Assembly: GCF_900156165.1 (NCBI RefSeq)
Contig: NZ_FTMY01000001.1
Span: 496,001 to 560,000, forward strand
From: Pseudacidovorax sp. RU35E
GTDB lineage: Bacteria; Pseudomonadota; Gammaproteobacteria; Burkholderiales; Burkholderiaceae_C
DNA: 64,000 nucleotides
Direction of reading: 5' to 3'
Part shown: positions 1 to 64,000 of the stretch, one piece after another
How positions within the stretch are numbered: the first letter of the stretch is position 1
Layout: every line of letters starts with the position of its first letter
The notes under the pieces: model-generated
Seen by the model: the letters and a program-made list of their open reading frames with translations, nothing else
What the model was told of the DNA's origin: nothing
Database searches by the model: none
Position numbers and translations under genes: made by a program

Positions 1-1091
1 GGTGTGAGCACAGTGACCTGCTGCGCCTGTGCGCGAGCCTTGAGGAGGCTGCGCCAGGCATCCTCCCGCGCGATGGCATTGAGGCCGTCTGCGTCAAGCA
101 CCAGCGATCGCGCGCGGGCCAGCACCTCGGGCAGCATGCCTTCCACCGCGGTGCCGCCCCCACAACCGCAGACCACGGCCATGCGCTCGAGCGCCAGTGA
201 CTGCGGCGCACGCCGCATGAGCGCGTGGTCGGCGGCAGGCGAGGGTGCGTCGTTGTCGAGGAGGCCCACGAACACACGGCCTGCGCCGGCGTGCAACGCT
301 GCAGTCGCTGCGAGCCAGCCCGCCCCTGTCATCCCGGGAGCGCCGCCGATGACCGCGACGTCACCGAAGCTGCCCTTGTGACTGTCGTGCGCACGAAGGG
401 CGGGAGTGGGGCGGCCGGGCAGTCGCGCGTCGGGTGGGGTGCCGGTCCTGTCGGCGCCTAGATCGTCGAACCATACGGTCCCGGCCAGATCGCGGCCATG
501 GGCGGTGAAAAGACCCGGTTTGACGGTGAGCAGGCTGAGGCAGTGGCGCTGGGTTCGGCCCGCATTCCCCAGGTCGATGGCGGATCGCCCGGTGTCCGCG
601 TTCAGGCCGCTGGGCAGGTCGATCGCCAGGACGGGTGCGCCGCTCGCGTGCATGCAGCGCAGGTGGTCGAGCATTCGGCCCTCGGGTGCGCGCGAGGCGC
701 CTAGGCCGAGCAGGGCGTCGACGGCCAGGTCGAAATGGCGGGGCGCTTCGGCGGCGATGGAAATGCCGGCGGCCTGCAGGCGCCCCAAGGCGTCGCGCGC
801 GTCGGCGGGCAGCCTGGCGGCGTCGCCTTCGAAAGTGACGACGATGGGCCGCCCGCCACGGGCAAGTTCAAGGGCCGCTTCGAAACCATCCCCGCCGTTG
901 TTCCCCGGTCCACAGGCGATCCAGATACAGTGTGAATGCGGTGCCAGTGCCATGGCCAGGCGCGCCGTGGCCACACCTGCCCTTCGCATGAGCGTGTGGG
1001 CGGGCAGGCTCGCCGCCGCCGCATGTTCGATGTGGCGCGAGGCGTCGATGCCGTGCAGCAGGTGGGGCAGGGTGAGGTCCAGGCGGTGCAT
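1..1091 (-). CDS. nnr: Bifunctional NAD(P)H-hydrate epimerase / ADP-dependent dehydratase (YjeF/Nnr family), 3'-truncated by the window edge
   Basis: Repairs hydrated NAD(P)H: the N-terminal domain epimerises R-NADHX and the C-terminal domain dehydrates S-NADHX in the cytosol. Reading the minus strand from ATG 1091 gives an open frame to base 1. Near residue 60 it carries the phosphate-binding CGPGNNGGDGFE motif of the YjeF N-terminal domain. Further down it reads LDADGLNAIARE, a ribokinase-like dehydratase motif, so both domains are present as in E. coli YjeF. The stop codon lies left of base 1. It starts 28 bases after the dadA stop and is probably co-transcribed with it. The plus-strand frames over this stretch are antisense shadows. 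Confidence 0.88.
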   Translation of the reverse strand, partial: MHRLDLTLPHLLHGIDASRHIEHAAAASLPAHTLMRRAGVATARLAMALAPHSHCIWIACGPGNNGGDGFEAALELARGGRPIVVTFEGDAARLPADARDALGRLQAAGISIAAEAPRHFDLAVDALLGLGASRAPEGRMLDHLRCMHASGAPVLAIDLPSGLNADTGRSAIDLGNAGRTQRHCLSLLTVKPGLFTAHGRDLAGTVWFDDLGADRTGTPPDARLPGRPTPALRAHDSHKGSFGDVAVIGGAPGMTGAGWLAATAALHAGAGRVFVGLLDNDAPSPAADHALMRRAPQSLALERMAVVCGCGGGTAVEGMLPEVLARARSLVLDADGLNAIAREDAWRSLLKARAQAQQVTVLT

Positions 1092-1119
1092 GGGGCGAGC
1101 ATGCCTGAACGCTGGCGGC

Positions 1120-2376
1120 TTAGCGACGCAGAAGGCGCTCGATGCCGAGCCCGTCGATGTCCACCTCGGGCTCGCGGTGGGCGATCAGGTCCGCAAGCAC
1201 GCGTGCGCTGCCGCAGGACAGCGCCCAGCCGCTGGAGCCATGGCCCAGATTCAGCCACACGCCCGGCACGCCGCTCGGGCCGATGAGCGGCGGCCCGTCC
1301 GGCAGCATGGGACGCGCGCCCTTCCATTGCTGCATGCCCATGCTCAGGTTGACACTGCCGGGGAACCAGTCCTGCAGTACCTTGTACAGCGTGGGCAAGG
1401 CGTCGGGATGGATGCGACCGGGATGGCCGCCCAGTTCCGCACCGCCAGCCACGCGCACCCGCTGACCATGGCGCGAGATCGCCACCTTGAAACGTTCGTC
1501 CATCACCGCGCTGCGCGGCGCATTCAACGGCTCGCGGATCGACGCGCTGATCGAATGCCCATAGACCGGCGCAAGAGGGATGTGCAACCCGAGTGGCGCC
1601 AGCAACGGGACGGCACCCAGGCCGGCGCAGACGACGACCGCGTCGAAAGCCGCGGACTCCGAGCCGGCAGCGAGGCTCAGGGCGCGCGGCTGCGCGGCGG
1701 ACAGCGGCGCGATGTCGCAGCCGAAATAGAACTGCGCGCCCAACGCTTCGGCCTCGCGCTTGAGCAGCAGGGCGAACTGACGGCAGTTCCCCACTTCGTC
1801 CTGGGGAAGATGGATGGCGCCGGCCAATGCCGTGCCTTCGGCAAGTCCCGGCTCGATCGCGCGCGCGGTGTCGGCATCGACCAATTCGAAGGGCGCGCCA
1901 ACCTCACGCAGCAGATCCAGGCCGGGCCGCACCAGCTTCTGCTCGCGGGCGCCCCGCAGCAGGACGAGACAGCCATCGCTGCGCTCGTAGGCCAGCTCGC
2001 GGTCCTCGACGATGCCGCGCAGCCGGTGCTGGCTGTAGAAGGCGAGCCGCTGCATGCGGCCGCGGTTGGCAAGGTAGGTTTCAAGGCGGCACGCCTTCTG
2101 CCAGGCCCGGATGAAAGCCATGTCGCTGCGGTGCAGCGGCCAGCGCAGTTTGACGGCGCCATGCGCCGACAACAGCGAGCGCAGCACCTTCGTCCGCATG
2201 CCCGGCGCAGCCCAGGGCGTCACATAGCCGGGGGCGATGACGCCGCCATTCGCGAAGCTCGACTCCTCCGCGGCGGCCTGGCGGCGTTCGAAGACGGCGA
2301 CTTCGTGGCCGTCGCAGGCGAGTTCCCAGGCAGTGGTGACGCCGATGATGCCGGCGCCCACGATGGCGATTTTCAT
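1120..2376 (-). CDS. dadA: D-amino acid dehydrogenase small subunit (FAD-dependent)
   Basis: Oxidises D-amino acids such as D-alanine to 2-oxo acids and passes electrons to the respiratory chain at the inner membrane. The 418-residue protein matches the usual DadA length. It begins with a Rossmann GAGIIG dinucleotide-binding motif at residues 7-12 and ends with the family block GMQQWKGARPMLPDG followed by NLGHGSSGWALSCGSA, which closes the FAD site. A TTGACA lies about 72 bases upstream on the minus strand (2448-2453) but the only TATGCT-like box is 14 bases away, so a standard promoter is not convincing. It leads the pair dadA-nnr and is divergent from rpsB. Confidence 0.92.
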   Translation of the reverse strand: MKIAIVGAGIIGVTTAWELACDGHEVAVFERRQAAAEESSFANGGVIAPGYVTPWAAPGMRTKVLRSLLSAHGAVKLRWPLHRSDMAFIRAWQKACRLETYLANRGRMQRLAFYSQHRLRGIVEDRELAYERSDGCLVLLRGAREQKLVRPGLDLLREVGAPFELVDADTARAIEPGLAEGTALAGAIHLPQDEVGNCRQFALLLKREAEALGAQFYFGCDIAPLSAAQPRALSLAAGSESAAFDAVVVCAGLGAVPLLAPLGLHIPLAPVYGHSISASIREPLNAPRSAVMDERFKVAISRHGQRVRVAGGAELGGHPGRIHPDALPTLYKVLQDWFPGSVNLSMGMQQWKGARPMLPDGPPLIGPSGVPGVWLNLGHGSSGWALSCGSARVLADLIAHREPEVDIDGLGIERLLRR

Positions 2377-2570
2377 TGGAGGCAGAGGAAGGCAGAGACG
2401 CGCCCGCGCAGGGAAGGCGATGCGCCGAGCATAGTTCAGGCAACGTTTGTCAACGGTGATTGGCGGACGGCGGAGCGGCGCGATTCGGCCAAGGTGTGGC
2501 TGTTCCGGGGAGGGCGCCGTTCCTCGGGTGACTCTCCCGGCCCAGAGGTCGCCCCGCGGGGCGACGCACG
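2377..2570. other. Intergenic region between dadA and the rpsB promoter
   Basis: No gene is supported here. Frames that cross it on both strands are low-complexity shadows without ribosome binding sites. It must hold the dadA promoter (minus strand). A hyphenated AACGTTTGTCAACG element at 2442-2455 is the only obvious local symmetry and could be an operator; this is inference. Confidence 0.5.
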
Positions 2571-2599
2571 TTCAGGATGAGTAGCGGCCGTGATACACT
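2571..2599 (+). promoter_or_regulatory. Likely sigma70 promoter of rpsB-tsf
   Basis: An extended -10 element, TG-A-TACACT, has its TACACT at 2594-2599. A weak -35 TTCAGG lies at 2571-2576, 17 bases upstream. Transcription would begin near 2606, giving a leader of about 180 bases before the rpsB ATG. Confidence 0.6.
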
Positions 2600-2605
2600 C
2601 CCGCG

Positions 2606-2784
2606 GTTTCGTCGGTCCTGGTTGCAATTTCTGCAGACCGGACGGGGTCCCGGCAGCGTCCTGCTGCGGTACCCACCGGCGGAATTCATCCGCGAACCAG
2701 CCCATTCAAGGTGTTCGCCACCAGGCCTTGCTGCCCGGGGCGATATGCGGGCTGGATTCAAGACCCAACCTTTGGAGAACTGCA
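2606..2784 (+). promoter_or_regulatory. Long 5' leader of rpsB, candidate ribosomal-protein leader
   Basis: About 180 bases separate the inferred start from ATG 2785, with no gene inside. A stable imperfect hairpin with arms at 2646-2657 and 2663-2673 and loop GTCCT sits in its first third. In E. coli the rpsB leader mediates autoregulation by S2. Whether this one does the same is inference from position and length only. Confidence 0.45.
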
Positions 2785-3546
2785 ATGTCCACCACCATGC
2801 GTGAGATGCTGGAAGCCGGCGTCCACTTCGGCCACCAGACCCGTTTCTGGAACCCCAAGATGGCTCCGTTCATCTTCGGCCACCGCAACAAGATCCACAT
2901 CATCAACCTGGAAAAGTCGCTGCCGATGTTCCAGGACGCGCAGAAGTACGCCAAGCAGCTGGCTGCCAACCGCGGCACCATCCTGTTTGTCGGCACCAAG
3001 CGCCAAGCCCGTGAAATCGTCTCCGACGAAGCTCGCCGTGCCGGCATGCCTTTCGTCGAGACCCGTTGGCTCGGCGGCATGCTGACCAACTTCAAGACGG
3101 TCAAGACCTCCATCAAGCGCCTCAAGGACATGAAGGCCCAGCAGGAAACTGGCCTCGAGGGCATGTCGAAGAAGGAGCAGCTGACCTTCACCCGCGAGAT
3201 CGAGAAGCTCGAGAAGGACATCGGCGGCATCCAGGACATGAACGCCCTGCCGGACGCCATCTTCGTGATCGACGTGGGCTTCCACAAGATCGCCGTGTCC
3301 GAAGCCCGCAAGCTGGGCATTCCGCTGATCGGCGTGGTCGACTCGAACCACTCGCCTGAGGGCATCGACTACGTGATCCCCGGCAACGACGATTCCTCCA
3401 AAGCGGTCGCCCTCTACGCCCGTGGTATCGCCGACGCTGTCATCGAAGGCCGTAACAACGCCGTCAATGACGTGGTCAAGGCCATCGCCGAAGGCGAAGG
3501 CGACGAATACGTCGAAGTCGAAGACAACGCTTCCGCCTCGGCCTGA
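2785..3546 (+). CDS. rpsB: 30S ribosomal protein S2
   Basis: Structural protein of the small ribosomal subunit, placed on the head/body junction where it helps S1 bind. The start ATG 2785 is preceded by TTTGGAGAAC, a clear Shine-Dalgarno; an upstream in-frame extension to 2590 reads through the promoter and is rejected. The 253-residue product begins [20 protein letters not shown] and contains the S2 signature blocks [17 protein letters not shown] and the family-typical [18 protein letters not shown]. An acidic tail ends in ASASA. It is first gene of rpsB-tsf, with an attenuator-like terminator between the two. Confidence 0.98.
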
Positions 3547-3565
3547 TTTCCAAGGCGGTCCGGAG

Positions 3566-3588
3566 AAGGGGCTTCGTGGCCCCTTTTT
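3566..3588 (+). terminator. Intrinsic terminator / attenuator between rpsB and tsf
   Basis: AAGGGGC (3566-3572) pairs with GCCCCTT (3579-3585) around a six-base loop and runs into five T residues (3584-3588). It probably allows partial read-through, lowering tsf relative to rpsB. Confidence 0.75.
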
Positions 3589-3627
3589 CGTTCCTCTGGC
3601 TACTAAAACGATCTACGGAGTTAAGAC

Positions 3628-4551
3628 ATGGCAGCAATTACCGCAAGCATGGTCGCCGAGCTGCGCGCCAAGACCGATGCCCCCATGATGGAGTGCAAGA
3701 AGGCCCTGACCGAGGCTGAAGGCAACATGGAAAAGGCCGAAGAGCTGCTGCGCGTCAAGCTGGGCAGCAAGGCCGGCAAGGCCGCCGCCCGCATCACCGC
3801 AGAAGGCGTGGTCGCCGCCAGCATCGAAGGTACCGTCGGTGCCCTGATCGAAGTCAACAGCGAAACCGACTTCGTGAGCAAGAACGACAGCTTCATCGCC
3901 ATGGCCCAGGCCGCGGCGCAGCTGGTCGCCAAGCACAACCCGGCCGACGTGGCCGCGCTGGGCGCCCTGGAATATAGCCAGGACGGCTTCGGCCCCACGC
4001 TGGAAGACGTGCGCAAGGGCCTGATCGGCAAGATCGGCGAAAACATGTCGATCCGCCGCTTCAAGCGCTTCGACACTGGCGCCAAGCTGGCCTCCTACCT
4101 GCACGGCACCCGCATCGGCGTGGTCGTCGAGTACGAAGGCGACGACACGGCCGCCAAGGACGTGGCGATGCACGTGGCTGCCATGAAGCCCGTGGCCCTG
4201 TCGTCCAACGACGTGCCCGCCGAGCTGATCGAGAAGGAACGCGCCGTGGCCGCCGGCAAGGCCGAGGAGGACCGCAAGGCCGCGGAAGCCGCCGGCAAGA
4301 AGCCCCAGCCCGAAGACATCGTGGCCAAGCGCATCGAAGGCGGCGTGCAGAAGTACCTCAAGGAGGTCTCGCTGTTCAATCAGGCCTTCGTGAAGAACGA
4401 CAAGCAGACCGTCGAGCAGATGCTCAAGGAAAAGGCCACGACCGTGAAGGGCTTCACCCTGTACGTCGTGGGCGAAGGCATCGAGAAGAAGGTCGACGAC
4501 TTCGCGGCCGAGGTTGCTGCGCAGGTGGCGGCCGCCAAGGCCGGCGCCTGA
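3628..4551 (+). CDS. tsf: Elongation factor Ts
   Basis: Nucleotide exchange factor that regenerates EF-Tu-GTP during translation. The 307-residue protein has the N-terminal UBA-like segment ([20 protein letters not shown]) and the exchange-active core with the hallmark [13 protein letters not shown] near residue 75. The C-terminal part contains the dimerisation and coiled-coil region. ATG 3628 follows ACGGAGTTAAGAC, a good ribosome binding site. It is co-transcribed with rpsB through a weak terminator and is closed by a strong terminator at 4562-4604. Confidence 0.98.
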
Positions 4552-4561
4552 ACCTCCGCGC

Positions 4562-4604
4562 AAGCGGTGGCGTGCCCTGTAACGGGGCGTGCCACCGCTT
4601 TTTT
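4562..4604 (+). terminator. Strong intrinsic terminator after tsf
   Basis: AAGCGGTGGC (4562-4571) pairs with GCCACCGCTT (4591-4600), with an additional inner GCCC/GGGC stem (4574-4577 with 4585-4588). Six T residues follow (4599-4604). It separates rpsB-tsf from pyrH. Confidence 0.9.
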
Positions 4605-4659
4605 CTTGCGCCCCACCACGTACACTTCCTCCCGCCTTAACTTTCTGTAGCCATTGCCT

Positions 4660-5382
4660 ATGCACGACGCCGCCCCTGCCCATAAGCGCATTCTTCTCAA
4701 GCTGTCGGGTGAGGCGCTCATGGGCGACGACGCCTTCGGCATCAACCGCGCGACCATCGTGCGCATGGTCGAGGAAGTGGCGGAAGTGGTGCGTCTGGGC
4801 GTCGAGGTAGCGGTCGTCATCGGCGGGGGCAATATCTTCCGCGGCGTCGCGGGCGGTGCCGTGGGCATGGACCGTGCGACGGCCGACTACATGGGCATGC
4901 TGGCCACGGTGATGAACTCGCTGGCCCTGGCCGACGCCATGAACAAGCAGGGCCTGACCGCCCGGGTGATGTCGGCGATCGCCATCGATCAGGTGGTGGA
5001 GCCCTACGTGCGGCCCAAGGCGCTGCAGTATCTCGAAGAGGGCAAGGTGGTGGTGTTCGCTGCCGGCACGGGCAACCCTTTCTTCACCACCGACACGGCT
5101 GCTGCCTTGCGCGGGGCCGAGGTTGGGGCTGCCTTGGTGCTCAAGGCCACGAAGGTCGACGGCGTCTACAGCGCCGACCCCAAGAAAGACCCGTCGGCGA
5201 CGCGCTATTCCTCGCTTTCCTTCGACGAGGCGATCTCCCAGAACCTCGGCATCATGGACGCGACTGCCTTCGCGCTGTGCCGGGACCAGAAACTGCCCAT
5301 CAAGGTGTTCTCCATCTTCAAGCCCGGCGCGCTCAAGCGCGTGGTGCTGGGTGAAGACGAGGGCACGCTGGTGCACGTCTGA
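4660..5382 (+). CDS. pyrH: Uridylate kinase (UMP kinase)
   Basis: Phosphorylates UMP to UDP, the committed step in pyrimidine nucleotide supply; bacterial PyrH is a hexamer of the amino-acid-kinase fold. The product (240 residues from ATG 4660) starts with the family block [16 protein letters not shown], then IGGGNIFRG, and carries [16 protein letters not shown] for the acceptor site. A TTG at 4654 is also in frame, but ATG 4660 is the normal family start. It begins 55 bases after the tsf terminator and is followed 17 bases later by frr. Confidence 0.96.
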
Positions 5383-5399
5383 GAACAAGAGAAGACATC

Positions 5400-5960
5400 A
5401 TGACCATTGCCGACATTCGTAGCGCGACCGAAGCCAAGATGAAGCAGACGTTGACGGCGCTGCAGGGCCATCTGGCCAAGATCCGCACCGGCCGCGCCAA
5501 CCCCGCGCTGCTGGACAGCATCCATGTGGACTACTACGGCTCGCCGGTGCCGCTGTCGCAGGTGGCCAACGTGTCGCTGCTCGACGCGCGCACGATCAGC
5601 GTCCAACCCTGGGAGAAGGGCATGGGTGCCAAGATCGAGAAGGCCATCCGCGAAAGCGACCTGGGCCTGAACCCGGCCAGCATGGGCGAACTGATCCGCG
5701 TGCCGATGCCGCCGATGAGCGAAGAGCGTCGCAAGGAGATGACCAAGCTGGCGCGCAACGAGGGTGAAAGCGCCAAGGTCGCCACCCGCAACCTGCGCCG
5801 CGATGCCAACGAGGCAGTCAAGAAGCTGGTCAAGGACAAGGCGGCGTCTGAAGACGACCAGAAGCGTGCCGAGGCCGAGATCCAGAGGATGACCGACCGC
5901 TACATCGCGGAGATCGACAAGCTGGTCACGGCCAAGGAAGCCGACATCCTGGCCGTCTGA
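5400..5960 (+). CDS. frr: Ribosome recycling factor
   Basis: Splits the post-termination ribosome together with EF-G. Length is 186 residues, the standard size. The sequence has the two-domain RRF pattern: a triple-helix bundle whose first helix includes [17 protein letters not shown], then a beta-rich domain with [15 protein letters not shown] and ISVQPWEK. The closing helices contain [21 protein letters not shown]. It lies 17 bases after pyrH, the common pyrH-frr pairing, and 70 bases before uppS. Confidence 0.98.
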
Positions 5961-6030
5961 GCCCAGTTCTGTCGCGTCCCCCATTGCCAGTGTCTATTCC
6001 GGAACGCCGGAGCCAGGAGCCGACCCGTCC

Positions 6031-6777
6031 ATGACTGCCCAACGTGTGCCGCGCCATGTCGCCATCGTGATGGACGGCAATGGCCGCTGGGCGACGCGGC
6101 GGTTTCTTCCTCGTGTGGCGGGCCATCGACAAGGTGTCGAATCCCTTCGTCGCTGCGTGCGAGCCTGCGCGGACCGTGGCATCGAGGTGCTGACTGTCTT
6201 TGCCTTCTCGTCGGAGAACTGGAACCGTCCCAAGGACGAGGTGTCCGGACTGATGGATCTGCTGCTGCTGGTGCTCCAGCGCGAGGTGCCTCGGCTGGCG
6301 GCGGACGGCGTGCAATTGCATTTCGTGGGCGACCGCACCGCGCTGTCTGCCCGGTTGGTCTCCGGGCTCTCCAAAGCCGAGGCCGACACGGCCAAGAATT
6401 CCCGGCTCGTCCTCAACATCTGCTTCAACTACGGCGGGCGTTGGGATGTGGCCCAGGCGGCGGCGCAGTTGGCAGCGCGTGGCGAGGCCATCACCGAGGA
6501 AAGCCTCAACCGGGCCATGGCTCTTTCCCACAGCCCGGACCCCGACTTGGTGATCCGGACTGGCGGTGAGCAGCGGTTGTCCAACTTCCTTCTGTGGCAG
6601 AGCGCCTATTCCGAGCTCTATTTCACGGACTGCCTCTGGCCTGAATTCGACGAGGCGGCGCTCGACCATGCCATCGAGGCCTTCCAGGGCCGCGAGCGTC
6701 GCTTCGGAAAGACTTCCGAACAACTGGTGCCCGGACTCGGTCCGCAGCACAAGCCGCTGCAAAGCCAGGTCGCCTGA
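6031..6777 (+). CDS. uppS: Isoprenyl transferase (undecaprenyl diphosphate synthase)
   Basis: Condenses isopentenyl units onto farnesyl diphosphate to make the C55 carrier lipid for peptidoglycan and O-antigen. The 248-residue cis-prenyltransferase has the catalytic MDGNGRWA at residues 14-21 (Asp15 binds Mg-diphosphate), then FAFSSENWNRP and the C-terminal IRTGGEQRLSNFLLWQ block. It precedes cdsA by 12 bases, so the two lipid-precursor genes form one operon. Confidence 0.97.
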   Translation: MTAQRVPRHVAIVMDGNGRWATRRFLPRVAGHRQGVESLRRCVRACADRGIEVLTVFAFSSENWNRPKDEVSGLMDLLLLVLQREVPRLAADGVQLHFVGDRTALSARLVSGLSKAEADTAKNSRLVLNICFNYGGRWDVAQAAAQLAARGEAITEESLNRAMALSHSPDPDLVIRTGGEQRLSNFLLWQSAYSELYFTDCLWPEFDEAALDHAIEAFQGRERRFGKTSEQLVPGLGPQHKPLQSQVA

Positions 6778-6789
6778 GCGGCCGTCGTC

Positions 6790-7638
6790 ATGCTGAAGCA
6801 GCGCATCATCACCGCTCTGGTCCTGCTGGCCGTCCTGCTGCCAGCCTTGTTCTATCCCTCGCCCGAACCCTTCGCCCTGGTCATGCTGGTGCTTGTGGCA
6901 GCGGCAGGCTGGGAATGGGGCCGTCTCAACGGATATCGGCAGGGCATCTCGTTGCTGTTTGGTGCCGAGATGGTGCTGCTGTGCGCCCTGTCATGGTGGT
7001 TGGGCCTGCTGTCGCGGCCCCTGCCGCTGCTGTGGTCCGTCGCCGGCGCGGCCTGGGTGCTGGGCGGCGCGGCACTGCTCAAGCTCGCGGTTCCCGGTTG
7101 GCCCCAGATTCCAAAGGCCGTGCGTGTGGTGGGCGGTCTGCTTGCGCTGTGGGCGGCATGGCTGGCGGCGGTGCAGGCACGCATGGTGGGCATCAACTTC
7201 CTGCTGTCGATCCTTGTGCTGGTCTGGGTGGCCGATGTGTTTGCCTATTTCGCGGGCCGGGCCTTCGGCCTGCGGTTCACCCGTCGCAAGCTCGCGCCGA
7301 CCATCAGCCCGGGCAAGAGCTGGGAGGGCGTGTGGGGCGGTGTCGTCGGCGTCATCGTCCTGGCAGTGTGCTGGGTCTGGGCCGATCGGGCGTTTGCCGC
7401 AGGGGTGCCCAGCCTGTACACGCACCTCGCCACGCGCGGCTGGTGGCTGCTGCTGCTGGGCGTGGTGTTCCTTGCTGCGATGAGCGTGGTGGGCGACCTG
7501 GTCGAATCGCTGATCAAGCGCAGTGCTGGCGCCAAGGACAGCAGTAGTCTTCTGCCTGGGCACGGCGGTGTGCTCGACCGGATCGATGCCCTGCTGCCCA
7601 CGCTTCCGCTGGCGATGATGCTGTCGTCCCTGGCCTGA
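6790..7638 (+). CDS. cdsA: Phosphatidate cytidylyltransferase
   Basis: Integral inner-membrane enzyme making CDP-diacylglycerol from phosphatidate and CTP for phospholipid synthesis. The 282-residue protein is strongly hydrophobic with about seven to eight membrane spans. Near the C terminus it has the CDS signature, [18 protein letters not shown] followed by DRIDAL. It sits between uppS and dxr with gaps of 12 and 19 bases. Confidence 0.96.
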
Positions 7639-7657
7639 ACTTCTTCGAGGGATTCCG

Positions 7658-8836
7658 GTGAGACAACGCGTGACCATCCTTGGGGCAACGGGCTCCGTGG
7701 GCACCAGCACGCTGGACGTGATCGCCCGGCATCCTGGGCGCTATGAAGTCTTCGCATTGACGGCGGCCCGGCGCGTCAAAGAACTGGCGTCGCAGTGCCT
7801 GCGCTTCAAACCAAGGTTCGCGGTGATGGGTGACGAGCAGTGCGCGCGGGAACTGGCGTCGCAGCTTGAGGCCGCCCAGTCGACCACCCGTGTGCTGAGC
7901 GGTCCCCGGGCGCTCGAAGAGGTTGCCGCCCACCCTGAAGTCGATGCGGTGATGGCGGCCATCGTGGGCGCGGCAGGCCTACCGTCCTGCCTTGCCGCGG
8001 CCGCGGCGGGCAAGCGTTTGCTGCTCGCCAACAAGGAAGCGTTGGTGGTGGGCGGCTCGCTCTTCATGGAAACGGTGCGCCGTGGCGGTGCGACCCTGCT
8101 GCCCATCGACAGCGAGCACTCGGCCATCTTCCAATGTCTGCCTGAAGACCCGTCCAGTTGGCCGGAGCGGGTCGAGCGACTGATCCTCACGGCCTCCGGA
8201 GGACCGTTCCGCGGGCGCGATCCGGCCACGCTGTCTGACGTGACGCCAGAGCAGGCATGCGCTCATCCCAACTGGGTGATGGGCCGCAAGATCTCGGTGG
8301 ATTCCGCCACCATGATGAACAAGGCGCTCGAAGTGATCGAGGCCCGACACCTGTTCGGCCTGCCGCCTTCACGCATCGAGGTGACGCTCCATCCGCAGAG
8401 CGTCATCCATTCCATGGTCGAGTTCATCGACGGCTCGGTTCTTGCGCAATTGGGCACGCCCGACATGCGGGTGCCGATCGCGTGCGGTCTGGCCTGGCCC
8501 GCGCGCGTGGCGAGCGGTTCGCAGCGGCTCGACTTTCGGCAGATGGCGTCGCTTACCTTCGAAAACGCCGACGAACGGCGTTTCCCTGGATTGAAGCTGG
8601 CCTGGCAGGTGCTCGAAGCCGCCCCCGGCACGCCGGCTGTGCTCAACGCTGCCAACGAGGTGGCGGTGGAAGCCTTCCTGAACGGCCGTCTGCGCTTTGA
8701 CCGCATCCATGCAGTCAACGTCGAAACTTTGGACCGCGTTCGTCCCTCCAAAGCCGACGCCCTGGCCGACCTGCTCGACCTGGACCTTCAAGCGCGCCGC
8801 GCCGCCGAACTGGTCGTCGGCAGGCTGGCCGCCTGA
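7658..8836 (+). CDS. dxr: 1-deoxy-D-xylulose-5-phosphate reductoisomerase
   Basis: First committed enzyme of the MEP isoprenoid pathway: converts DXP to 2-C-methyl-D-erythritol 4-phosphate with NADPH. It starts at GTG 7658 (GATTCCG upstream is only a weak ribosome site). The N-terminal Rossmann motif [15 protein letters not shown] is directly at the start, so no longer start is needed. The active site is visible as [12 protein letters not shown], then [13 protein letters not shown], and [17 protein letters not shown]. Length is 392 residues, typical. Confidence 0.96.
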
Positions 8837-8851
8837 ACAACCTTATCCATC

Positions 8852-10228
8852 ATGCTCACCGTCGTTGCCTTCGTCGTCGCGCTGGGGCTGTTGATCGCCG
8901 TCCACGAATACGGCCACTACCGTGTGGCCGTGGCCTGCCGGGTGCGTGTGATCCGTTTCTCGATCGGCTTTGGACCGACCTTGCTTCGATGGAAGCCGCG
9001 GCGGCAGCACCCGGGGCAGGACACCGAGTTCGTGATCGGCGCATTGCCGCTCGGCGGTTACGTGCGCATGCTGGACGAGCGCGAAGCGCCCGTCGCGGCC
9101 GAGGAGCGCCATCGCGCCTTCAACACCCAGCCGCTGAAGGCGCGCGCGGCCATCGTGGCCGCGGGCCCGGCGGCCAACCTGTTGCTGGCCGTTGTGCTGT
9201 ACGCCGTCGTCGGCTGGATCGGCGTGCAGGAGCCGGCGCCGGTGATCGGGAAGCCGGCCGCGATGTCCTTTGCTGCCCAGGCCGGCCTCCAGGGCGGCGA
9301 GCGCGTGCTGCGTGCGGGCGACGAGGATCCCGACTCGCTCAGTCCGGTGGCCTCGTTCGAGGACTTGCGGTGGCAGGCGACGCGTGCAGCGCTCGATGGC
9401 CGCGACCTCCGTGTCGAAATCGAAAGCGCACCCGGCCGCGGAACGCGCGTGCTGGTGTTGCCGCTCAGCCGGATGGGCGCGCGGGATGCTGATCCGCAGA
9501 TGTTTGCCAAGATCGGCCTTGCGGCGCCGTTCACCCGGCCGGTGATCGGCGAGGTCATGGCCGATGGCGCCGGGAGCAGGGCGGGCCTGAAGGCGGGCGA
9601 TCAGGTCTTGTCGGTCGGCACGACGGCTGTTGTTGACGGCCAGCATCTGCGAGAGCTCATCCGCCAGTCCGTGGACGGGCGAGAAGGCCGCGCGCAACCC
9701 TGGCATATCGAGCGCGACGGGCACATGCTCACGCTCGATGTGCGCCCGGAGGTGCGCGAGGAGGCAGGCACTTTCGTTGGCCGTATCGGCGCCTACGTGG
9801 GTGCGGCTCCTGAAATGGTGAAGGTGCGGCAGGGCCCGGTGGATGGACTCGTCAAAGGCGTCCAGCGGACCTGGGAGGTGTCGGCCCTGACGCTCAAGAT
9901 GATGGGCAAGATGTTGATCGGCGAGGCCTCGATCAAGAACATCAGCGGGCCGCTCACCATTGCCGACTATGCGGGCAAGTCAGCCAGCCTCGGTCTGACC
10001 CAGTACCTTGTCTTCCTCGCGCTGATCAGCGTGAGTCTTGGGGTGCTGAACCTGCTGCCGCTGCCCGTCCTCGATGGGGGACACCTGATGTATTATCTTT
10101 GGGAGGGCCTGACCGGCAGGGGCGTGTCCGACGCCTGGATGGAACGTCTTCAGCGCGGGGGTGTCGCGTTGCTGCTGGTGATGATGTCGATTGCACTCTT
10201 CAACGACGTGAATCGTCTCTTTGGTTAA
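8852..10228 (+). CDS. rseP: RIP metalloprotease RseP (site-2 protease)
   Basis: Inner-membrane zinc protease that cleaves the anti-sigma factor RseA in the sigmaE envelope stress pathway. The zinc motif HEYGH is at residues 18-22 in the first transmembrane helix. Two PDZ-like periplasmic segments follow (the second around AGLKAGDQVLSVG). The third zinc ligand is in LLPLPVLDGGHL near residue 408, followed by the last membrane helix. Its position directly before bamA is the conserved betaproteobacterial order, and it fits a role in outer-membrane biogenesis control. Confidence 0.96.
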   Translation: MLTVVAFVVALGLLIAVHEYGHYRVAVACRVRVIRFSIGFGPTLLRWKPRRQHPGQDTEFVIGALPLGGYVRMLDEREAPVAAEERHRAFNTQPLKARAAIVAAGPAANLLLAVVLYAVVGWIGVQEPAPVIGKPAAMSFAAQAGLQGGERVLRAGDEDPDSLSPVASFEDLRWQATRAALDGRDLRVEIESAPGRGTRVLVLPLSRMGARDADPQMFAKIGLAAPFTRPVIGEVMADGAGSRAGLKAGDQVLSVGTTAVVDGQHLRELIRQSVDGREGRAQPWHIERDGHMLTLDVRPEVREEAGTFVGRIGAYVGAAPEMVKVRQGPVDGLVKGVQRTWEVSALTLKMMGKMLIGEASIKNISGPLTIADYAGKSASLGLTQYLVFLALISVSLGVLNLLPLPVLDGGHLMYYLWEGLTGRGVSDAWMERLQRGGVALLLVMMSIALFNDVNRLFG

Positions 10229-10270
10229 CCTTCAGCCGGCCCCTGGCGGCGCCGGCCTTCTTCTTCACAC

Positions 10271-12751
10271 ATGAACCAACAGATCAGTCGCTTTCGCCTG
10301 CGCAGCGTGGCAGCGGTGCTCACCAGTGCGTTGGCCGCGACGGCCGCCTGGGCAATCGAGCCCTTCACCGTCCGGGATATCCGTATCGAGGGTCTGCAGC
10401 GTGTCGAGCCCGGCACCGTGTTCGCCTCCATCCCGCTGCGGGTCGGCGAGACCTACACCGACGATCGCGGCTCCGCGGCCATCCGAGCGCTGTTTGATCT
10501 GGGCCTGTTCAAGGATGTGCGCATCGACGTGAACGGCAATGTGGTCGTCGTGATCGTCGAAGAGCGGCCGACCATCGCCGACGTCGACTTTGTCGGCGCC
10601 AAGGAGTTCGACAAGGATGCGTTGAAAAAGGCGCTGCGCGAGGTTGGCCTGACCGATGGCCGTCCCTTCGACAAGGCGCTGGCCGACCGGGCCGAGCAGG
10701 AACTCAAGCGGCAGTACATCTCTCGCAGTCTCTACAACGCCGAGGTGGTGACCACGGTCACGCCCATCGAGCGCAACAGGGTCAACGTGACCTTCACCGT
10801 GACCGAGGGCGCGGCAGCACGCATCCGCGACATCCGGATCGTGGGTGCGTCTGCCTTCAGCGAATCCACGCTGCTCGGCCTGTTCGACCAGGACACGGGC
10901 GGGTGGCTGTCGTGGTACACCAAGTCGAACCAGTACTCGCGCACCAAGCTCAACGCGGACCTCGAGACGCTCAAGCAGTACTACCTGACGCGCGGCTACA
11001 TGGAGTTCCGCATCGACTCCACGCAGGTGGCGATCTCGCCCAACCGGCAAGACCTGTCGATCACCGTCAACATCCACGAGGGTCCCAAGTACGTGGTCTC
11101 TGGCGTGCGGCTGGATGGCAACTTCCTGGGCCGTGAAGACGAGTTCAAGTCGCTGATCACCATCAAGCCTGGCGAGCCCTACAACGGCGACCAGGTGACC
11201 GAGACCACCAAGGCCTTCAACGACTATTTCGCCAGCTTCGGCTACGCCTTCGCGCGCGTGCAGGCCAAGCCTGAGATGGATCGCCAGAACAGTCGGGTGG
11301 CGATGGTGCTGCAGGCCGACCCCTCGCGTCGGGTCTATGTGCGTCGGATCAACGTTTCCGGCAACAACAAGACGCGCGACGAAGTCATCCGTCGGGAATT
11401 CCGCCAGTTCGAGGCTTCCTGGTACGACGGCGATCGCATCAAGCTGTCGCGTGAGCGCGTGGATCGGCTGGGCTACTTCACCGAGGTCAACGTCGACACG
11501 CAGGAAGTGCCCGGTTCGCCAGACCAGGTCGATCTGACCTACAACGTGGTCGAGAAGCCCACCGGCTCGCTGCAGTTGGGGGCCGGCTTCTCCAGTTCCG
11601 ACAAGATCTCGCTGAACTTCGGCATCACGCAGGAAAACGTCTTCGGCTCGGGCAACTACCTGGGCCTGAACGTCAACACGAGCAAGTACAACCGCACGAT
11701 CTCGCTCACGACGACCGACCCGTACTTCACGCAAGACGGCATTTCGCGCACGATCAGTCTCTTCCACCAGACGACGCGGCCGTACTACAGCACTGATGGC
11801 GACTATTCGCTGGTCGCCGAAGGCGGCGCAATTCGTTTCGGCGTGCCTTTCAGCGAAGTGGACACCGTGTTCTTCGGCGCCGGTCTGGAGCGGTACCGGT
11901 TCAAGCCGGGCGATGTCCCAGACTACTCGCTGCTGGCACTCGTCAACCCGGCGCTCGCCAATTACTACCGTGAGCTGTACGGCAAGTCGATTCCGCAGGC
12001 GTACCTGGACTACTTCCGCTGCGGCTTTAAATACGGCGCCAATGGGTACGCGACGTCGCTGGATTGCAATCGCGACTCCGTCTGGGGTGTGCCACTGACA
12101 GTGGGCTGGGCGCGCGACGATCGCGACAGCGCGCTCGTGCCGACCAAGGGCCGCGTGCAGCGTGCGAACCTCGAGTTTGGCGTGGGCGGCGACTTCAGCT
12201 ACGGAAAGACCAGCTATCAGTTCCAGCAGTACGTGCCGCTGTCCAAGCAGTACACCCTGGCCTTCAATGCCGAGCTTGGGTACGCCAAGGCATTCGGTGG
12301 CAAGGACTACCCGATCTTCAAGAACTTCTACGCCGGCGGTCTGGGCTCGATCCGCGGCTTCGAGCAGAACTCGCTGGGTCCTCGCGACACCGTCACCAGT
12401 GCTGCCCTGGGCGGCACGAAGAAGGCGGTGTTCAACATCGAACTGAGCACGCCTTTCCCGGGGGCCGGCAATGACCGGACGCTGCGCCTGTACACCTTCC
12501 TGGATGCAGGTAATGTCTTCGCCGACCGGCGCGTTGGCCAGACCGACGCGCAGTGGAGCGCCCAGCAGCGCCTGCGCGCCTCCTTCGGTCTGGGCGTGAG
12601 CTGGATTTCGCCGCTTGGCCCGCTGCGCATTGCCTACGCGATCCCCATCCGCCAGCAGAAGGAAGTGCCGGATCCCAACAATCCTTTCGTCCCTCTGGTG
12701 CCAGGTGACCGCACGCAGCGTGTCCAGTTCCAGATCGGGACGGCGTTCTGA
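10271..12751 (+). CDS. bamA: Outer membrane protein assembly factor BamA
   Basis: Core of the BAM complex, which folds beta-barrel proteins into the outer membrane. The 826-residue precursor has a signal peptide with predicted cleavage after AATAAWA (about residue 30). Five POTRA domains span roughly residues 31-430 and a 16-strand barrel ends in the outer-membrane signature aromatic RVQFQIGTAF. The barrel contains the conserved AGGLGSIRGFEQN loop (the VRGF/Y lid motif, here IRGF). It is followed 8 bases later by skp. Confidence 0.97.
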   Translation: MNQQISRFRLRSVAAVLTSALAATAAWAIEPFTVRDIRIEGLQRVEPGTVFASIPLRVGETYTDDRGSAAIRALFDLGLFKDVRIDVNGNVVVVIVEERPTIADVDFVGAKEFDKDALKKALREVGLTDGRPFDKALADRAEQELKRQYISRSLYNAEVVTTVTPIERNRVNVTFTVTEGAAARIRDIRIVGASAFSESTLLGLFDQDTGGWLSWYTKSNQYSRTKLNADLETLKQYYLTRGYMEFRIDSTQVAISPNRQDLSITVNIHEGPKYVVSGVRLDGNFLGREDEFKSLITIKPGEPYNGDQVTETTKAFNDYFASFGYAFARVQAKPEMDRQNSRVAMVLQADPSRRVYVRRINVSGNNKTRDEVIRREFRQFEASWYDGDRIKLSRERVDRLGYFTEVNVDTQEVPGSPDQVDLTYNVVEKPTGSLQLGAGFSSSDKISLNFGITQENVFGSGNYLGLNVNTSKYNRTISLTTTDPYFTQDGISRTISLFHQTTRPYYSTDGDYSLVAEGGAIRFGVPFSEVDTVFFGAGLERYRFKPGDVPDYSLLALVNPALANYYRELYGKSIPQAYLDYFRCGFKYGANGYATSLDCNRDSVWGVPLTVGWARDDRDSALVPTKGRVQRANLEFGVGGDFSYGKTSYQFQQYVPLSKQYTLAFNAELGYAKAFGGKDYPIFKNFYAGGLGSIRGFEQNSLGPRDTVTSAALGGTKKAVFNIELSTPFPGAGNDRTLRLYTFLDAGNVFADRRVGQTDAQWSAQQRLRASFGLGVSWISPLGPLRIAYAIPIRQQKEVPDPNNPFVPLVPGDRTQRVQFQIGTAF

Positions 12752-12759
12752 GTCAGTCA

Positions 12760-13296
12760 ATGAAGAAGATGTATTCGTGGCCGTTGGCCGCACTGTTCGC
12801 CGGCCTGATGATGACTGGCGTGTCTCATGCGCAGGACGCCTTCCGCTTCGGCGTCGTCAATCCCGACCGTGTGATGCGCGAGGCGCCCGCAGCCAAGGCG
12901 GCGCAGACACGACTGGAACAGGAGTTCCTGAAGCGTGAGAAGGATCTGAAGGACCAGGAGGCCGCTCTCAAGGCCGCTTCGGACAAGCTCGAGCGCGATT
13001 CGCCCACGCTGTCCGAGACACAGCGAACCCAGCGGCAGCGGCAGCTCGTCGACCAGGATCGCGACTTCCAGCGCAAGCGCCGGGAGTTCCAGGAAGACCT
13101 CAACCTGCGTCGCAGTGAGGAACTGCAGAAGGTCTATGAAAGCGCCCAGCGCGCCATCAAGCAAGTTGCCGAGGCCGAGAAATATGACGTCATCCTCCAG
13201 GATGCCGTCTACGTCAATCCCAAGCACGACATCACCGACAAAGTGATCAAGGCCCTGAACGCAACAGCAGCTCCGAACGGCAGCGGCGGCAAGTGA
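12760..13296 (+). CDS. skp: Periplasmic chaperone Skp/OmpH
   Basis: Trimeric periplasmic chaperone that carries unfolded outer-membrane proteins to BamA. The 178-residue precursor has a signal peptide ([17 protein letters not shown]..., cleavage after VSHA). It then shows the beta strand [14 protein letters not shown] and a long charged helical region (residues about 45-130) forming the tentacle coiled coil. It ends in the typical [20 protein letters not shown]. The location between bamA and lpxD is conserved. Confidence 0.95.
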
Positions 13297-13306
13297 CGCT
13301 GACGCC

Positions 13307-14293
13307 GTGAGCTTGCTTCTGGGTGAGATCGTTGCCGCGCTCGGTGGCGAGCTGCTCGGCGATGCGGCGATGGTGGTTCAACGGCTTGCGCCACTTGCGG
13401 CTGCGGAGCCAGACGCGATCAGCTTTCTCAGTCACGCGCGCTACCGCAAGGAAATGCTGTCGTCGCGCGCGGGCTGCATCATTGTGGCGCCTGCGCTGCG
13501 TGAGGAAGCTGCCAAGCGCGGCGCCTGTCTCGTCGTCGACGATCCCTACCTGTATTTCGCGCGCCTGACGCAGCTCTGGAAGGCGCGCCACGCGCCGGCC
13601 ACGCCCCCTGGAATCCATCCGTCGGCCGTGGTCGACGCCGATGCCCACGTGGATGCGACGGCGACCGTGGGGCCTCTGTGCGTGATCGAGCGCGGGGCCC
13701 GAATTGGCGCAGGGACGGTCCTCAGATCGCGTGTGACCGTCAGCGAGGATTGCGTCATCGGCGAGCGCTGCCTGCTGCATCCGGGCGTGGTCATCGGCGC
13801 CGATGGTTTCGGGCTGGCGCCTCATCAAGGGGCCTGGGTCAAGATCGAGCAACTGGGCGCGGTGCGCATTGGCAACGATGTGGAGATCGGTGCCAATACC
13901 TGCATTGACCGCGGCGCTCTTGAAGACACCGTGCTCGAGGACGGCGTCAAGCTGGACAACCTGATTCAGATCGGCCACAACGTGCGCATCGGCCGCAATA
14001 CCGCCATGGCGGGCTGCGTGGGTGTGGCGGGCAGTGCCGAGATCGGCGCGCAATGCACGATCGGGGGCGGGGCGGTGGTGCTCGGGCATCTCAAGCTTGC
14101 GGATGGCGTGCATGTCTCCGCCGCCACCGTCGTCACGCGTTCGATCCTCAAGCCGGGGCAGTACACTGGCGTGTTTCCCATTGATGACAACGCAGCCTGG
14201 GAGCGCAATGCCGCCACGCTGCGTCATCTGCACCAGTTGCGAGAGCGCCTGCGTGCGCTCGAAAAGCAAGCCGCCTCCGGCCTGACACCATGA
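13307..14293 (+). CDS. lpxD: UDP-3-O-(3-hydroxyacyl)glucosamine N-acyltransferase
   Basis: Third step of lipid A synthesis: N-acylates UDP-3-O-acylglucosamine using hydroxyacyl-ACP. It starts at GTG 13307. The 328-residue protein has an N-terminal uridine-binding domain and then a left-handed beta helix of hexapeptide repeats. The motifs VIGADGFG and [22 protein letters not shown] surround the catalytic His. Its TGA overlaps the fabZ ATG (ATGA, 14290-14293), indicating translational coupling. Confidence 0.96.
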
Positions 14294-14742
14294 CGAACAC
14301 GCTCGACATCCACCAGATCCTTAAGCTTCTGCCCCATCGCTACCCCTTCCTGCTGGTCGACCGGGTGCTGGACATGGAGAAGGGCAAGCGCATCACGGCG
14401 CTGAAGAACGTCACGATGAACGAGCCCTTCTTCAACGGCCACTTTCCGCATCGCCCTGTGATGCCGGGCGTGCTGATGCTGGAAGCGATGGCTCAGGCGG
14501 CCGCGTTGCTGTCCTTTCGTTCGCTGGACATCGTGCCGGACGACAACACCGTCTACTACTTCGCCGCCATCGACGGCGCGCGCTTCAAGCGGCCGGTGGA
14601 GCCGGGCGACCAGCTGACCCTCGAAGTCGAGATCGACCGCATGAAGGCGGGCATTTCCAAATTCCGTGGCCGCGCCAGGGTGGGCGACGAACTCGCATGC
14701 GAGGCCGAGCTGATGTGCGCCATGCGTCGCATCGAGGCCTGA
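14290..14742 (+). CDS. fabZ: 3-hydroxyacyl-ACP dehydratase FabZ
   Basis: Dehydrates 3-hydroxyacyl-ACP in fatty acid elongation and so competes with lipid A synthesis for the same hydroxyacyl-ACP pool, which explains its place in the lpx cluster. The 150-residue hot-dog protein has [14 protein letters not shown] near the start and the catalytic His in [21 protein letters not shown]. It overlaps lpxD by 4 bases and is followed 3 bases later by lpxA. Confidence 0.97.
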
Positions 14743-14745
14743 GGC

Positions 14746-15534
14746 ATGCCCCAGATCCATCCGAGCGCCATCGTCGATCCAGCCGCTGAGCTGGACGCGT
14801 CGGTCAGCGTCGGGCCTTATGCGGTCATCGGCCCGAAGGTCCGCATCGGAGCCGGCACGACGGTCGGTGCACATTGCGTGATCGAAGGGCGCACCACCAT
14901 CGGCCGCGACAATCGAATCTTCCAATTCGCGTCGCTCGGCGCCATTCCGCAGGACAAGAAATACGCCGGCGAAGACACCGCCCTGGAAATCGGCGATCGC
15001 AACACGATCCGGGAGTTCTGCACCTTCAATCTCGGTGTACCGGGTGCGGGCGGTATCACGCGTGTGGGCCACGACAATTGGATCATGGCCTATAGCCACA
15101 TCGCGCACGACTGCCGCGTGGGCGACCACACCACGTTGTCGAACAACACCACGCTGGCCGGCCACGTGGAGCTGGGAGATTGGGTGACAGTAGGCGGCCT
15201 CGTGGGGATCCATCAGTTCGTGAAGGTGGGGGCGCATGCGATGGTCGGCTTTGCCACCGCCGTGTCCCAGGACGTTCCGCCCTTCATGCTGGTCGACGGC
15301 AATCCCATGACCGTGCGCGGCTTCAACATTGTGGGACTCAAGCGCCGAGACTTTTCTGCAGGCCGACTGGCGGCCGTCAAGCAGATGCATCGGGTGCTCT
15401 ATCGCCAGGGCCGTACGCTGGAGGATGCGCGCGCCGCCATCGATGCGCTCGCGGGCGAGATGCCCGAAGCCGCAGGCGACGTGCAGCTGATGAGCGCCTT
15501 CCTGTCAGGCAGCACGCGCGGCATTGCACGCTGA
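14746..15534 (+). CDS. lpxA: UDP-N-acetylglucosamine O-acyltransferase
   Basis: First enzyme of lipid A synthesis: transfers a 3-hydroxyacyl chain from ACP to UDP-GlcNAc. The 262-residue protein is a hexapeptide-repeat beta helix ([20 protein letters not shown] onward) with catalytic His in [13 protein letters not shown]. The C-terminal helical domain contains [12 protein letters not shown]. The next gene lpxB starts one base after its stop. Confidence 0.97.
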
Positions 15535-15535
15535 G

Positions 15536-16690
15536 ATGGCGGAGGCTTTGGTGTCTTCGCGGCAGTTCGCGATGGTCGCGGGCGAGGCGTCTGGCGATCT
15601 GCTCGCAGGCCTGCTCATCGATGGCATCCGGCCCCGCTGGCCGGATGTATCACTGGTCGGCATTGGCGGGCCCCAGATGCTCGCCCGCGGATTCCAAAGC
15701 TGGTGGCCCCAGGAGAAGCTGGCCGTGCGCGGCTACATCGAGGTGCTGCGCCACTATGCCGAGATCGCCGGCATCCGCCGGCAGTTGCGCGCGCGGTTAC
15801 TGCAAGAATGGCCTCAGCTGTTCATCGGTGTCGACGCCCCCGATTTCAATCTGGACCTGGAAGCGGCGGTGCGCGGCCGTGGCATCCGCACCGTTCATTT
15901 CGTGTGCCCCTCCATCTGGGCATGGCGCGCCGACCGCATCGAGAAGATCCGTGCGGCGGCCGACCATGTTCTGTGCATCTTTCCCTTTGAGCCCTCCCTG
16001 CTGGCCGAACAGGGCGTGTCCGCGAGCTATGTCGGCCATCCGCTGGCCAATGTGATTCCGATGGAAGCGGATGCAGCGGCCGCCCGAAGGGCGCTCGGCC
16101 TTGATGAGGGCCGCCCCGTGGTGGCCATCCTCCCCGGTAGCCGACGCTCGGAACTGCGCTATCTGGCCACACGCTTCTTCGCTGCCGCAGCCCACATGTG
16201 GCGCAGCCGGCCCGAGCTTCAGTTCGTGGCCCCGATCATTCCGAGTCTGCGAGCCGAGGCCGAGACGCTGTTGGCGGCCAGCGATATGGCGGGCGCGATC
16301 CGCTTGGTCGACGGGCGATCGCATCAGGTGTTGGCCGCCTGCGATGTCACGCTGATCGCCAGTGGGACGGCGACCCTGGAAGCGGCGCTCTTCAAGCGCC
16401 CCATGGTGATCGCATACAACATGAATCGCCTCACATGGCGCATGATGCATCGCCAGCAATTGCAGCCTTGGGTGGGCCTGCCGAACATCCTGTGTGGTGA
16501 TTTCGTCGTTCCCGAACTGCTGCAGGATGCGGCCACGCCTCAGGCGCTGGCCGAGGCGACCTTGGCCTGGCTCGATGCGCCCGGGCGTGTGGCCGCGCTG
16601 CGCGAGCGCTTTGCCCAACTCCATGGTGAATTGATGCGCGACACCCCCACGCTCTGTGCCGATGCGATCGAGAAAGTCCTCCAAGCCTGA
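15536..16690 (+). CDS. lpxB: Lipid-A-disaccharide synthase
   Basis: Glycosyltransferase (GT19) that joins UDP-diacylglucosamine and lipid X at the inner-membrane face. ATG 15536 lies one base after the lpxA stop; an in-frame TTG at 15524 inside lpxA is less likely. The 384-residue product has [15 protein letters not shown] at the N terminus, [15 protein letters not shown] in the middle, and [10 protein letters not shown] plus [12 protein letters not shown] in the UDP-binding half. Its 3' end overlaps rnhB by 29 bases. Confidence 0.96.
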
Positions 16691-17363
16691 ACAGGTGCCA
16701 CTGGCCTGGGACGCGCCGGGCCTGCTGGCCGGCGTGGACGAAGCTGGGCGCGGGCCGCTGGCCGGCCCCGTGGTCGCGGCCGCGGTCATCCTGGACGAGC
16801 TGCATCCGATCAAAGGGCTGGCCGATTCCAAGGTGCTGACGCCACTTCGGCGCGAAAGGCTCCACGACGAGATCCTGGCCAAGGCCCTGTGTTGCTCGAT
16901 CGCGGTCGCGAGCGTCGACGAAATCGACACCCACAACATCCTTCAGGCGACGATGCTGGCGATGCGCCGTGCCGTCCAGGGCCTGCGCCTGCGCCCGTCG
17001 AAGGTGCTGGTGGATGGCAACCGCCTGCCTCCGCTGGACGTGCTGGCAGAGGCCATCGTCAAGGGCGATGCACGGGTCAAGGCGATTTCCGCCGCCTCGA
17101 TCCTGGCCAAGGTGCACCGTGACCGCCTGTGCCTTTCCCTGCACGATGAATTTCCCCAGTACGGCTTTGCAACCCACAAGGGTTACGGCACGCCCGAGCA
17201 TCTGGCGGCACTGCGCCAGCATGGCGCCTGCATTCACCACCGCCGCTCGTTCTCACCCGTTGCGCAGGCGTTGCAGATCGCCGCAGTCCCCGATGTGGTC
17301 GTCCAGGTGGAAAGCACGTTGCCGACGCGCATCGCGATGCCGCTGGATCGGCTGACACCATGA
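16662..17363 (+). CDS. rnhB: Ribonuclease HII
   Basis: Cleaves the RNA strand of RNA-DNA hybrids and removes single ribonucleotides from DNA. ATG 16662 lies inside the lpxB 3' end; a GTG at 16656 is also possible. The catalytic [13 protein letters not shown] block is near residue 25. [10 protein letters not shown] and [14 protein letters not shown] carry the other acidic residues and the family signature. Length is about 233 residues. The lpxA-lpxB-rnhB order is common in proteobacteria. It overlaps the next gene by 4 bases. Confidence 0.95.
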
Positions 17364-18154
17364 CCATCCGTCCAGAAGACCCCGTGCGCATCACGTCGCG
17401 CGACAACGTCGTGGTCAAGGACCTCCGGCGTCTTGCGCGCGATGGCGGCGCCTATCGGCGGATGGGTCGCCTGTGGCTCGAAGGCGACCATCTGTGTCGC
17501 GCCGCGCTGGACCGGGGCATGCAGCCGATTGCCAGTGTCTTCGCCGAGTCTTTCTGGCCGCAGGCACCCGCTCGACTCGTGGAGGCTGCGCCCAGGATCT
17601 ACCTGCTTCCGGATGCGCTGCTGGCCGAGGCAAGCGGCCTCGAATCGCCCGCGCCGGTCGGCTTCCTGATGGCTTTGCCAGAGTCGATGGGGCCCCGGCC
17701 GGGCTTGGCGGCGGTGGTGCTGGACCGGCTTCAGGATCCCGGCAACGTGGGGTCCATCCTGCGAAGCGCGTCGGCGTTCGGGTTTGCGCAGGTCCTGGCG
17801 CTCAAAGGCACGGTGGCGCTCTGGTCGCCCAAGGTGCTGCGCGCCGGCATGGGCGCGCACTTCGGCCTGCAATTGGTGGAGGGCATCGAGCCTCCAGCGG
17901 TCGGCCAACTCGGCCTGCCTCTGCTTGCCACGAGTTCCCATCAGGGGGAGTGGCTGCACCGGGCGGCGCTTCCGTGGCCGTGTGCGTGGCTGATGGGGCA
18001 TGAAGGGCAGGGCGTGGGGCCGATGCTGGAGGCGATGGCCACCCAGCGCATCCGCATTGCTCAGCCGGGCGGCGAGGAATCGCTGAACGTGGCAGCGGCG
18101 GCGGCCGTCTGCCTGCACGCCAGCGCCGCCCACCAGATGGCAACGACGGCCTGA
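17360..18154 (+). CDS. TrmH/SpoU-family RNA 2'-O-methyltransferase
   Basis: Probable rRNA or tRNA ribose methyltransferase using S-adenosylmethionine. The 264-residue protein has an N-terminal L30e-like substrate-binding domain ([13 protein letters not shown]). A SPOUT knot domain then shows the three motifs [32 protein letters not shown] and [20 protein letters not shown]. Its exact target base cannot be read from the sequence. It is the last gene of the long rightward cluster and overlaps rnhB by ATGA. Confidence 0.9.
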
Positions 18155-18355
18155 ACTGCTTCCCGGGCAACGGGCTCTCGCACCGGGGCTGCAGCGGCAT
18201 CGTGGCGAGGATGTGCTGCATTGCACGCCGGGACGTCAGTTATGCGCGACACACTGTGCAACTTGCCCACAATGGGGCAAAATTGTTAACTTTCGTGTCA
18301 AGGACATCGGCCGAGGTGGCAAGGTTGCCAGCGTGGGTCGTGTTTGCGCTCGGTC
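18155..18355. promoter_or_regulatory. Intergenic region with an inverted repeat upstream of the diguanylate cyclase
   Basis: No gene is seen. TTGCCC (18263-18268) and GGGCAA (18275-18280) form an inverted repeat with a six-base spacer, in a stretch that turns AT-richer (AAAATTGTTAAC follows). It lacks a T run and so is not a normal terminator; an operator or promoter element for the downstream gene is the better guess. Confidence 0.35.
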
Positions 18356-20158
<1,803 letters not shown>

Positions 20159-20273
20159 GCGGCTTTTCGCAAACAGCGTCGCCCGATTCTTTTCTTCGCC
20201 AGAAAATTCCCTAGCACCGTTCGCAGCCAGCGCGGCCGCGAACCTTGGGCGACCGTCTTATCCGGAGAACCCA

Positions 20274-21450
20274 GTGCTTTTGTCCCTCCAAGGGTCTTTT
20301 TCGCCCGCCATCCTGGCGCTCGCTGACGGCACGGTCTTTCTCGGCAAGTCGATCGGTGCCCCCGGCACCACAGTCGGCGAGGTGGTGTTCAACACTGCCA
20401 TCACCGGCTATCAGGAAATCCTCACCGACCCCAGCTACCTGCAGCAGATCGTCACGCTGACGTATCCGCACATCGGTAACTATGGCGTCAACGAGGAGGA
20501 CATCGAAGCCGACAAGATCCAGGCCGCCGGGCTCATCATCAAGGACCTGCCGCTGCTGGCGTCCAACTTCCGCAAGACGCGCAGCCTGAGCGAGTACCTC
20601 GCCGCCAACGGCACCGTCGCGATCGCCGGCATCGACACCCGCCGCCTGACCCGCCACCTGCGCACCCACGGCGCGCAGAACGGCACCATCGTCGGGTTGG
20701 CTGTCGGCGAGACGCCCACACAGAAACGCATCGACGCCGCCATCGCCGCTGCCAAGGCCGCGCCTTCGATGGCCGGCCTGGATCTGGCCAAGGTGGTCTC
20801 CACCCGCCAGACCTACGAGTGGACGCAGACCGAGTGGAAGCTGGGCGCCGGCTACGGCGTGCAGATCACGCCGCGTTTCCATGTCGTGGCCTTCGATTTC
20901 GGCGTCAAGAAGAACATCCTGCGCATGCTGGCCCAGCGCGGCGCTCGCATCACGGTGGTGCCGGCGCAGACGCCCGCGGCGGACGTGCTCAAGCTCAAGC
21001 CCGATGGCGTCTTCCTGGCCAACGGCCCCGGCGATCCGGAGCCCTGCGACTACGCCATCGCCGCGGCGCGCGAGCTGATCGAGACCGGCATCCCCACCTT
21101 CGGCATCTGCCTGGGCCACCAGATCATGGCCCTGGCCTCGGGCGCCAAGACCTTCAAGATGAAGTTTGGCCACCATGGTGGCAACCATCCGGTCAAGGAC
21201 CTGGACAGCGGCCGCGTCTCCATCACCAGCCAGAACCACGGCTTCGCGGTGGACGAGAAGACGCTGCCCGCCAACCTGCGGGCGACGCACATCAGCCTGT
21301 TCGACAACACGCTGCAGGGCCTGGCCCGTACCGACAAGCCGGCCTTCTGCTTCCAGGGCCACCCCGAGGCATCGCCCGGGCCGCACGACATCGGCTACCT
21401 CTTCGACCGCTTCACGGCCCTCATCGAAAAACACAAGGCGGAGGCGGTGA

Positions 21451-21458
<8 letters not shown>
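20274..21458 (+). CDS. carA: Carbamoyl-phosphate synthase small subunit
   Basis: Glutaminase subunit that delivers ammonia to CarB for carbamoyl phosphate used in arginine and pyrimidine synthesis. GTG 20274 is preceded by TCCGGAGAAC, a clear ribosome site, and gives 394 residues beginning [19 protein letters not shown]; the longer upstream frame belongs to no gene. The class-I amidotransferase triad is visible as FGICLGHQ (Cys) and [10 protein letters not shown] (His, Glu). It overlaps carB by 8 bases. Confidence 0.96.
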
Positions 21459-24678
<3,220 letters not shown>

Positions 24679-24686
24679 CCGCCGCA

Positions 24687-24711
24687 GGCGAGCGAGTCCC
24701 TGGGGCTCGCC
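24687..24711 (+). terminator. Stem-loop after carB, no clear T run
   Basis: GGCGAGC (24687-24693) pairs with GCTCGCC (24705-24711). It follows the carB stop by 9 bases but lacks a U-tract, so termination, if any, would be inefficient or Rho-assisted. Confidence 0.4.
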
Positions 24712-24748
24712 CGCTTGCATGGCACGGGCGGCTCGCTAGAGTGCGCGC

Positions 24749-25711
24749 ATGCCGTCCGTACCGCCTGCGATTGCCGAGCACCGACGTCTCTGGAGCACGG
24801 AGGCCGTCGGATGCAACGAGCGGCTGGACTATTGGGTCGGCGCGATCTGCGAGGCCTTCCTCGAAATGGACTGCAGCTCGCGCGAGGCCGAGGCCTTCGG
24901 CGGCCAACTCGCAAGCCGTGACGTCGAGGAAATCTCGGTCAACCAGGTCATCGCATCCACGCAGGATGTCTACAGAACGCCGGCCGGCATTGCCCGCAGC
25001 CGGCGTTCCCATTTCTACCTGATCGGTCAGGCCGACCGGCCCTGGCATGTGCGCCAGGGTGGCCAGGTGGCGCACCTGCGTCCTGGCGATGCGGCACTGG
25101 TCGATGCCGCGGTGCCGTACGAGCTGCACTTTCCGCAGGGCGTGCATTGCGTGTCGGTGCAGCTTCCACGGGCATGGGTTGCGCAATGGTTGAGCGGGCC
25201 GGAGGCGCATGGTCCCCGTGTGGCGTGGCACGACCAGGGCTGGGGCCGCAGCCTGGGGGCGTTGCTGGTACAACTCGCGCGCGATCCGGACACCGTGGCC
25301 GCCATGCCCGCGCCCATGTTCGCGCAGCACCTGGGCGCACTGATGGGCGCAGCCTTCGAGACGCCGCAGGCGGGGGAGGGCGCCAGCGTCAGCCTGCACG
25401 GCCGCCTGCTGACCCTGATGCGCGCGCAGCTCGACCAGCCGGGTCTGCGGGCCGAGATGTTGGCCCACGAGGCCGGCGTCTCGCTGCGCACGCTGCACCG
25501 CGCCTTTTCCGCGGCGGGCGGCACCTTCGCGGGCACGCTCAGGTCCCTGCGCATGGAGCGGGCGCAGGCGCTGTTGACGCAGCCCCGGCTCGCCGATCTG
25601 GGCGTCGGCGAAATCGGCCGGCGCTGCGGCTTCGCCGATGCGTCGCACTTCGTGCGTGAGTTCCAGCGGAGCGCGGGGTCTACGCCGGCCGCCTGGCGTC
25701 GCGAGCGCTGA
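24749..25711 (+). CDS. AraC-family transcriptional regulator
   Basis: DNA-binding activator of unknown target. The 320-residue protein has an N-terminal AraC-binding-like cupin domain (roughly residues 20-190, with HFYLIGQADRPWHVRQGGQ). The C-terminal double helix-turn-helix runs from about 215 (LAHEAGVSLRTLHRAFSAAG) to VGEIGRRCGFADASHFVREF. The architecture resembles FeaR-like regulators of aromatic or amine catabolism, but no such operon is adjacent. The downstream alpha/beta hydrolase is the nearest possible target. Confidence 0.88.
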   Translation: MPSVPPAIAEHRRLWSTEAVGCNERLDYWVGAICEAFLEMDCSSREAEAFGGQLASRDVEEISVNQVIASTQDVYRTPAGIARSRRSHFYLIGQADRPWHVRQGGQVAHLRPGDAALVDAAVPYELHFPQGVHCVSVQLPRAWVAQWLSGPEAHGPRVAWHDQGWGRSLGALLVQLARDPDTVAAMPAPMFAQHLGALMGAAFETPQAGEGASVSLHGRLLTLMRAQLDQPGLRAEMLAHEAGVSLRTLHRAFSAAGGTFAGTLRSLRMERAQALLTQPRLADLGVGEIGRRCGFADASHFVREFQRSAGSTPAAWRRER

Positions 25712-25933
25712 GTTGCGGGCGTTTGGTCGCGCGCGGTCGCGCGGTTGGATCGGGCCATGCCTGCTGAGCCGGTTGCGGTGGTCGTGCAGCACAGCGGTCG
25801 CCATGGCACGCGGCGTCCATGCATGTGGCTCGTGCAGGCCATCGCGGGACGACGGGGTCCACTAAGGTTGCCCTGCGGCGGCCACGGCTCTTCGCTGGGG
25901 TCGGCTGCCTTGATCACTAAATGGAGCAACCTC

Positions 25934-26662
25934 ATGGCAGACACCTACGTTCTCGTGCATGGCGCCTGGCACACCGGCGCCGAGATGGAAGCGACCGCGC
26001 ATTACCTGCGCCAGCGCGGTCATGTCGTCCACTGTCCCACGCTGGCCGGAAATCGTCCGGGCGACGACCGATCCGTCATCGGCCTGGCCGATGCCGTCGA
26101 CTCCCTGGTGGCTTTCATCGAGCAGCAGGATCTGAAGGAGGTCCGGCTAGTAGGACACAGCTATGGCGGCATGGTCATCAGCCACATGCCGCACCGGCTT
26201 CCGGGGCGCATCCGTCGGCTCGTCTATTGGAATGCGTTCGTGCCTCTGGATGGGCAATGCCTCAACGACATGGTGCCGCCACACTACCGAGAACTCTTCG
26301 ACGGCGTGGCGGCAGCCAATGGTCAGGCGGTGATGCTGCCTTTTCCGATCTGGCGCGAATCCTTCATCAACGACGCCGATGAGGCCGTGGCGCGCAGCAC
26401 CTATGCGCTGCTCAATCCGCACCCGTACCGCACGTTCACGGAGCCCGCCGTCCTGCCGGAGCCGCTGGCCGCGCTGCAGGTGGGCAAGAGCTACCTCAAT
26501 GCCCAGCAGGACACCGCGCTGCCACACAGCCTGCCGTGGCATCCGCGTCTGTCCGAGCGGCTGGGGCTGTTCCGCCTGGTGGAGTGCGCGGGCAGCCATG
26601 AGCTGTGCTTTTCCAATCCCGAATTGCTGGCGACGAGGATCGAGCAAGCGGGCCGAGACTGA
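25934..26662 (+). CDS. Alpha/beta-fold hydrolase
   Basis: Serine hydrolase or esterase of unknown substrate. ATG 25934 follows ATGGAGCAACCTC; the upstream in-frame extension has no ribosome site and is rejected. The 242-residue protein has VLVHGAWHTG (oxyanion-hole strand) at residues 6-15, the nucleophile elbow GHSYGGM (Ser near residue 75) and a C-terminal CAGSHELCFSNP providing His. It resembles the EstA/salicylate-esterase-like alpha/beta hydrolases. It follows the AraC regulator with a 222-base gap that shows no other gene. Confidence 0.85.
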   Translation: MADTYVLVHGAWHTGAEMEATAHYLRQRGHVVHCPTLAGNRPGDDRSVIGLADAVDSLVAFIEQQDLKEVRLVGHSYGGMVISHMPHRLPGRIRRLVYWNAFVPLDGQCLNDMVPPHYRELFDGVAAANGQAVMLPFPIWRESFINDADEAVARSTYALLNPHPYRTFTEPAVLPEPLAALQVGKSYLNAQQDTALPHSLPWHPRLSERLGLFRLVECAGSHELCFSNPELLATRIEQAGRD

Positions 26663-26710
26663 GCGGCGAGTGAGGCTCGGGCAGGCCCACCTGCATCGTC
26701 CGTGCGGGTT

Positions 26711-26738
26711 TTGAGCCTGCCGCAACAGCCGGCATAAT
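26711..26738 (+). promoter_or_regulatory. Sigma70 promoter of greA
   Basis: -35 TTGAGC (26711-26716) and -10 CATAAT (26733-26738) are separated by 16 bases. Transcription would start near 26745, immediately before a terminator hairpin. Confidence 0.65.
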
Positions 26739-26747
26739 CGATCCACC

Positions 26748-26786
26748 GACACCGCCCGGCTCCGGCCCGGCGGTGTCGTTCTTTTT
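26748..26786 (+). terminator. Intrinsic terminator in the greA leader
   Basis: GACACCGCC (26748-26756) pairs perfectly with GGCGGTGTC (26769-26777), then GTTCTTTTTT follows. It lies only a few bases downstream of the inferred greA transcription start and 101 bases before the greA ATG. It either ends the upstream hydrolase transcript or acts as an attenuator producing short leader RNAs. Confidence 0.85.
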
Positions 26787-26887
26787 TGCCGCCGGCCCAT
26801 GCCGTGGTGCGCGTTGCGCAACGGCGAGGCAGCCCTCCTCGTGATGGGTCGCCCGGGCTTCTTTGACAGACCAGAACGACGACGGAC

Positions 26888-27364
26888 ATGGCCACCATTC
26901 CCATCACCAAGCGCGGCGCAGAGAAGCTGCGCGAAGAACTCCATCGCCTGAAGACAGTGGAGCGTCCCTCCGTGATCAACGCCATCGCCGAGGCGCGTGC
27001 CCAGGGCGACCTGAGCGAGAACGCCGACTACGACGCCGCCAAGGACCGCCAGGGCTTCATCGAAGGCCGCATCCAGGAAATCGAAGGCAAGCTGTCCGCA
27101 GCGCAGGTCATCGACCCTTCCGAAATCGACGGCGGCGGCAAGGTCGTCTTCGGCGCCACGGTGGAGCTGGAGGAAGAGTCCACCGGTGACACGGTCAAGT
27201 ACCAGATCGTCGGCGAGGACGAGGCCGACCTGAAGCAGGGCCTCATCAACATTTCCAGTCCCATCGCCCGTGCTCTGATCGGCAAGGAAGAAGGCGACGT
27301 GGCTGAGGTGCAGGCGCCCGGTGGCGTCAAGCGCTACGAGATCGTCGGCGTCAGCTACGCCTGA
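26888..27364 (+). CDS. greA: Transcription elongation factor GreA
   Basis: Rescues backtracked RNA polymerase by stimulating transcript cleavage through the secondary channel. The 158-residue protein has the N-terminal coiled coil (residues 1-75) with the tip sequence [16 protein letters not shown] carrying the catalytic acidic residues, then a FKBP-like C-terminal domain ending [14 protein letters not shown]. It is followed 4 bases later by a DUF4149 gene. Confidence 0.97.
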
Positions 27365-27368
27365 GCAC

Positions 27369-27773
27369 ATGGCCTGGAAACCGCGGGCGGCCCTGATGGC
27401 CGCAGGGCTCTGGTGGGGCAGCCTCACGGCCATCGGCTTTGTCGCCGTCCCGTTGCTGTTCATGCATCTGCCGACACCGGCGCTGGCCGGGGCCACCGCG
27501 GCAAAACTTTTCTCGGCCCAGACCTGGGTGACGGTGGGCTGCGTGCTCCTGATGCTGGTGGCGATGGGGCGCCAGGACGACGGCGAGCCGCAAACCCCGC
27601 CAGGCGCAGTCATGTTGATGCTTGGCGGCCTGCTGTTGGCCCTGCTGGTGGAGTACGCCGTCGCGCCGCGGATCGTCGCGCGCGAGAACCTTCGCCTGTG
27701 GCACGGCGTGGGGACGGCCATGTATGCGGCGCAATGGCTGTGTGCGGGTGCGACCCTGTGGCGTAGAGCCTAG
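27369..27773 (+). CDS. DUF4149 membrane protein
   Basis: Small integral membrane protein of unknown function (134 residues from ATG 27369). Four hydrophobic segments are visible, around residues 7-30, 50-65, 80-98 and 112-128. The N-terminal GLWWGSLTAIGFVAVPLLF is typical of the DUF4149/TMEM205-like family. It starts 4 bases after the greA stop and is almost surely co-transcribed; this pairing recurs in Burkholderiales. Confidence 0.8.
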   Translation: MAWKPRAALMAAGLWWGSLTAIGFVAVPLLFMHLPTPALAGATAAKLFSAQTWVTVGCVLLMLVAMGRQDDGEPQTPPGAVMLMLGGLLLALLVEYAVAPRIVARENLRLWHGVGTAMYAAQWLCAGATLWRRA

Positions 27774-27834
27774 CGAATGCGTCCATCGCCACTTGGTGGC
27801 ACCATGGCCGGTCATACCAACATCAAGAGTGACC

Positions 27835-28722
27835 ATGGAGTCCCAGATCATCGAGATCACTGCCTCGTCCGTGGGGCAGTTGCAAGAGAACCCCGGGTGG
27901 ACTGCTGCCCTCGAGTCCGGCAAGGTGCTGTACTTTCCGCGTCTGGGTTTCGACCTCAGCCCTGAGGAGCAGGCGCTGCTGCGACCCGAGATGCGGGATC
28001 CGAAGTCCCGCAACATCAGCCTCGATGCCGAAGGGCGGCTCAAGGGCCTGGCCGGTGAAGCCGACGTCCAGGCGGCGGTGAAGGCCTGGATGGGGCGCTT
28101 CAGAGCACAGTCGCAGGAACTGATCGCGCGGCTGCTGCCGGGGTACCAGGGCAAGCTGCGTCTGGCACCAACGAGCTTGCGTCCTTCGGAGGTGGAAAGC
28201 CGCGAGCAGTCATGGCGTGCAGATGATCGCCGGCTGCATGTCGATGCCTTTCCCTCGCGGCCCAACCGAGGCGAGCGCATCCTGCGTGTCTTCACCAACA
28301 TCCACCCCGGCGGCGGCGAGCGTGTATGGCGCGTCGGTGAGCCCTTCGAAACGGTCGCCCGGACCTTCCTTCCGCGCGCCAAGCCCTATGCGCTCTGGCA
28401 GGCCAAGGCACTGGCGGCGCTGCACGTGACCAAGTCACTGCGCAGCGAGTACGACCACCTCATGCTCCAGCTGCACGACGGCATGAAGCGCGACCTGGAC
28501 TATCAACGAACTTCGCCTCAGCAGACCGTCCACTTTCCGGCAGGTGCGACATGGGTCTGCTTTTCGGACCAGACCTCGCATGCCGCGATGTCGGGCCAGT
28601 ACATGATGGAGCAGACCCTGTTCCTGCGCGCTGGCGGTGAATACGACCACGCGGCCAGCCCTTTGGGCATCCTATCGCGGCTGAAGGGGCGGGCGCTGGT
28701 GGGCGCGGAATCGTCGGCCTGA
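27835..28722 (+). CDS. kdoO: Kdo hydroxylase family protein (Fe(II)/2-oxoglutarate dioxygenase)
   Basis: Expected to hydroxylate the 3-deoxy-D-manno-oct-2-ulosonic acid (Kdo) of the LPS inner core to Ko, as characterised in Burkholderia and Yersinia. ATG 27835 gives 295 residues. An iron-binding HVD motif (RRLHVDAFPSRPNRGERIL) lies near residue 133, and a second His appears in FSDQTSHAAMSGQYMMEQT. The family assignment is from overall sequence character; activity is inferred. It lies 61 bases after the DUF4149 gene and is convergent with a glycosyltransferase. Confidence 0.82.
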   Translation: MESQIIEITASSVGQLQENPGWTAALESGKVLYFPRLGFDLSPEEQALLRPEMRDPKSRNISLDAEGRLKGLAGEADVQAAVKAWMGRFRAQSQELIARLLPGYQGKLRLAPTSLRPSEVESREQSWRADDRRLHVDAFPSRPNRGERILRVFTNIHPGGGERVWRVGEPFETVARTFLPRAKPYALWQAKALAALHVTKSLRSEYDHLMLQLHDGMKRDLDYQRTSPQQTVHFPAGATWVCFSDQTSHAAMSGQYMMEQTLFLRAGGEYDHAASPLGILSRLKGRALVGAESSA

Positions 28723-28745
28723 CCAAGGTCGACGCCGGCCCCCGG

Positions 28746-29537
28746 CTACTCGCGCCAGTGCGCGTCGACCCAGGTCGCAGGCTCGATGTGCCGAAAACGC
28801 CGGTTGCGTCGGCCTGCGAGGGCGTCCGGCGGGTTGCATTCACCGTGGAAGATGACGATCCGGGCACCGGGTGGCACCACAGGCGGCTTCCACAGATTGG
28901 TGGGCCAGGGCGGAATGCTGTGGTACTTGAAGCTGGGACACCACTCGGCCGGCCAGTAGTTCAGCTTGCCCTGACGATGCATGAAGGCAGACAGATACGC
29001 CTGCTCGTTGCGGTACTGCCGAGGCACCTCGTCCATGTGGGCGCGGAAGTACGCCAGCACGTCCGCATGGGCGCCAAGCTCGAAGCGGTACACCGAGGAA
29101 TTGCCCGTCACCCGTTCGCCGAACCGCCAGAAGCGCGGGTAGTCGTGAATGATGAGGAACTCGCCCGGGTGCTCGAAGAAGGCATCCAGGCCGCCGACGA
29201 TCACCACGTCCAGGTCGACGAACAGGGCCGTGCCGCGCAGGCCATGCAGATCGGCCTCGAACGTCGTGAGCTTGCGCCATGCACGGTCTGGCTGGCCGGG
29301 CTTGAGCTCCATGGCCAACTGCGGGATGGGCAGGCAGCGCACCTCGGGGCGGATGCCGCGGTCGTCGTCCGTGAGGCAGACGAAGCTGAAGTCGCCGGTG
29401 ATGTGCCGGCGGGCCATCGCATAGAGGCGGTTGACGTAGTGAGGCCCGTATTTGGTGCCCCACTTCATGCACAGGATGTGCCGCTGCCTTTCCGCCGGCG
29501 CGCCGACGGCAGCGCCAGCGGCTGGAATCGCGCTCAC
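28746..29537 (-). CDS. Putative glycosyltransferase with a DxD motif
   Basis: Probably transfers a sugar from a nucleotide donor, target unknown. The 263-residue protein has MKWGTKYGPHYVNRLYAMARR near the start and the metal-binding-like ALFVDLDVVIVGGLDAFF near residue 104. FHGECNPPDA appears near the C terminus, a His-Gly pattern seen in GT8-like enzymes. No membrane segment is obvious. It is leftward, follows yhbY by 3 bases and is convergent with the Kdo hydroxylase, so LPS core decoration is a reasonable but unproven role. Confidence 0.7.
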   Translation of the reverse strand: MSAIPAAGAAVGAPAERQRHILCMKWGTKYGPHYVNRLYAMARRHITGDFSFVCLTDDDRGIRPEVRCLPIPQLAMELKPGQPDRAWRKLTTFEADLHGLRGTALFVDLDVVIVGGLDAFFEHPGEFLIIHDYPRFWRFGERVTGNSSVYRFELGAHADVLAYFRAHMDEVPRQYRNEQAYLSAFMHRQGKLNYWPAEWCPSFKYHSIPPWPTNLWKPPVVPPGARIVIFHGECNPPDALAGRRNRRFRHIEPATWVDAHWRE

Positions 29538-29540
29538 GCG

Positions 29541-30011
29541 TCAGTCCTGCCGCTTCTTGATGGATTTCTGCTTCGGCTTGGCCCGCTTGACCAGTCCGCC
29601 CGGCGTGAGGCGCTGGTTGCCCAGCACGCGCAGCATCTTGACCTCCGGCCGCTGGCCACCGCGCTTGCTGTACTTGAGGATCTTGACGTCGCGCGGACCG
29701 GGCATGCGGTCTTCGTCCTCTTCGCGGGCCTTGGCCGGCTTGGGACGCCAGAGGACCAGCAACTTGCCGATGTGCTGGATCGGGGCTGCATCGAGCGCGT
29801 CGGCAAGTTCCCCCAGCATGGCATCGCGGGCGAGGCGGTCGTCGGAGAAGACGCGGATCTTGATGAGGCCGTGTGCCTTGAGGGCTGCGTCGGCTTCCTT
29901 CTTGACGGCGTCGGTGAGCCCGTCGCTGCCGATCATGACGATCGGATCGAGATGGTGGGCGTCCGCACGATGCGCCTTGCGCTGTGCGGGAGTCAGTTGA
30001 ATGGCGGGCAT
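29541..30011 (-). CDS. yhbY: YhbY-family RNA-binding protein (CRM domain)
   Basis: Ribosome-assembly RNA-binding protein associated with pre-50S particles. The N-terminal 100 residues form a CRM domain: [20 protein letters not shown], then [10 protein letters not shown] and the conserved GKLLVLWRP strand. The 156-residue product is longer than E. coli YhbY (97) because of a basic C-terminal tail ending [12 protein letters not shown]. It is divergent from rlmE with only 20 bases between the two start codons. Confidence 0.9.
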
Positions 30012-30031
30012 CCCCGTATTATCGAGCCCGC

Positions 30032-30688
30032 ATGAAAGTTCGCACCCAGAGCAAGAAGGTCAACAAGGCTTGGCTCAACGATCACGTCAATGATCCCTAC
30101 GTCAAGCTGGCCGCCAAGGAGGGCTATCGCGCCCGGGCAGCCTACAAACTCAAGGAAATCGACGAGGCTTTCGGCCTGGTGCGCCCCGGGCAGGTGGTGG
30201 TGGACCTGGGCTCCACGCCCGGCGCCTGGAGCCAGTACCTTCGCCGTCGCATGGCCCCGGTCGGCGCTGCGCAGGGGGAACTGGACGGCACGCTGATCGC
30301 CCTCGACATCCTGCCGATGGAGTCCATCGAAGATGTAGTCTTCCTGCAGGGAGACTTCCGCGAACCAGAGGTGCTGGCCCAACTCGAGGCCGCGGTTGCC
30401 GGGCGCCCTGTGGACCTTGTGGTGTCCGACATGGCACCCAACCTCTCCGGCATCGAATCGGCCGACGCGGCACGCATCGAGAACCTGGTGGAACTGGCCG
30501 TCGATTTCGCGCTCCATCACTTGCGTCCCGAGGGGGCGCTGGTCACCAAGGTTTTTCATGGCGCTGCCTATGACCCGCTGGTCCGGCTGTTCAAGGCCAC
30601 CTTCAAGGTGGTCAAGCCCTACAAGCCAAAGTCTTCACGCGACCGGTCCTCAGAAACTTTCTTGGTGGGTATCGGGCTGAAGTCCTGA
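30032..30688 (+). CDS. rlmE: 23S rRNA (uridine-2'-O)-methyltransferase RlmE (FtsJ/RrmJ)
   Basis: Methylates U2552 in the 50S A-loop using S-adenosylmethionine; it is a heat-shock gene in E. coli. ATG 30032 gives 218 residues. The catalytic tetrad is complete: Lys39 (AAYKL), Asp133 (VSDMAPN), Lys173 (VTKVFHG) and Glu208 (SSETF). The SAM-binding strand reads [13 protein letters not shown]. It precedes ftsH, the classic rlmE-ftsH pairing. Confidence 0.96.
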
Positions 30689-30771
30689 TGCACGGGCCAT
30701 ACGGCACGATTTGAAATTTTGTAACCGTGCTGGCGCTATGGACGTCATAGGCGTGTAGGACTTTTTTGCAG

Positions 30772-30799
30772 CTTGAAAAGCCTAAAATAACCGCCAACT
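30772..30799 (+). promoter_or_regulatory. Candidate sigma32 (heat-shock) promoter of ftsH
   Basis: CTTGAAA (30772-30778) matches the sigma32 -35 consensus exactly. After 12 bases CCGCCAACT (30791-30799) loosely resembles the -10 CCCCATnT. A TAAAAT (30783-30788) is also present but has no -35 partner. The call rests on motif likeness and on ftsH being a heat-shock gene in E. coli. Confidence 0.4.
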
Positions 30800-30859
30800 A
30801 GCATCGTGCAAGGGTTCACGATGGCGCGTTCCCCGCGCGCATTACGACTGGAGCTTCGT

Positions 30860-32779
30860 TTGAACAACAATCAGTGGTTTTCCAAGATCGCCGTCTGGCT
30901 GGTCATTGCCATGGTGCTCTTCACGGTGTTCAAGCAATTTGACACCCGCGGCGCCATGGGCTCTGGCACGGTGAACTATTCCGAGTTCCTGGAGCAGGTG
31001 CGCAACAACCAGATCAAGAGCGCGGTTATCCCCGAGGGGCTTGCTGGCGGAGAGATCACCGCCATCACTAACGATGACCGGAAGATCCGCACCAACGCGA
31101 CTGTTCTGGATCGCGGCCTGGTTGGCGACTTGATCGACCACAACGTCAAGTTCGACGTCAAGCCGCGTGAAGAGGGGTCCTTGTTGATGACCCTGCTGGT
31201 CAGCTGGGGCCCGATGCTTTTGCTGATCGGCGTCTGGGTGTACTTCATGCGCCAGATGCAGGGCGGGGGCAAGGGTGGTGCCTTCAGCTTCGGCAAGAGC
31301 AAAGCCCGCATGCTGGACGAGAACAACAACACCGTGACCTTCGCTGACGTCGCGGGTTGCGACGAGGCCAAGGAAGAGGTCAAGGAGGTCGTCGACTTCC
31401 TGAAGGATCCCCAGAAATTCCAGAAGCTGGGTGGCCGGATCCCCCGTGGCCTGCTGTTGGTGGGTCCTCCGGGTACCGGCAAGACTTTGCTGGCCAAGTC
31501 GATCGCTGGTGAGGCCAAGGTGCCGTTCTTCAGCATTTCTGGCTCCGACTTCGTCGAGATGTTCGTCGGTGTCGGCGCGGCACGCGTGCGCGACATGTTC
31601 GAGAACGCCAAGAAGAACGCGCCGTGCATCATCTTCATCGACGAAATCGATGCGGTTGGCCGCCAGCGGGGCGCAGGCCTGGGAGGTGGCAACGACGAGC
31701 GCGAACAGACTCTCAACCAGATGTTGGTCGAGATGGACGGCTTCGAAACCAACCTGGGTGTGATCGTGGTTGCTGCGACGAACCGCCCTGACATCCTGGA
31801 TGCTGCACTTCTGCGCCCGGGCCGTTTCGACCGTCAGGTGTACGTGACATTGCCTGACATCCGCGGTCGCGAGCAGATCCTGAGCGTGCACATGCGCAAG
31901 ATCCCTGTCGGCCAGGACGTCAACCCGAGCATCATTGCCCGCGGCACGCCCGGCATGTCTGGTGCCGATCTGGCCAACCTGTGCAACGAAGCCGCGTTGA
32001 TGGCGGCCCGGCGCAACGCCCGTGTCGTCGAGATGCAGGACTTCGAGAAGGCCAAGGACAAGATCTTCATGGGCCCTGAGCGCAAGAGCATGGTCATGCC
32101 CGAGGAAGAGCGTCGGAACACGGCTTACCATGAATCCGGCCATGCGCTGATCGGAAAGATGCTGCCCAAGTGCGACCCGGTCCACAAGGTCACCATCATC
32201 CCCCGCGGCCGCGCCCTGGGCGTGACGATGAGCCTGCCCGAGAACGACCGCTACAGCTACGACCGCGAATACATGCTGAACCAGATCAGCATGCTGTTCG
32301 GCGGCCGGATCGCCGAAGAGGTGTTCATGAACCAGATGACGACGGGCGCTTCGAACGATTTCGAGCGTGCCACCAATCTGGCTCGCGACATGGTCATGAA
32401 GTACGGCATGAGCGAGGCGCTGGGCCCGATGGTCTATGCCGAGAACGAAGGCGAGGTTTTCCTGGGCCGCTCGGTGACCAAGACCACCAACATGAGCGAA
32501 GCCACCATGCAAAAGGTGGATTCGGAAGTGCGCCGGATCATCGATGAGCAGTACGCCCTGGCGCGCCGCCTGATCGAGGAGAACAGCGACAAGATGCACG
32601 CCATGGCCAAGGCCCTGCTCGAATGGGAGACCATCGATACCGAGCAGTTGGATGACATCATGGCTGGCCGGCAACCGCGTCCGCCCAAGGACTTCACTCC
32701 GCGCACGCCATCTTCCGGTGGCGGCGGCAGCGGTGGTGCCCCGGCCGTCAAGCCGGATCCGGCGCCGACCGCAGCGTGA
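30860..32779 (+). CDS. ftsH: ATP-dependent zinc metalloprotease FtsH
   Basis: Hexameric inner-membrane AAA+ protease that degrades misfolded membrane proteins and regulators such as LpxC and RpoH. TTG 30860 is preferred because GGAG (30850-30853) lies 6 bases upstream and the protein then begins in the family manner ([13 protein letters not shown]); ATG 30821 would add 13 residues. Membrane helices are at about 9-25 and 108-126. Walker A is [12 protein letters not shown], the SRH region contains [11 protein letters not shown], and the zinc site is HESGH. Length is 639 residues. Its stop overlaps the folP start by one base. Confidence 0.97.
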
Positions 32780-33675
32780 TGCCTGCCATGCGAGGCATGC
32801 AGACGGGGCCCTCGGGCCCCGTTTTCTTTGGTTGGCAGGCGGGCCGCTTCCTGCTCGATCTGAGCCGTCCGTTGGTGATGGGCATCGTCAACGTCACGCC
32901 GGATTCCTTCTCGGATGGCGGGTCGCACGCCGACGCCTCGGCTGCTCTGGCGCACTGCGAACAACTCATTGCCGAGGGGGCTGACATCCTCGACGTCGGG
33001 GGCGAATCGACCCGGCCCGGGAGTCCCGCCGTGCCGCTGGAGGAAGAGCTTCGGCGGGTGGTGCCAGTGATCCGCGAGGCGGTGCGACTCGGCGTGCCTG
33101 TGTCGATAGACACCTACAAGCCGCAGGTGATGCACGCAGCGCTCGACCTGGGCGCGGACATCATCAATGACATTTGGAGTCTTCGCCAACCGGGCGCTCG
33201 AGACATCGTCGTCGCCCATCCCAGTTGCGGCATCTGCCTGATGCACATGCACCGCGACCCACAGACCATGCAAGCGACGCCGATGACGGGTGACGCCGTA
33301 GCCCAGGTGATGGACTTTCTGGCAGCTCAGACCCAGCAACTGCGCGCGCTGGGCGTGGCGGCGGCGCGTATCGTGGTCGATCCTGGCGTGGGCTTCGGCA
33401 AGACGGTTGAGCAGAATTTCGCACTCCTCGCCCGGCAGCAGGCCTTGGTGCAACTTGGTCTCCCGATCCTTGCGGGATGGTCGCGAAAATCCTCGCTCGG
33501 GACCGTCACGGGATTGGCTGATGCCGCGCAGCGTGCCCTGCCCAGCGTGGTGGCCGCAGTGCTCGCGGCGGATCGCGGCGCTCGTGTGCTGCGCGTGCAC
33601 GATGTCCGCGAAACCGTGCAGGGGCTGGCCGTGTGGTCGGCCATGCAGTCGCAGGCGAAGATGCAATCCCTCTGA
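32779..33675 (+). CDS. folP: Dihydropteroate synthase
   Basis: Condenses p-aminobenzoate with dihydropterin diphosphate in folate synthesis; the sulfonamide target. ATG 32779 overlaps the ftsH stop (TGATG), suggesting coupling; ATG 32788 and 32797 are also possible and none has a strong ribosome site. Family motifs are VMGIVNVTPDSFSDGG, DVGGESTRPGS and VDPGVGFGKTVEQN. The first codons contain a terminator-like hairpin (32803-32829). Length is about 298 residues. Confidence 0.94.
   Translation: MPAMRGMQTGPSGPVFFGWQAGRFLLDLSRPLVMGIVNVTPDSFSDGGSHADASAALAHCEQLIAEGADILDVGGESTRPGSPAVPLEEELRRVVPVIREAVRLGVPVSIDTYKPQVMHAALDLGADIINDIWSLRQPGARDIVVAHPSCGICLMHMHRDPQTMQATPMTGDAVAQVMDFLAAQTQQLRALGVAAARIVVDPGVGFGKTVEQNFALLARQQALVQLGLPILAGWSRKSSLGTVTGLADAAQRALPSVVAAVLAADRGARVLRVHDVRETVQGLAVWSAMQSQAKMQSL
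32803..32829 (+). terminator. Terminator-like hairpin inside the folP 5' coding region
   Basis: ACGGGGCC (32803-32810) pairs perfectly with GGCCCCGT (32815-32822) across the loop CTCG, followed by TTTTCTTT (32822-32829). It is placed where an ftsH terminator is expected, yet every plausible folP start lies upstream, so folP translation must cross it. Confidence 0.7.
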
Positions 33676-33698
33676 TCACAACAACAAGAACCTGACGC

Positions 33699-35033
33699 AT
33701 GACCAGACAGTATTTCGGCACGGATGGCATCCGTGGCACCGTGGGGCAGGCCCCGATCACTCCAGACTTCGTGCTGCGCCTTGCGCATGCGGTGGGCCGC
33801 GTGCTCAAGCGCAAGGAGGCGCGGCCCACCGTGCTCATTGGCAAGGACACGCGCATCTCGGGCTACATGCTGGAGTCGGCCATGGAGTCCGGATTCAATT
33901 CGGCGGGTGTGGACGTGCTGCTGCTCGGCCCCTTGCCGACGCCCGGTGTGGCCTATCTGACGCGTGCGCAGCGGGCCAGCCTGGGCGTCGTGATCAGCGC
34001 GAGCCACAACGCCTATCCCGACAACGGCATCAAGTTCTTCAGCGCGCAAGGTACCAAGCTCAGCGACGAGTGGGAGGCCGAGGTCGAAGCCGCGCTGGAG
34101 GAACTGCCCGTTTGGGTCGACTCCGCCGGGCTCGGCCGTGCTCGACGGCTGAGCGATGCAGCGGGCCGCTACGTCGAATTCTGCAAGAGCACCTTCCCGA
34201 CCGATCTCAGCCTGCGGGGCATGCGCCTCGTGGTGGACGCCGCCCACGGCGCGGCCTACCAGGTCGCGCCCAACATCTTTCACGAGCTGGGTGCAGACGT
34301 GACGAGCATCGGCGTGCGGCCCGACGGACTCAATATCAACAAAGGCGTGGGTGCCACCCACCCCGGGGCCTTGGTGGCCGAGGTCAAGGCCCAGGGTGCC
34401 GATTACGGCATTGCGCTCGATGGCGACGCCGACCGACTGCAGATGGTCGATGCGTCGGGCCGGCTGTTCAACGGCGACGAACTGCTGTACCTGATGGCCA
34501 TGGACCGCATCGCACGAGGCATGCCCGTCGAAGGTGTGGTCGGCACGCTGATGACCAACAAGGCGGTGGAAGTGGCCTTGCGCAGCGCAGGCATCGATTT
34601 CGTCCGTGCCAAGGTCGGCGATCGCTACGTGCTGGAAGAGCTGGAGCGCCGGGGCTGGCTGCTGGGTGGAGAAGGCTCTGGGCATCTGCTGGCGCTGGAC
34701 CGTCACACCACGGGCGATGGTTTGGTCAGTGCTTTGCAGGTGCTCCAGGCGGTCGTGCGCCGAGGGCGCAGCATGGCCGAATTGCTCGCCGAAGTGCAGC
34801 TGTTTCCGCAGAGCCTCGTCAACGTCCGACTTGCTCCGGGACAGGACTGGAAGTCCAACCGAACACTCGCCGAAGAAAGCGCGCGTGTGGAGACCGAACT
34901 GGGCGACCGCGGCCGGGTGCTGATCCGCGCGAGCGGTACGGAGCCGCTGCTGCGCGTGATGGTCGAGGCTCCCGACGAAGCGCTGGCGCAGGCGTTGGCC
35001 TCGCGCATCGCGGCCACGGTCGCTGCAGCCTGA
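33699..35033 (+). CDS. glmM: Phosphoglucosamine mutase
   Basis: Converts glucosamine-6-phosphate to glucosamine-1-phosphate for UDP-GlcNAc, feeding peptidoglycan and lipid A. The 444-residue alpha-phosphohexomutase has the catalytic phosphoserine in [14 protein letters not shown] (Ser102), the Mg-binding [10 protein letters not shown], and the sugar-phosphate loop [12 protein letters not shown]. The order ftsH-folP-glmM is conserved across proteobacteria. Confidence 0.97.
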
Positions 35034-35045
35034 AGGTCAACCTAC

Positions 35046-35588
35046 ATGCAAGCGCGCGTCGTCGCTGTTCATGCCAGTACCGTGCATGGCTTCTCCAAGT
35101 TCGAGGAAGCGGAGATCGTGTTGATTGAAGGGCAGGGCGTCGAAGGGGACGCCCATGCGGGCACGACCGTGAAGCACCGCTCGCGCGTCGCCCGTGACCC
35201 GCTGCAGCCCAATCTGCGACAGGTCCACCTGCTGCATGCGGAGCTGTTCGACGAACTGATGGCAAAGGGTTTTCCGGTCTTCCCCGGTGAGATGGGCGAG
35301 AACATCACGACGCGTGAGCTGGACCTGCTGAGTCTGCCGACCGGCACTCGGCTCCGGCTCGGCGACAGCGCCGAGCTGATGCTCACGGGCCTGCGGAATC
35401 CCTGCAAGCAGATCGACCGCTTCCAGCCCGGCCTGATGGCCGCCGTGCTAGAACGCGATGCCCAGGGCCGAACTCTGCGCAAGGCGGGCGTCATGGCCGT
35501 GGTGACCGCAGGCGGCAAGGTGGCCGCGGGCGATGCCATCACCCTGTTGTTGCCGGACCAACCTCATCGGCCCCTGGAGCCCGTCTGA
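35046..35588 (+). CDS. MOSC domain-containing protein
   Basis: MOSC domains bind a sulfur carrier or pyranopterin and occur in molybdenum cofactor sulfurase and YiiM-type proteins that reduce N-hydroxylated bases. The 180-residue protein is a free-standing MOSC: VEGDAHAGTTVKHRSR, GEMGENITT, and the conserved cysteine in TGLRNPCKQIDRF near residue 120. Its substrate cannot be read from the sequence. Its stop overlaps the start of the next gene by one base (TGATG), indicating coupling. Confidence 0.85.
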   Translation: MQARVVAVHASTVHGFSKFEEAEIVLIEGQGVEGDAHAGTTVKHRSRVARDPLQPNLRQVHLLHAELFDELMAKGFPVFPGEMGENITTRELDLLSLPTGTRLRLGDSAELMLTGLRNPCKQIDRFQPGLMAAVLERDAQGRTLRKAGVMAVVTAGGKVAAGDAITLLLPDQPHRPLEPV

Positions 35589-36067
35589 TGCGCATCTGCC
35601 TTGTCGACTACCGCGATCCGCAGCAGGCCGATGCGCTGGTGCGGTTGCTCGATGCCTACGCATGCGATCCGGCCGGCGGAGGTCAGCCGCTCGACGCGGA
35701 AGTGAAGCGCCAGTTGCCGGCCGCTCTGGCGGCACGATCCCACGCCTTCAGCGTGCTGGCCTTCGATGCGCAAGGCGAGCCCGTCGGCCTCATCAACTGC
35801 TTCGAAGGCTTCTCCACGTTCGCGTGCCGTCCCCTGGTCAACGTCCATGACGTGGTGGTGTTGTCCAAGGCACGCGGCCAAGGCGTGGCGCAGCGCATGC
35901 TGGCTTGCGTGGAGGAAGAGGCGCTTCGGCGCGGCGCCTGCAAACTGACGCTCGAAGTGCTTTCAGGCAACGCGCCCGCGCTCAATGCCTACCGGCGCGC
36001 GGGCTTCGACGGCTACGAACTGGATCCAGCGTTCGGCCAGGCCGTGTTCCTGCAGAAGAAGCTCTAG
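35588..36067 (+). CDS. GNAT-family N-acetyltransferase
   Basis: Transfers an acetyl group from acetyl-CoA to an unidentified amine. The 159-residue protein shows the GNAT core: strand VNVHDVVVLSKARGQGVAQRML, with the pyrophosphate-binding RGQGVA near residue 98. It continues with CKLTLEVLSGNAPALNAYRRAGFDGYEL, the usual strand 5-helix motif. It is coupled to the MOSC gene by a one-base overlap. Confidence 0.85.
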   Translation: MRICLVDYRDPQQADALVRLLDAYACDPAGGGQPLDAEVKRQLPAALAARSHAFSVLAFDAQGEPVGLINCFEGFSTFACRPLVNVHDVVVLSKARGQGVAQRMLACVEEEALRRGACKLTLEVLSGNAPALNAYRRAGFDGYELDPAFGQAVFLQKKL

Positions 36068-36123
36068 CGCGCTTTTCGGCCAGGGCCAGCCTGGCACCTC
36101 AGGCGACACAACGCAACACCCAG

Positions 36124-36160
36124 AAAAAAGCCGCTGCAGCCCCGTCGAGGCCGCAGCGGC
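36124..36160 (-). terminator. Intrinsic terminator for the leftward acyl-CoA dehydrogenase operon
   Basis: On the minus strand GCCGCTGC (36160-36153) pairs with GCAGCGGC (36137-36130) and runs into six T residues (36129-36124). The GNAT gene on the plus strand converges on it. Confidence 0.8.
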
Positions 36161-36177
36161 TCTTCCATCCAATACGC

Positions 36178-37449
<1,272 letters not shown>

Positions 37450-37498
37450 GCTGTCTCCGGTGGGTGGGTGTCGGGTCGTGGAAGGCTGAATGGCGCTC

Positions 37499-38605
37499 TC
37501 AGGCGCGCTTGGCGAACTGCCAGGCCAACTGCGCCATGGGGCGTGCGCCCTTGGCGGAGTTGACGGCCTGCTCGCTCGAAGCAGTGCCGGCCTCAACCCG
37601 CTTGGCGATGCCTTGCAGGATGGCGGCGATGCGGAACAGGTTGTAGGCGAGGTAGAAGTTCCAGTCCTGTGCGAGCGCTTCGGGCGTGGTCAGGCCGGTG
37701 CGCTCGCAGTAGCGGCGCACATATTCCTTCTCGGAAGGAATACCGAGCGGCGCAAGGTCCACGCCGCCAATCCCGCGGAAGGTCCCTGCCGGGATGTGCC
37801 AGGACATGCAGTGGTAGCTGAAATCCGCCAAGGGGTGGCCCAAAGTGGAAAGCTCCCAGTCCAGTACGGCGATGACGCGCGGCTCGTCGGCCGCGAACAT
37901 GATGTTGTCGAGCCGGTAGTCGCCATGGACGATCGACACCTTCGACGCGTCGAGCGCGCTGGCCGGAATGTTGGCGGGCAGCCAATCGAGCAGACGTTCC
38001 ATCTCGTCGATGGGCTGGGACAGTTCGCCGGCGCCGTCGGTCGACGCCTTGTATTGCTTGCTCCAGCGGCCGATCTGGCGCTCGAAGTAGTTGCCAGGTT
38101 TCCCATAGTCGGCCAAACCGCGCGCCCCAAAGTCGACCGTGTGAAGGGCCGCCATGACGCGGTTCATCTCGTCGTAGATGGCTGCGCGCTCGGCGTTGGC
38201 CATACCGGGCAGTGTCTGGTCCCACAGCACGCGGCCCTGCATGCACTCCATGACGTAGAAGGCGCGGCCGATCACGGACTCGTCCTCGCACAGGGCCAGC
38301 ATCTTGGGCACCGGCACATCGGAGCCCGCCAGGCCATGCATCACCTTGTACTCGCGCTCCACAGCGTGGGCCGACGGCAGCAGTTTGGCCACCGGACCCG
38401 GCTTGGCACGCATCACGTACTGGCGACCGGGGGTCAGCAGCTTGTATGTGGGATTGGACTGACCGCCCTTGAACATCTCGATGCTCAAGGGCCCCTTGAA
38501 GCCTTCAACATGCTTGGTGAGCCAGGCTTCGAGGGCCTGCACGTCGACCGCATGCTGGGAGGACACCGCGCGAGTGCCGACGAAGGTACTGAAATCCTGG
38601 CTCAT
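37499..38605 (-). CDS. APH-family phosphotransferase, ACAD10/11-type partner
   Basis: Kinase-fold protein; in ACAD10/ACAD11 the same domain phosphorylates 4-hydroxyacyl-CoA so that it can enter beta-oxidation. The 368-residue protein has a [10 protein letters not shown] glycine-rich loop near residue 48, the catalytic [12 protein letters not shown] near residue 222, and [17 protein letters not shown] for the metal site. It lies 49 bases upstream of the acyl-CoA dehydrogenase in the same direction, supporting a shared 4-hydroxy acid catabolic role (inference). Confidence 0.88.
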
Positions 38606-38666
38606 GTCTCTTGGCTTTGTTCTTCAAAAGGGACGGGGCAGACCCCGCGCGCGGCGGCCGTGCAGG

Positions 38667-39386
38667 TCAGCTGTCGGCCTGCGAGATGCGGGCAAGCGCT
38701 TCCCGGTCCAGCACCACCAATCCCGCGGGCTCGATGCGAATCGCACCCTCGCGCTCCATCGTCTTGAGCTCCTGGTTGACGCGTTGCCGAGAGGCACCCA
38801 GCAACTGCGCGAGCTCTTCCTGCGCAAGCTGCAGACCGATGCGCGTCTGGCTGCCGTCGGCCAGGTTGGGAACGCCATAGCTGCGCACCAGATGCACCAG
38901 CTGCTTGGCCAGGCGCGCGCGCAAGGGCAAGGTGTTCAGGTCTTCCACCAGGCCGAACAGCGTGCGAATGCGCCGGGCCTGTAGACGCATCAACGCCTCG
39001 TAGAGCTCCACGTGTGCGGCGAGGATCTTGTGGAAGTCCGCACGCGCCACGCACAGGATGGTGGTGTCGCCATGTGCATAGGCATCGTGCGTGCGCCGGT
39101 CGCCGTCGAACATTGCGACGTCGCCGAACCAGATGCCCGGCTCCACGTAGGTGAGCGTCACCTGCTTGCCCGAGACCGCCGTCGAACTCACGCGGACGGC
39201 TCCCCGCGCACACGCGATCCACTGGTCGGGCGGATCGCCGCGCGCCGCGATCAGGTCGCCGTCCTTGTAGCGTTTGACGAAGGCACATCGGAGGATGTCG
39301 TGACGGAGCGAAGGAGAGAGGGAAGTGAACCAGCGGCCACCGTTGATGGCTTCTCGTTCTTCGATGGTAAGAATGGGGTCATCCAT
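38667..39386 (-). CDS. Crp/Fnr-family transcriptional regulator
   Basis: Cyclic-nucleotide-binding-fold regulator. The 239-residue protein has a double-stranded beta-helix sensor domain (residues about 20-130, with GDLIAARGDPPDQW and EPGIWFGDVAMF). A dimerisation helix and a C-terminal winged helix (LAQEELAQLLGASRQRVNQELKTME) follow. No Fnr-type N-terminal cysteine cluster is seen, so an oxygen-sensing iron-sulfur cluster is unlikely. Genes on either side suggest local control of acyl-CoA catabolism. Confidence 0.9.
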   Translation of the reverse strand: MDDPILTIEEREAINGGRWFTSLSPSLRHDILRCAFVKRYKDGDLIAARGDPPDQWIACARGAVRVSSTAVSGKQVTLTYVEPGIWFGDVAMFDGDRRTHDAYAHGDTTILCVARADFHKILAAHVELYEALMRLQARRIRTLFGLVEDLNTLPLRARLAKQLVHLVRSYGVPNLADGSQTRIGLQLAQEELAQLLGASRQRVNQELKTMEREGAIRIEPAGLVVLDREALARISQADS

Positions 39387-39443
39387 GGCTTGTCGTTTGC
39401 GTGACTGGGTTGGGCTGGCATGTCGCAGGGGCGACCCGCGTGC

Positions 39444-40223
39444 TCATTGGTAGTGGGGCGTGGTCTTGCCAAGAAAGGCGCCGATGCCGATGCCCGCGTT
39501 GGCGTGGTGGAGGTTGCGCACGAAGTGCTCCCGCTCAAGCCCGAGGTGCTCGCCCAGCGTGCGGCCCCGGGCCTCGCCCAGAAGCTCCTTGATGCTGGCC
39601 AGCGCATTCGGTGCACGTCCTTCGAGTTTTCGCGAGAGCGCCATCGCCTCGTCGAGTGCGCTGCCGGTTTCCGTCAGTGCGTTGATCAGCCCGAGTTCGT
39701 GCAGACGCGCCGCCGCGATGCGCTCACCATTCATCAGCCATTCGGTGGCCAGCTGACGTGGGAGCCATTGGGCGAGGTGCCAGCTCAGGCCGCCATCGGG
39801 AGAGAGGGCCACGCTGCTGTATGACGCCGCAAATACGGCATCGCGCGCCGACACCACGAAATCGCAGGCCATCGCCAACGAGAAGCCAGCGCCTGCAGCG
39901 GCTCCTTCCACCGCCGCGATCACCGGCTTGGGAAAGCTGCGGATGGCCTCGATCCAGTTGTGCAAGGCGTCGATGCTTTCGGCCTGCACGCTCGGATCGC
40001 GTTCGCGGTTGGCCTGCAGGCGTTGCAGCGATCCACCTGCGCAGAACCACTTCCCTTCGCCGACCAGGACCACGCAGCGGACATCCGGGTTGTTGCCGGC
40101 ACCGTGCAGGGTTTCCACACCGGCGGCGTACATCTCAGGGCCCAACGCGTTGCGCTGCGCGGGGTTGGACAAGGTCAGGATCATGGTCTGACCCTGGGTG
40201 GTGCTCTTCAATTCCGCGCTCAT
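39444..40223 (-). CDS. Enoyl-CoA hydratase/isomerase family protein
   Basis: Crotonase-fold enzyme acting on an acyl-CoA, probably hydrating an enoyl-CoA in a beta-oxidation-like pathway. The 259 residues show NPAQRNALGPEM at the N terminus, the oxyanion hole GKWFCAGGSLQRL and AAVEGAAAGAGFSLAMACD, and VALSPDGGLSW. In VALSPDGGLSW an Asp follows Pro where classical hydratases hold a catalytic Glu nearby. It is the first gene of the leftward catabolic set. Confidence 0.87.
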   Translation of the reverse strand: MSAELKSTTQGQTMILTLSNPAQRNALGPEMYAAGVETLHGAGNNPDVRCVVLVGEGKWFCAGGSLQRLQANRERDPSVQAESIDALHNWIEAIRSFPKPVIAAVEGAAAGAGFSLAMACDFVVSARDAVFAASYSSVALSPDGGLSWHLAQWLPRQLATEWLMNGERIAAARLHELGLINALTETGSALDEAMALSRKLEGRAPNALASIKELLGEARGRTLGEHLGLEREHFVRNLHHANAGIGIGAFLGKTTPHYQ

Positions 40224-40303
40224 TCGACGTGTTCCTCCGTGGGCTTGAGCCAGGGCAAAAGGGGCATGGCAGTGGTCTCCATAAATGCAAAAACCCGGCG
40301 ATT

Positions 40304-40320
40304 GTGATCGTGAGGATCAC
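40304..40320. promoter_or_regulatory. Inverted repeat in the enoyl-CoA hydratase / fimV divergent region
   Basis: GTGATC (40304-40309) and GATCAC (40315-40320) form a perfect six-base inverted repeat with a five-base spacer. It sits in the 213-base space between two divergent starts, a typical operator position. The half-site is related to Crp/Fnr-family sites but the spacing is not that of E. coli CRP. Confidence 0.45.
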
Positions 40321-40436
40321 CGAGGATGTGCGGTCGCCTGCGAAGAAAAGCGGACGCGCGCGGCCCTTTCCGGTCGCTCATTGGGTCGAGCCTGTTAGAA
40401 AGACGCATCTTTTTTGTTCATAAACGTCAGGGCGGT

Positions 40437-42545
40437 GTGAAAATATTTAAACCTTTTACTTCGACTCAGCCCTCTGCCGTGCCTCCGAAATCTGCATCGA
40501 CTGCTTCGTTTGTACTTGGGCTGGGGCTTGTGCTTCCCGTTGCCGCCTCGGCGTTGACCATCGGTCGCCCGGAAGGCCAGGTCTGGATCGGCAAGCCGCT
40601 GGACCTGCGCGTGCCTGTACAACTCGATGGCGGTGGCGGCGCCTGTCCGCTGGTGGGCGTCAAGCTCGGGGACGCAGCAGTGGCGGATCGGGATCTGAGC
40701 ACGACGATGGAACCGGGCCGTTCGCCCGACACGCCCTGGCTGCGGATCCGCTCCGCGCGGCAGGTCGATGAGCCCGTGGTCACAGTGAATGTTCGAGTGG
40801 GTTGCGGGGCCAGCATGGTCCGTGAATTCACGCTGCTGGCTGATCCCCCACCGGTGTCGGCAATCGATGCCGACCGCAACGAGCGGGTGCGGGGTGCGGC
40901 ACTGCCGCCCATGGCGGCAGTGCCCAGCCGCCAGGCGGCACGCAGTTCCGGCGGAAGCGCTCGCGCTGCCTCGGCGGGGCCGCGGGAGGGCTCGCAAGCA
41001 CAGCGCGCCGGCGGCCCAGTGCGGGCCGCACGCCCGGCCAATCAGGCGGGCAGCGGCGGGCGGTTGCGGGTCGACGCGCTCGATCCGCGTGCGGCGGCCG
41101 CCGCGGCTGCTGCGGCCGGCGCCGCTGGCGCGGCTGGCGCTTCCGGTGGCGTGCAGGACTACACACTGCCGCCGGCGTGGCTGAAGATCGCGACCCGGTT
41201 GCGGACCATCGAAGGTGCCGCAGCGGCACCGATCCCGCAAGCCGGTGCCAGCGACGCCGCCGCGATGCCAGCCCTGGGCGCGAGTGCACCGGACGTTTCG
41301 GCAGCGGCAGAGCAGCAGGCGCAAGCCTTGCGAACGCAGGTGGCACAGCGTGACCGAACGATCCAGAGCTTGCAGGGGGAATTGGCGCAGGCCCGTCAGG
41401 CTGCAAGCGAACGACCGTGGTGGCTGTGGCCGCTCCTTCTGTTGCTGGCTTTGCTGCTCGCGGTGGCGGCGCTCCTGTGGCGCCGGTCCCGCCGGCAGGC
41501 TGCGGAGGCGTCCTGGTGGCAACCGAGCGGCACCGATCCGGACGTCGATCCGCCGCCTTCCAGCCAACCCGCTTCCAAGCTCGGACTGGTCACCGCAGCT
41601 GCAGTAGGCGCAGCCGCGGTCAGTCCGCTTGCGACACCGCTCGACGTTCCGGTGGTGACCGATCCTGGGCCGGACACGATCTCGACCCAGCCGCCCGACG
41701 GCCCCGAGCCGGTCAGCGCGGACAAACTGCTCGATGTGCAGCAGCAAGCCGAGTTCTGTCTGTCGCTGGGGCAGCTTGACCAGGCCGTGGGCGTGCTGGC
41801 GGATCATCTGGACGAATACGGCAGCACCAGCCCGCTCATGTACATGGAACTGCTGCGGCTTCTACACTCGCAGGGGCGCAAGGCCGATTACGCGACCACG
41901 CGGCGCGAATGCCGCAAGGCCCTGGGGCTGGACCTGCCCGCCTACGAGGACTTCAGCGACAGCGGCCGCGCCCTGGCCAGCTATCCCGAGGCGGTCGAGC
42001 GCATCGAGAAGGCGTGGCCGCGGCGCGAGGTTCTGGGCGTGCTTGAGGAACTGCTCTTCCAAAGCGTCGATGCGCAGGGAAAGGCGCCTTTTGAATTGCC
42101 GGCGTATCGGGAACTGCTGGCGCTCTATGGGGCTGCGCAGGAGCGCCTGGCCAACGGCGGCATGATGCCTGCCGATGGCGCCACGACGACGGCAATGGGT
42201 TTGCTGGCGCCGGTGGCGGTCACGCAGCCGCCGACCGCACCGCTGCCGCTGTCCGCTGTGGACATGACGCTGCCGGCTATTGACGCGCCCGGACCGGCGC
42301 CGGGCACCATCGACTTCGACCTCTCCGACCTGGAGGCCACGTCCATCGACACCATCCCGAAGGCACTGAGAGGCAATGACGACCATCTTTCGGGGCCGGG
42401 CCCGAAGGATGGGATCGGTGCTGATGCTGCGCCGACCGTCCCGAACGACTTCGATCCGGTCCCGCCGGATTTTCAGCTGTTCGATCCGGAGCTTGAGGAC
42501 AGCATCCGTCCGGGTACGTCGATCAAGAAGTCCTCCGACCACTGA
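40437..42545 (+). CDS. fimV: FimV/HubP-like inner-membrane protein
   Basis: FimV-type proteins organise polar complexes and type IV pilus function. GTG 40437 gives 702 residues. A signal peptide ends in VLPVAASA (about residue 37) and a beta-rich periplasmic domain follows (about 38-145). A long Ala/Gly-rich linker has a run of nine alanines, then a short coiled coil, and a membrane helix WPLLLLLALLLAVAALLW appears near residue 330. The cytoplasmic tail contains TPR-like helices (QQAEFCLSLGQLDQAVGVL) and an acidic end. No LysM domain is evident, unlike Pseudomonas FimV. A start further upstream lacks a proper start codon. Confidence 0.75.
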   Translation: MKIFKPFTSTQPSAVPPKSASTASFVLGLGLVLPVAASALTIGRPEGQVWIGKPLDLRVPVQLDGGGGACPLVGVKLGDAAVADRDLSTTMEPGRSPDTPWLRIRSARQVDEPVVTVNVRVGCGASMVREFTLLADPPPVSAIDADRNERVRGAALPPMAAVPSRQAARSSGGSARAASAGPREGSQAQRAGGPVRAARPANQAGSGGRLRVDALDPRAAAAAAAAAGAAGAAGASGGVQDYTLPPAWLKIATRLRTIEGAAAAPIPQAGASDAAAMPALGASAPDVSAAAEQQAQALRTQVAQRDRTIQSLQGELAQARQAASERPWWLWPLLLLLALLLAVAALLWRRSRRQAAEASWWQPSGTDPDVDPPPSSQPASKLGLVTAAAVGAAAVSPLATPLDVPVVTDPGPDTISTQPPDGPEPVSADKLLDVQQQAEFCLSLGQLDQAVGVLADHLDEYGSTSPLMYMELLRLLHSQGRKADYATTRRECRKALGLDLPAYEDFSDSGRALASYPEAVERIEKAWPRREVLGVLEELLFQSVDAQGKAPFELPAYRELLALYGAAQERLANGGMMPADGATTTAMGLLAPVAVTQPPTAPLPLSAVDMTLPAIDAPGPAPGTIDFDLSDLEATSIDTIPKALRGNDDHLSGPGPKDGIGADAAPTVPNDFDPVPPDFQLFDPELEDSIRPGTSIKKSSDH

Positions 42546-42578
42546 CCGGACGCAAAGGCCGGCGACGGCCCGCCTTCC

Positions 42579-43745
42579 TCAAAGGCTGCGACGTCGGCGC
42601 GCGACATGCACGCTCAGGAGCATGGCGGAGACTAGGCAGGCAAGGCCGCACCAATTCATCCAGGAGGAAGGGCCACGCGCCAGCAGCCAGCCACCCGTGG
42701 CCGCGCCTGCGGCTTGGCCGAGATACATCGCAGAGCTGTTGAGCGCAATGGAGGCCGTGGCCAGGCCCGGCGCGAGGGCCACCAGCCGCGCCTGCTGGGA
42801 GGAATTGGCGGCGAAACATCCCAGGCCCCACGGCAGGAGGAGGGCAGTCAACGCTGCCCAGCCGCCTGCCAAACCGAGCGGCCAAACCAGCAGACTCAGG
42901 CTGATCAGTGCCATGGCCACCATCGCCATGCCCCCACTGCCCAATTTGTCCATGTAGCGGGTGGCCAGCAGGTTGCCGACCACGCCACACAGCCCCAACC
43001 ACAGCCAGATCATGCTCAGCTGAGCCGGGCTTGCTTGGAACTGCTGCACGAGCAGCGGTCCGAAGTAGCTGAACAGCACGAACTGGCCAGCTGCCTGCAG
43101 CAGTGTGATGGCGACGACAGCCATCAGGACAGGATGGAAGAGCACCTTCCGCCAACCCTCTCGCGACAGCGGGGGCGGCCGGATGCCGTCGGGCATCGTG
43201 CGCCAGATCCAGACCGAGCCCAGGGCAGTGAAGACGGCAATCACCGCGAAGGCCGCGCGCCATCCCAAATGTCCGCCCAGGAAGGCGGCCATGGGCAGCC
43301 CGAGCACCGAGGCGAGCGACCATCCCAGGAAGATGAAGGCCACCGCGGACGCGCGGCGGTGTGGGGCCACCAGCAAGCCCACGCAGGCGGCGGCCTGAGG
43401 CGTGAAGATGGCAGGCGCCACCAAGGTGGCCATGCGCACGGGCAACAGTGTGCCCAGCGTGGGCATCAGGGCGGCCAACAAATGGCCGACCGCAAACCAG
43501 GCCAGGGACAGCGCCAGTAACCGTCGACGGTCCCATCCGGCTGCCATGCCTGCGAGAAGTGGCGCGCCCACGCAGACGACCAGCGCGCCCGCGGTGATCA
43601 GTTGCCCGACCGCGGCGACCGACGTCGAGAACGAAGCAGCCAACTCGGGCAATGTCCCCGGCACCACCATGACACCGGTGCCAATGGCGAAGTTGCCGAA
43701 AAGCAGAGCCCACAGCGCCCCTGGCCAGGGCGCCTCACGCCTCAA
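42579..43745 (-). CDS. MFS transporter, DHA1-like
   Basis: Proton-coupled exporter of an unknown small molecule. The 388-residue protein shows about 12 hydrophobic segments. The N-terminal half reads LFGNFAIGTGVMVVPGTLPELA, and the loop 2-3 motif appears as LLAGMAAGWDRRRLLALSL. It starts inside the 3' end of the upstream dehydrogenase gene (ATGA overlap, 43742-43745), so the two are translated from one message. Confidence 0.88.
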   Translation of the reverse strand: MRREAPWPGALWALLFGNFAIGTGVMVVPGTLPELAASFSTSVAAVGQLITAGALVVCVGAPLLAGMAAGWDRRRLLALSLAWFAVGHLLAALMPTLGTLLPVRMATLVAPAIFTPQAAACVGLLVAPHRRASAVAFIFLGWSLASVLGLPMAAFLGGHLGWRAAFAVIAVFTALGSVWIWRTMPDGIRPPPLSREGWRKVLFHPVLMAVVAITLLQAAGQFVLFSYFGPLLVQQFQASPAQLSMIWLWLGLCGVVGNLLATRYMDKLGSGGMAMVAMALISLSLLVWPLGLAGGWAALTALLLPWGLGCFAANSSQQARLVALAPGLATASIALNSSAMYLGQAAGAATGGWLLARGPSSWMNWCGLACLVSAMLLSVHVARRRRSL

Positions 43746-44749
43746 CGTCGCACCTGCAGTGCTCCAGGATTGACGATGTTGGTGGGATTGCCGCGGATGA
43801 AACTCACCACATTGTCGAAGGCCTGGCCGAAATACAGCTCGTAGCTTTCCTGCTCCACATACCCGATGTGCGGCGTGCAGATGCAGTTCTCCAGCCGAAG
43901 CAGGGCATGACCCTGCAGCGGCGGTTCGCTCTCGAAGACGTCGATCGCGGCCATGCCCGGCCGTCCCCGATTGAGCGCTGCGAGCAGCGCATCGGATTCG
44001 ACCAGCTCCGCGCGGCTCGTATTGACGAACAACGAGGTCGGCTTCATGCGCGACAGGTCTTCCAGCGTCACGAGCGCGCGTGTCTCATCGTTGAGGCGCA
44101 GGTGCAGTGTTAGCACGTCCGACATCTCGAAAAGCGCTTCTCGGCTGGGTGCCGTCTGGAAGCCGTCGTTGCGTGCCCGCTGGCAACTTGCATCGCGACC
44201 CCAGATCACGACTTGCATACCAAAAGCCTGCCCATAGCGCGCCACCAACTGCCCGATGCGGCCGTAGCCCCAGATGCCCAGTGTCTTGCCCTTGAGCACA
44301 GAGCCCAGGCCAAAGTTGGGCGGCATCGACGCCGACTTGAGACCCGACTGCTGCCAAGCGCCATGCTTGAGATTGCTGATGTACTGGGGTAGTCGGCGCG
44401 TGGCCGCCATGATCAGCGCCCATGTCAGTTCGGCCGGCGCCAGCGGCGAGCCCGTGCCCTCGGCCACGGCCACGCCGTACTCGGTGCAGGCATTGACGTC
44501 AACATGCCCGCCCACGCGGCCTGTCTGTGAAATCAATTTGAGGCGCGGCAGCTTCTCGACCAGCTGTCGTGAAATCTGGGTCCGCTCGCGGATCAGCACG
44601 ATGACGTCGGCATCGCGTAGCCTGACCGACAGTTGCCCGATGCCCTTGACCGTGTTTGTATAGACCTTGGCGGTGTAGGCATCCAGCTTGGCGGCGCAGC
44701 TCAGCTTGCGCACTGCGTCCTGGTAGTCGTCGAGGATAACGATGTTCAC
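43742..44749 (-). CDS. D-2-hydroxyacid dehydrogenase family protein
   Basis: NAD-dependent reductase of a 2-oxo acid. GTG 44749 (VNIVILDDYQDAV) is 10 bases downstream of AAGGA; the longer frame to 45364 runs into the prophage and is rejected. The 335 residues carry the NAD-binding GIWGYGRIGQLVA, catalytic Arg in VNTSRAELVE, Glu within DVFESEPP, and catalytic His in CTPHIGYVEQESYE. It is the last chromosomal gene before the prophage; its promoter lies in the 125 bases next to the integrase repeat array. Confidence 0.9.
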   Translation of the reverse strand: MNIVILDDYQDAVRKLSCAAKLDAYTAKVYTNTVKGIGQLSVRLRDADVIVLIRERTQISRQLVEKLPRLKLISQTGRVGGHVDVNACTEYGVAVAEGTGSPLAPAELTWALIMAATRRLPQYISNLKHGAWQQSGLKSASMPPNFGLGSVLKGKTLGIWGYGRIGQLVARYGQAFGMQVVIWGRDASCQRARNDGFQTAPSREALFEMSDVLTLHLRLNDETRALVTLEDLSRMKPTSLFVNTSRAELVESDALLAALNRGRPGMAAIDVFESEPPLQGHALLRLENCICTPHIGYVEQESYELYFGQAFDNVVSFIRGNPTNIVNPGALQVRR

Positions 44750-44873
44750 TGTTTTCAGATCCTTGGTAAGTCGTTGAGTTGGGCTTGAATTCCGCTCTAA
44801 GCTGCTGTCACTCAAGACTTTTTCCGCTATCTGGCCGACTGGCGGGTCGGTCGCATCAGTTGGGTTCGTATGA

Positions 44874-44947
44874 CTACACTCCGCCCCTCGGTGTAGGTTT
44901 TGTGTAGCTTTTTTCGGCTGCCTACACCATCCATTTTGGGGGTGTAG
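44874..44947. repeat. Array of five GTGTAG hexamers next to the integrase
   Basis: CTACAC at 44874-44879 and 44922-44927 (inverted) and GTGTAG at 44891-44896, 44902-44907 and 44942-44947 (direct). The last copy abuts the integrase ATG and overlaps its only Shine-Dalgarno-like GGGGG (44938-44942). Likely integrase arm-type sites or an autoregulatory operator. Confidence 0.65.
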
Positions 44948-46261
44948 ATGGCGTTCTATGACGCGCGTGCGGCAAAGCTGCTGCAACCGGGTCAACACAT
45001 TGTCGTGCAGGACTGTCCGGGCCTTCGGCTTGTGGCAGGCAAGACGAGTAAGACCTGGGTGTACCGGTACCGCAGCCCCACCGATGCCGCGCTGCGCCAG
45101 GTGAAGATCGGCGCGTTCCCGGCGCTCGGTGTGGGCGAGGCCATTAGCGAGTGGCAGCGCCTGCGTGACCAGCGCGAGGCAGGCACCGATCCTGCGCAGG
45201 CGAAACGCGAGAACCGTGCCCGCGCCATCAGCGCGGCGGCGGCGAAGCAGTACACCATCGGCCAGATGGTCGAGGACTATGCGGCCGGCTACCTTGCCAA
45301 CAACCGGGAGCCCAAAGGCGCCCACGCTGTGGGTCTCCGCTTGCGGGCGGCGCATGCATCGCACGCCGACATTCCGGCTGCGGCCACGACGCGCGCCCTG
45401 GTGTTCAGCACCATCGAGGCGCTGCTATCGACACCGGTGGCGGCAAAGTCGGTGAAGGTGGAAACGGCCGCCGCGTGGCGCTACGCGGTCGAGGCGGGGA
45501 AGATTCCTGAGGATTTGCCGAATTGGTGGGGCGAGAAGACCTCGCACCGCTTCCGCAGCAAGGGCGCGCTACGCGCCGGTGAGCACAAGGGCACCGCAAA
45601 ACGCGTGCTGGCGCCGCAGGAGCTGCGCGTGCTGATGCGCGAGGACCTGAACCTTTTCAGCAGACAGGTTGCGCAGTTCCTGCAGTTGCAGCTGTGGACG
45701 TGCACGCGCGGGGGCGAACTCTGCCAGATGCGACGCAATCAGATCGCCCAGGAGAAGGACGGCTGGTGGTGGATCATCCCGAAGGCCGAAATGAAGGGCC
45801 GACACGTGCAGGCCGCGTTCGATCTGCGGGTGCCGCTGGAGGGAAGGGCCAAGACTATCGTGCTGGAATTGCTGGCCCGCGTGCCGGCCGACGTGCCCTG
45901 GCTCTTTCCGAGCCGCAGCCGCGATGGCCAGATCAGGGGCCAGAGCCAGGCGTACATGCAGAGCAAGGTGCACTACATGCAGCCCTACAGCAACGCCCGT
46001 GAGGATCACGCCCGCGAGCGGCTGAAGGTCACCCATTGGTCACCGCACGACCTGCGGCGGACTGGCCGCACAATGCTGGCGCAGATGGGGTGTCCCCACG
46101 AAGTGGGGGAGGCGATCTTGGGCCACGTGCTCCCAGGCGTGGCCGGCGACTACAACCTTTACCGCTACGACGCCGAGCGTCGGCTTTGGCTCAGGCAGCT
46201 CTCGGATCGGCTGGAGCAGATTGCTGGGACGAGCCCGCTTGAGCATCTGCCGCACGCTTGA
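44948..46261 (+). CDS. int: Tyrosine-type phage integrase (P4-like, Arm-binding domain)
   Basis: Catalyses site-specific integration and, with an excisionase, excision. The 437 residues have an N-terminal DUF4102/Arm-binding domain (about 1-90: QDCPGLRLVAGKTSKTWVYRY) and a core-binding domain (about 100-200). The catalytic domain shows the first Arg in WTCTRGGELCQM, HDLRR (HxxR), LGHVLPG and Tyr in the DYNLYRY segment. Its start lies directly against a GTGTAG repeat. The last 71 bases overlap a convergent AlpA-type gene. Confidence 0.95.
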   Translation: MAFYDARAAKLLQPGQHIVVQDCPGLRLVAGKTSKTWVYRYRSPTDAALRQVKIGAFPALGVGEAISEWQRLRDQREAGTDPAQAKRENRARAISAAAAKQYTIGQMVEDYAAGYLANNREPKGAHAVGLRLRAAHASHADIPAAATTRALVFSTIEALLSTPVAAKSVKVETAAAWRYAVEAGKIPEDLPNWWGEKTSHRFRSKGALRAGEHKGTAKRVLAPQELRVLMREDLNLFSRQVAQFLQLQLWTCTRGGELCQMRRNQIAQEKDGWWWIIPKAEMKGRHVQAAFDLRVPLEGRAKTIVLELLARVPADVPWLFPSRSRDGQIRGQSQAYMQSKVHYMQPYSNAREDHARERLKVTHWSPHDLRRTGRTMLAQMGCPHEVGEAILGHVLPGVAGDYNLYRYDAERRLWLRQLSDRLEQIAGTSPLEHLPHA

Positions 46262-46523
46262 CGGCCCGTGGCTTCTTGGCGCCGGTGTTCATGGGCGGTG
46301 GCAGGTCGGATATCGGTAGCGCCACAAGCCATGCATCCAACTCCGCGCGCAGCCAGCCGGTCCGCTTGTCGGCCAGCCGTCGCGGCTGCGGCGCTTCTCC
46401 ACGCCGTACCGCACGGCCGAAGGTGCTCTCACTCAGTCCGCAATAGGCTGCGGCCTGTGGACGCCTCAGGGCGGCCGGATAACCGATCTCGGTTGTCACT
46501 GGGCGTTGACGAAACTTTGTCAT
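46191..46523 (-). CDS. AlpA/excisionase-like DNA-binding protein
   Basis: Predicted small MerR-like helix-turn-helix regulator; such proteins next to an integrase often act as excisionase or integrase activator. ATG 46523 gives 110 residues with AALRRPQAAAYCGLSESTFGRAVRRGE as the HTH (split here for length) and GWLRAELDAWLVAL as the winged part, then a basic tail. It is the last gene of the leftward early operon and overlaps the upstream gene by ATGA and the integrase 3' end by 71 bases tail to tail. Confidence 0.8.
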   Translation of the reverse strand: MTKFRQRPVTTEIGYPAALRRPQAAAYCGLSESTFGRAVRRGEAPQPRRLADKRTGWLRAELDAWLVALPISDLPPPMNTGAKKPRAVKRAADAQAGSSQQSAPADPRAA

Positions 46524-47377
46524 CGTTGTTCCTCCGCAGGCTGGCGCATGTCCGTGGGTCTCTGTTGCTCTTTGTGCGCCTTTTCGTAATGGGCTTGGCT
46601 GCAGAAGCCCTGGGCCATCCATCCGATGTTGGAGGGCCGGCCGCAGAAGCATTGCGGTAGCGGGTTGGACTGGTTGGCATCGAACCACGCCTGCGGTTCG
46701 CGCCCGTATGGCGCGTCCTCGTCGGGGATGTGCCCGGGGCCGGCCAAGCCGTTCTGAATCCACTTCATGGCGGCCTCGGCGCCCGCGCCGTGCTGCCATT
46801 CGATCCACGCGGCCTGGTTGCCGGTGATGTGGTCGTGCAGCACGCTGGCAAGGACGTTCAACGTGCTGCCTGGCTTCTGCGCATCTTGGGCAGCCAGGCG
46901 GGCCGCAGCTCGCATGCCCAGCGCGAAGCCCAGCCACAGCACATCCGTGCGCGGGTCCACGTAGTGCGAGAACACATTGCCGGTGGCCGCAGCGTCGAGC
47001 TTGGTGTGCTGCTGCAGCGCCGGGGTATCTCGAATGCTCTTCTCGAAAGCCTCGCGCATGCGTGCCACCGACACCGCGCCGGCACGGTCGAGCATGCGAA
47101 GGGGCAGGACGTCGCAAGCTGGCAGCTCGCCGGCCGCCTGCGCGGCCTGCCATCCATCACAGAACTTCGCCAGGTCGTCGGCCATCGAGGGATCGGCCGG
47201 ATCGGCGTCGTAGGTCGCCGAGAAGGCGGCAAACATGCGGTCGCGGTCGCGGTCGCGGTCGTTCGGCAGCTGCGTGGGCTGCAGGGCCTGGCAGGCAGCG
47301 AGCAGCGCGGGCGTGCGCTCGAAGGCCGAGAACGGATCGCCGGCGGACGGGGCTGCCTGGATGCGGTCGGCGGTCAT
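46520..47377 (-). CDS. Hypothetical phage protein
   Basis: Not recognised. ATG 47377 has a strong ribosome site (GGAGGAAGGC) and yields 285 residues; the frame further upstream is rejected. The sequence is mostly helical, with a run NDRDRDRDRMF near residue 40. A C-terminal cysteine-containing piece reads PQCFCGRPSNIGWMAQGFCS, which could bind metal (C-x-C and a later Cys). It overlaps both neighbours by 4 bases, so it belongs to the leftward early operon. Confidence 0.72.
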   Translation of the reverse strand: MTADRIQAAPSAGDPFSAFERTPALLAACQALQPTQLPNDRDRDRDRMFAAFSATYDADPADPSMADDLAKFCDGWQAAQAAGELPACDVLPLRMLDRAGAVSVARMREAFEKSIRDTPALQQHTKLDAAATGNVFSHYVDPRTDVLWLGFALGMRAAARLAAQDAQKPGSTLNVLASVLHDHITGNQAAWIEWQHGAGAEAAMKWIQNGLAGPGHIPDEDAPYGREPQAWFDANQSNPLPQCFCGRPSNIGWMAQGFCSQAHYEKAHKEQQRPTDMRQPAEEQR

Positions 47378-47715
47378 GATGCCTTCCTCCCTTTCGCGGG
47401 CGGCGCTTTCGCCTTCGTGTAGGCACCGCCGTGGCGGCCCGCCTTGTTGAGGCCTTGCAGGGTGCTGCGGTCGCGCCCTTCTGCGCGGGCGCGCTCCACT
47501 GAGCGGGTGCTCGTCGCGCGCTTGGCGGCGTGCACCTGCAGAGCGGCGCCGATGGTGCTGCCGCTCAGTGCGGCGACTTGGCAAAAGGCGGACAGCGGCG
47601 ATGCCGGCCGGCCAGCAGGCCAGCGCGGATCGCGGCCCGCGGGTAGGGGCGTGGTCTTCATGCGGGTTCCAGGGGTAGAGGAGGAGGGAGAGGGGCGAGG
47701 GCGGGGCGAGGTCAT
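47374..47715 (-). CDS. Hypothetical basic phage protein
   Basis: Not recognised. ATG 47715 overlaps the methyltransferase stop (ATGA) and gives 113 residues; an internal ATG at 47661 would give 95. The first 18 codons are a pyrimidine-rich tract (Pro/Ser/Arg). The rest is Ala/Arg/Lys-rich with a possible HTH-like stretch PLSAFCQVAALSGSTIGAAL and a basic tail, suggesting nucleic-acid binding, which is inference. Confidence 0.6.
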   Translation of the reverse strand: MTSPRPRPSPSSSTPGTRMKTTPLPAGRDPRWPAGRPASPLSAFCQVAALSGSTIGAALQVHAAKRATSTRSVERARAEGRDRSTLQGLNKAGRHGGAYTKAKAPPAKGRKAS

Positions 47716-49679
47716 GCGGCCAGCCTTTCCGCCGCGAATTCGCGATAGTTCGCCGCCACGAGCAGGCGCATGGGCAACGGGCTCACGCTGTTGCCCGCCA
47801 TGCGCACCTGTGCCGTCTTGGTCAGCGGCTTGCTGCCGGCGGTGCGGTCGATGACATAGGAGGGCGGGAAGTCCTGTGCGTTGTAGAGCTCGCGCGGCAC
47901 CAGCATGCGCAGCGTGATGTCCACGATCACCCAGGGCTCGCCCTGCAGCCAGACGGTCACCAGCGCGAGGCGGTCATGCGTGGTGATGGTGGTCATCGGC
48001 TCGCGCAGGTCGGCCCATTGGCCGCCGCTGGCGTGGTAGCGCATGAGGAAGGCGGCGCAGCGCAGCGCGCCTGCCTCGTGCTCTTTGCTCAGCTCGTACT
48101 GCACGAGGGCGTGATGCTCGGCGCTGGCCGTGATGGTCGACGCGGGTTCATCCATGGCCCGGCCGTTGCAGTCGCGGCGCAGCGTGACCATGTGCGCCGC
48201 CGTGAGCTGCTGCTGACTGCCCGATGTGGTGACGGTGGAGACGCCTTCGCGTAGGTCGCGGGCATGGCTGCTGTTGAACCCGCCATTCGCCTGCACCATG
48301 AACGCGGACGCGAGGCCGTGGCTGGTGCTGCTGGCCGTGACCGTGCCGAGCGCGTCGCGCAGGTCGTTGGCTCCAGCACTGCGGCGCTTGGTCTTGCCGC
48401 TGCCCTCGCCGTGGCCGGCCTGAACGAGACAGGCCGCAGCGGTGGCGAACTTCTGGCCGCCGGCAACGATGGTGCCAAGGGGCTTGCGCGGATCGAGTGA
48501 ACGCGGCTCCTGTCCCGGGCGCTCCCCGTAGCCCATCTGCACGAGGTGCGCCGCCGTCATGGCCATCTCGCCGCGGCGGGCAGCCGTGACGGTGGGCAGA
48601 GGCTCGCGCGGGTCATAGTTGCGATGGCCGCCCTGATGCGTGAGCGGCAACAGGTGCGCCGCAGCGAGGGCGGTCTCGCCACCCTTGGCCGTCGTGACCG
48701 TGCGCAACGGCTTGCCAATGTCGAAGGCGGTATCCCTCGTGTGCGTGACGGGCACCAGCGCGGGCGACATGCCGGCGACGATGAACGGCTCTGGCGTGTC
48801 CAGCACATATCTGCGCATGCCATGGGCGATGCGCCGCATGGTGGCCTCGGCCAATGGCTTCTTACGGCCAAAGATGCTCGTGCCCGGAATGCTCCAGTCG
48901 ATGCAGTCGGCCGCCGGGCGATGCGGCTGGAGTCCGGCGCGAGGCCGCTTGGCGTGCGTCTGCGCGGGCCACACGATGGGCAGGCCATCGCAGCGGGCGA
49001 CCATGTACAGCCGCGTTCGCGTGCTGTGCGCGCCGAGGTCCGCATTGCAGATCACGCGCCATTCCACCTTGTAGCCCAGCGCGCGCAGTGCCCCGACGAA
49101 GTGCTCCCAGTTGCGACCCTTGCGGGTGGGATCAGGCACAAGGAACTGATTGCGCCGAGGCACCCGCTCCCCAGGCTCGGCCACGCGGTGCACGAGCTTT
49201 CCCGAAACGGCATCGCGCGCGCGGTCGAGCGTCAGCACGCGGCCAGTGGCTGGATCGCGCTTGGCGATCAGCGGGGACCACAGCAGCATCTGCTCGACGT
49301 TCTCCAGCGTGATGACGTCCGGCCGCGCCTTGCCGGCCCAGCGCAGCACCTGCCAAGCAAGCGAACGGATCTCGGATTTGCGCGGCTGGCCGCCGAGCGC
49401 CTGGGAATGGTGGGTGCAGTCCGGCGATGCATGCAGCAGGCCCACGGCCTGGCCGCGCGTCACAGCCAGCGGATCGACCTCGCGGATGTCGGCGCGGTAA
49501 TGGCGCGTCTGCGGGTGGTTGACTTCGTGCATGCCGATGGCCTCGGCATCGTGGTTGATCGCCACGTCCACCGGGCGACCAATGGCCTGCTCGATGCCGG
49601 TCGACGCACCGCCGCCGCCTGCGAACAGGTCGATCACCAGCTTGGCCGCCAGCGGCAGCAGGAATTGCGGGGTCAGCAT
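47712..49679 (-). CDS. Phage DNA (cytosine-5) methyltransferase with a repeat-built target-recognition region
   Basis: Methylates cytosine in DNA, in phages usually to evade host restriction. The 655-residue protein has SAM motif I FAGGGGAS (19-26). The catalytic cysteine, Cys88, is in SPDCTHHSQ rather than the standard PCQ. Other motifs are LENVE (125-129), STRTRLYMVA (219-228) and motif X AGNSVSP (628-634). Between about 313 and 580 the chain has seven repeats of 33-49 residues built on PLxTVTA...AAHLV, TVT cores near 327, 363, 403, 446, 482, 515 and 564. This is where the target-recognition domain should be. It overlaps genes on both sides. Confidence 0.9.
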   Translation of the reverse strand: MLTPQFLLPLAAKLVIDLFAGGGGASTGIEQAIGRPVDVAINHDAEAIGMHEVNHPQTRHYRADIREVDPLAVTRGQAVGLLHASPDCTHHSQALGGQPRKSEIRSLAWQVLRWAGKARPDVITLENVEQMLLWSPLIAKRDPATGRVLTLDRARDAVSGKLVHRVAEPGERVPRRNQFLVPDPTRKGRNWEHFVGALRALGYKVEWRVICNADLGAHSTRTRLYMVARCDGLPIVWPAQTHAKRPRAGLQPHRPAADCIDWSIPGTSIFGRKKPLAEATMRRIAHGMRRYVLDTPEPFIVAGMSPALVPVTHTRDTAFDIGKPLRTVTTAKGGETALAAAHLLPLTHQGGHRNYDPREPLPTVTAARRGEMAMTAAHLVQMGYGERPGQEPRSLDPRKPLGTIVAGGQKFATAAACLVQAGHGEGSGKTKRRSAGANDLRDALGTVTASSTSHGLASAFMVQANGGFNSSHARDLREGVSTVTTSGSQQQLTAAHMVTLRRDCNGRAMDEPASTITASAEHHALVQYELSKEHEAGALRCAAFLMRYHASGGQWADLREPMTTITTHDRLALVTVWLQGEPWVIVDITLRMLVPRELYNAQDFPPSYVIDRTAGSKPLTKTAQVRMAGNSVSPLPMRLLVAANYREFAAERLAA

Positions 49680-50335
49680 GCGCGCTCCCGCGCCACGCGC
49701 TGGGCGTGCTGCAGGGCCTCGAAGCGGTCGAGGAACGCCTGCCGCCAGTCCTGCCAGGTCATGGCCGCGCGCTCGGGCGAATCCAGGCGCAGCCAGGTGA
49801 TGGGCTCGATCCGCTCGGCCGGGTCATCGTCATGCAGTACGGCCCAGGGCTTGCAGCGATCCGGGTGCCAGGCCGTCAGGTCGCGCCGCTCGGTCGCCAA
49901 GGCGATCAGGTCGATGTGCTTCAGCACGGCGCGGGCCGCAACGAAGACCGTTTCCAGGCCCAGCGCACGGCGGAAGCGCTTTGCATGCGTCGCCTCGAAG
50001 TACGTCCAAGCATTGGTGCCGCCCGCGGCGCAGGCCACCGCGTTGACGGCGCGCTTGGCCGGGCTGCTCAGGTCTTGCGTCACGCACTCGTGCGCGTCGT
50101 GCCACAGCGCACCAAGCCGCACGTGCACCGAGCGGCCGAGGCGCTCGGCGATGTCGCAGCACAGCAGCGAGTGCTCGGCCACGCTGTAGGGGCGCGACGT
50201 GGCGCCGTGGAAGCGGTTGATGAGCGACAGCTGATGGGCGACGGCCTCGATGTCGACAGGCTGGCCGGCATCCGTCATGGCGGGCCCACCGAGCAAGTGG
50301 TACTCGCCGCCGGTGGGGGTCATCACCCACGTCAT
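49673..50335 (-). CDS. HD-domain phosphohydrolase (YfbR-like nucleotidase)
   Basis: Probably dephosphorylates a deoxynucleotide, as YfbR-like phage HD proteins do. The 220-residue protein shows the phage-type order INRFHGATSRPYSVAEHSLL (His55), ALWHDAHECVTQDL (His79, Asp80, Asp88) and SPAKR. The metal ligands H...HD...D are thus present in part; the final Asp of the family is probably in HIDLIALATER near residue 140. It overlaps the methyltransferase gene by 7 bases and the upstream gene by 4. Confidence 0.82.
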   Translation of the reverse strand: MTWVMTPTGGEYHLLGGPAMTDAGQPVDIEAVAHQLSLINRFHGATSRPYSVAEHSLLCCDIAERLGRSVHVRLGALWHDAHECVTQDLSSPAKRAVNAVACAAGGTNAWTYFEATHAKRFRRALGLETVFVAARAVLKHIDLIALATERRDLTAWHPDRCKPWAVLHDDDPAERIEPITWLRLDSPERAAMTWQDWRQAFLDRFEALQHAQRVARERAC

Positions 50336-50940
50336 GATGGCTGCCCCTCGGGTTGGCTGGCGTCCTGCGCCTGGCTCTGTCCCAGCTCATCACGCATGCG
50401 CTGCAACTCGGCCTCGTAATACGCTTTGAAGCTGCCGGCGGCGGCGCTCTCGAAGGGGTAGGGGCATGCGTCCTCGACAGGACGGCGGGCCCGCGCTGCC
50501 GCCTGCGCGTGCAGCTTCACGGTGGACAGAGCCACGATGGAATGGGTCATAGGCGAGGGAGAAGGGGAAAGGGGAGGCGCACCGCAGGACACGGCCCGCG
50601 GCGGTTGGGGAAGGGCATCGGCGCTGTCGTCATGCGTCAGGGCAGGCCAGCGCGGCGGGGCCAGCTCGCCGCGCTCCACGAAGCCGACGATTTCGTCCCG
50701 GTTGGCGTGCAGCCGGTCGAGCTGCAGATTCAGGCAGTCGCCCGCCCGCAGCTCGGGATGGGCCTGCATGAACGCCTCGGCCGCGGAGCCGATCCACATG
50801 GCGCTAAGCATCTGGATGCCGCGCTGCGAATGACGCTCGCCGAGCAGCAACTGCCAGCCGTGGTCGTGGCCGTCGCGCGGTGAGGCCAGCTGCACCCGGA
50901 AGGGCGGCCGACGCAGGAAGAACATGCCGGACGTCTTCAT
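50332..50940 (-). CDS. Hypothetical phage protein
   Basis: Not recognised. The 202-residue frame has an N-terminal part (about 1-100) with MFFLRRPPFRVQLASPRDG and SLQ-type helices. A Pro/Ser stretch encoded by a pyrimidine-rich tract (about 50551-50585) follows. The C-terminal part includes a second possible start, ATG 50550, which would make a 72-residue protein with the conserved-looking SFKAYYEAELQRMRDEL. That ATG lacks a ribosome site, so one gene is preferred. It overlaps the HD gene by ATGA. Confidence 0.55.
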   Translation of the reverse strand: MKTSGMFFLRRPPFRVQLASPRDGHDHGWQLLLGERHSQRGIQMLSAMWIGSAAEAFMQAHPELRAGDCLNLQLDRLHANRDEIVGFVERGELAPPRWPALTHDDSADALPQPPRAVSCGAPPLSPSPSPMTHSIVALSTVKLHAQAAARARRPVEDACPYPFESAAAGSFKAYYEAELQRMRDELGQSQAQDASQPEGQPS

Positions 50941-50946
50941 GGTCGA

Positions 50947-51141
50947 TCAGTGCAGCAGCAGCCAGCCCAGCAGCAGGGCCAGCAGCACCACGCAGGCGAA
51001 GAGGCACAGCACTGGGCCAATGCCTTTGTTGGGCCGGTAGTCGTCGCCGAGCGCGGCCTGTGCCTGCGTGATGAGCTGCACCAGCTGGGCGCGCTCGCGC
51101 AGGTCCGGCGCCTCGGGCGGGGCGATGGGCGTGTGATCCAT
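50947..51141 (-). CDS. Small phage membrane protein
   Basis: 64 residues from ATG 51141. The N-terminal half is hydrophilic (APPEAPDLRERAQLVQLI). The C terminus is one clear membrane helix, VLCLFACVVLLALLLGWLLL, ending two residues later. No family recognised. It lies 6 bases before the next gene and 14 bases after the previous one in the leftward operon; a membrane-attached exclusion-type role is possible but unproven. Confidence 0.6.
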   Translation of the reverse strand: MDHTPIAPPEAPDLRERAQLVQLITQAQAALGDDYRPNKGIGPVLCLFACVVLLALLLGWLLLH

Positions 51142-51155
51142 GGCGATGCGTCGGA

Positions 51156-51377
51156 TCAGCGCGGAGGCCAGTGCTCGGGCAGGTCGCGCTCGCGCGCGGC
51201 CAGGCGGGCACCTGCGATGGCGTCGGCGACGGCAGGAGAGGGCGCTGCCTCGTGTGCGTCGTCTGTGCCGATAGTGGCGGCCAGGATGAAGGTCGCGACG
51301 AGGGCGGCAAGCGCCCAATCCGTGAGGGCTCGCCTGATGCGCGCACGAGTGGTCGCGTGCACAGCACGCCTCTTCAT
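51156..51377 (-). CDS. Small phage membrane protein
   Basis: 73 residues from ATG 51377, overlapping the upstream stop by ATGA. A basic N terminus (MKRRAVHATTRARIRR) precedes one membrane helix (WALAALVATFILAATIG) and an acidic/Ala-rich tail, so the tail is predicted outside the cytoplasm. Not recognised; one of two adjacent single-span proteins. Confidence 0.6.
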   Translation of the reverse strand: MKRRAVHATTRARIRRALTDWALAALVATFILAATIGTDDAHEAAPSPAVADAIAGARLAARERDLPEHWPPR

Positions 51378-51904
51378 GACTTTGCCCCCAAGGGCGCGAC
51401 GCCCGACACCCGCACGAGAAAGCCGAAGTCGTCCACGGTGGCGAGATAGCCGCTGCTGATCGACGCGCCCGGATTCATGACGTCGTAAAGCTCGGCGGCC
51501 AGCGGCGCGCGGGGATAGGCGAGCCAGTAGCTCCCGCCTGCGCTCCACGATTCAGGGATGCAGTAGGGCAACTCCGGCATGGAGCGATCAGCATTGAGCC
51601 CGCGCTCGATGTTGTCGAACTCCCGGCGGTCCATCTGCTCGCGTCGCGCTTCGGCATCGGCCTGGGCAGACGTGATGACGGGGACGCGGAAGCCGGCGCC
51701 CATGTCGAGCACGCCAACGCGCAGCGCCTTGTCGGCGGCGGGGACGGGCAGCGAGGCCCACGAGTCCGGCCCCTGGGGATGACTGGGGCACCGGTAGAAC
51801 GCCTGGCGGCGCGCGCCACGCTGGCGCATCCAGATTTCGGCGCGGGGCTCGCGCGCAGGTGCTGTGCAACCGGTGACCGCCGGTGCGGGGTTGGCATGTG
51901 CCAT
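51374..51904 (-). CDS. Hypothetical phage protein, first gene of the leftward early operon
   Basis: 176 residues from ATG 51904, preceded by GACGGAGGCCAC, a strong ribosome site; the frame extending to 52000 crosses the operator and is rejected. The sequence has a lone early cysteine (VTGC), AEIWMRQRGARRQAFYRCPSH, and a C-terminal DDFGFLVRVSGV. An early cysteine without a hydrophobic leader argues against a lipoprotein. Function unknown. It lies directly downstream of the TTCTAC operator. Confidence 0.65.
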   Translation of the reverse strand: MAHANPAPAVTGCTAPAREPRAEIWMRQRGARRQAFYRCPSHPQGPDSWASLPVPAADKALRVGVLDMGAGFRVPVITSAQADAEARREQMDRREFDNIERGLNADRSMPELPYCIPESWSAGGSYWLAYPRAPLAAELYDVMNPGASISSGYLATVDDFGFLVRVSGVAPLGAKS

Positions 51905-52293
51905 GTGGCCTCCGTCAAAGTGACGTGGCGATTCTACAAACGTAGAAGTACAAAAATCAACAAGCGTAGAAAAACACAGCTTGTCACGTTTACAGGACAA
52001 TGCACCAAAAATGGGAATTCAGTTTTTGTTCAGGAAAGTGCTAGCGCGCGACCAAGCCGTCGCGCATCGTCAGTTGGTTCGGTTGAGTGATGCGCCCCCT
52101 GCAGCGCATCGGCATGCCACGGCCTCGCGGAGGGGCTGGGCGACACAGTGCCCATGACAGGCACCGGCCAGCCGCGCCGGTAGCCTGCCCGCCGCCTATC
52201 TGCCCCCGCGCGGGGTAGGGCGGCAATCAATCCCTGTTGCTTTGCGCCGCCTTACGTTGGCGGTGCTGCGCGAGCGCGACCACGTTCGATGGT
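51905..52293. other. Intergenic region between the leftward operon and the repressor gene
   Basis: About 390 bases without a supported gene. The first 70 bases are AT-rich and hold the left operator (51932-51947) and a half-site (51965-51971), hence the leftward early promoter. The remainder (about 52030-52293) is GC-rich and shows no ORF with a ribosome site and no clear terminator. Confidence 0.6.
51932..51971. promoter_or_regulatory. Left operator region of the prophage
   Basis: TTCTACAAACGTAGAA (51932-51947) is an inverted repeat with arms TTCTAC/GTAGAA. CGTAGAA (51965-51971) is an extra half-site. It lies 28 bases upstream of the first leftward gene and matches the right operator, so the same repressor probably binds both. 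Confidence 0.7.
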
Positions 52294-52755
52294 CTACGCG
52301 CGGGATGCGTTCGCCTGTCGCTTGCTGTGCGCGCGCGCAGCGTCCACCAACGCCCGGACGTATGTTTCAGCCAGCAGCCGGTCGCGCTCGCCGAGGCGGC
52401 GCCAATCCTGCTCCGACACGCTTTCGAAGGGCCACGCCCCACGCGCGGAAGCGAGGGCGCTCACAGGTGCTGCTGCGCGCGGGCCCGCGGACTTTGCACG
52501 CACCACATAGGTGCCGTCTGCCTTGGTGTCGAGATGCAGCTGCTCGGTGTCCAGCAGCTGCTCCAGCGTCAGCCCGAAGGCTCGGGCCAGCGCAGGCCCG
52601 AACTGGGACCGCGTGCTGTTTCGCTTCTCCAGCGCACTGATGGTTCCGACGTCTACGTCGGACAGCTCGGAGAGCTGTTCAAGCGTCCAGCCGAGCGTGG
52701 TGCGGTAGCGCCTGATTTGACTGCCGAGAGAAGACATGAGGCGCACGGTATACAT
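52294..52755 (-). CDS. Phage repressor, Xre/CI-like HTH protein
   Basis: Probable lysogeny repressor. ATG 52755 gives 153 residues; ATG 52737 (MSSLGSQIRRYR) gives 147 and is equally plausible. The HTH occupies roughly residues 8-66: LGSQIRRYRTTLGWTLEQLS then LSDVDVGTISALEKRNSTRS. The rest is a short C-terminal region with no visible LexA-type Ser-Lys protease motif, so RecA-driven self-cleavage is not supported. It is transcribed away from the cro-like gene, with operators in between. Confidence 0.85.
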   Translation of the reverse strand: MYTVRLMSSLGSQIRRYRTTLGWTLEQLSELSDVDVGTISALEKRNSTRSQFGPALARAFGLTLEQLLDTEQLHLDTKADGTYVVRAKSAGPRAAAPVSALASARGAWPFESVSEQDWRRLGERDRLLAETYVRALVDAARAHSKRQANASRA

Positions 52756-52762
52756 GTGTTGA

Positions 52763-52811
52763 TCTACAGAGAAGGACAGATGTAGACAGCCAAATTTCTA
52801 CAGTTGTAGAA
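52763..52811. promoter_or_regulatory. Right operator region of the prophage
   Basis: TTCTACAGTTGTAGAA (52796-52811) has perfect seven-base arms TTCTACA/TGTAGAA. A TCTACA at 52763-52768 and a TGTAGA at 52781-52786 form a wider pair of half-sites. They occupy the space between the divergent repressor and cro-like starts. Confidence 0.75.
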
Positions 52812-52812
52812 T
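52783..52812 (+). promoter_or_regulatory. Rightward early promoter, overlapped by operators
   Basis: -35 TAGACA (52783-52788) and -10 TAGAAT (52807-52812), each five of six to consensus, 18 bases apart. The start point would fall on or next to the cro-like ATG at 52819. Confidence 0.65.
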
Positions 52813-52818
52813 TTGCTG

Positions 52819-53103
52819 ATGGATGCAATCGCAAGAGCAATCGAGGCGGGCGGTGGGCCGGCCGAGGTTGCCCGTCGACTGGGCGTGACGACGCAGGCTG
52901 TGTGCTTTTGGCGCGACGGCAGCCGCAAGCTGCCTGTGCGCTACGGCGCGGCCATCGAGTCGGCATGCCATGGGCTCGTCACGCGGCGGGACCTATGGCC
53001 GGACGACTGGAAGGCGATATGGCCTGAGCTGGTTGAGCTCGGGAGCGCGTCCGTCGCGTTCGAGGAAGGGCGGCAGCGGGACGCCATGGGCCTTCATGTC
53101 TAG
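52819..53103 (+). CDS. YdaS/Cro-like HTH regulator
   Basis: Predicted antirepressor of lysogeny in the Cro position. ATG 52819 gives 94 residues (TTG 52813 would add two): MDAIARAIEAGGGPAEVARR then LGVTTQAVCFWRDGSRKLPV, the YdaS-type HTH that reads like a one-sided Cro. LWPDDWKAIWPEL near the C terminus is usual for the family. No ribosome site precedes it and the promoter -10 ends 6 bases upstream, so the message may be leaderless. Its stop overlaps a convergent gene at CTAG. Confidence 0.85.
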   Translation: MDAIARAIEAGGGPAEVARRLGVTTQAVCFWRDGSRKLPVRYGAAIESACHGLVTRRDLWPDDWKAIWPELVELGSASVAFEEGRQRDAMGLHV

Positions 53104-53465
53104 ATTGCTGGTCCTCGCCCCAGTGGTGCGGCGCCTCTATCGCGTGGGAGGTCGAAGCTGCAGACGCTTCGCGTGCTCTGCTGGATCGCCAGCTGTAACG
53201 TCTTGGAAGCGCTGCCGTGCGCCTCCATCCGCTGGACGCAGAACTCCAGCCACTTACGCAGCCCGTCCACCGTGAAGGGCTCGGCGTCCCCGTCTTCGTC
53301 CGTCGCGTCAGCGCTGCGGGTTGCAGGCGCGCCCTGGTGTGCCCGCAAGGCGGCGCACTCCACTTCGACGGACAGCGCGAGCTGCCCCACCACAAATTCC
53401 AAGGCGTCAAGCCGATCTTCAACCGTGGGCGCGTTGCTGTCGTGCTGCGGTGTGTCTGTGCTCAT
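53100..53465 (-). CDS. Hypothetical phage protein, antisense to the early right transcript
   Basis: 121 residues from ATG 53465, with AAAGGA about 10 bases upstream. The sequence has normal protein character: an acidic helical N terminus (VEDRLDALEFVVGQLALSVEV), a low-complexity middle, and VDGLRKWLEFCVQRMEAHG. No family recognised. It lies between cro-like and CII-like genes on the opposite strand, and shares the four-base CTAG stop overlap with cro. The call is moderate because it opposes the early rightward transcription. Confidence 0.5.
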   Translation of the reverse strand: MSTDTPQHDSNAPTVEDRLDALEFVVGQLALSVEVECAALRAHQGAPATRSADATDEDGDAEPFTVDGLRKWLEFCVQRMEAHGSASKTLQLAIQQSTRSVCSFDLPRDRGAAPLGRGPAI

Positions 53466-53482
53466 CTGGGGGAGTCCTTTCT

Positions 53483-54022
53483 GTGCACATGAGTTTCACG
53501 ATGTCGAGCGGCGCAAGCCATGTCGACGGACGGGGCTCGCCCGACACGGGCGGCCCGATGTCGATTGACGACGCGGTCTATCACGTCGTTCATGGCGGCC
53601 CGGGCGGCGTCGAGTCCCTGGCCCCGCGCCTGGGCATGCCCGTGGGCACGCTGACCCACAAGGCCAACCCCAACAACACGACGCACTTCCTGCGTCCGCG
53701 CGAGCTGGTCGATGCGCAGCTGTTCACCGGCCAAGCCCACGTCCTGCACGCCATGGCGGCGGCGCTGGGCTTCGTGTGTACCCGCGCCACGCCCGACCAG
53801 ATCGGCGGCGACCCGGTCGAGGCCGTCATGCGCCTGCAGATGGCCGAGGCCGATTTCGCGCGTGCCGTGGCTGACGCGGTACTGGTGGGCGAGGGCAGGG
53901 TGACGCGCAACGAAATCCGGCGCGCGGAGGCGATGGCCCAGGAGCTGATTGCCACCGTGGGCCACGCGCTGGCGATGCTGCGCGGCCGAATGCGCCCCGC
54001 GCCGCCACCTGCAGAACTGTGA
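53483..54022 (+). CDS. CII-like phage regulatory protein (CP76 family)
   Basis: Predicted transcription regulator in the lambda cII position. GTG 53483 is preferred because GGAG (53471-53474) lies 8 bases upstream; ATG 53489 is 14 bases away. The 179 residues contain the family core SIDDAVYHVVHGGPGGVESL then APRLGMPVGTLTHKANPNN and LRPRELVDAQLFTG, followed by a helical C terminus. Its gene follows cro and precedes the replication initiator, as in lambda. Confidence 0.82.
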   Translation: MHMSFTMSSGASHVDGRGSPDTGGPMSIDDAVYHVVHGGPGGVESLAPRLGMPVGTLTHKANPNNTTHFLRPRELVDAQLFTGQAHVLHAMAAALGFVCTRATPDQIGGDPVEAVMRLQMAEADFARAVADAVLVGEGRVTRNEIRRAEAMAQELIATVGHALAMLRGRMRPAPPPAEL

Positions 54023-54032
54023 GCGCCGGCAC

Positions 54033-54998
54033 GTGAGTACACGAATCATGGGCCTGTGCTGGCCCCTGACCATGCGACCGCCCCCAAAGGCCGTGCTCAT
54101 CGCACTGGCCGACATGGCGAACGATGAGGGCTTCTGCTGGCCCAGCATCGAGCGGCTGTGTGAGCGGACCTGCTACGGCAGGACGGCGGTGATCGAAGCG
54201 ATTGGCTGGCTGGAGTCGGTGGGCATCGTGCGTGCCAACCGGACCAACGGGCGCAAGACGACGTACTGGGTTGAACCCGAGAAATTCGCTGCAAACGCAG
54301 CGGGCGAGCCGTCATTGAATGCGCCAAACCAGTCCGCCACGCGAACCGGTCCGCCAGGCGTACCGGTCCGCCACACGGACGGGACCCGTCCGCCACGCGG
54401 ACCGGTACCAGTCCGCCACGCGGACACTAATCGTCATAGAACCATCAAGGAATCAAAACCCCCCTTGCCCCCCGCTGTCGCGGAGGGCGCGCACACGTCC
54501 CATCGCAATTCCACGGAGACCGGCCCGGCAGATGCCGAAGCTGCAGCATCTGCAGCCGACTTCGAGGTCCTCGTCGCGATGTACCCACGCCGCAAGGCTC
54601 TGGAGCGTGCCCGGCGGGCCTGGGTGGCCCTGGCACCGGACGCAGCCTTGCGCCAGACGATCCTGGCCGCTGCAGAGGCACAGGCCAGCGGCGCAGAGTG
54701 GCAGCGGCTGCGCAGCGAAGGACGCGATCACCTGATCCCCATGCTGTCGTCTTGGCTGCACGGGCGCCGATGGACCGACGAGGCGCCGGTGCCTGCAGCA
54801 GTGGCAGCCGCGGCGGGAGCGACACCGGGCGCCCCCTGGGACGCCACGCGCAGCGGCATCGAGGCCATGGGCGAGGCCCTGGGCCTGGGCCGATGGGACG
54901 AGGGCGCTTTCCAGGCTGGCTGCGGCCGGGCCTTCCCGGTCTACGCATCGGCCGTGCGCCGGGCCCGCGAGGCAAAGGGAGGCAACCATGCGCATTGA
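54033..54998 (+). CDS. Replication initiator, lambda O-like, with internal origin iterons
   Basis: Predicted origin-binding replication protein. GTG 54033 gives 321 residues (ATG 54048 is an alternative). The N-terminal winged-helix domain (about 10-90) reads LCWPLTMRPPPKAVLIALAD and TCYGRTAVIEAIGWLESVGI. A flexible middle (about 90-160) is encoded by five 15-base iterons, and a helical C-terminal domain (about 175-320) follows. As in lambda O, origin repeats sit inside the gene. It overlaps the next gene by 11 bases. No helicase loader is visible downstream, so host DnaC/DnaB or another loader must be used. Confidence 0.78.
   Translation: MSTRIMGLCWPLTMRPPPKAVLIALADMANDEGFCWPSIERLCERTCYGRTAVIEAIGWLESVGIVRANRTNGRKTTYWVEPEKFAANAAGEPSLNAPNQSATRTGPPGVPVRHTDGTRPPRGPVPVRHADTNRHRTIKESKPPLPPAVAEGAHTSHRNSTETGPADAEAAASAADFEVLVAMYPRRKALERARRAWVALAPDAALRQTILAAAEAQASGAEWQRLRSEGRDHLIPMLSSWLHGRRWTDEAPVPAAVAAAAGATPGAPWDATRSGIEAMGEALGLGRWDEGAFQAGCGRAFPVYASAVRRAREAKGGNHAH
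54332..54425. repeat. Five origin-like iterons inside the replication initiator gene
   Basis: Fifteen-base units of the form GTCCGCCACGCGGAC at 54332, 54349, 54366, 54388 and 54411 (start positions). Units 4 and 5 are exact palindrome-like copies (GTCCGC-CAC-GCGGAC) and 1 to 3 differ by one to three bases. Starts are 17, 17, 22 and 23 bases apart. Confidence 0.8.
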
Positions 54999-55824
54999 CG
55001 CCTCCGTGACGGTGGACGAGAAGGTCCGCCACCTGGCCGACCGGCTCACCGGTCCGCAGTTCGCCGCGGCGCAGGCGGCCGCCATCAACGATACGGCCTT
55101 CAAGGTGCGGGGCGTGATGGTCGCCGCGCTCACCAGCGCCTTCGACCGGCCAACACCGTTCGTCGCACGCTCGCCCAAGGTGCTGCAGGCCACGCCGGAA
55201 AACCTCACGGCCCGCATCATCCCCACGCTCGATGCGCGGGGCGTGTGGACGCCGGGCGGCAAGATCGGCGTTGATCCGCAGCACGTGCTCCAGGCGCAGG
55301 AGTTCGGCGGGCGCCGGGCCGACAAACGCAGTGAGGTCGCACTGCGCCGCGCCGGCATCCTGCCCGCGGGCATGCAGACGGCCATCCCCGAGCGTCCCTA
55401 TCCCGGCAGCGACGACGGCCGCGGCAACCTGCGCGGCGCCTTCCTCTCGCAGCTCATCAGCTACCTGCAGGCCAGCAATGAGCAGGGCTACCGGGCCAAC
55501 ATGACCGACCGCCGAAAGGCCCAGCTGCGCAATCAGCAGGGCATCGGCTCCATCGCCAATCGCAAGGTCTACCAGACCACGCTCGGCGTTCGCTACTTCG
55601 TGGCTTATGGCCGGCTGCGTGGTGGGCGAGGCCGCCACCTGGCCCCGGGCGTGTGGGCCGCGCGTGGCACCCATGACAGCGATGTGGCACCCGTGCTGCT
55701 GTTTGTGCGCCTGGCCGGCTACCGGCCGCGCATCAGCATGGACAACATCGCATCGAAGGCGCAGGCCAGTGATGTGCTGGCCCGGCGCATGCGCTACCGC
55801 ATCCGTCAGGTGGCGGGCGTTTGA
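54988..55824 (+). CDS. Hypothetical phage protein, possibly virion or tail-completion related
   Basis: 278 residues from ATG 54988, preceded by GGGAGGCAACC. The N-terminal region (MRIDASVTVDEKVRHLADRL) and body (ALTSAFDRPTPFVARSPKVL; EFGGRRADKRSEVALRRAGI) resemble minor tail/tail-completion style proteins rather than enzymes. The match is by general character only and should be treated as weak. It is odd that such a gene sits between the replication initiator and the terminase. It overlaps the initiator by 11 bases. Confidence 0.6.
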   Translation: MRIDASVTVDEKVRHLADRLTGPQFAAAQAAAINDTAFKVRGVMVAALTSAFDRPTPFVARSPKVLQATPENLTARIIPTLDARGVWTPGGKIGVDPQHVLQAQEFGGRRADKRSEVALRRAGILPAGMQTAIPERPYPGSDDGRGNLRGAFLSQLISYLQASNEQGYRANMTDRRKAQLRNQQGIGSIANRKVYQTTLGVRYFVAYGRLRGGRGRHLAPGVWAARGTHDSDVAPVLLFVRLAGYRPRISMDNIASKAQASDVLARRMRYRIRQVAGV

Positions 55825-55859
55825 TGAAAGACACCGACATGCATCGATCACGTTTCGCG

Positions 55860-55881
55860 TGGAACACCGCGCGGTGTTCCA
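55860..55881. repeat. Perfect 22-base palindrome
   Basis: The centre GGAACACCGCGCGGTGTTCC (55861-55880) is a perfect inverted repeat, extended by one further pair to T55860/A55881. No spacer separates the arms. It could be a protein-binding site (terminase, IHF-like or a regulator). Confidence 0.75.
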
Positions 55882-55904
55882 TGGCCGAGGCCGCCGAGGC
55901 TGCA

Positions 55905-55932
55905 AAACCAGTCCGCCACGCGGACCGGTCCG
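55905..55932. repeat. Distant copy of the origin repeat segment
   Basis: Twenty-eight bases match 54326-54353 in the initiator gene with one mismatch (position A54344 is G55923 here) and include one perfect GTCCGCCACGCGGAC unit (55911-55925). A partial second unit follows at 55928-55942. Confidence 0.8.
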
Positions 55933-56017
55933 GCACGGGTCCCTCCTGTGGGGTCACCAGTGCGGGTAATTCGCACCGCGGCCTCGGACTGTTCACCGAT
56001 GTTCCTAAGGGGGTTAA

Positions 56018-56593
56018 GTGAAGGTCATCCCACTGTTGGACCAGCCCATATCCCAGGCTGAGTTCGCTCAGCTCATCGGCGTCAGCGAGGCGCGCGTGAG
56101 TCAGCTTGTGAGCGAGGGCGTCATTGCCCGCGGCGATACGGCATCGGCTTGGCTGCTCGGCTACTGCGAGCGCCTGCGCGATCAGGCGGCCGGCCGTGCA
56201 GGCGCGGAGGCCGGCGGCCTCGACCTCGTGCAGGAGCGCGCTGCCCTCGCGCGGGAGCAGCGCATCGGCCAGGCCATCAAGAACCAAGTGGCCCGCCGTG
56301 AGTTCGCCGCCGTGGGTCTGCTGGCCGATGTGCTTGCGCGCGCTGCCAGCGCCGTGGTCGACCGCTTCGATCAGCTGGAGGGCACGCTGCGCAAGGCCGT
56401 GCCCGACCTGCCGGACGAGGCGAAGGTCGCCGTGCTGCAGGTGGTCGCGCACGCGCGCAACGAATGGATCCGCGGAACCGAGCGCCTCGTCGCCGAAGAG
56501 GTCGACGCCATGATGGCGGCGGAAGAAGAGTTGCAGCAAGAAGAAGACGACCGCTGGGCCGGTCTACCGGACGCGACAGGCCATGAGTCTTAA
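56018..56593 (+). CDS. Terminase small subunit, Nu1-like
   Basis: DNA-recognition subunit of the packaging motor, binding near cos. GTG 56018 follows AAGGGGGTTAA. The 191 residues have an N-terminal winged-helix domain (SQAEFAQLIGVSEARVSQLV, residues about 12-31). A helical middle and an acidic C terminus rich in Glu (EEELQQEEDDRW) probably contact the large subunit. It overlaps terL by 11 bases. Confidence 0.88.
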   Translation: MKVIPLLDQPISQAEFAQLIGVSEARVSQLVSEGVIARGDTASAWLLGYCERLRDQAAGRAGAEAGGLDLVQERAALAREQRIGQAIKNQVARREFAAVGLLADVLARAASAVVDRFDQLEGTLRKAVPDLPDEAKVAVLQVVAHARNEWIRGTERLVAEEVDAMMAAEEELQQEEDDRWAGLPDATGHES

Positions 56594-58643
56594 TCCTCCC
56601 ACGCTTCATCCGGAAACGGCCGAGGCCATCAAGGCCGCCGTCCGCCTGGGCCTCGACAGCCTGCGCGCCGACCCGCCGCAGCGACTGGGCGACTGGGCCC
56701 AGGACGAATTCAAGCTGGCCGGTGAAAGCAGCCACACGAAGGGCGCCTGGCTCGCCTGGGCCTTTCAGGTCGGCATCCTCGACTTCATGAGCGATGACCG
56801 TATTGAGGAACTTGACGTGATGAAGGCCAAGCGCGTCGGCTACACGAAGATGATCACCGCCTTCGTTTGCTACAACATCGCGCACCGCCGCCGGAAGCAA
56901 GCCCTGTGGCAGCCCACGGACGACGACCGGGACAGCTACGTCAAGAGCGAGATTGACCCGCTGCTCGATCCGCAGACGGGCGTGGCCGCGGTCAACAAGG
57001 CCCGCAAGCGCGGCAAGGGCCCCAATGACGAGACGATCAAGCTCAAGAGCTTCCGGGACAGCGTCCTGCACCTGCTCGGTGGCAAGGCCGCGCGCGCGTT
57101 TCGCCGAATCACGGTGGCCGTTTCCATCCTCGATGAGATCAGCAAGTTTGACCGCAGCATCGAGAAGGCCGGCCCGCCGCGCGGCCTGGCTCGCGGCCGA
57201 TTGGAGGGCGCGCCGTATCCGAAGCTCGTGTGCGGCTCCACGCCGCTGCTCAAAGGGCTGTGCCACATCGAGGACGCGGCCAACGAGGCCGAGGGCTTCG
57301 TGCGCTTTCACATCGAGTGCCCGCACTGCGGCGCCGATCACCCGCTGATGTGGGGCGGCAAAGATAAACGCCACGGCTTCAAGTGGGACCGCGGGCACCC
57401 GCAGACGGTGCACCACGTCTGCCCGCACTGCCATGAATCCATCACGCAGGCCGACTACCTTCGCGGCGGCATGCCGCAGCAGGGAGAGTGGGTGTGCGAG
57501 CGAACCGGCAAGCGCTACGGGACCGACCGCACCTGGCGCGACAGCGCCGGCACGCCCTGCCGCCCACCGCGCAGCCTGGCCGTGCACGTCTGGACGGCGT
57601 ACAGCCCGCAGCGCGCGTGGTCCGACATCGTGGAGGAATTCGAGAACGGCCTGAGGGCACTGGAGAAGGGCGACGCCGGCCCCATGCAGCTCTTCGTGAA
57701 CGAGACGCTGGGCGAGACGTGGGAACTGGCCGGCGAGCGCACCGATGAGCACGTCCTGCAGGCCCGCGCCGAGCCCTACAAGCTGCAGACGGTGCCGGTG
57801 GGCTGCCTGGTGCTCACGGCCGGCGTCGACGTGCAGCGCAACCGCTGGGAAATCACGGTATGGGGATGGGGCAGGGGGCTGGAGTCCTGGGTGATCGACG
57901 TCGTCGTGATTGAGGGAAATCCGGCGGTGGACGAGGAATGGGCGGCTGTCACCGCGCAGCTGCAGCGCCGCTATCGGCAGGACTGGCACGGCGGCAGCCT
58001 GGGCCTGAGTGCCATCAGCATCGACAGCTCGGACCAGACGCAGGCGGTCTACAACTGGGTCAGCAAGGCACAGCACGTCCTGCCGCAGCTGCGGGCCATC
58101 AAGGGCGATGGGAACGAGGCCATCAGCATCCTCGGGCCCAGCAGCCTGCAGGAAGTGAACTGGCGGGGACGCAAGATCGCGAGGGGCATCAAGCTATGGC
58201 GCGTGGGCACGGACGCGGCTAAGGACCTGTTGCTCGGACAGCTCGCCATTGACCAGCCGGGCCCAGGCTACGTGCATTTCTCTAACGAGCTACCCCGCGA
58301 CTTCTTCGAGCAGCTTACGGCAGAGCAGCGCGTGCTCGCAAAGCTCAATGGACGCGATGCCTATCGATGGGTGAAGCGACGGCCACGCAATGAGCAGCTC
58401 GACAACCGCAACTACGCGCTGCATGCGGCTCTCGGTCTTGGACTGGACCGCTGGCCGCAGGAGCGATGGGTCAAGCTCGAAGCTGCTCTGCAGCCTGCCA
58501 AAGATCTGTTCGCGTCAGACATGTTGTCAGCCAGGCACCCTGACGCATCAGCTAACTCAGATCCTAAGCCGTTGCCGCTTCAGACTTCGCCTCAGCGGCA
58601 CAACGCCGCTGAAGACCTTCTATTCGACCCCATCGCGCTATGA
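56583..58643 (+). CDS. Terminase large subunit, lambda GpA family
   Basis: ATPase and nuclease of the DNA-packaging motor. The 686-residue protein carries a GpA-type Walker A-like VMKAKRVGYTKMITA, a Walker B VSILDEISKF, and a zinc-finger-like pair of CxxC motifs (CPHCGADHP and CPHCHESIT). Nuclease-domain acidic residues are in LTAGVDVQRNRWEI and SAISIDSSDQTQAV. GpA-type terminases cut at cos. The last 100 codons use less GC than the body of the gene. It overlaps the Mor-domain gene by ATGA. Confidence 0.95.
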   Translation: MSLNPPTLHPETAEAIKAAVRLGLDSLRADPPQRLGDWAQDEFKLAGESSHTKGAWLAWAFQVGILDFMSDDRIEELDVMKAKRVGYTKMITAFVCYNIAHRRRKQALWQPTDDDRDSYVKSEIDPLLDPQTGVAAVNKARKRGKGPNDETIKLKSFRDSVLHLLGGKAARAFRRITVAVSILDEISKFDRSIEKAGPPRGLARGRLEGAPYPKLVCGSTPLLKGLCHIEDAANEAEGFVRFHIECPHCGADHPLMWGGKDKRHGFKWDRGHPQTVHHVCPHCHESITQADYLRGGMPQQGEWVCERTGKRYGTDRTWRDSAGTPCRPPRSLAVHVWTAYSPQRAWSDIVEEFENGLRALEKGDAGPMQLFVNETLGETWELAGERTDEHVLQARAEPYKLQTVPVGCLVLTAGVDVQRNRWEITVWGWGRGLESWVIDVVVIEGNPAVDEEWAAVTAQLQRRYRQDWHGGSLGLSAISIDSSDQTQAVYNWVSKAQHVLPQLRAIKGDGNEAISILGPSSLQEVNWRGRKIARGIKLWRVGTDAAKDLLLGQLAIDQPGPGYVHFSNELPRDFFEQLTAEQRVLAKLNGRDAYRWVKRRPRNEQLDNRNYALHAALGLGLDRWPQERWVKLEAALQPAKDLFASDMLSARHPDASANSDPKPLPLQTSPQRHNAAEDLLFDPIAL

Positions 58644-58951
58644 AACGATTGCCTATTCCTGCTGACGACCCACTGGCGATCATCGAAGACGAAGCTCGTT
58701 CCGTCGCAGTGCAGTATGGTGCTCAGTGGTCGAACGAGGCTGCGACGACGTTCATGCGGCGTCTCGCCGAGCGGCTTGGAGGAGCGCAGCTGTACGTGCC
58801 CCGGCTCAGCATCTCAGCGCGGCGTACGCGGGATGAACAGATCCGCGCGCAGTTTGACGGCCGCAACGCCCGCCAGCTCGCCCGTGAGTTTCATACCTCT
58901 GAACGGACTGTCCGCCGCGTCCTGGCCCGTGGTCACCTCGAAGCGCCTTAA
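58640..58951 (+). CDS. Mor-domain transcription regulator
   Basis: Predicted DNA-binding protein of the Mu Mor/C family, which activates phage middle or late transcription. The 103 residues include GGAQLYVPRLSISARRTRDE and IRAQFDGRNARQLAREFHTS followed by ERTVRRVLARG, the typical Mor beta-sheet plus HTH. It overlaps terL by 4 bases and its stop TAA forms the palindrome TTAA (58948-58951) shared with the stop of the receiver gene on the other strand. Confidence 0.82.
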   Translation: MKRLPIPADDPLAIIEDEARSVAVQYGAQWSNEAATTFMRRLAERLGGAQLYVPRLSISARRTRDEQIRAQFDGRNARQLAREFHTSERTVRRVLARGHLEAP

Positions 58952-59319
58952 CACCTTGGTGCGGACAGGACACCTATCAGCTTCTCAAGGTCCAAGGGTT
59001 TCGTAAAGCAGTGCGTGAAGGGTCCCGAAAGCCGCAATCCATCGACGCGGAGTGCATTGCCCGAGACGGCCAACAGCATCGGAGCCTTCGCGCCCAGCTC
59101 TTTCAACAGGTGATTGGCTGCCACCTCGCCATCCATGCGGGGCATCTCGAGGTCGAAGACGACAAATGTTGGCAGAGTTCGCCGGACAGACTCGATAGCC
59201 TCAACACCATCGTATGCAACACCGACGGTGCAATGTTCAATAGTGTCCTGGAGGATCAACTTGAGCAGTTGAGCAGTATCCTCATCATCATCGACAACAA
59301 GGATGTGAAAGTCGTTCAT
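58948..59319 (-). CDS. Stand-alone response regulator (CheY-like receiver)
   Basis: Predicted phosphorelay receiver without an output domain. ATG 59319 is 6 bases downstream of GAGG on the minus strand, a good ribosome site, and gives 123 residues. All receiver landmarks are present: Asp10, Asp11 and Asp12 (VVDDDED), phosphoacceptor Asp56 (FDLEMPRMDG), Ser86 (AVSGNA) and Lys107 (FTKPLD). Its start codon overlaps that of the divergent histidine kinase (CATG 59317-59320) and its stop overlaps that of the Mor gene. Base composition is lower in GC than the phage genes around it. It is a cargo gene rather than a packaging gene. Confidence 0.9.
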   Translation of the reverse strand: MNDFHILVVDDDEDTAQLLKLILQDTIEHCTVGVAYDGVEAIESVRRTLPTFVVFDLEMPRMDGEVAANHLLKELGAKAPMLLAVSGNALRVDGLRLSGPFTHCFTKPLDLEKLIGVLSAPRC

Positions 59320-60433
59320 GAGTGCCTCAAAACCAACCAAGATGCGACTTTCAGAGTTCATCACCCTTCGAGCCGACGACATCTTGGAAGAGGCTGTGCA
59401 GTTTGCTCAAGCGCTGCCGGCACTGGCGCGCGCTTCACGAGCAGAAGTACGAGACCACTTCAGGGAGTGCCTGGACGAAATTGTCATGCGGATGCATGCG
59501 GTCGAGGGTAGGACAGAAGCGGGAGAACCTGATGGTGCTCAAGACGCTGCGGAGCCCATGACTGCGGCCCAAGATCATGGAGCAGCACGCGCGAGGGACG
59601 GACTCACCGTGGTTGAACTTGCCGCGGAGTACCGAACATTGCGTGCGTGTGTGCTGAGACTGTGGCGAGACGAATGCGGGCCTCAGCCTGAGGATCTGGA
59701 CGATCTGATGCGCTTCAACGAGACCATCGATCAGGCTCTCATGGAGTCGATTGAACGGTTTGAGGAACAGGTGGAGTACTGGCGACGAATTTTCCTTGGC
59801 GTGATCGGGCACGACCTGCGGGCCCCGCTAAACGCTATTGCGCTGACTGCAGAATTGCTGCGGCTCAAGGCAAAAGAGGACGTAGCTCGCCACACTGCCG
59901 TCATCGCCCGGGCAAGCAAACGCATCGGCAGCATGCTCGATTCACTGCTTGAGTACGCAAGCAATCGTCCTGGCTCTCCAATGTCGCTTCGGAAAACGGA
60001 CGTAGACATAGCTGTGGCCATGGAGGATGAGATTCAGATTCTCCGCGCTGCGTTTCCGTCCAGACGCATTGAACTGTCCCTTGTCGAGCCGGGCGAGGCC
60101 ATGGTCGATGCCTCTCGACTGCGGGAAGCCGTAGCGAACCTGGTTTCTAACGCGGCACAGCATGGCTCTGGCGAAACGGTCGATGTGGCGGTGCGGGGGG
60201 CGGAGGGTCAATTGGTGGTCGAGGTGTCCAACGATGGTCATCTGTCGGAACATGAGCTTTCCAACCTGTTCGAGCCGTTCAAAGCGACGCGCAGGGACTT
60301 TCACGGCCAGCAGGCGAATCTAGGTTTGGGCTTGTTCATCTGTCGTCAGATCGTGGACGCGCATGGCGGCAAGATCAGCATTGCATCTAACTCGGGACGC
60401 GTGCGCGTCAGCATGCAGTTTCCTAACCAGTGA
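59318..60433 (+). CDS. Soluble sensor histidine kinase
   Basis: Cytoplasmic kinase likely paired with the adjacent receiver. The 371 residues from ATG 59318 (ATG 59342 is an alternative; neither has a strong ribosome site) contain no membrane helix. Residues about 10-110 resemble an RsbR/RsbRD-type N-terminal signalling domain, and a coiled-coil linker follows. HisKA is next with His165 in GVIGHDLRAPLNAIAL. The HATPase domain has N278 (ANLVSNAAQHG), NDGHLSEHEL and NLGLGLFICRQIVDAHGGKI. It is transcribed in the direction of the head genes and is followed by a 114-base gap before gpW. Confidence 0.9.
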   Translation: MSASKPTKMRLSEFITLRADDILEEAVQFAQALPALARASRAEVRDHFRECLDEIVMRMHAVEGRTEAGEPDGAQDAAEPMTAAQDHGAARARDGLTVVELAAEYRTLRACVLRLWRDECGPQPEDLDDLMRFNETIDQALMESIERFEEQVEYWRRIFLGVIGHDLRAPLNAIALTAELLRLKAKEDVARHTAVIARASKRIGSMLDSLLEYASNRPGSPMSLRKTDVDIAVAMEDEIQILRAAFPSRRIELSLVEPGEAMVDASRLREAVANLVSNAAQHGSGETVDVAVRGAEGQLVVEVSNDGHLSEHELSNLFEPFKATRRDFHGQQANLGLGLFICRQIVDAHGGKISIASNSGRVRVSMQFPNQ

Positions 60434-60547
60434 TGTTGGCTTGAGGCGTAACTCCCATAACTGAGTGGCGCTTAGGCAGTTAGCTTGGACAACTGTCTGT
60501 GACTTTGCCTCTGTGACTTGGCTCGCCGCATCAGGTCTCATCCATGG

Positions 60548-60775
60548 ATGGGCCTGTATCGTCATTCAACCGACCAAGAACTGCAGCAGCTTCGCGGCAA
60601 GCTGTTCGCTTCGCTGCACGAGCGCCTGACGGGCCCCACCTCGGCGACGGTTAACGGCCGAGGCGTCCAGTACCAGCAGCGCACCGATGAGCTGCGCCGC
60701 GAGCTGGCGGATATCGATGCCGAGCTGAATCGTCGCGCTGGCGTACCGCTGCGCGGCCCCATCTACCTCGTATGA
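60548..60775 (+). CDS. Head-tail joining protein W (gpW-like)
   Basis: Small protein that closes the portal after DNA packaging. ATG 60548 gives 75 residues: LYRHSTDQELQQLRGKLFASLHERLTGP (broken here for length) is the gpW helical start, then YQQRTDELRRELADIDAEL and PIYLV. A TTG at 60518 would add 10 residues, but the ATG is normal for the family. Its stop overlaps the portal ATG (ATGA). Position between terminase and portal matches lambda. Confidence 0.82.
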   Translation: MGLYRHSTDQELQQLRGKLFASLHERLTGPTSATVNGRGVQYQQRTDELRRELADIDAELNRRAGVPLRGPIYLV

Positions 60776-62373
60776 CGATGGGCCGCCGTGCAAAGCGCTT
60801 CGGTCGAAGCGTTTCCCTCGCTGTGCCTGAGTCCGGGGCTGCGTCTAGCCCCAGCATGGCCGCTCACCATGCGGCCGGCCATGACCATGCAATGTTCGAT
60901 TGGCACCCGGGCGGCGGCAGCGCGGATGCGGACCTCCTGCCGGACCTGGACCTTCTCACGGCCCGCTCGCGCGACCTCACGCGAAACAACGGCCTCATGG
61001 CCGGCGGCATCCAGACGCTGCGCGACAACATCGTCGGCGCGGTGCTGCGCCTCTCGTCCACGCCCGATTACCGGCTGCTCGGATGGTCCCGCGAGAAGGC
61101 CCGGGAGTGGGGCAACAACACCGAGGCCCATTTCCGGTCCTGGGCCGAGACCACGGAATGCGATGCCGGCCGCTCGCTCAACCTGCTCGGCCTCACGCTG
61201 CAGGCGCTAAGCGGCAGCATGGTCAACGGCGACGGCCTGGGCCTGCCGCTGTGGCTGCCGCGCTCGGGCAGCTCGTGGGCGACCCGCATCATGCTGGTGG
61301 AGTCCGACCGGCTCGCCACGCCGCCGGCCATGGCGGCCATGCCGCACATCCGCGGCGGGATCGAGTTCGACCGGTACGGCGCGCCGACCTTTTACAACGT
61401 GCGTCGCAGCCATCCGGGCGATGCAATGGGTGCATGGGCTTCCGGCGCCGACGAATGGGAGCGCATCCCCGCGTTCACCGCCTGGGGCCGCCGCCGCGTC
61501 CTTCACCTGCACGACAAGGAGCGCACGGGCCAGTCGCGCGGTAAGCCCATCGTTGCCGCGGTCATGCGCGAATTCCACATGGCCGGCAAATACTCCAGCA
61601 ACGAGCTGGAGGCCAGCGTCGCCAATTCGCTGGTAGCGGCTTTTCTTGAGTCGAACCTCGACGAGGAATCGGCCGGTGCGCTCTTCGGGCAGGATCCGCG
61701 CGCGGCGTGGGGCGAGTCCGTCAAGCAGGCGCGCAACCTGCGCCGCATGCAGGGCGCGGCCATCATTCCGCTGCCCGTGGGCGCCAAGGTCTCCAGCTTC
61801 ACGCCGGGCCGGCCCAACGCCGCCTTCGAGGCGTTCATGCTGGCCGTGTTGCGGCACGTCGCCGCGGGCCTCAATCTCCCCTATGAGCTGCTGCTGAAGG
61901 ATTTCAGCAAGACCAACTACAGCAGCGCCCGTGCCGCGCTGCTGGAAGCCTGGCGCTACTTCCACGGCCGACGCCGCTGGCTCATGGATTACTGGCTGCG
62001 GCCCATCTATGAGCTGTGGCTCGAAGAAGCCATCAATTCCGGCCTGGTCGAAGCCCCGGACTTCTACGCGAAGCGCTATGCCTTCTCGCGTTGCCGCTTC
62101 ATCTTTGGCGGCCGTGGCTGGGTGGACCCGGTCAAGGAAGCCAACGCGGCGCAGATCCGCATGGCCGCCGGCATCTCCACCCTGGAGCAGGAATGCGCAG
62201 AACAGGGCTGGGACTACGAAGAAATCATGGACCAGCTCGCGCTGGAGCGCCGCATGCGCGCCGCGCGTGGCATTCCTGAGCCGGCCGCGCCCGCTGCTGC
62301 ATCGCCGGCCGCAGAGCCAGACGACACCGAGGCGCTGCCCGAGGACGCCGAAGCGGAGGGCCTCCCCCAATGA
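60772..62373 (+). CDS. Phage portal protein, lambda gpB family
   Basis: Dodecameric portal at the capsid vertex through which DNA is pumped. The 533-residue protein has the family core: ARSRDLTRNNGLMAGGIQTL near residue 64, then HLHDKERTGQSRGKPIVAAV, and NLPYELLLKDFSKTNYSSAR near residue 370. A Pro/Ala/Glu-rich C-terminal tail follows. It overlaps gpW and the protease gene by 4 bases each. Confidence 0.93.
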   Translation: MTMGRRAKRFGRSVSLAVPESGAASSPSMAAHHAAGHDHAMFDWHPGGGSADADLLPDLDLLTARSRDLTRNNGLMAGGIQTLRDNIVGAVLRLSSTPDYRLLGWSREKAREWGNNTEAHFRSWAETTECDAGRSLNLLGLTLQALSGSMVNGDGLGLPLWLPRSGSSWATRIMLVESDRLATPPAMAAMPHIRGGIEFDRYGAPTFYNVRRSHPGDAMGAWASGADEWERIPAFTAWGRRRVLHLHDKERTGQSRGKPIVAAVMREFHMAGKYSSNELEASVANSLVAAFLESNLDEESAGALFGQDPRAAWGESVKQARNLRRMQGAAIIPLPVGAKVSSFTPGRPNAAFEAFMLAVLRHVAAGLNLPYELLLKDFSKTNYSSARAALLEAWRYFHGRRRWLMDYWLRPIYELWLEEAINSGLVEAPDFYAKRYAFSRCRFIFGGRGWVDPVKEANAAQIRMAAGISTLEQECAEQGWDYEEIMDQLALERRMRAARGIPEPAAPAAASPAAEPDDTEALPEDAEAEGLPQ

Positions 62374-63752
62374 ACCACTACCCCCATCTCGCTTCGCGCG
62401 TGTTCAACACGCCGTTGCTGATTCATCCGCAGAAGCTGGACGCCATCGTCTCGGGCCTGGGCCAGCGCCTGCTGGGTTCGCCGCTCGCGCCAGTCGCTGC
62501 CGCGGCCGTCGCGAGCGCCGAGGCCCCGGCGCCTGCCATGTTCAGCACCCGCAAGGGTGCCCGCGCGGAGCGCGGCTACATGGTCACCGATGGCGTTGCC
62601 GTCCTGGGCGTGCAGGGTGCCCTCGTGCACCGCTCGCAGTTCGTCATGGCCGACAGCTCTTTCCTGCTGGGCTACAACCAGATTGCGGCCGATCTCGAAG
62701 ACGCCATGGGCAATGCCGACGTCCACGCCGTGCTGCTGGCCTTCGACTCGCCCGGCGGCGAAGTGGCCGGCGCCTTCGAGCTGGCCGAGCGCATGCAGGA
62801 CATGAGCGGTCGCAAGCCCATGCGCGCCATCGCCGACAACCTCGCCGCGAGCGCCGCCTACCTGGCCGCCAGTGCCGCCGACGAAGTCGCCATCACGTCC
62901 ACGGCCTATGCAGGCTCCATCGGCGTCGTCATGCGCCATGTGGACTTCTCCCGCGCGCTGCAAAACGACGGTGTGGCCGTCACGCACATCTTCGCGGGGG
63001 ACCACAAGGTTGACGGCAACCCCTATGAGCCGCTGCCCAAGGAAGTGCGCGCCGCACTGCAGGCCGACGTCGAGGGCCTCTACACGATGTTCGTCGACGC
63101 CGTGGCCAAGCACCGCGGCATCGAGGCCGAGCAGGTGCGCGGCACCCGCGCCGCCGTCTTCCGCGGCGCTGCCGCCGTGGACGCGCGCTTGGCAGACCGC
63201 GTCGCCACGGCCGATCAGCTCCTCACCGAATTGGCCGCCCTGCGTGGGCGGTCGTATCCCGCCGGGCCTGGTGCCCGCGTCGCAACCGCCCTCACCACAG
63301 GAGCTTCCATGAGCGGCAATTCCCAAGAGCAGGGCGGCGCCCCGTCCGCCCATTCCAACAACCCGGCGGCCAGCTCGGTCAGCGCTGCGGACATCGAGCG
63401 CGCCCGTGCCGAAGGCGCACAGGGCGAGCGTGCCCGCGTCACGGCCATCCTGGGCCATGCCTTGGCCGCAGCGCATATGCCGCTCGCGCTGCAGTGCATC
63501 GCGACGGGGCTGAGCGCCGACCAGTCGACGGCCATCCTCGGCGCAGCGGGTCCGGCCGCTTCGGCGGTGCCCGCAGCCATCCCGGCCGCAGCCGCGGCGG
63601 CTGCAGGCGGGGGTGAGTTCGCCCGCGCCATGGCCGCCATCGGCAATCCCGCCGTCAGCGGTGTCGAAGGTGCTGCACCGCAGGCCGAGCAGCCCGGCGC
63701 CGTGTCCGCCACCTGGGACCGCGCCTTCCGCATCAGCCCGGCCGGCCGCTGA
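62370..63752 (+). CDS. Capsid maturation protease (S49/SppA-like), lambda C-like, fused to scaffold
   Basis: Cleaves scaffold and portal tails during prohead maturation. The 460 residues have an S49 protease domain (about 70-300): LLAFDSPGGEVAGAFELAER, the catalytic Ser region ADNLAASAAYLAASAADEVA, and TSTAYAGSIGVVMRHVDF. A low-complexity Ala-rich C-terminal part (about 314-460) corresponds to the scaffold. An internal in-frame start at 63309 makes the scaffold alone. It overlaps the portal gene by ATGA. Confidence 0.92.
   Translation: MNHYPHLASRVFNTPLLIHPQKLDAIVSGLGQRLLGSPLAPVAAAAVASAEAPAPAMFSTRKGARAERGYMVTDGVAVLGVQGALVHRSQFVMADSSFLLGYNQIAADLEDAMGNADVHAVLLAFDSPGGEVAGAFELAERMQDMSGRKPMRAIADNLAASAAYLAASAADEVAITSTAYAGSIGVVMRHVDFSRALQNDGVAVTHIFAGDHKVDGNPYEPLPKEVRAALQADVEGLYTMFVDAVAKHRGIEAEQVRGTRAAVFRGAAAVDARLADRVATADQLLTELAALRGRSYPAGPGARVATALTTGASMSGNSQEQGGAPSAHSNNPAASSVSAADIERARAEGAQGERARVTAILGHALAAAHMPLALQCIATGLSADQSTAILGAAGPAASAVPAAIPAAAAAAAGGGEFARAMAAIGNPAVSGVEGAAPQAEQPGAVSATWDRAFRISPAGR
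63309..63752 (+). CDS. Nested in-frame scaffolding protein, lambda Nu3-like
   Basis: ATG 63309 lies inside and in frame with the protease gene and is preceded by AGGAG (63299-63303) with 5 bases of spacing, much stronger than chance. The 147-residue product is Ala-rich and helical with a C-terminal ATWDRAFRISPAGR. In lambda, Nu3 is made from just such an internal start of gene C, giving free scaffold for prohead assembly. Confidence 0.8.
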   Translation: MSGNSQEQGGAPSAHSNNPAASSVSAADIERARAEGAQGERARVTAILGHALAAAHMPLALQCIATGLSADQSTAILGAAGPAASAVPAAIPAAAAAAAGGGEFARAMAAIGNPAVSGVEGAAPQAEQPGAVSATWDRAFRISPAGR

Positions 63753-63792
63753 TTCGGCCCCCGTCTTCATTCCCCTTCTGGAGTCATTTCCC

Positions 63793-64000
63793 ATGACCGT
63801 TTTCGTTGAAGGCCGCCACGCGGCCGAGCACCTTGTCAGCGAGGCCAACGGCACTCGCTCGCGCGACACCGTCACCCTCGTGGCCAGCGCCGTCTATCCG
63901 GCTGGCGCCGTGCTGGGCAAGGTCACCGCCTCGGGCAAGTTCACCGTCCTTGACCCGGCCGCCCATGACGGTAGCGAGACCGCTGCTGCCGTCCTCTTCG
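63793..64000 (+). CDS. Head decoration protein (lambda gpD-like), truncated by the window edge
   Basis: Trimeric capsid-stabilising protein added on expansion. ATG 63793 follows GGAG (63780-63783) by 9 bases. The visible 69 residues, MTVFVEGRHAAEHLVSEANG then TRSRDTVTLVASAVYPAGAVLG, match the N terminus of the HDPD/gpD family. The position after C/Nu3 is as in lambda. Confidence 0.82.
   Translation, partial: MTVFVEGRHAAEHLVSEANGTRSRDTVTLVASAVYPAGAVLGKVTASGKFTVLDPAAHDGSETAAAVLF

Follow-up and report, generated by a model that had tools for sequence, protein, structure and literature searches.

What a two-component signalling pair is doing among the head genes of a prophage is the question raised by a stretch of 64,000 nucleotides from Pseudacidovorax sp. 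RU35E, here called the window. A preliminary description, made from the letters alone, had placed a complete stand-alone receiver and a soluble histidine kinase with intact catalytic residues between the terminase and Mor genes and the gpW and portal genes of a lambda-like prophage. This placement was borne out (Table 1). To the left of the pair lie the genes for the small and large terminase subunits and the Mor-family ORF, and to the right the gpW-sized ORF, the portal gene and an S49 head protease gene. As the gpW-sized ORF gave no Pfam or PHROG match, its name rests on size and position. The coordinates, domain calls and motifs of the pair also held, with the addition that the two genes are divergent, and the receiver, a single PF00072 domain, has no output domain, as had been supposed.

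Table 1. Features of the pair and its surroundings (window positions)
Feature	Position	Strand	Basis
Terminase large subunit (terL, gpA family)	56583-58643	plus	Pfam, PHROG
Mor-family late-activator-like ORF, 103 aa, left slot border	58640-58951	plus	PF08765, E 1.8e-15
Stand-alone CheY-like receiver, 123 aa	58948-59319	minus	PF00072, E 2e-13
Soluble histidine kinase, 371 aa	59318-60433	plus	RsbRD_N sensor, HisKA, HATPase_c
gpW-sized ORF, 75 aa, right slot border	60548-60775	plus	Size and position
Portal protein, lambda family	60772-62373	plus	Pfam, PHROG
Block missing from empty relative L041 (about 70 bp there)	58882-60482		Flank alignment

Both proteins scored well above the Pfam cut-offs: 50.9 bits against 30.2 for the receiver (PF00072) and, for the kinase, 45.7 against 26.9 for HisKA (E 6.9e-12) and 70.9 against 26.4 for HATPase_c (E 1.5e-19). 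Receiver residues D10/D11, D56, S86 and K107 are all kept; we take these to be the acidic pocket, the phosphoacceptor (D56) and the S/T and K positions of receivers. The kinase retains H165, the N-box from residue 274, F318 and the G2 box from residue 336, and its G1 box reads N-x-G (NDG at 305), not D-x-G. The G1 motif is not strictly kept across the kinase family: this Asn is common to all 13 aligned relatives, and the Gly is replaced by Ala in L245 and L204.

The nominal start codons of the two genes overlap in CATG at 59317-59320. Relatives of the kinase typically start at MRLxxF, which corresponds to 59342 here, and if the kinase begins there the two starts may be 22 bp apart. A GAGG sequence is located five bases 5' of the receiver ATG. 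No sigma-70-like promoter was found in 58500-60900 by a scan that covered this promoter type only and had a chance expectation of only 0.5. The G+C content of the receiver (54.0%) and kinase (58.2%) genes is lower than that of terL (67.1%, over 56583-58300) and of the portal gene (68.6%). As the two are intact domain proteins with full-length relatives elsewhere, the pair is more than chance, and both genes are real and intact.

Judged by its ORF order the prophage appears complete: it runs from position 44948, where an integrase-like gene lies, to near window-equivalent 91840 (gene names by eye). An IMG/VR record of 46,893 bp encodes a 100% identical kinase with equal ORF spacing and, by arithmetic, starts at the same base as the prophage. 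A 655 aa ORF in the early region (47712-49679, minus strand) gave partial matches to DNA cytosine methylases. A second possible cargo block lies at the right prophage end, outside the window (C17:579835-583387, window-equivalent 83835-87387), and contains two ORFs of lower GC3, one of 711 aa that by eye begins like OLD/AAA proteins and one of 340 aa. At 2497-2591 of the window ARAGORN called a tRNA-Ser with anticodon act, which is unusual in bacteria; the call may be a misreading.

The pair had been regarded as a lone insertion breaking the contiguous A-W-B gene order. Viral contigs with relatives of the terminase or of the portal protein were compared, using the best 80 loci of each (160 loci). 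Terminase and portal were present in the required order and score in 62 of these, and 37 junctions were left after identical junction sequences had been dropped, near-copies such as L060 and L068 being kept. Mor and gpW matches were found in 34 of the 37 (L142, L143 and L151 had no Mor match). Among these 34 junctions, drawn from the best 80 loci of each search and with gap lengths extrapolated from the matches, the Mor-gpW site is empty in five (40-68 bp; L041, L141, L162, L174 and L176) and filled in 29, where a gap of 576-5537 bp, 1600 bp in this prophage, holds varied genes.

Two alignments define the exchanged block. The window matches the empty relative L041 with 81.8% identity up to 58881 and 83.5% from 60483. 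It matches L040, the nearest prophage (terL 92%), with 90.5% identity up to 58512 and 90.0% from 60495; the block between (58513-60494) does not match, and in L040 the slot is filled by an AAA ATPase gene. As the flanks align and the contents differ in both comparisons, blocks have been exchanged at this point. The Mor-gpW junction is, therefore, a cargo hotspot in related lambda-like prophages, and the idea of a solitary break in the A-W-B order had to be given up.

Of the 160 loci, the two that contain kinase and receiver belong to the contig of this very prophage, and neither gene was found at the 36 other non-identical terminase-portal junctions (best 80 loci of each), L040 included. That the pair is accessory, as had been proposed, was thus confirmed: among the 37 junctions the slot is filled by it in this prophage only. 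The preliminary description had named two signs that would speak against a phage-carried system, absence from related prophages and the presence of an IS scar or degraded genes. The former was observed at these 36 junctions; the latter was not, both genes being intact and no IS remnant being recognised by eye at the pair.

Before gpW, at 60483-60547 of the window, an element with half-sites around a TTTnGTGA-like core was noted by eye. A similar element stands before gpW in many empty and filled junctions, with half-site letters that vary among phages (by eye). The Mor-like protein could act on this candidate element, and the tolerance of cargo between Mor and gpW would then be explained.

The genome of the same strain contains a paralogous divergent pair (C17:209978-211447), its receiver at 209978-210334 and its kinase at 210353-211447. 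Like other Comamonadaceae pairs, it shares with the prophage pair the same two proteins, the divergent orientation, the short spacer and the domain order; it differs in identity (46% for the kinase, 45% for the receiver) and is located outside this prophage. Divergent receivers of the same type also adjoin the related kinases of L011/L229, L200, L202, L204 and the viral contig L245, the receivers of L011 and L229 (Pseudacidovorax sp. NFM-22) being identical, and on a megaplasmid of Variovorax boronicumulans a response regulator and a sensor kinase are annotated in this divergent order. The genes around the bacterial pairs differ (urease-D-like, IS66-like, alaS-like and cytochrome; by eye, or by annotation for the megaplasmid). 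At least 42 of 399 Comamonadaceae genomes, this one included, gave a kinase match (E up to 1e-35), a lower bound because the best five candidates per genome were scored.

In a kinase tree of 59 rows and 392 columns, the seven labelled pairs fall within one nine-row clade (support 100/98). Its remaining rows are L201, whose divergent receiver is of a different type, and L203, beside whose kinase no divergent receiver was found. The window kinase, on a long branch (1.31, flagged), is sister to L200 (98/91), and L245 is sister to L201 (100/100); L200 and L201 come from bacterial genomes. As the window and L245 copies are each sister to bacterial copies, two separate transfers between bacterium and phage are indicated, and we infer that these went from bacterium to phage. 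The cargo of the prophage was very probably captured from a bacterial genome, and the pair is, judged by these sequence comparisons, a portable module of Burkholderiales genomes. It is indeed carried by a lambda-like prophage, as had been described, but it is not phage-specific, since the same divergent pair occurs in bacterial genomes and on a megaplasmid. The earlier suggestion of cross-talk with host relays is made plausible by the paralogous pair.

Kinases of the family are encoded at 29 viral loci, this prophage included. A divergent stand-alone receiver lies upstream in five of the 29, namely L009 (this prophage), L245, L254, L261 and L271, where the receivers of the last four were also seeds of the receiver profile and some of the other 24 loci begin inside or near the kinase (e.g. 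L256 and L270). Judged by its genes L245 is a different phage, unrelated to this prophage: PHROG matches were obtained for a replication protein (3.3e-42), both terminase subunits (large 2.8e-57, small 4.3e-70) and a portal (1.5e-169). Its pair lies some 2.3 kb upstream of the gene for the small terminase. PHROG phage genes were also found within about 3 kb of the kinase on L246 (endolysin and tail), L248 (Zot-like) and L252 and L261 (tail protein). The remaining IMG/VR contigs are not claimed as phage because proviruses there can include host flank. A search of 50,697 phage records gave a single match, in phiAH14b, that spans 80% or more of the kinase, and partial matches in 86 further records.

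Two side observations were made on these contigs. RsbRD_N kinases are present on contigs with filamentous-phage-like genes (L248, L251, L264 and L269), the Zot-like gene being confirmed for L248 only. Between the pair and the small terminase gene of L245 lies an ORF with an IPTL-CTERM-like tail (L245:5235-7585, by eye), and past this ORF a stretch like the small-terminase start appears again.

The N-terminal region of the kinase scored 23.1 bits for RsbRD_N (PF14361) in the whole protein, just below the cut-off of 24.3, and 26.3 bits, above it, when the domain was scanned alone. This domain was matched in all 21 aligned family members (E up to 0.01), and the sensor is assigned to RsbRD_N on these profile matches. 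Structure comparison pointed to the globin-like fold class, with 9-13% identity to the globin-fold sensors 3zta (a stressosome domain), 4zva (the globin domain of DosC) and 3pmc (pXO2-61); the sensor is probably globin-like. Two conserved His columns, at domain residue 39 (18 of 21) and domain residue 79 (20 of 21), are only suggestive of a putative site for heme or another ligand.

Comparison of the window kinase with its own paralogue gave 46 of 75 identical residues in the docking, or dimerisation, domain, 61 of 137 in the N-terminal domain and 60 of 151 in the catalytic domain, so that 46/75 in the docking domain stands against 121/288 in the rest (Fisher p 0.004). A similar result was obtained for the window kinase and L200 (48/75 against 135/288, p 0.009). 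The bias was absent for the window kinase with L205 and with L246, and the docking domain was not favoured between L002 and L200 (52, 63 and 50%). The bias rests on a single lineage, that of the window kinase with its long branch (1.31), and higher conservation of docking domains is in any case common. It fits retained partner specificity and, possibly, exchange of phosphate with the host pair.

The explanation that we consider best, though largely inferred and with belief and doubt evenly balanced, is that the pair is lysogenic-conversion cargo in a variable slot and would tune the paralogous relay of the host. A lambda-like phage would have picked up the divergent pair from a bacterium and kept it between the Mor gene and gpW. 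With the late operon silent in the lysogen, the two genes would be transcribed outward from the short region that their starts share. The kinase would read a cytosolic cue through its sensor domain, autophosphorylate at H165 and pass the phosphate to D56 of the receiver, and it is quite likely that the two form an active phosphotransfer pair. Lacking an output domain, the receiver would act through contact with other proteins or serve as a phosphate sink. The likeliest consequence would be phosphate exchange with the host's pair, and thus lysogenic conversion by tuning of the host relay, because the docking domain has diverged less from the host paralogue than have the sensor and catalytic domains. 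That the pair acts chiefly on the signalling of its lysogenic host has an even chance of being correct; direct cross-talk with the resident paralogue is a tentative proposal and somewhat doubtful. The loss of the G1 glycine in the phage copy L245, the failure of the sigma-70 scan to find a promoter, the occurrence of this cargo in this slot in one prophage only (among the 37 junctions) and the presence of an upstream receiver at so few of the viral loci count against this explanation.

The other contents of the slot point elsewhere. Of the 28 other filled loci, 19 were examined with PADLOC (PADLOC-DB 2.0.0 of 2023), each through one or two of its cargo ORFs (28 ORFs in all); L062, L068, L094, L098, L099, L137, L139, L140 and L195 lay outside the scan. 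Near full-length defence matches were obtained in five of the 19: Thoeris ThsA (2.8e-198) and ThsB (2.2e-52) in L119, DSR2 (7.2e-131) in L059, Lamassu LmuA (5.3e-149) and LmuB (1.5e-219) in L071, the candidate PDC-M48B (6.3e-150) in L055, which lies next to a patatin (together a candidate MBL-plus-patatin system), and the defence-type reverse transcriptase UG17 (1.2e-148) in L096. Partial or weaker matches were seen in eight (L040, L061, L064, L100, L107, L158, L197 and L198), and in the other six there was no match for the scanned ORFs (L054, L060, L067, L074, L101 and L111). Pfam domains of the cargo include Mrr (L060), PIN_8 (L074 and L137), RHS (L067), NACHT (L064), TIR with a DnaB-type helicase domain (L198) and RelA_SpoT (L107). 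In a control with 10 other window proteins two matched, both partially and to generic families. The slot is, therefore, rich in defence genes yet not restricted to them.

In the same slot L099 has a 345 aa ORF with an HATPase_c_2 match below the cut-off, followed by a 107 aa ORF (L099:7720-9077), perhaps a second kind of signalling cargo.

Such company suggests, as well as conversion, an anti-phage module acting on superinfection, in which the kinase would sense infection stress and the receiver would trigger a protective host response. This is nevertheless unlikely for the present pair. The kinase matched no PADLOC family at E up to 0.001, and the receiver had no strong match, its best (E 6.3e-5, residues 1-63) being to the candidate PDC-M60B. 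No defence genes were recognised, by eye or from annotation, around the inspected bacterial pairs, no effector is present in the block, and the six scanned loci without a PADLOC match show that the slot is not for defence only. Detocs is a three-component defence with an adjacent third protein, a receiver with an effector domain; in the swapped block no third domain protein was seen.

A related reading takes RsbRD_N kinases, with or without a divergent receiver, as recurrent cargo of temperate phages and satellites, citing this prophage, L245 near its terminase, the contigs with tail genes, the filamentous-phage contig and the phiAH14b satellite. The sensor would here capture a host stress- or gas-sensing relay, possibly for superinfection resistance, as the functional equivalent of a defence system. 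We give this reading little credence.

The pair might instead serve the phage itself, reading the state of the host to tune the lysis-lysogeny decision or late gene expression, as its position directly between a Mor-like activator gene and the gpW-sized ORF would allow. Its absence from the 36 other junctions (best 80 loci of each), even from the nearest prophage, the varied cargo that the slot takes and the want of a DNA-binding part in the receiver make this improbable. Equally improbable is an inert passenger, captured bacterial DNA under no selection, for which the single occurrence at this site (best 80 loci of each) and the long branch would speak, since both genes have stayed open with intact motifs though only about half of the residues match the nearest relative, and such a pair is also found on an unrelated phage contig.

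Among the published systems closest to the present pair is phiAH14b, whose histidine kinase AH14b_p22 (KU708005) was reported in 2016 and is placed in a satellite phage, its benefit to the host being a matter of speculation by the authors (PMC4936722). AH14b_p22 is a full-length homologue of the window kinase (34.6% over 96%). In contrast to the present prophage, phiAH14b is a 16.8 kb satellite, and no receiver was found beside AH14b_p22. The P2 hotspot is alike in that conserved phage genes flank a set position where cargo, often anti-phage systems, is interchanged, but it belongs to another phage family and another site, near cos and between gpA and gpQ; the main text of its description does not use the term two-component. 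No description of the Mor-gpW slot or of a prophage kinase/receiver pair was found in the open-access literature searched. Thus phage-borne kinases are not new; what is new is a kinase/receiver pair in the Mor-gpW slot. The complete pair and its paralogue, present in one host, offer a natural experiment in which to ask if bacterial signalling can be edited by a phage that brings a kinase and receiver of its own, and similar lambda-like prophages may be searched for defence and conversion genes at the Mor-gpW slot.
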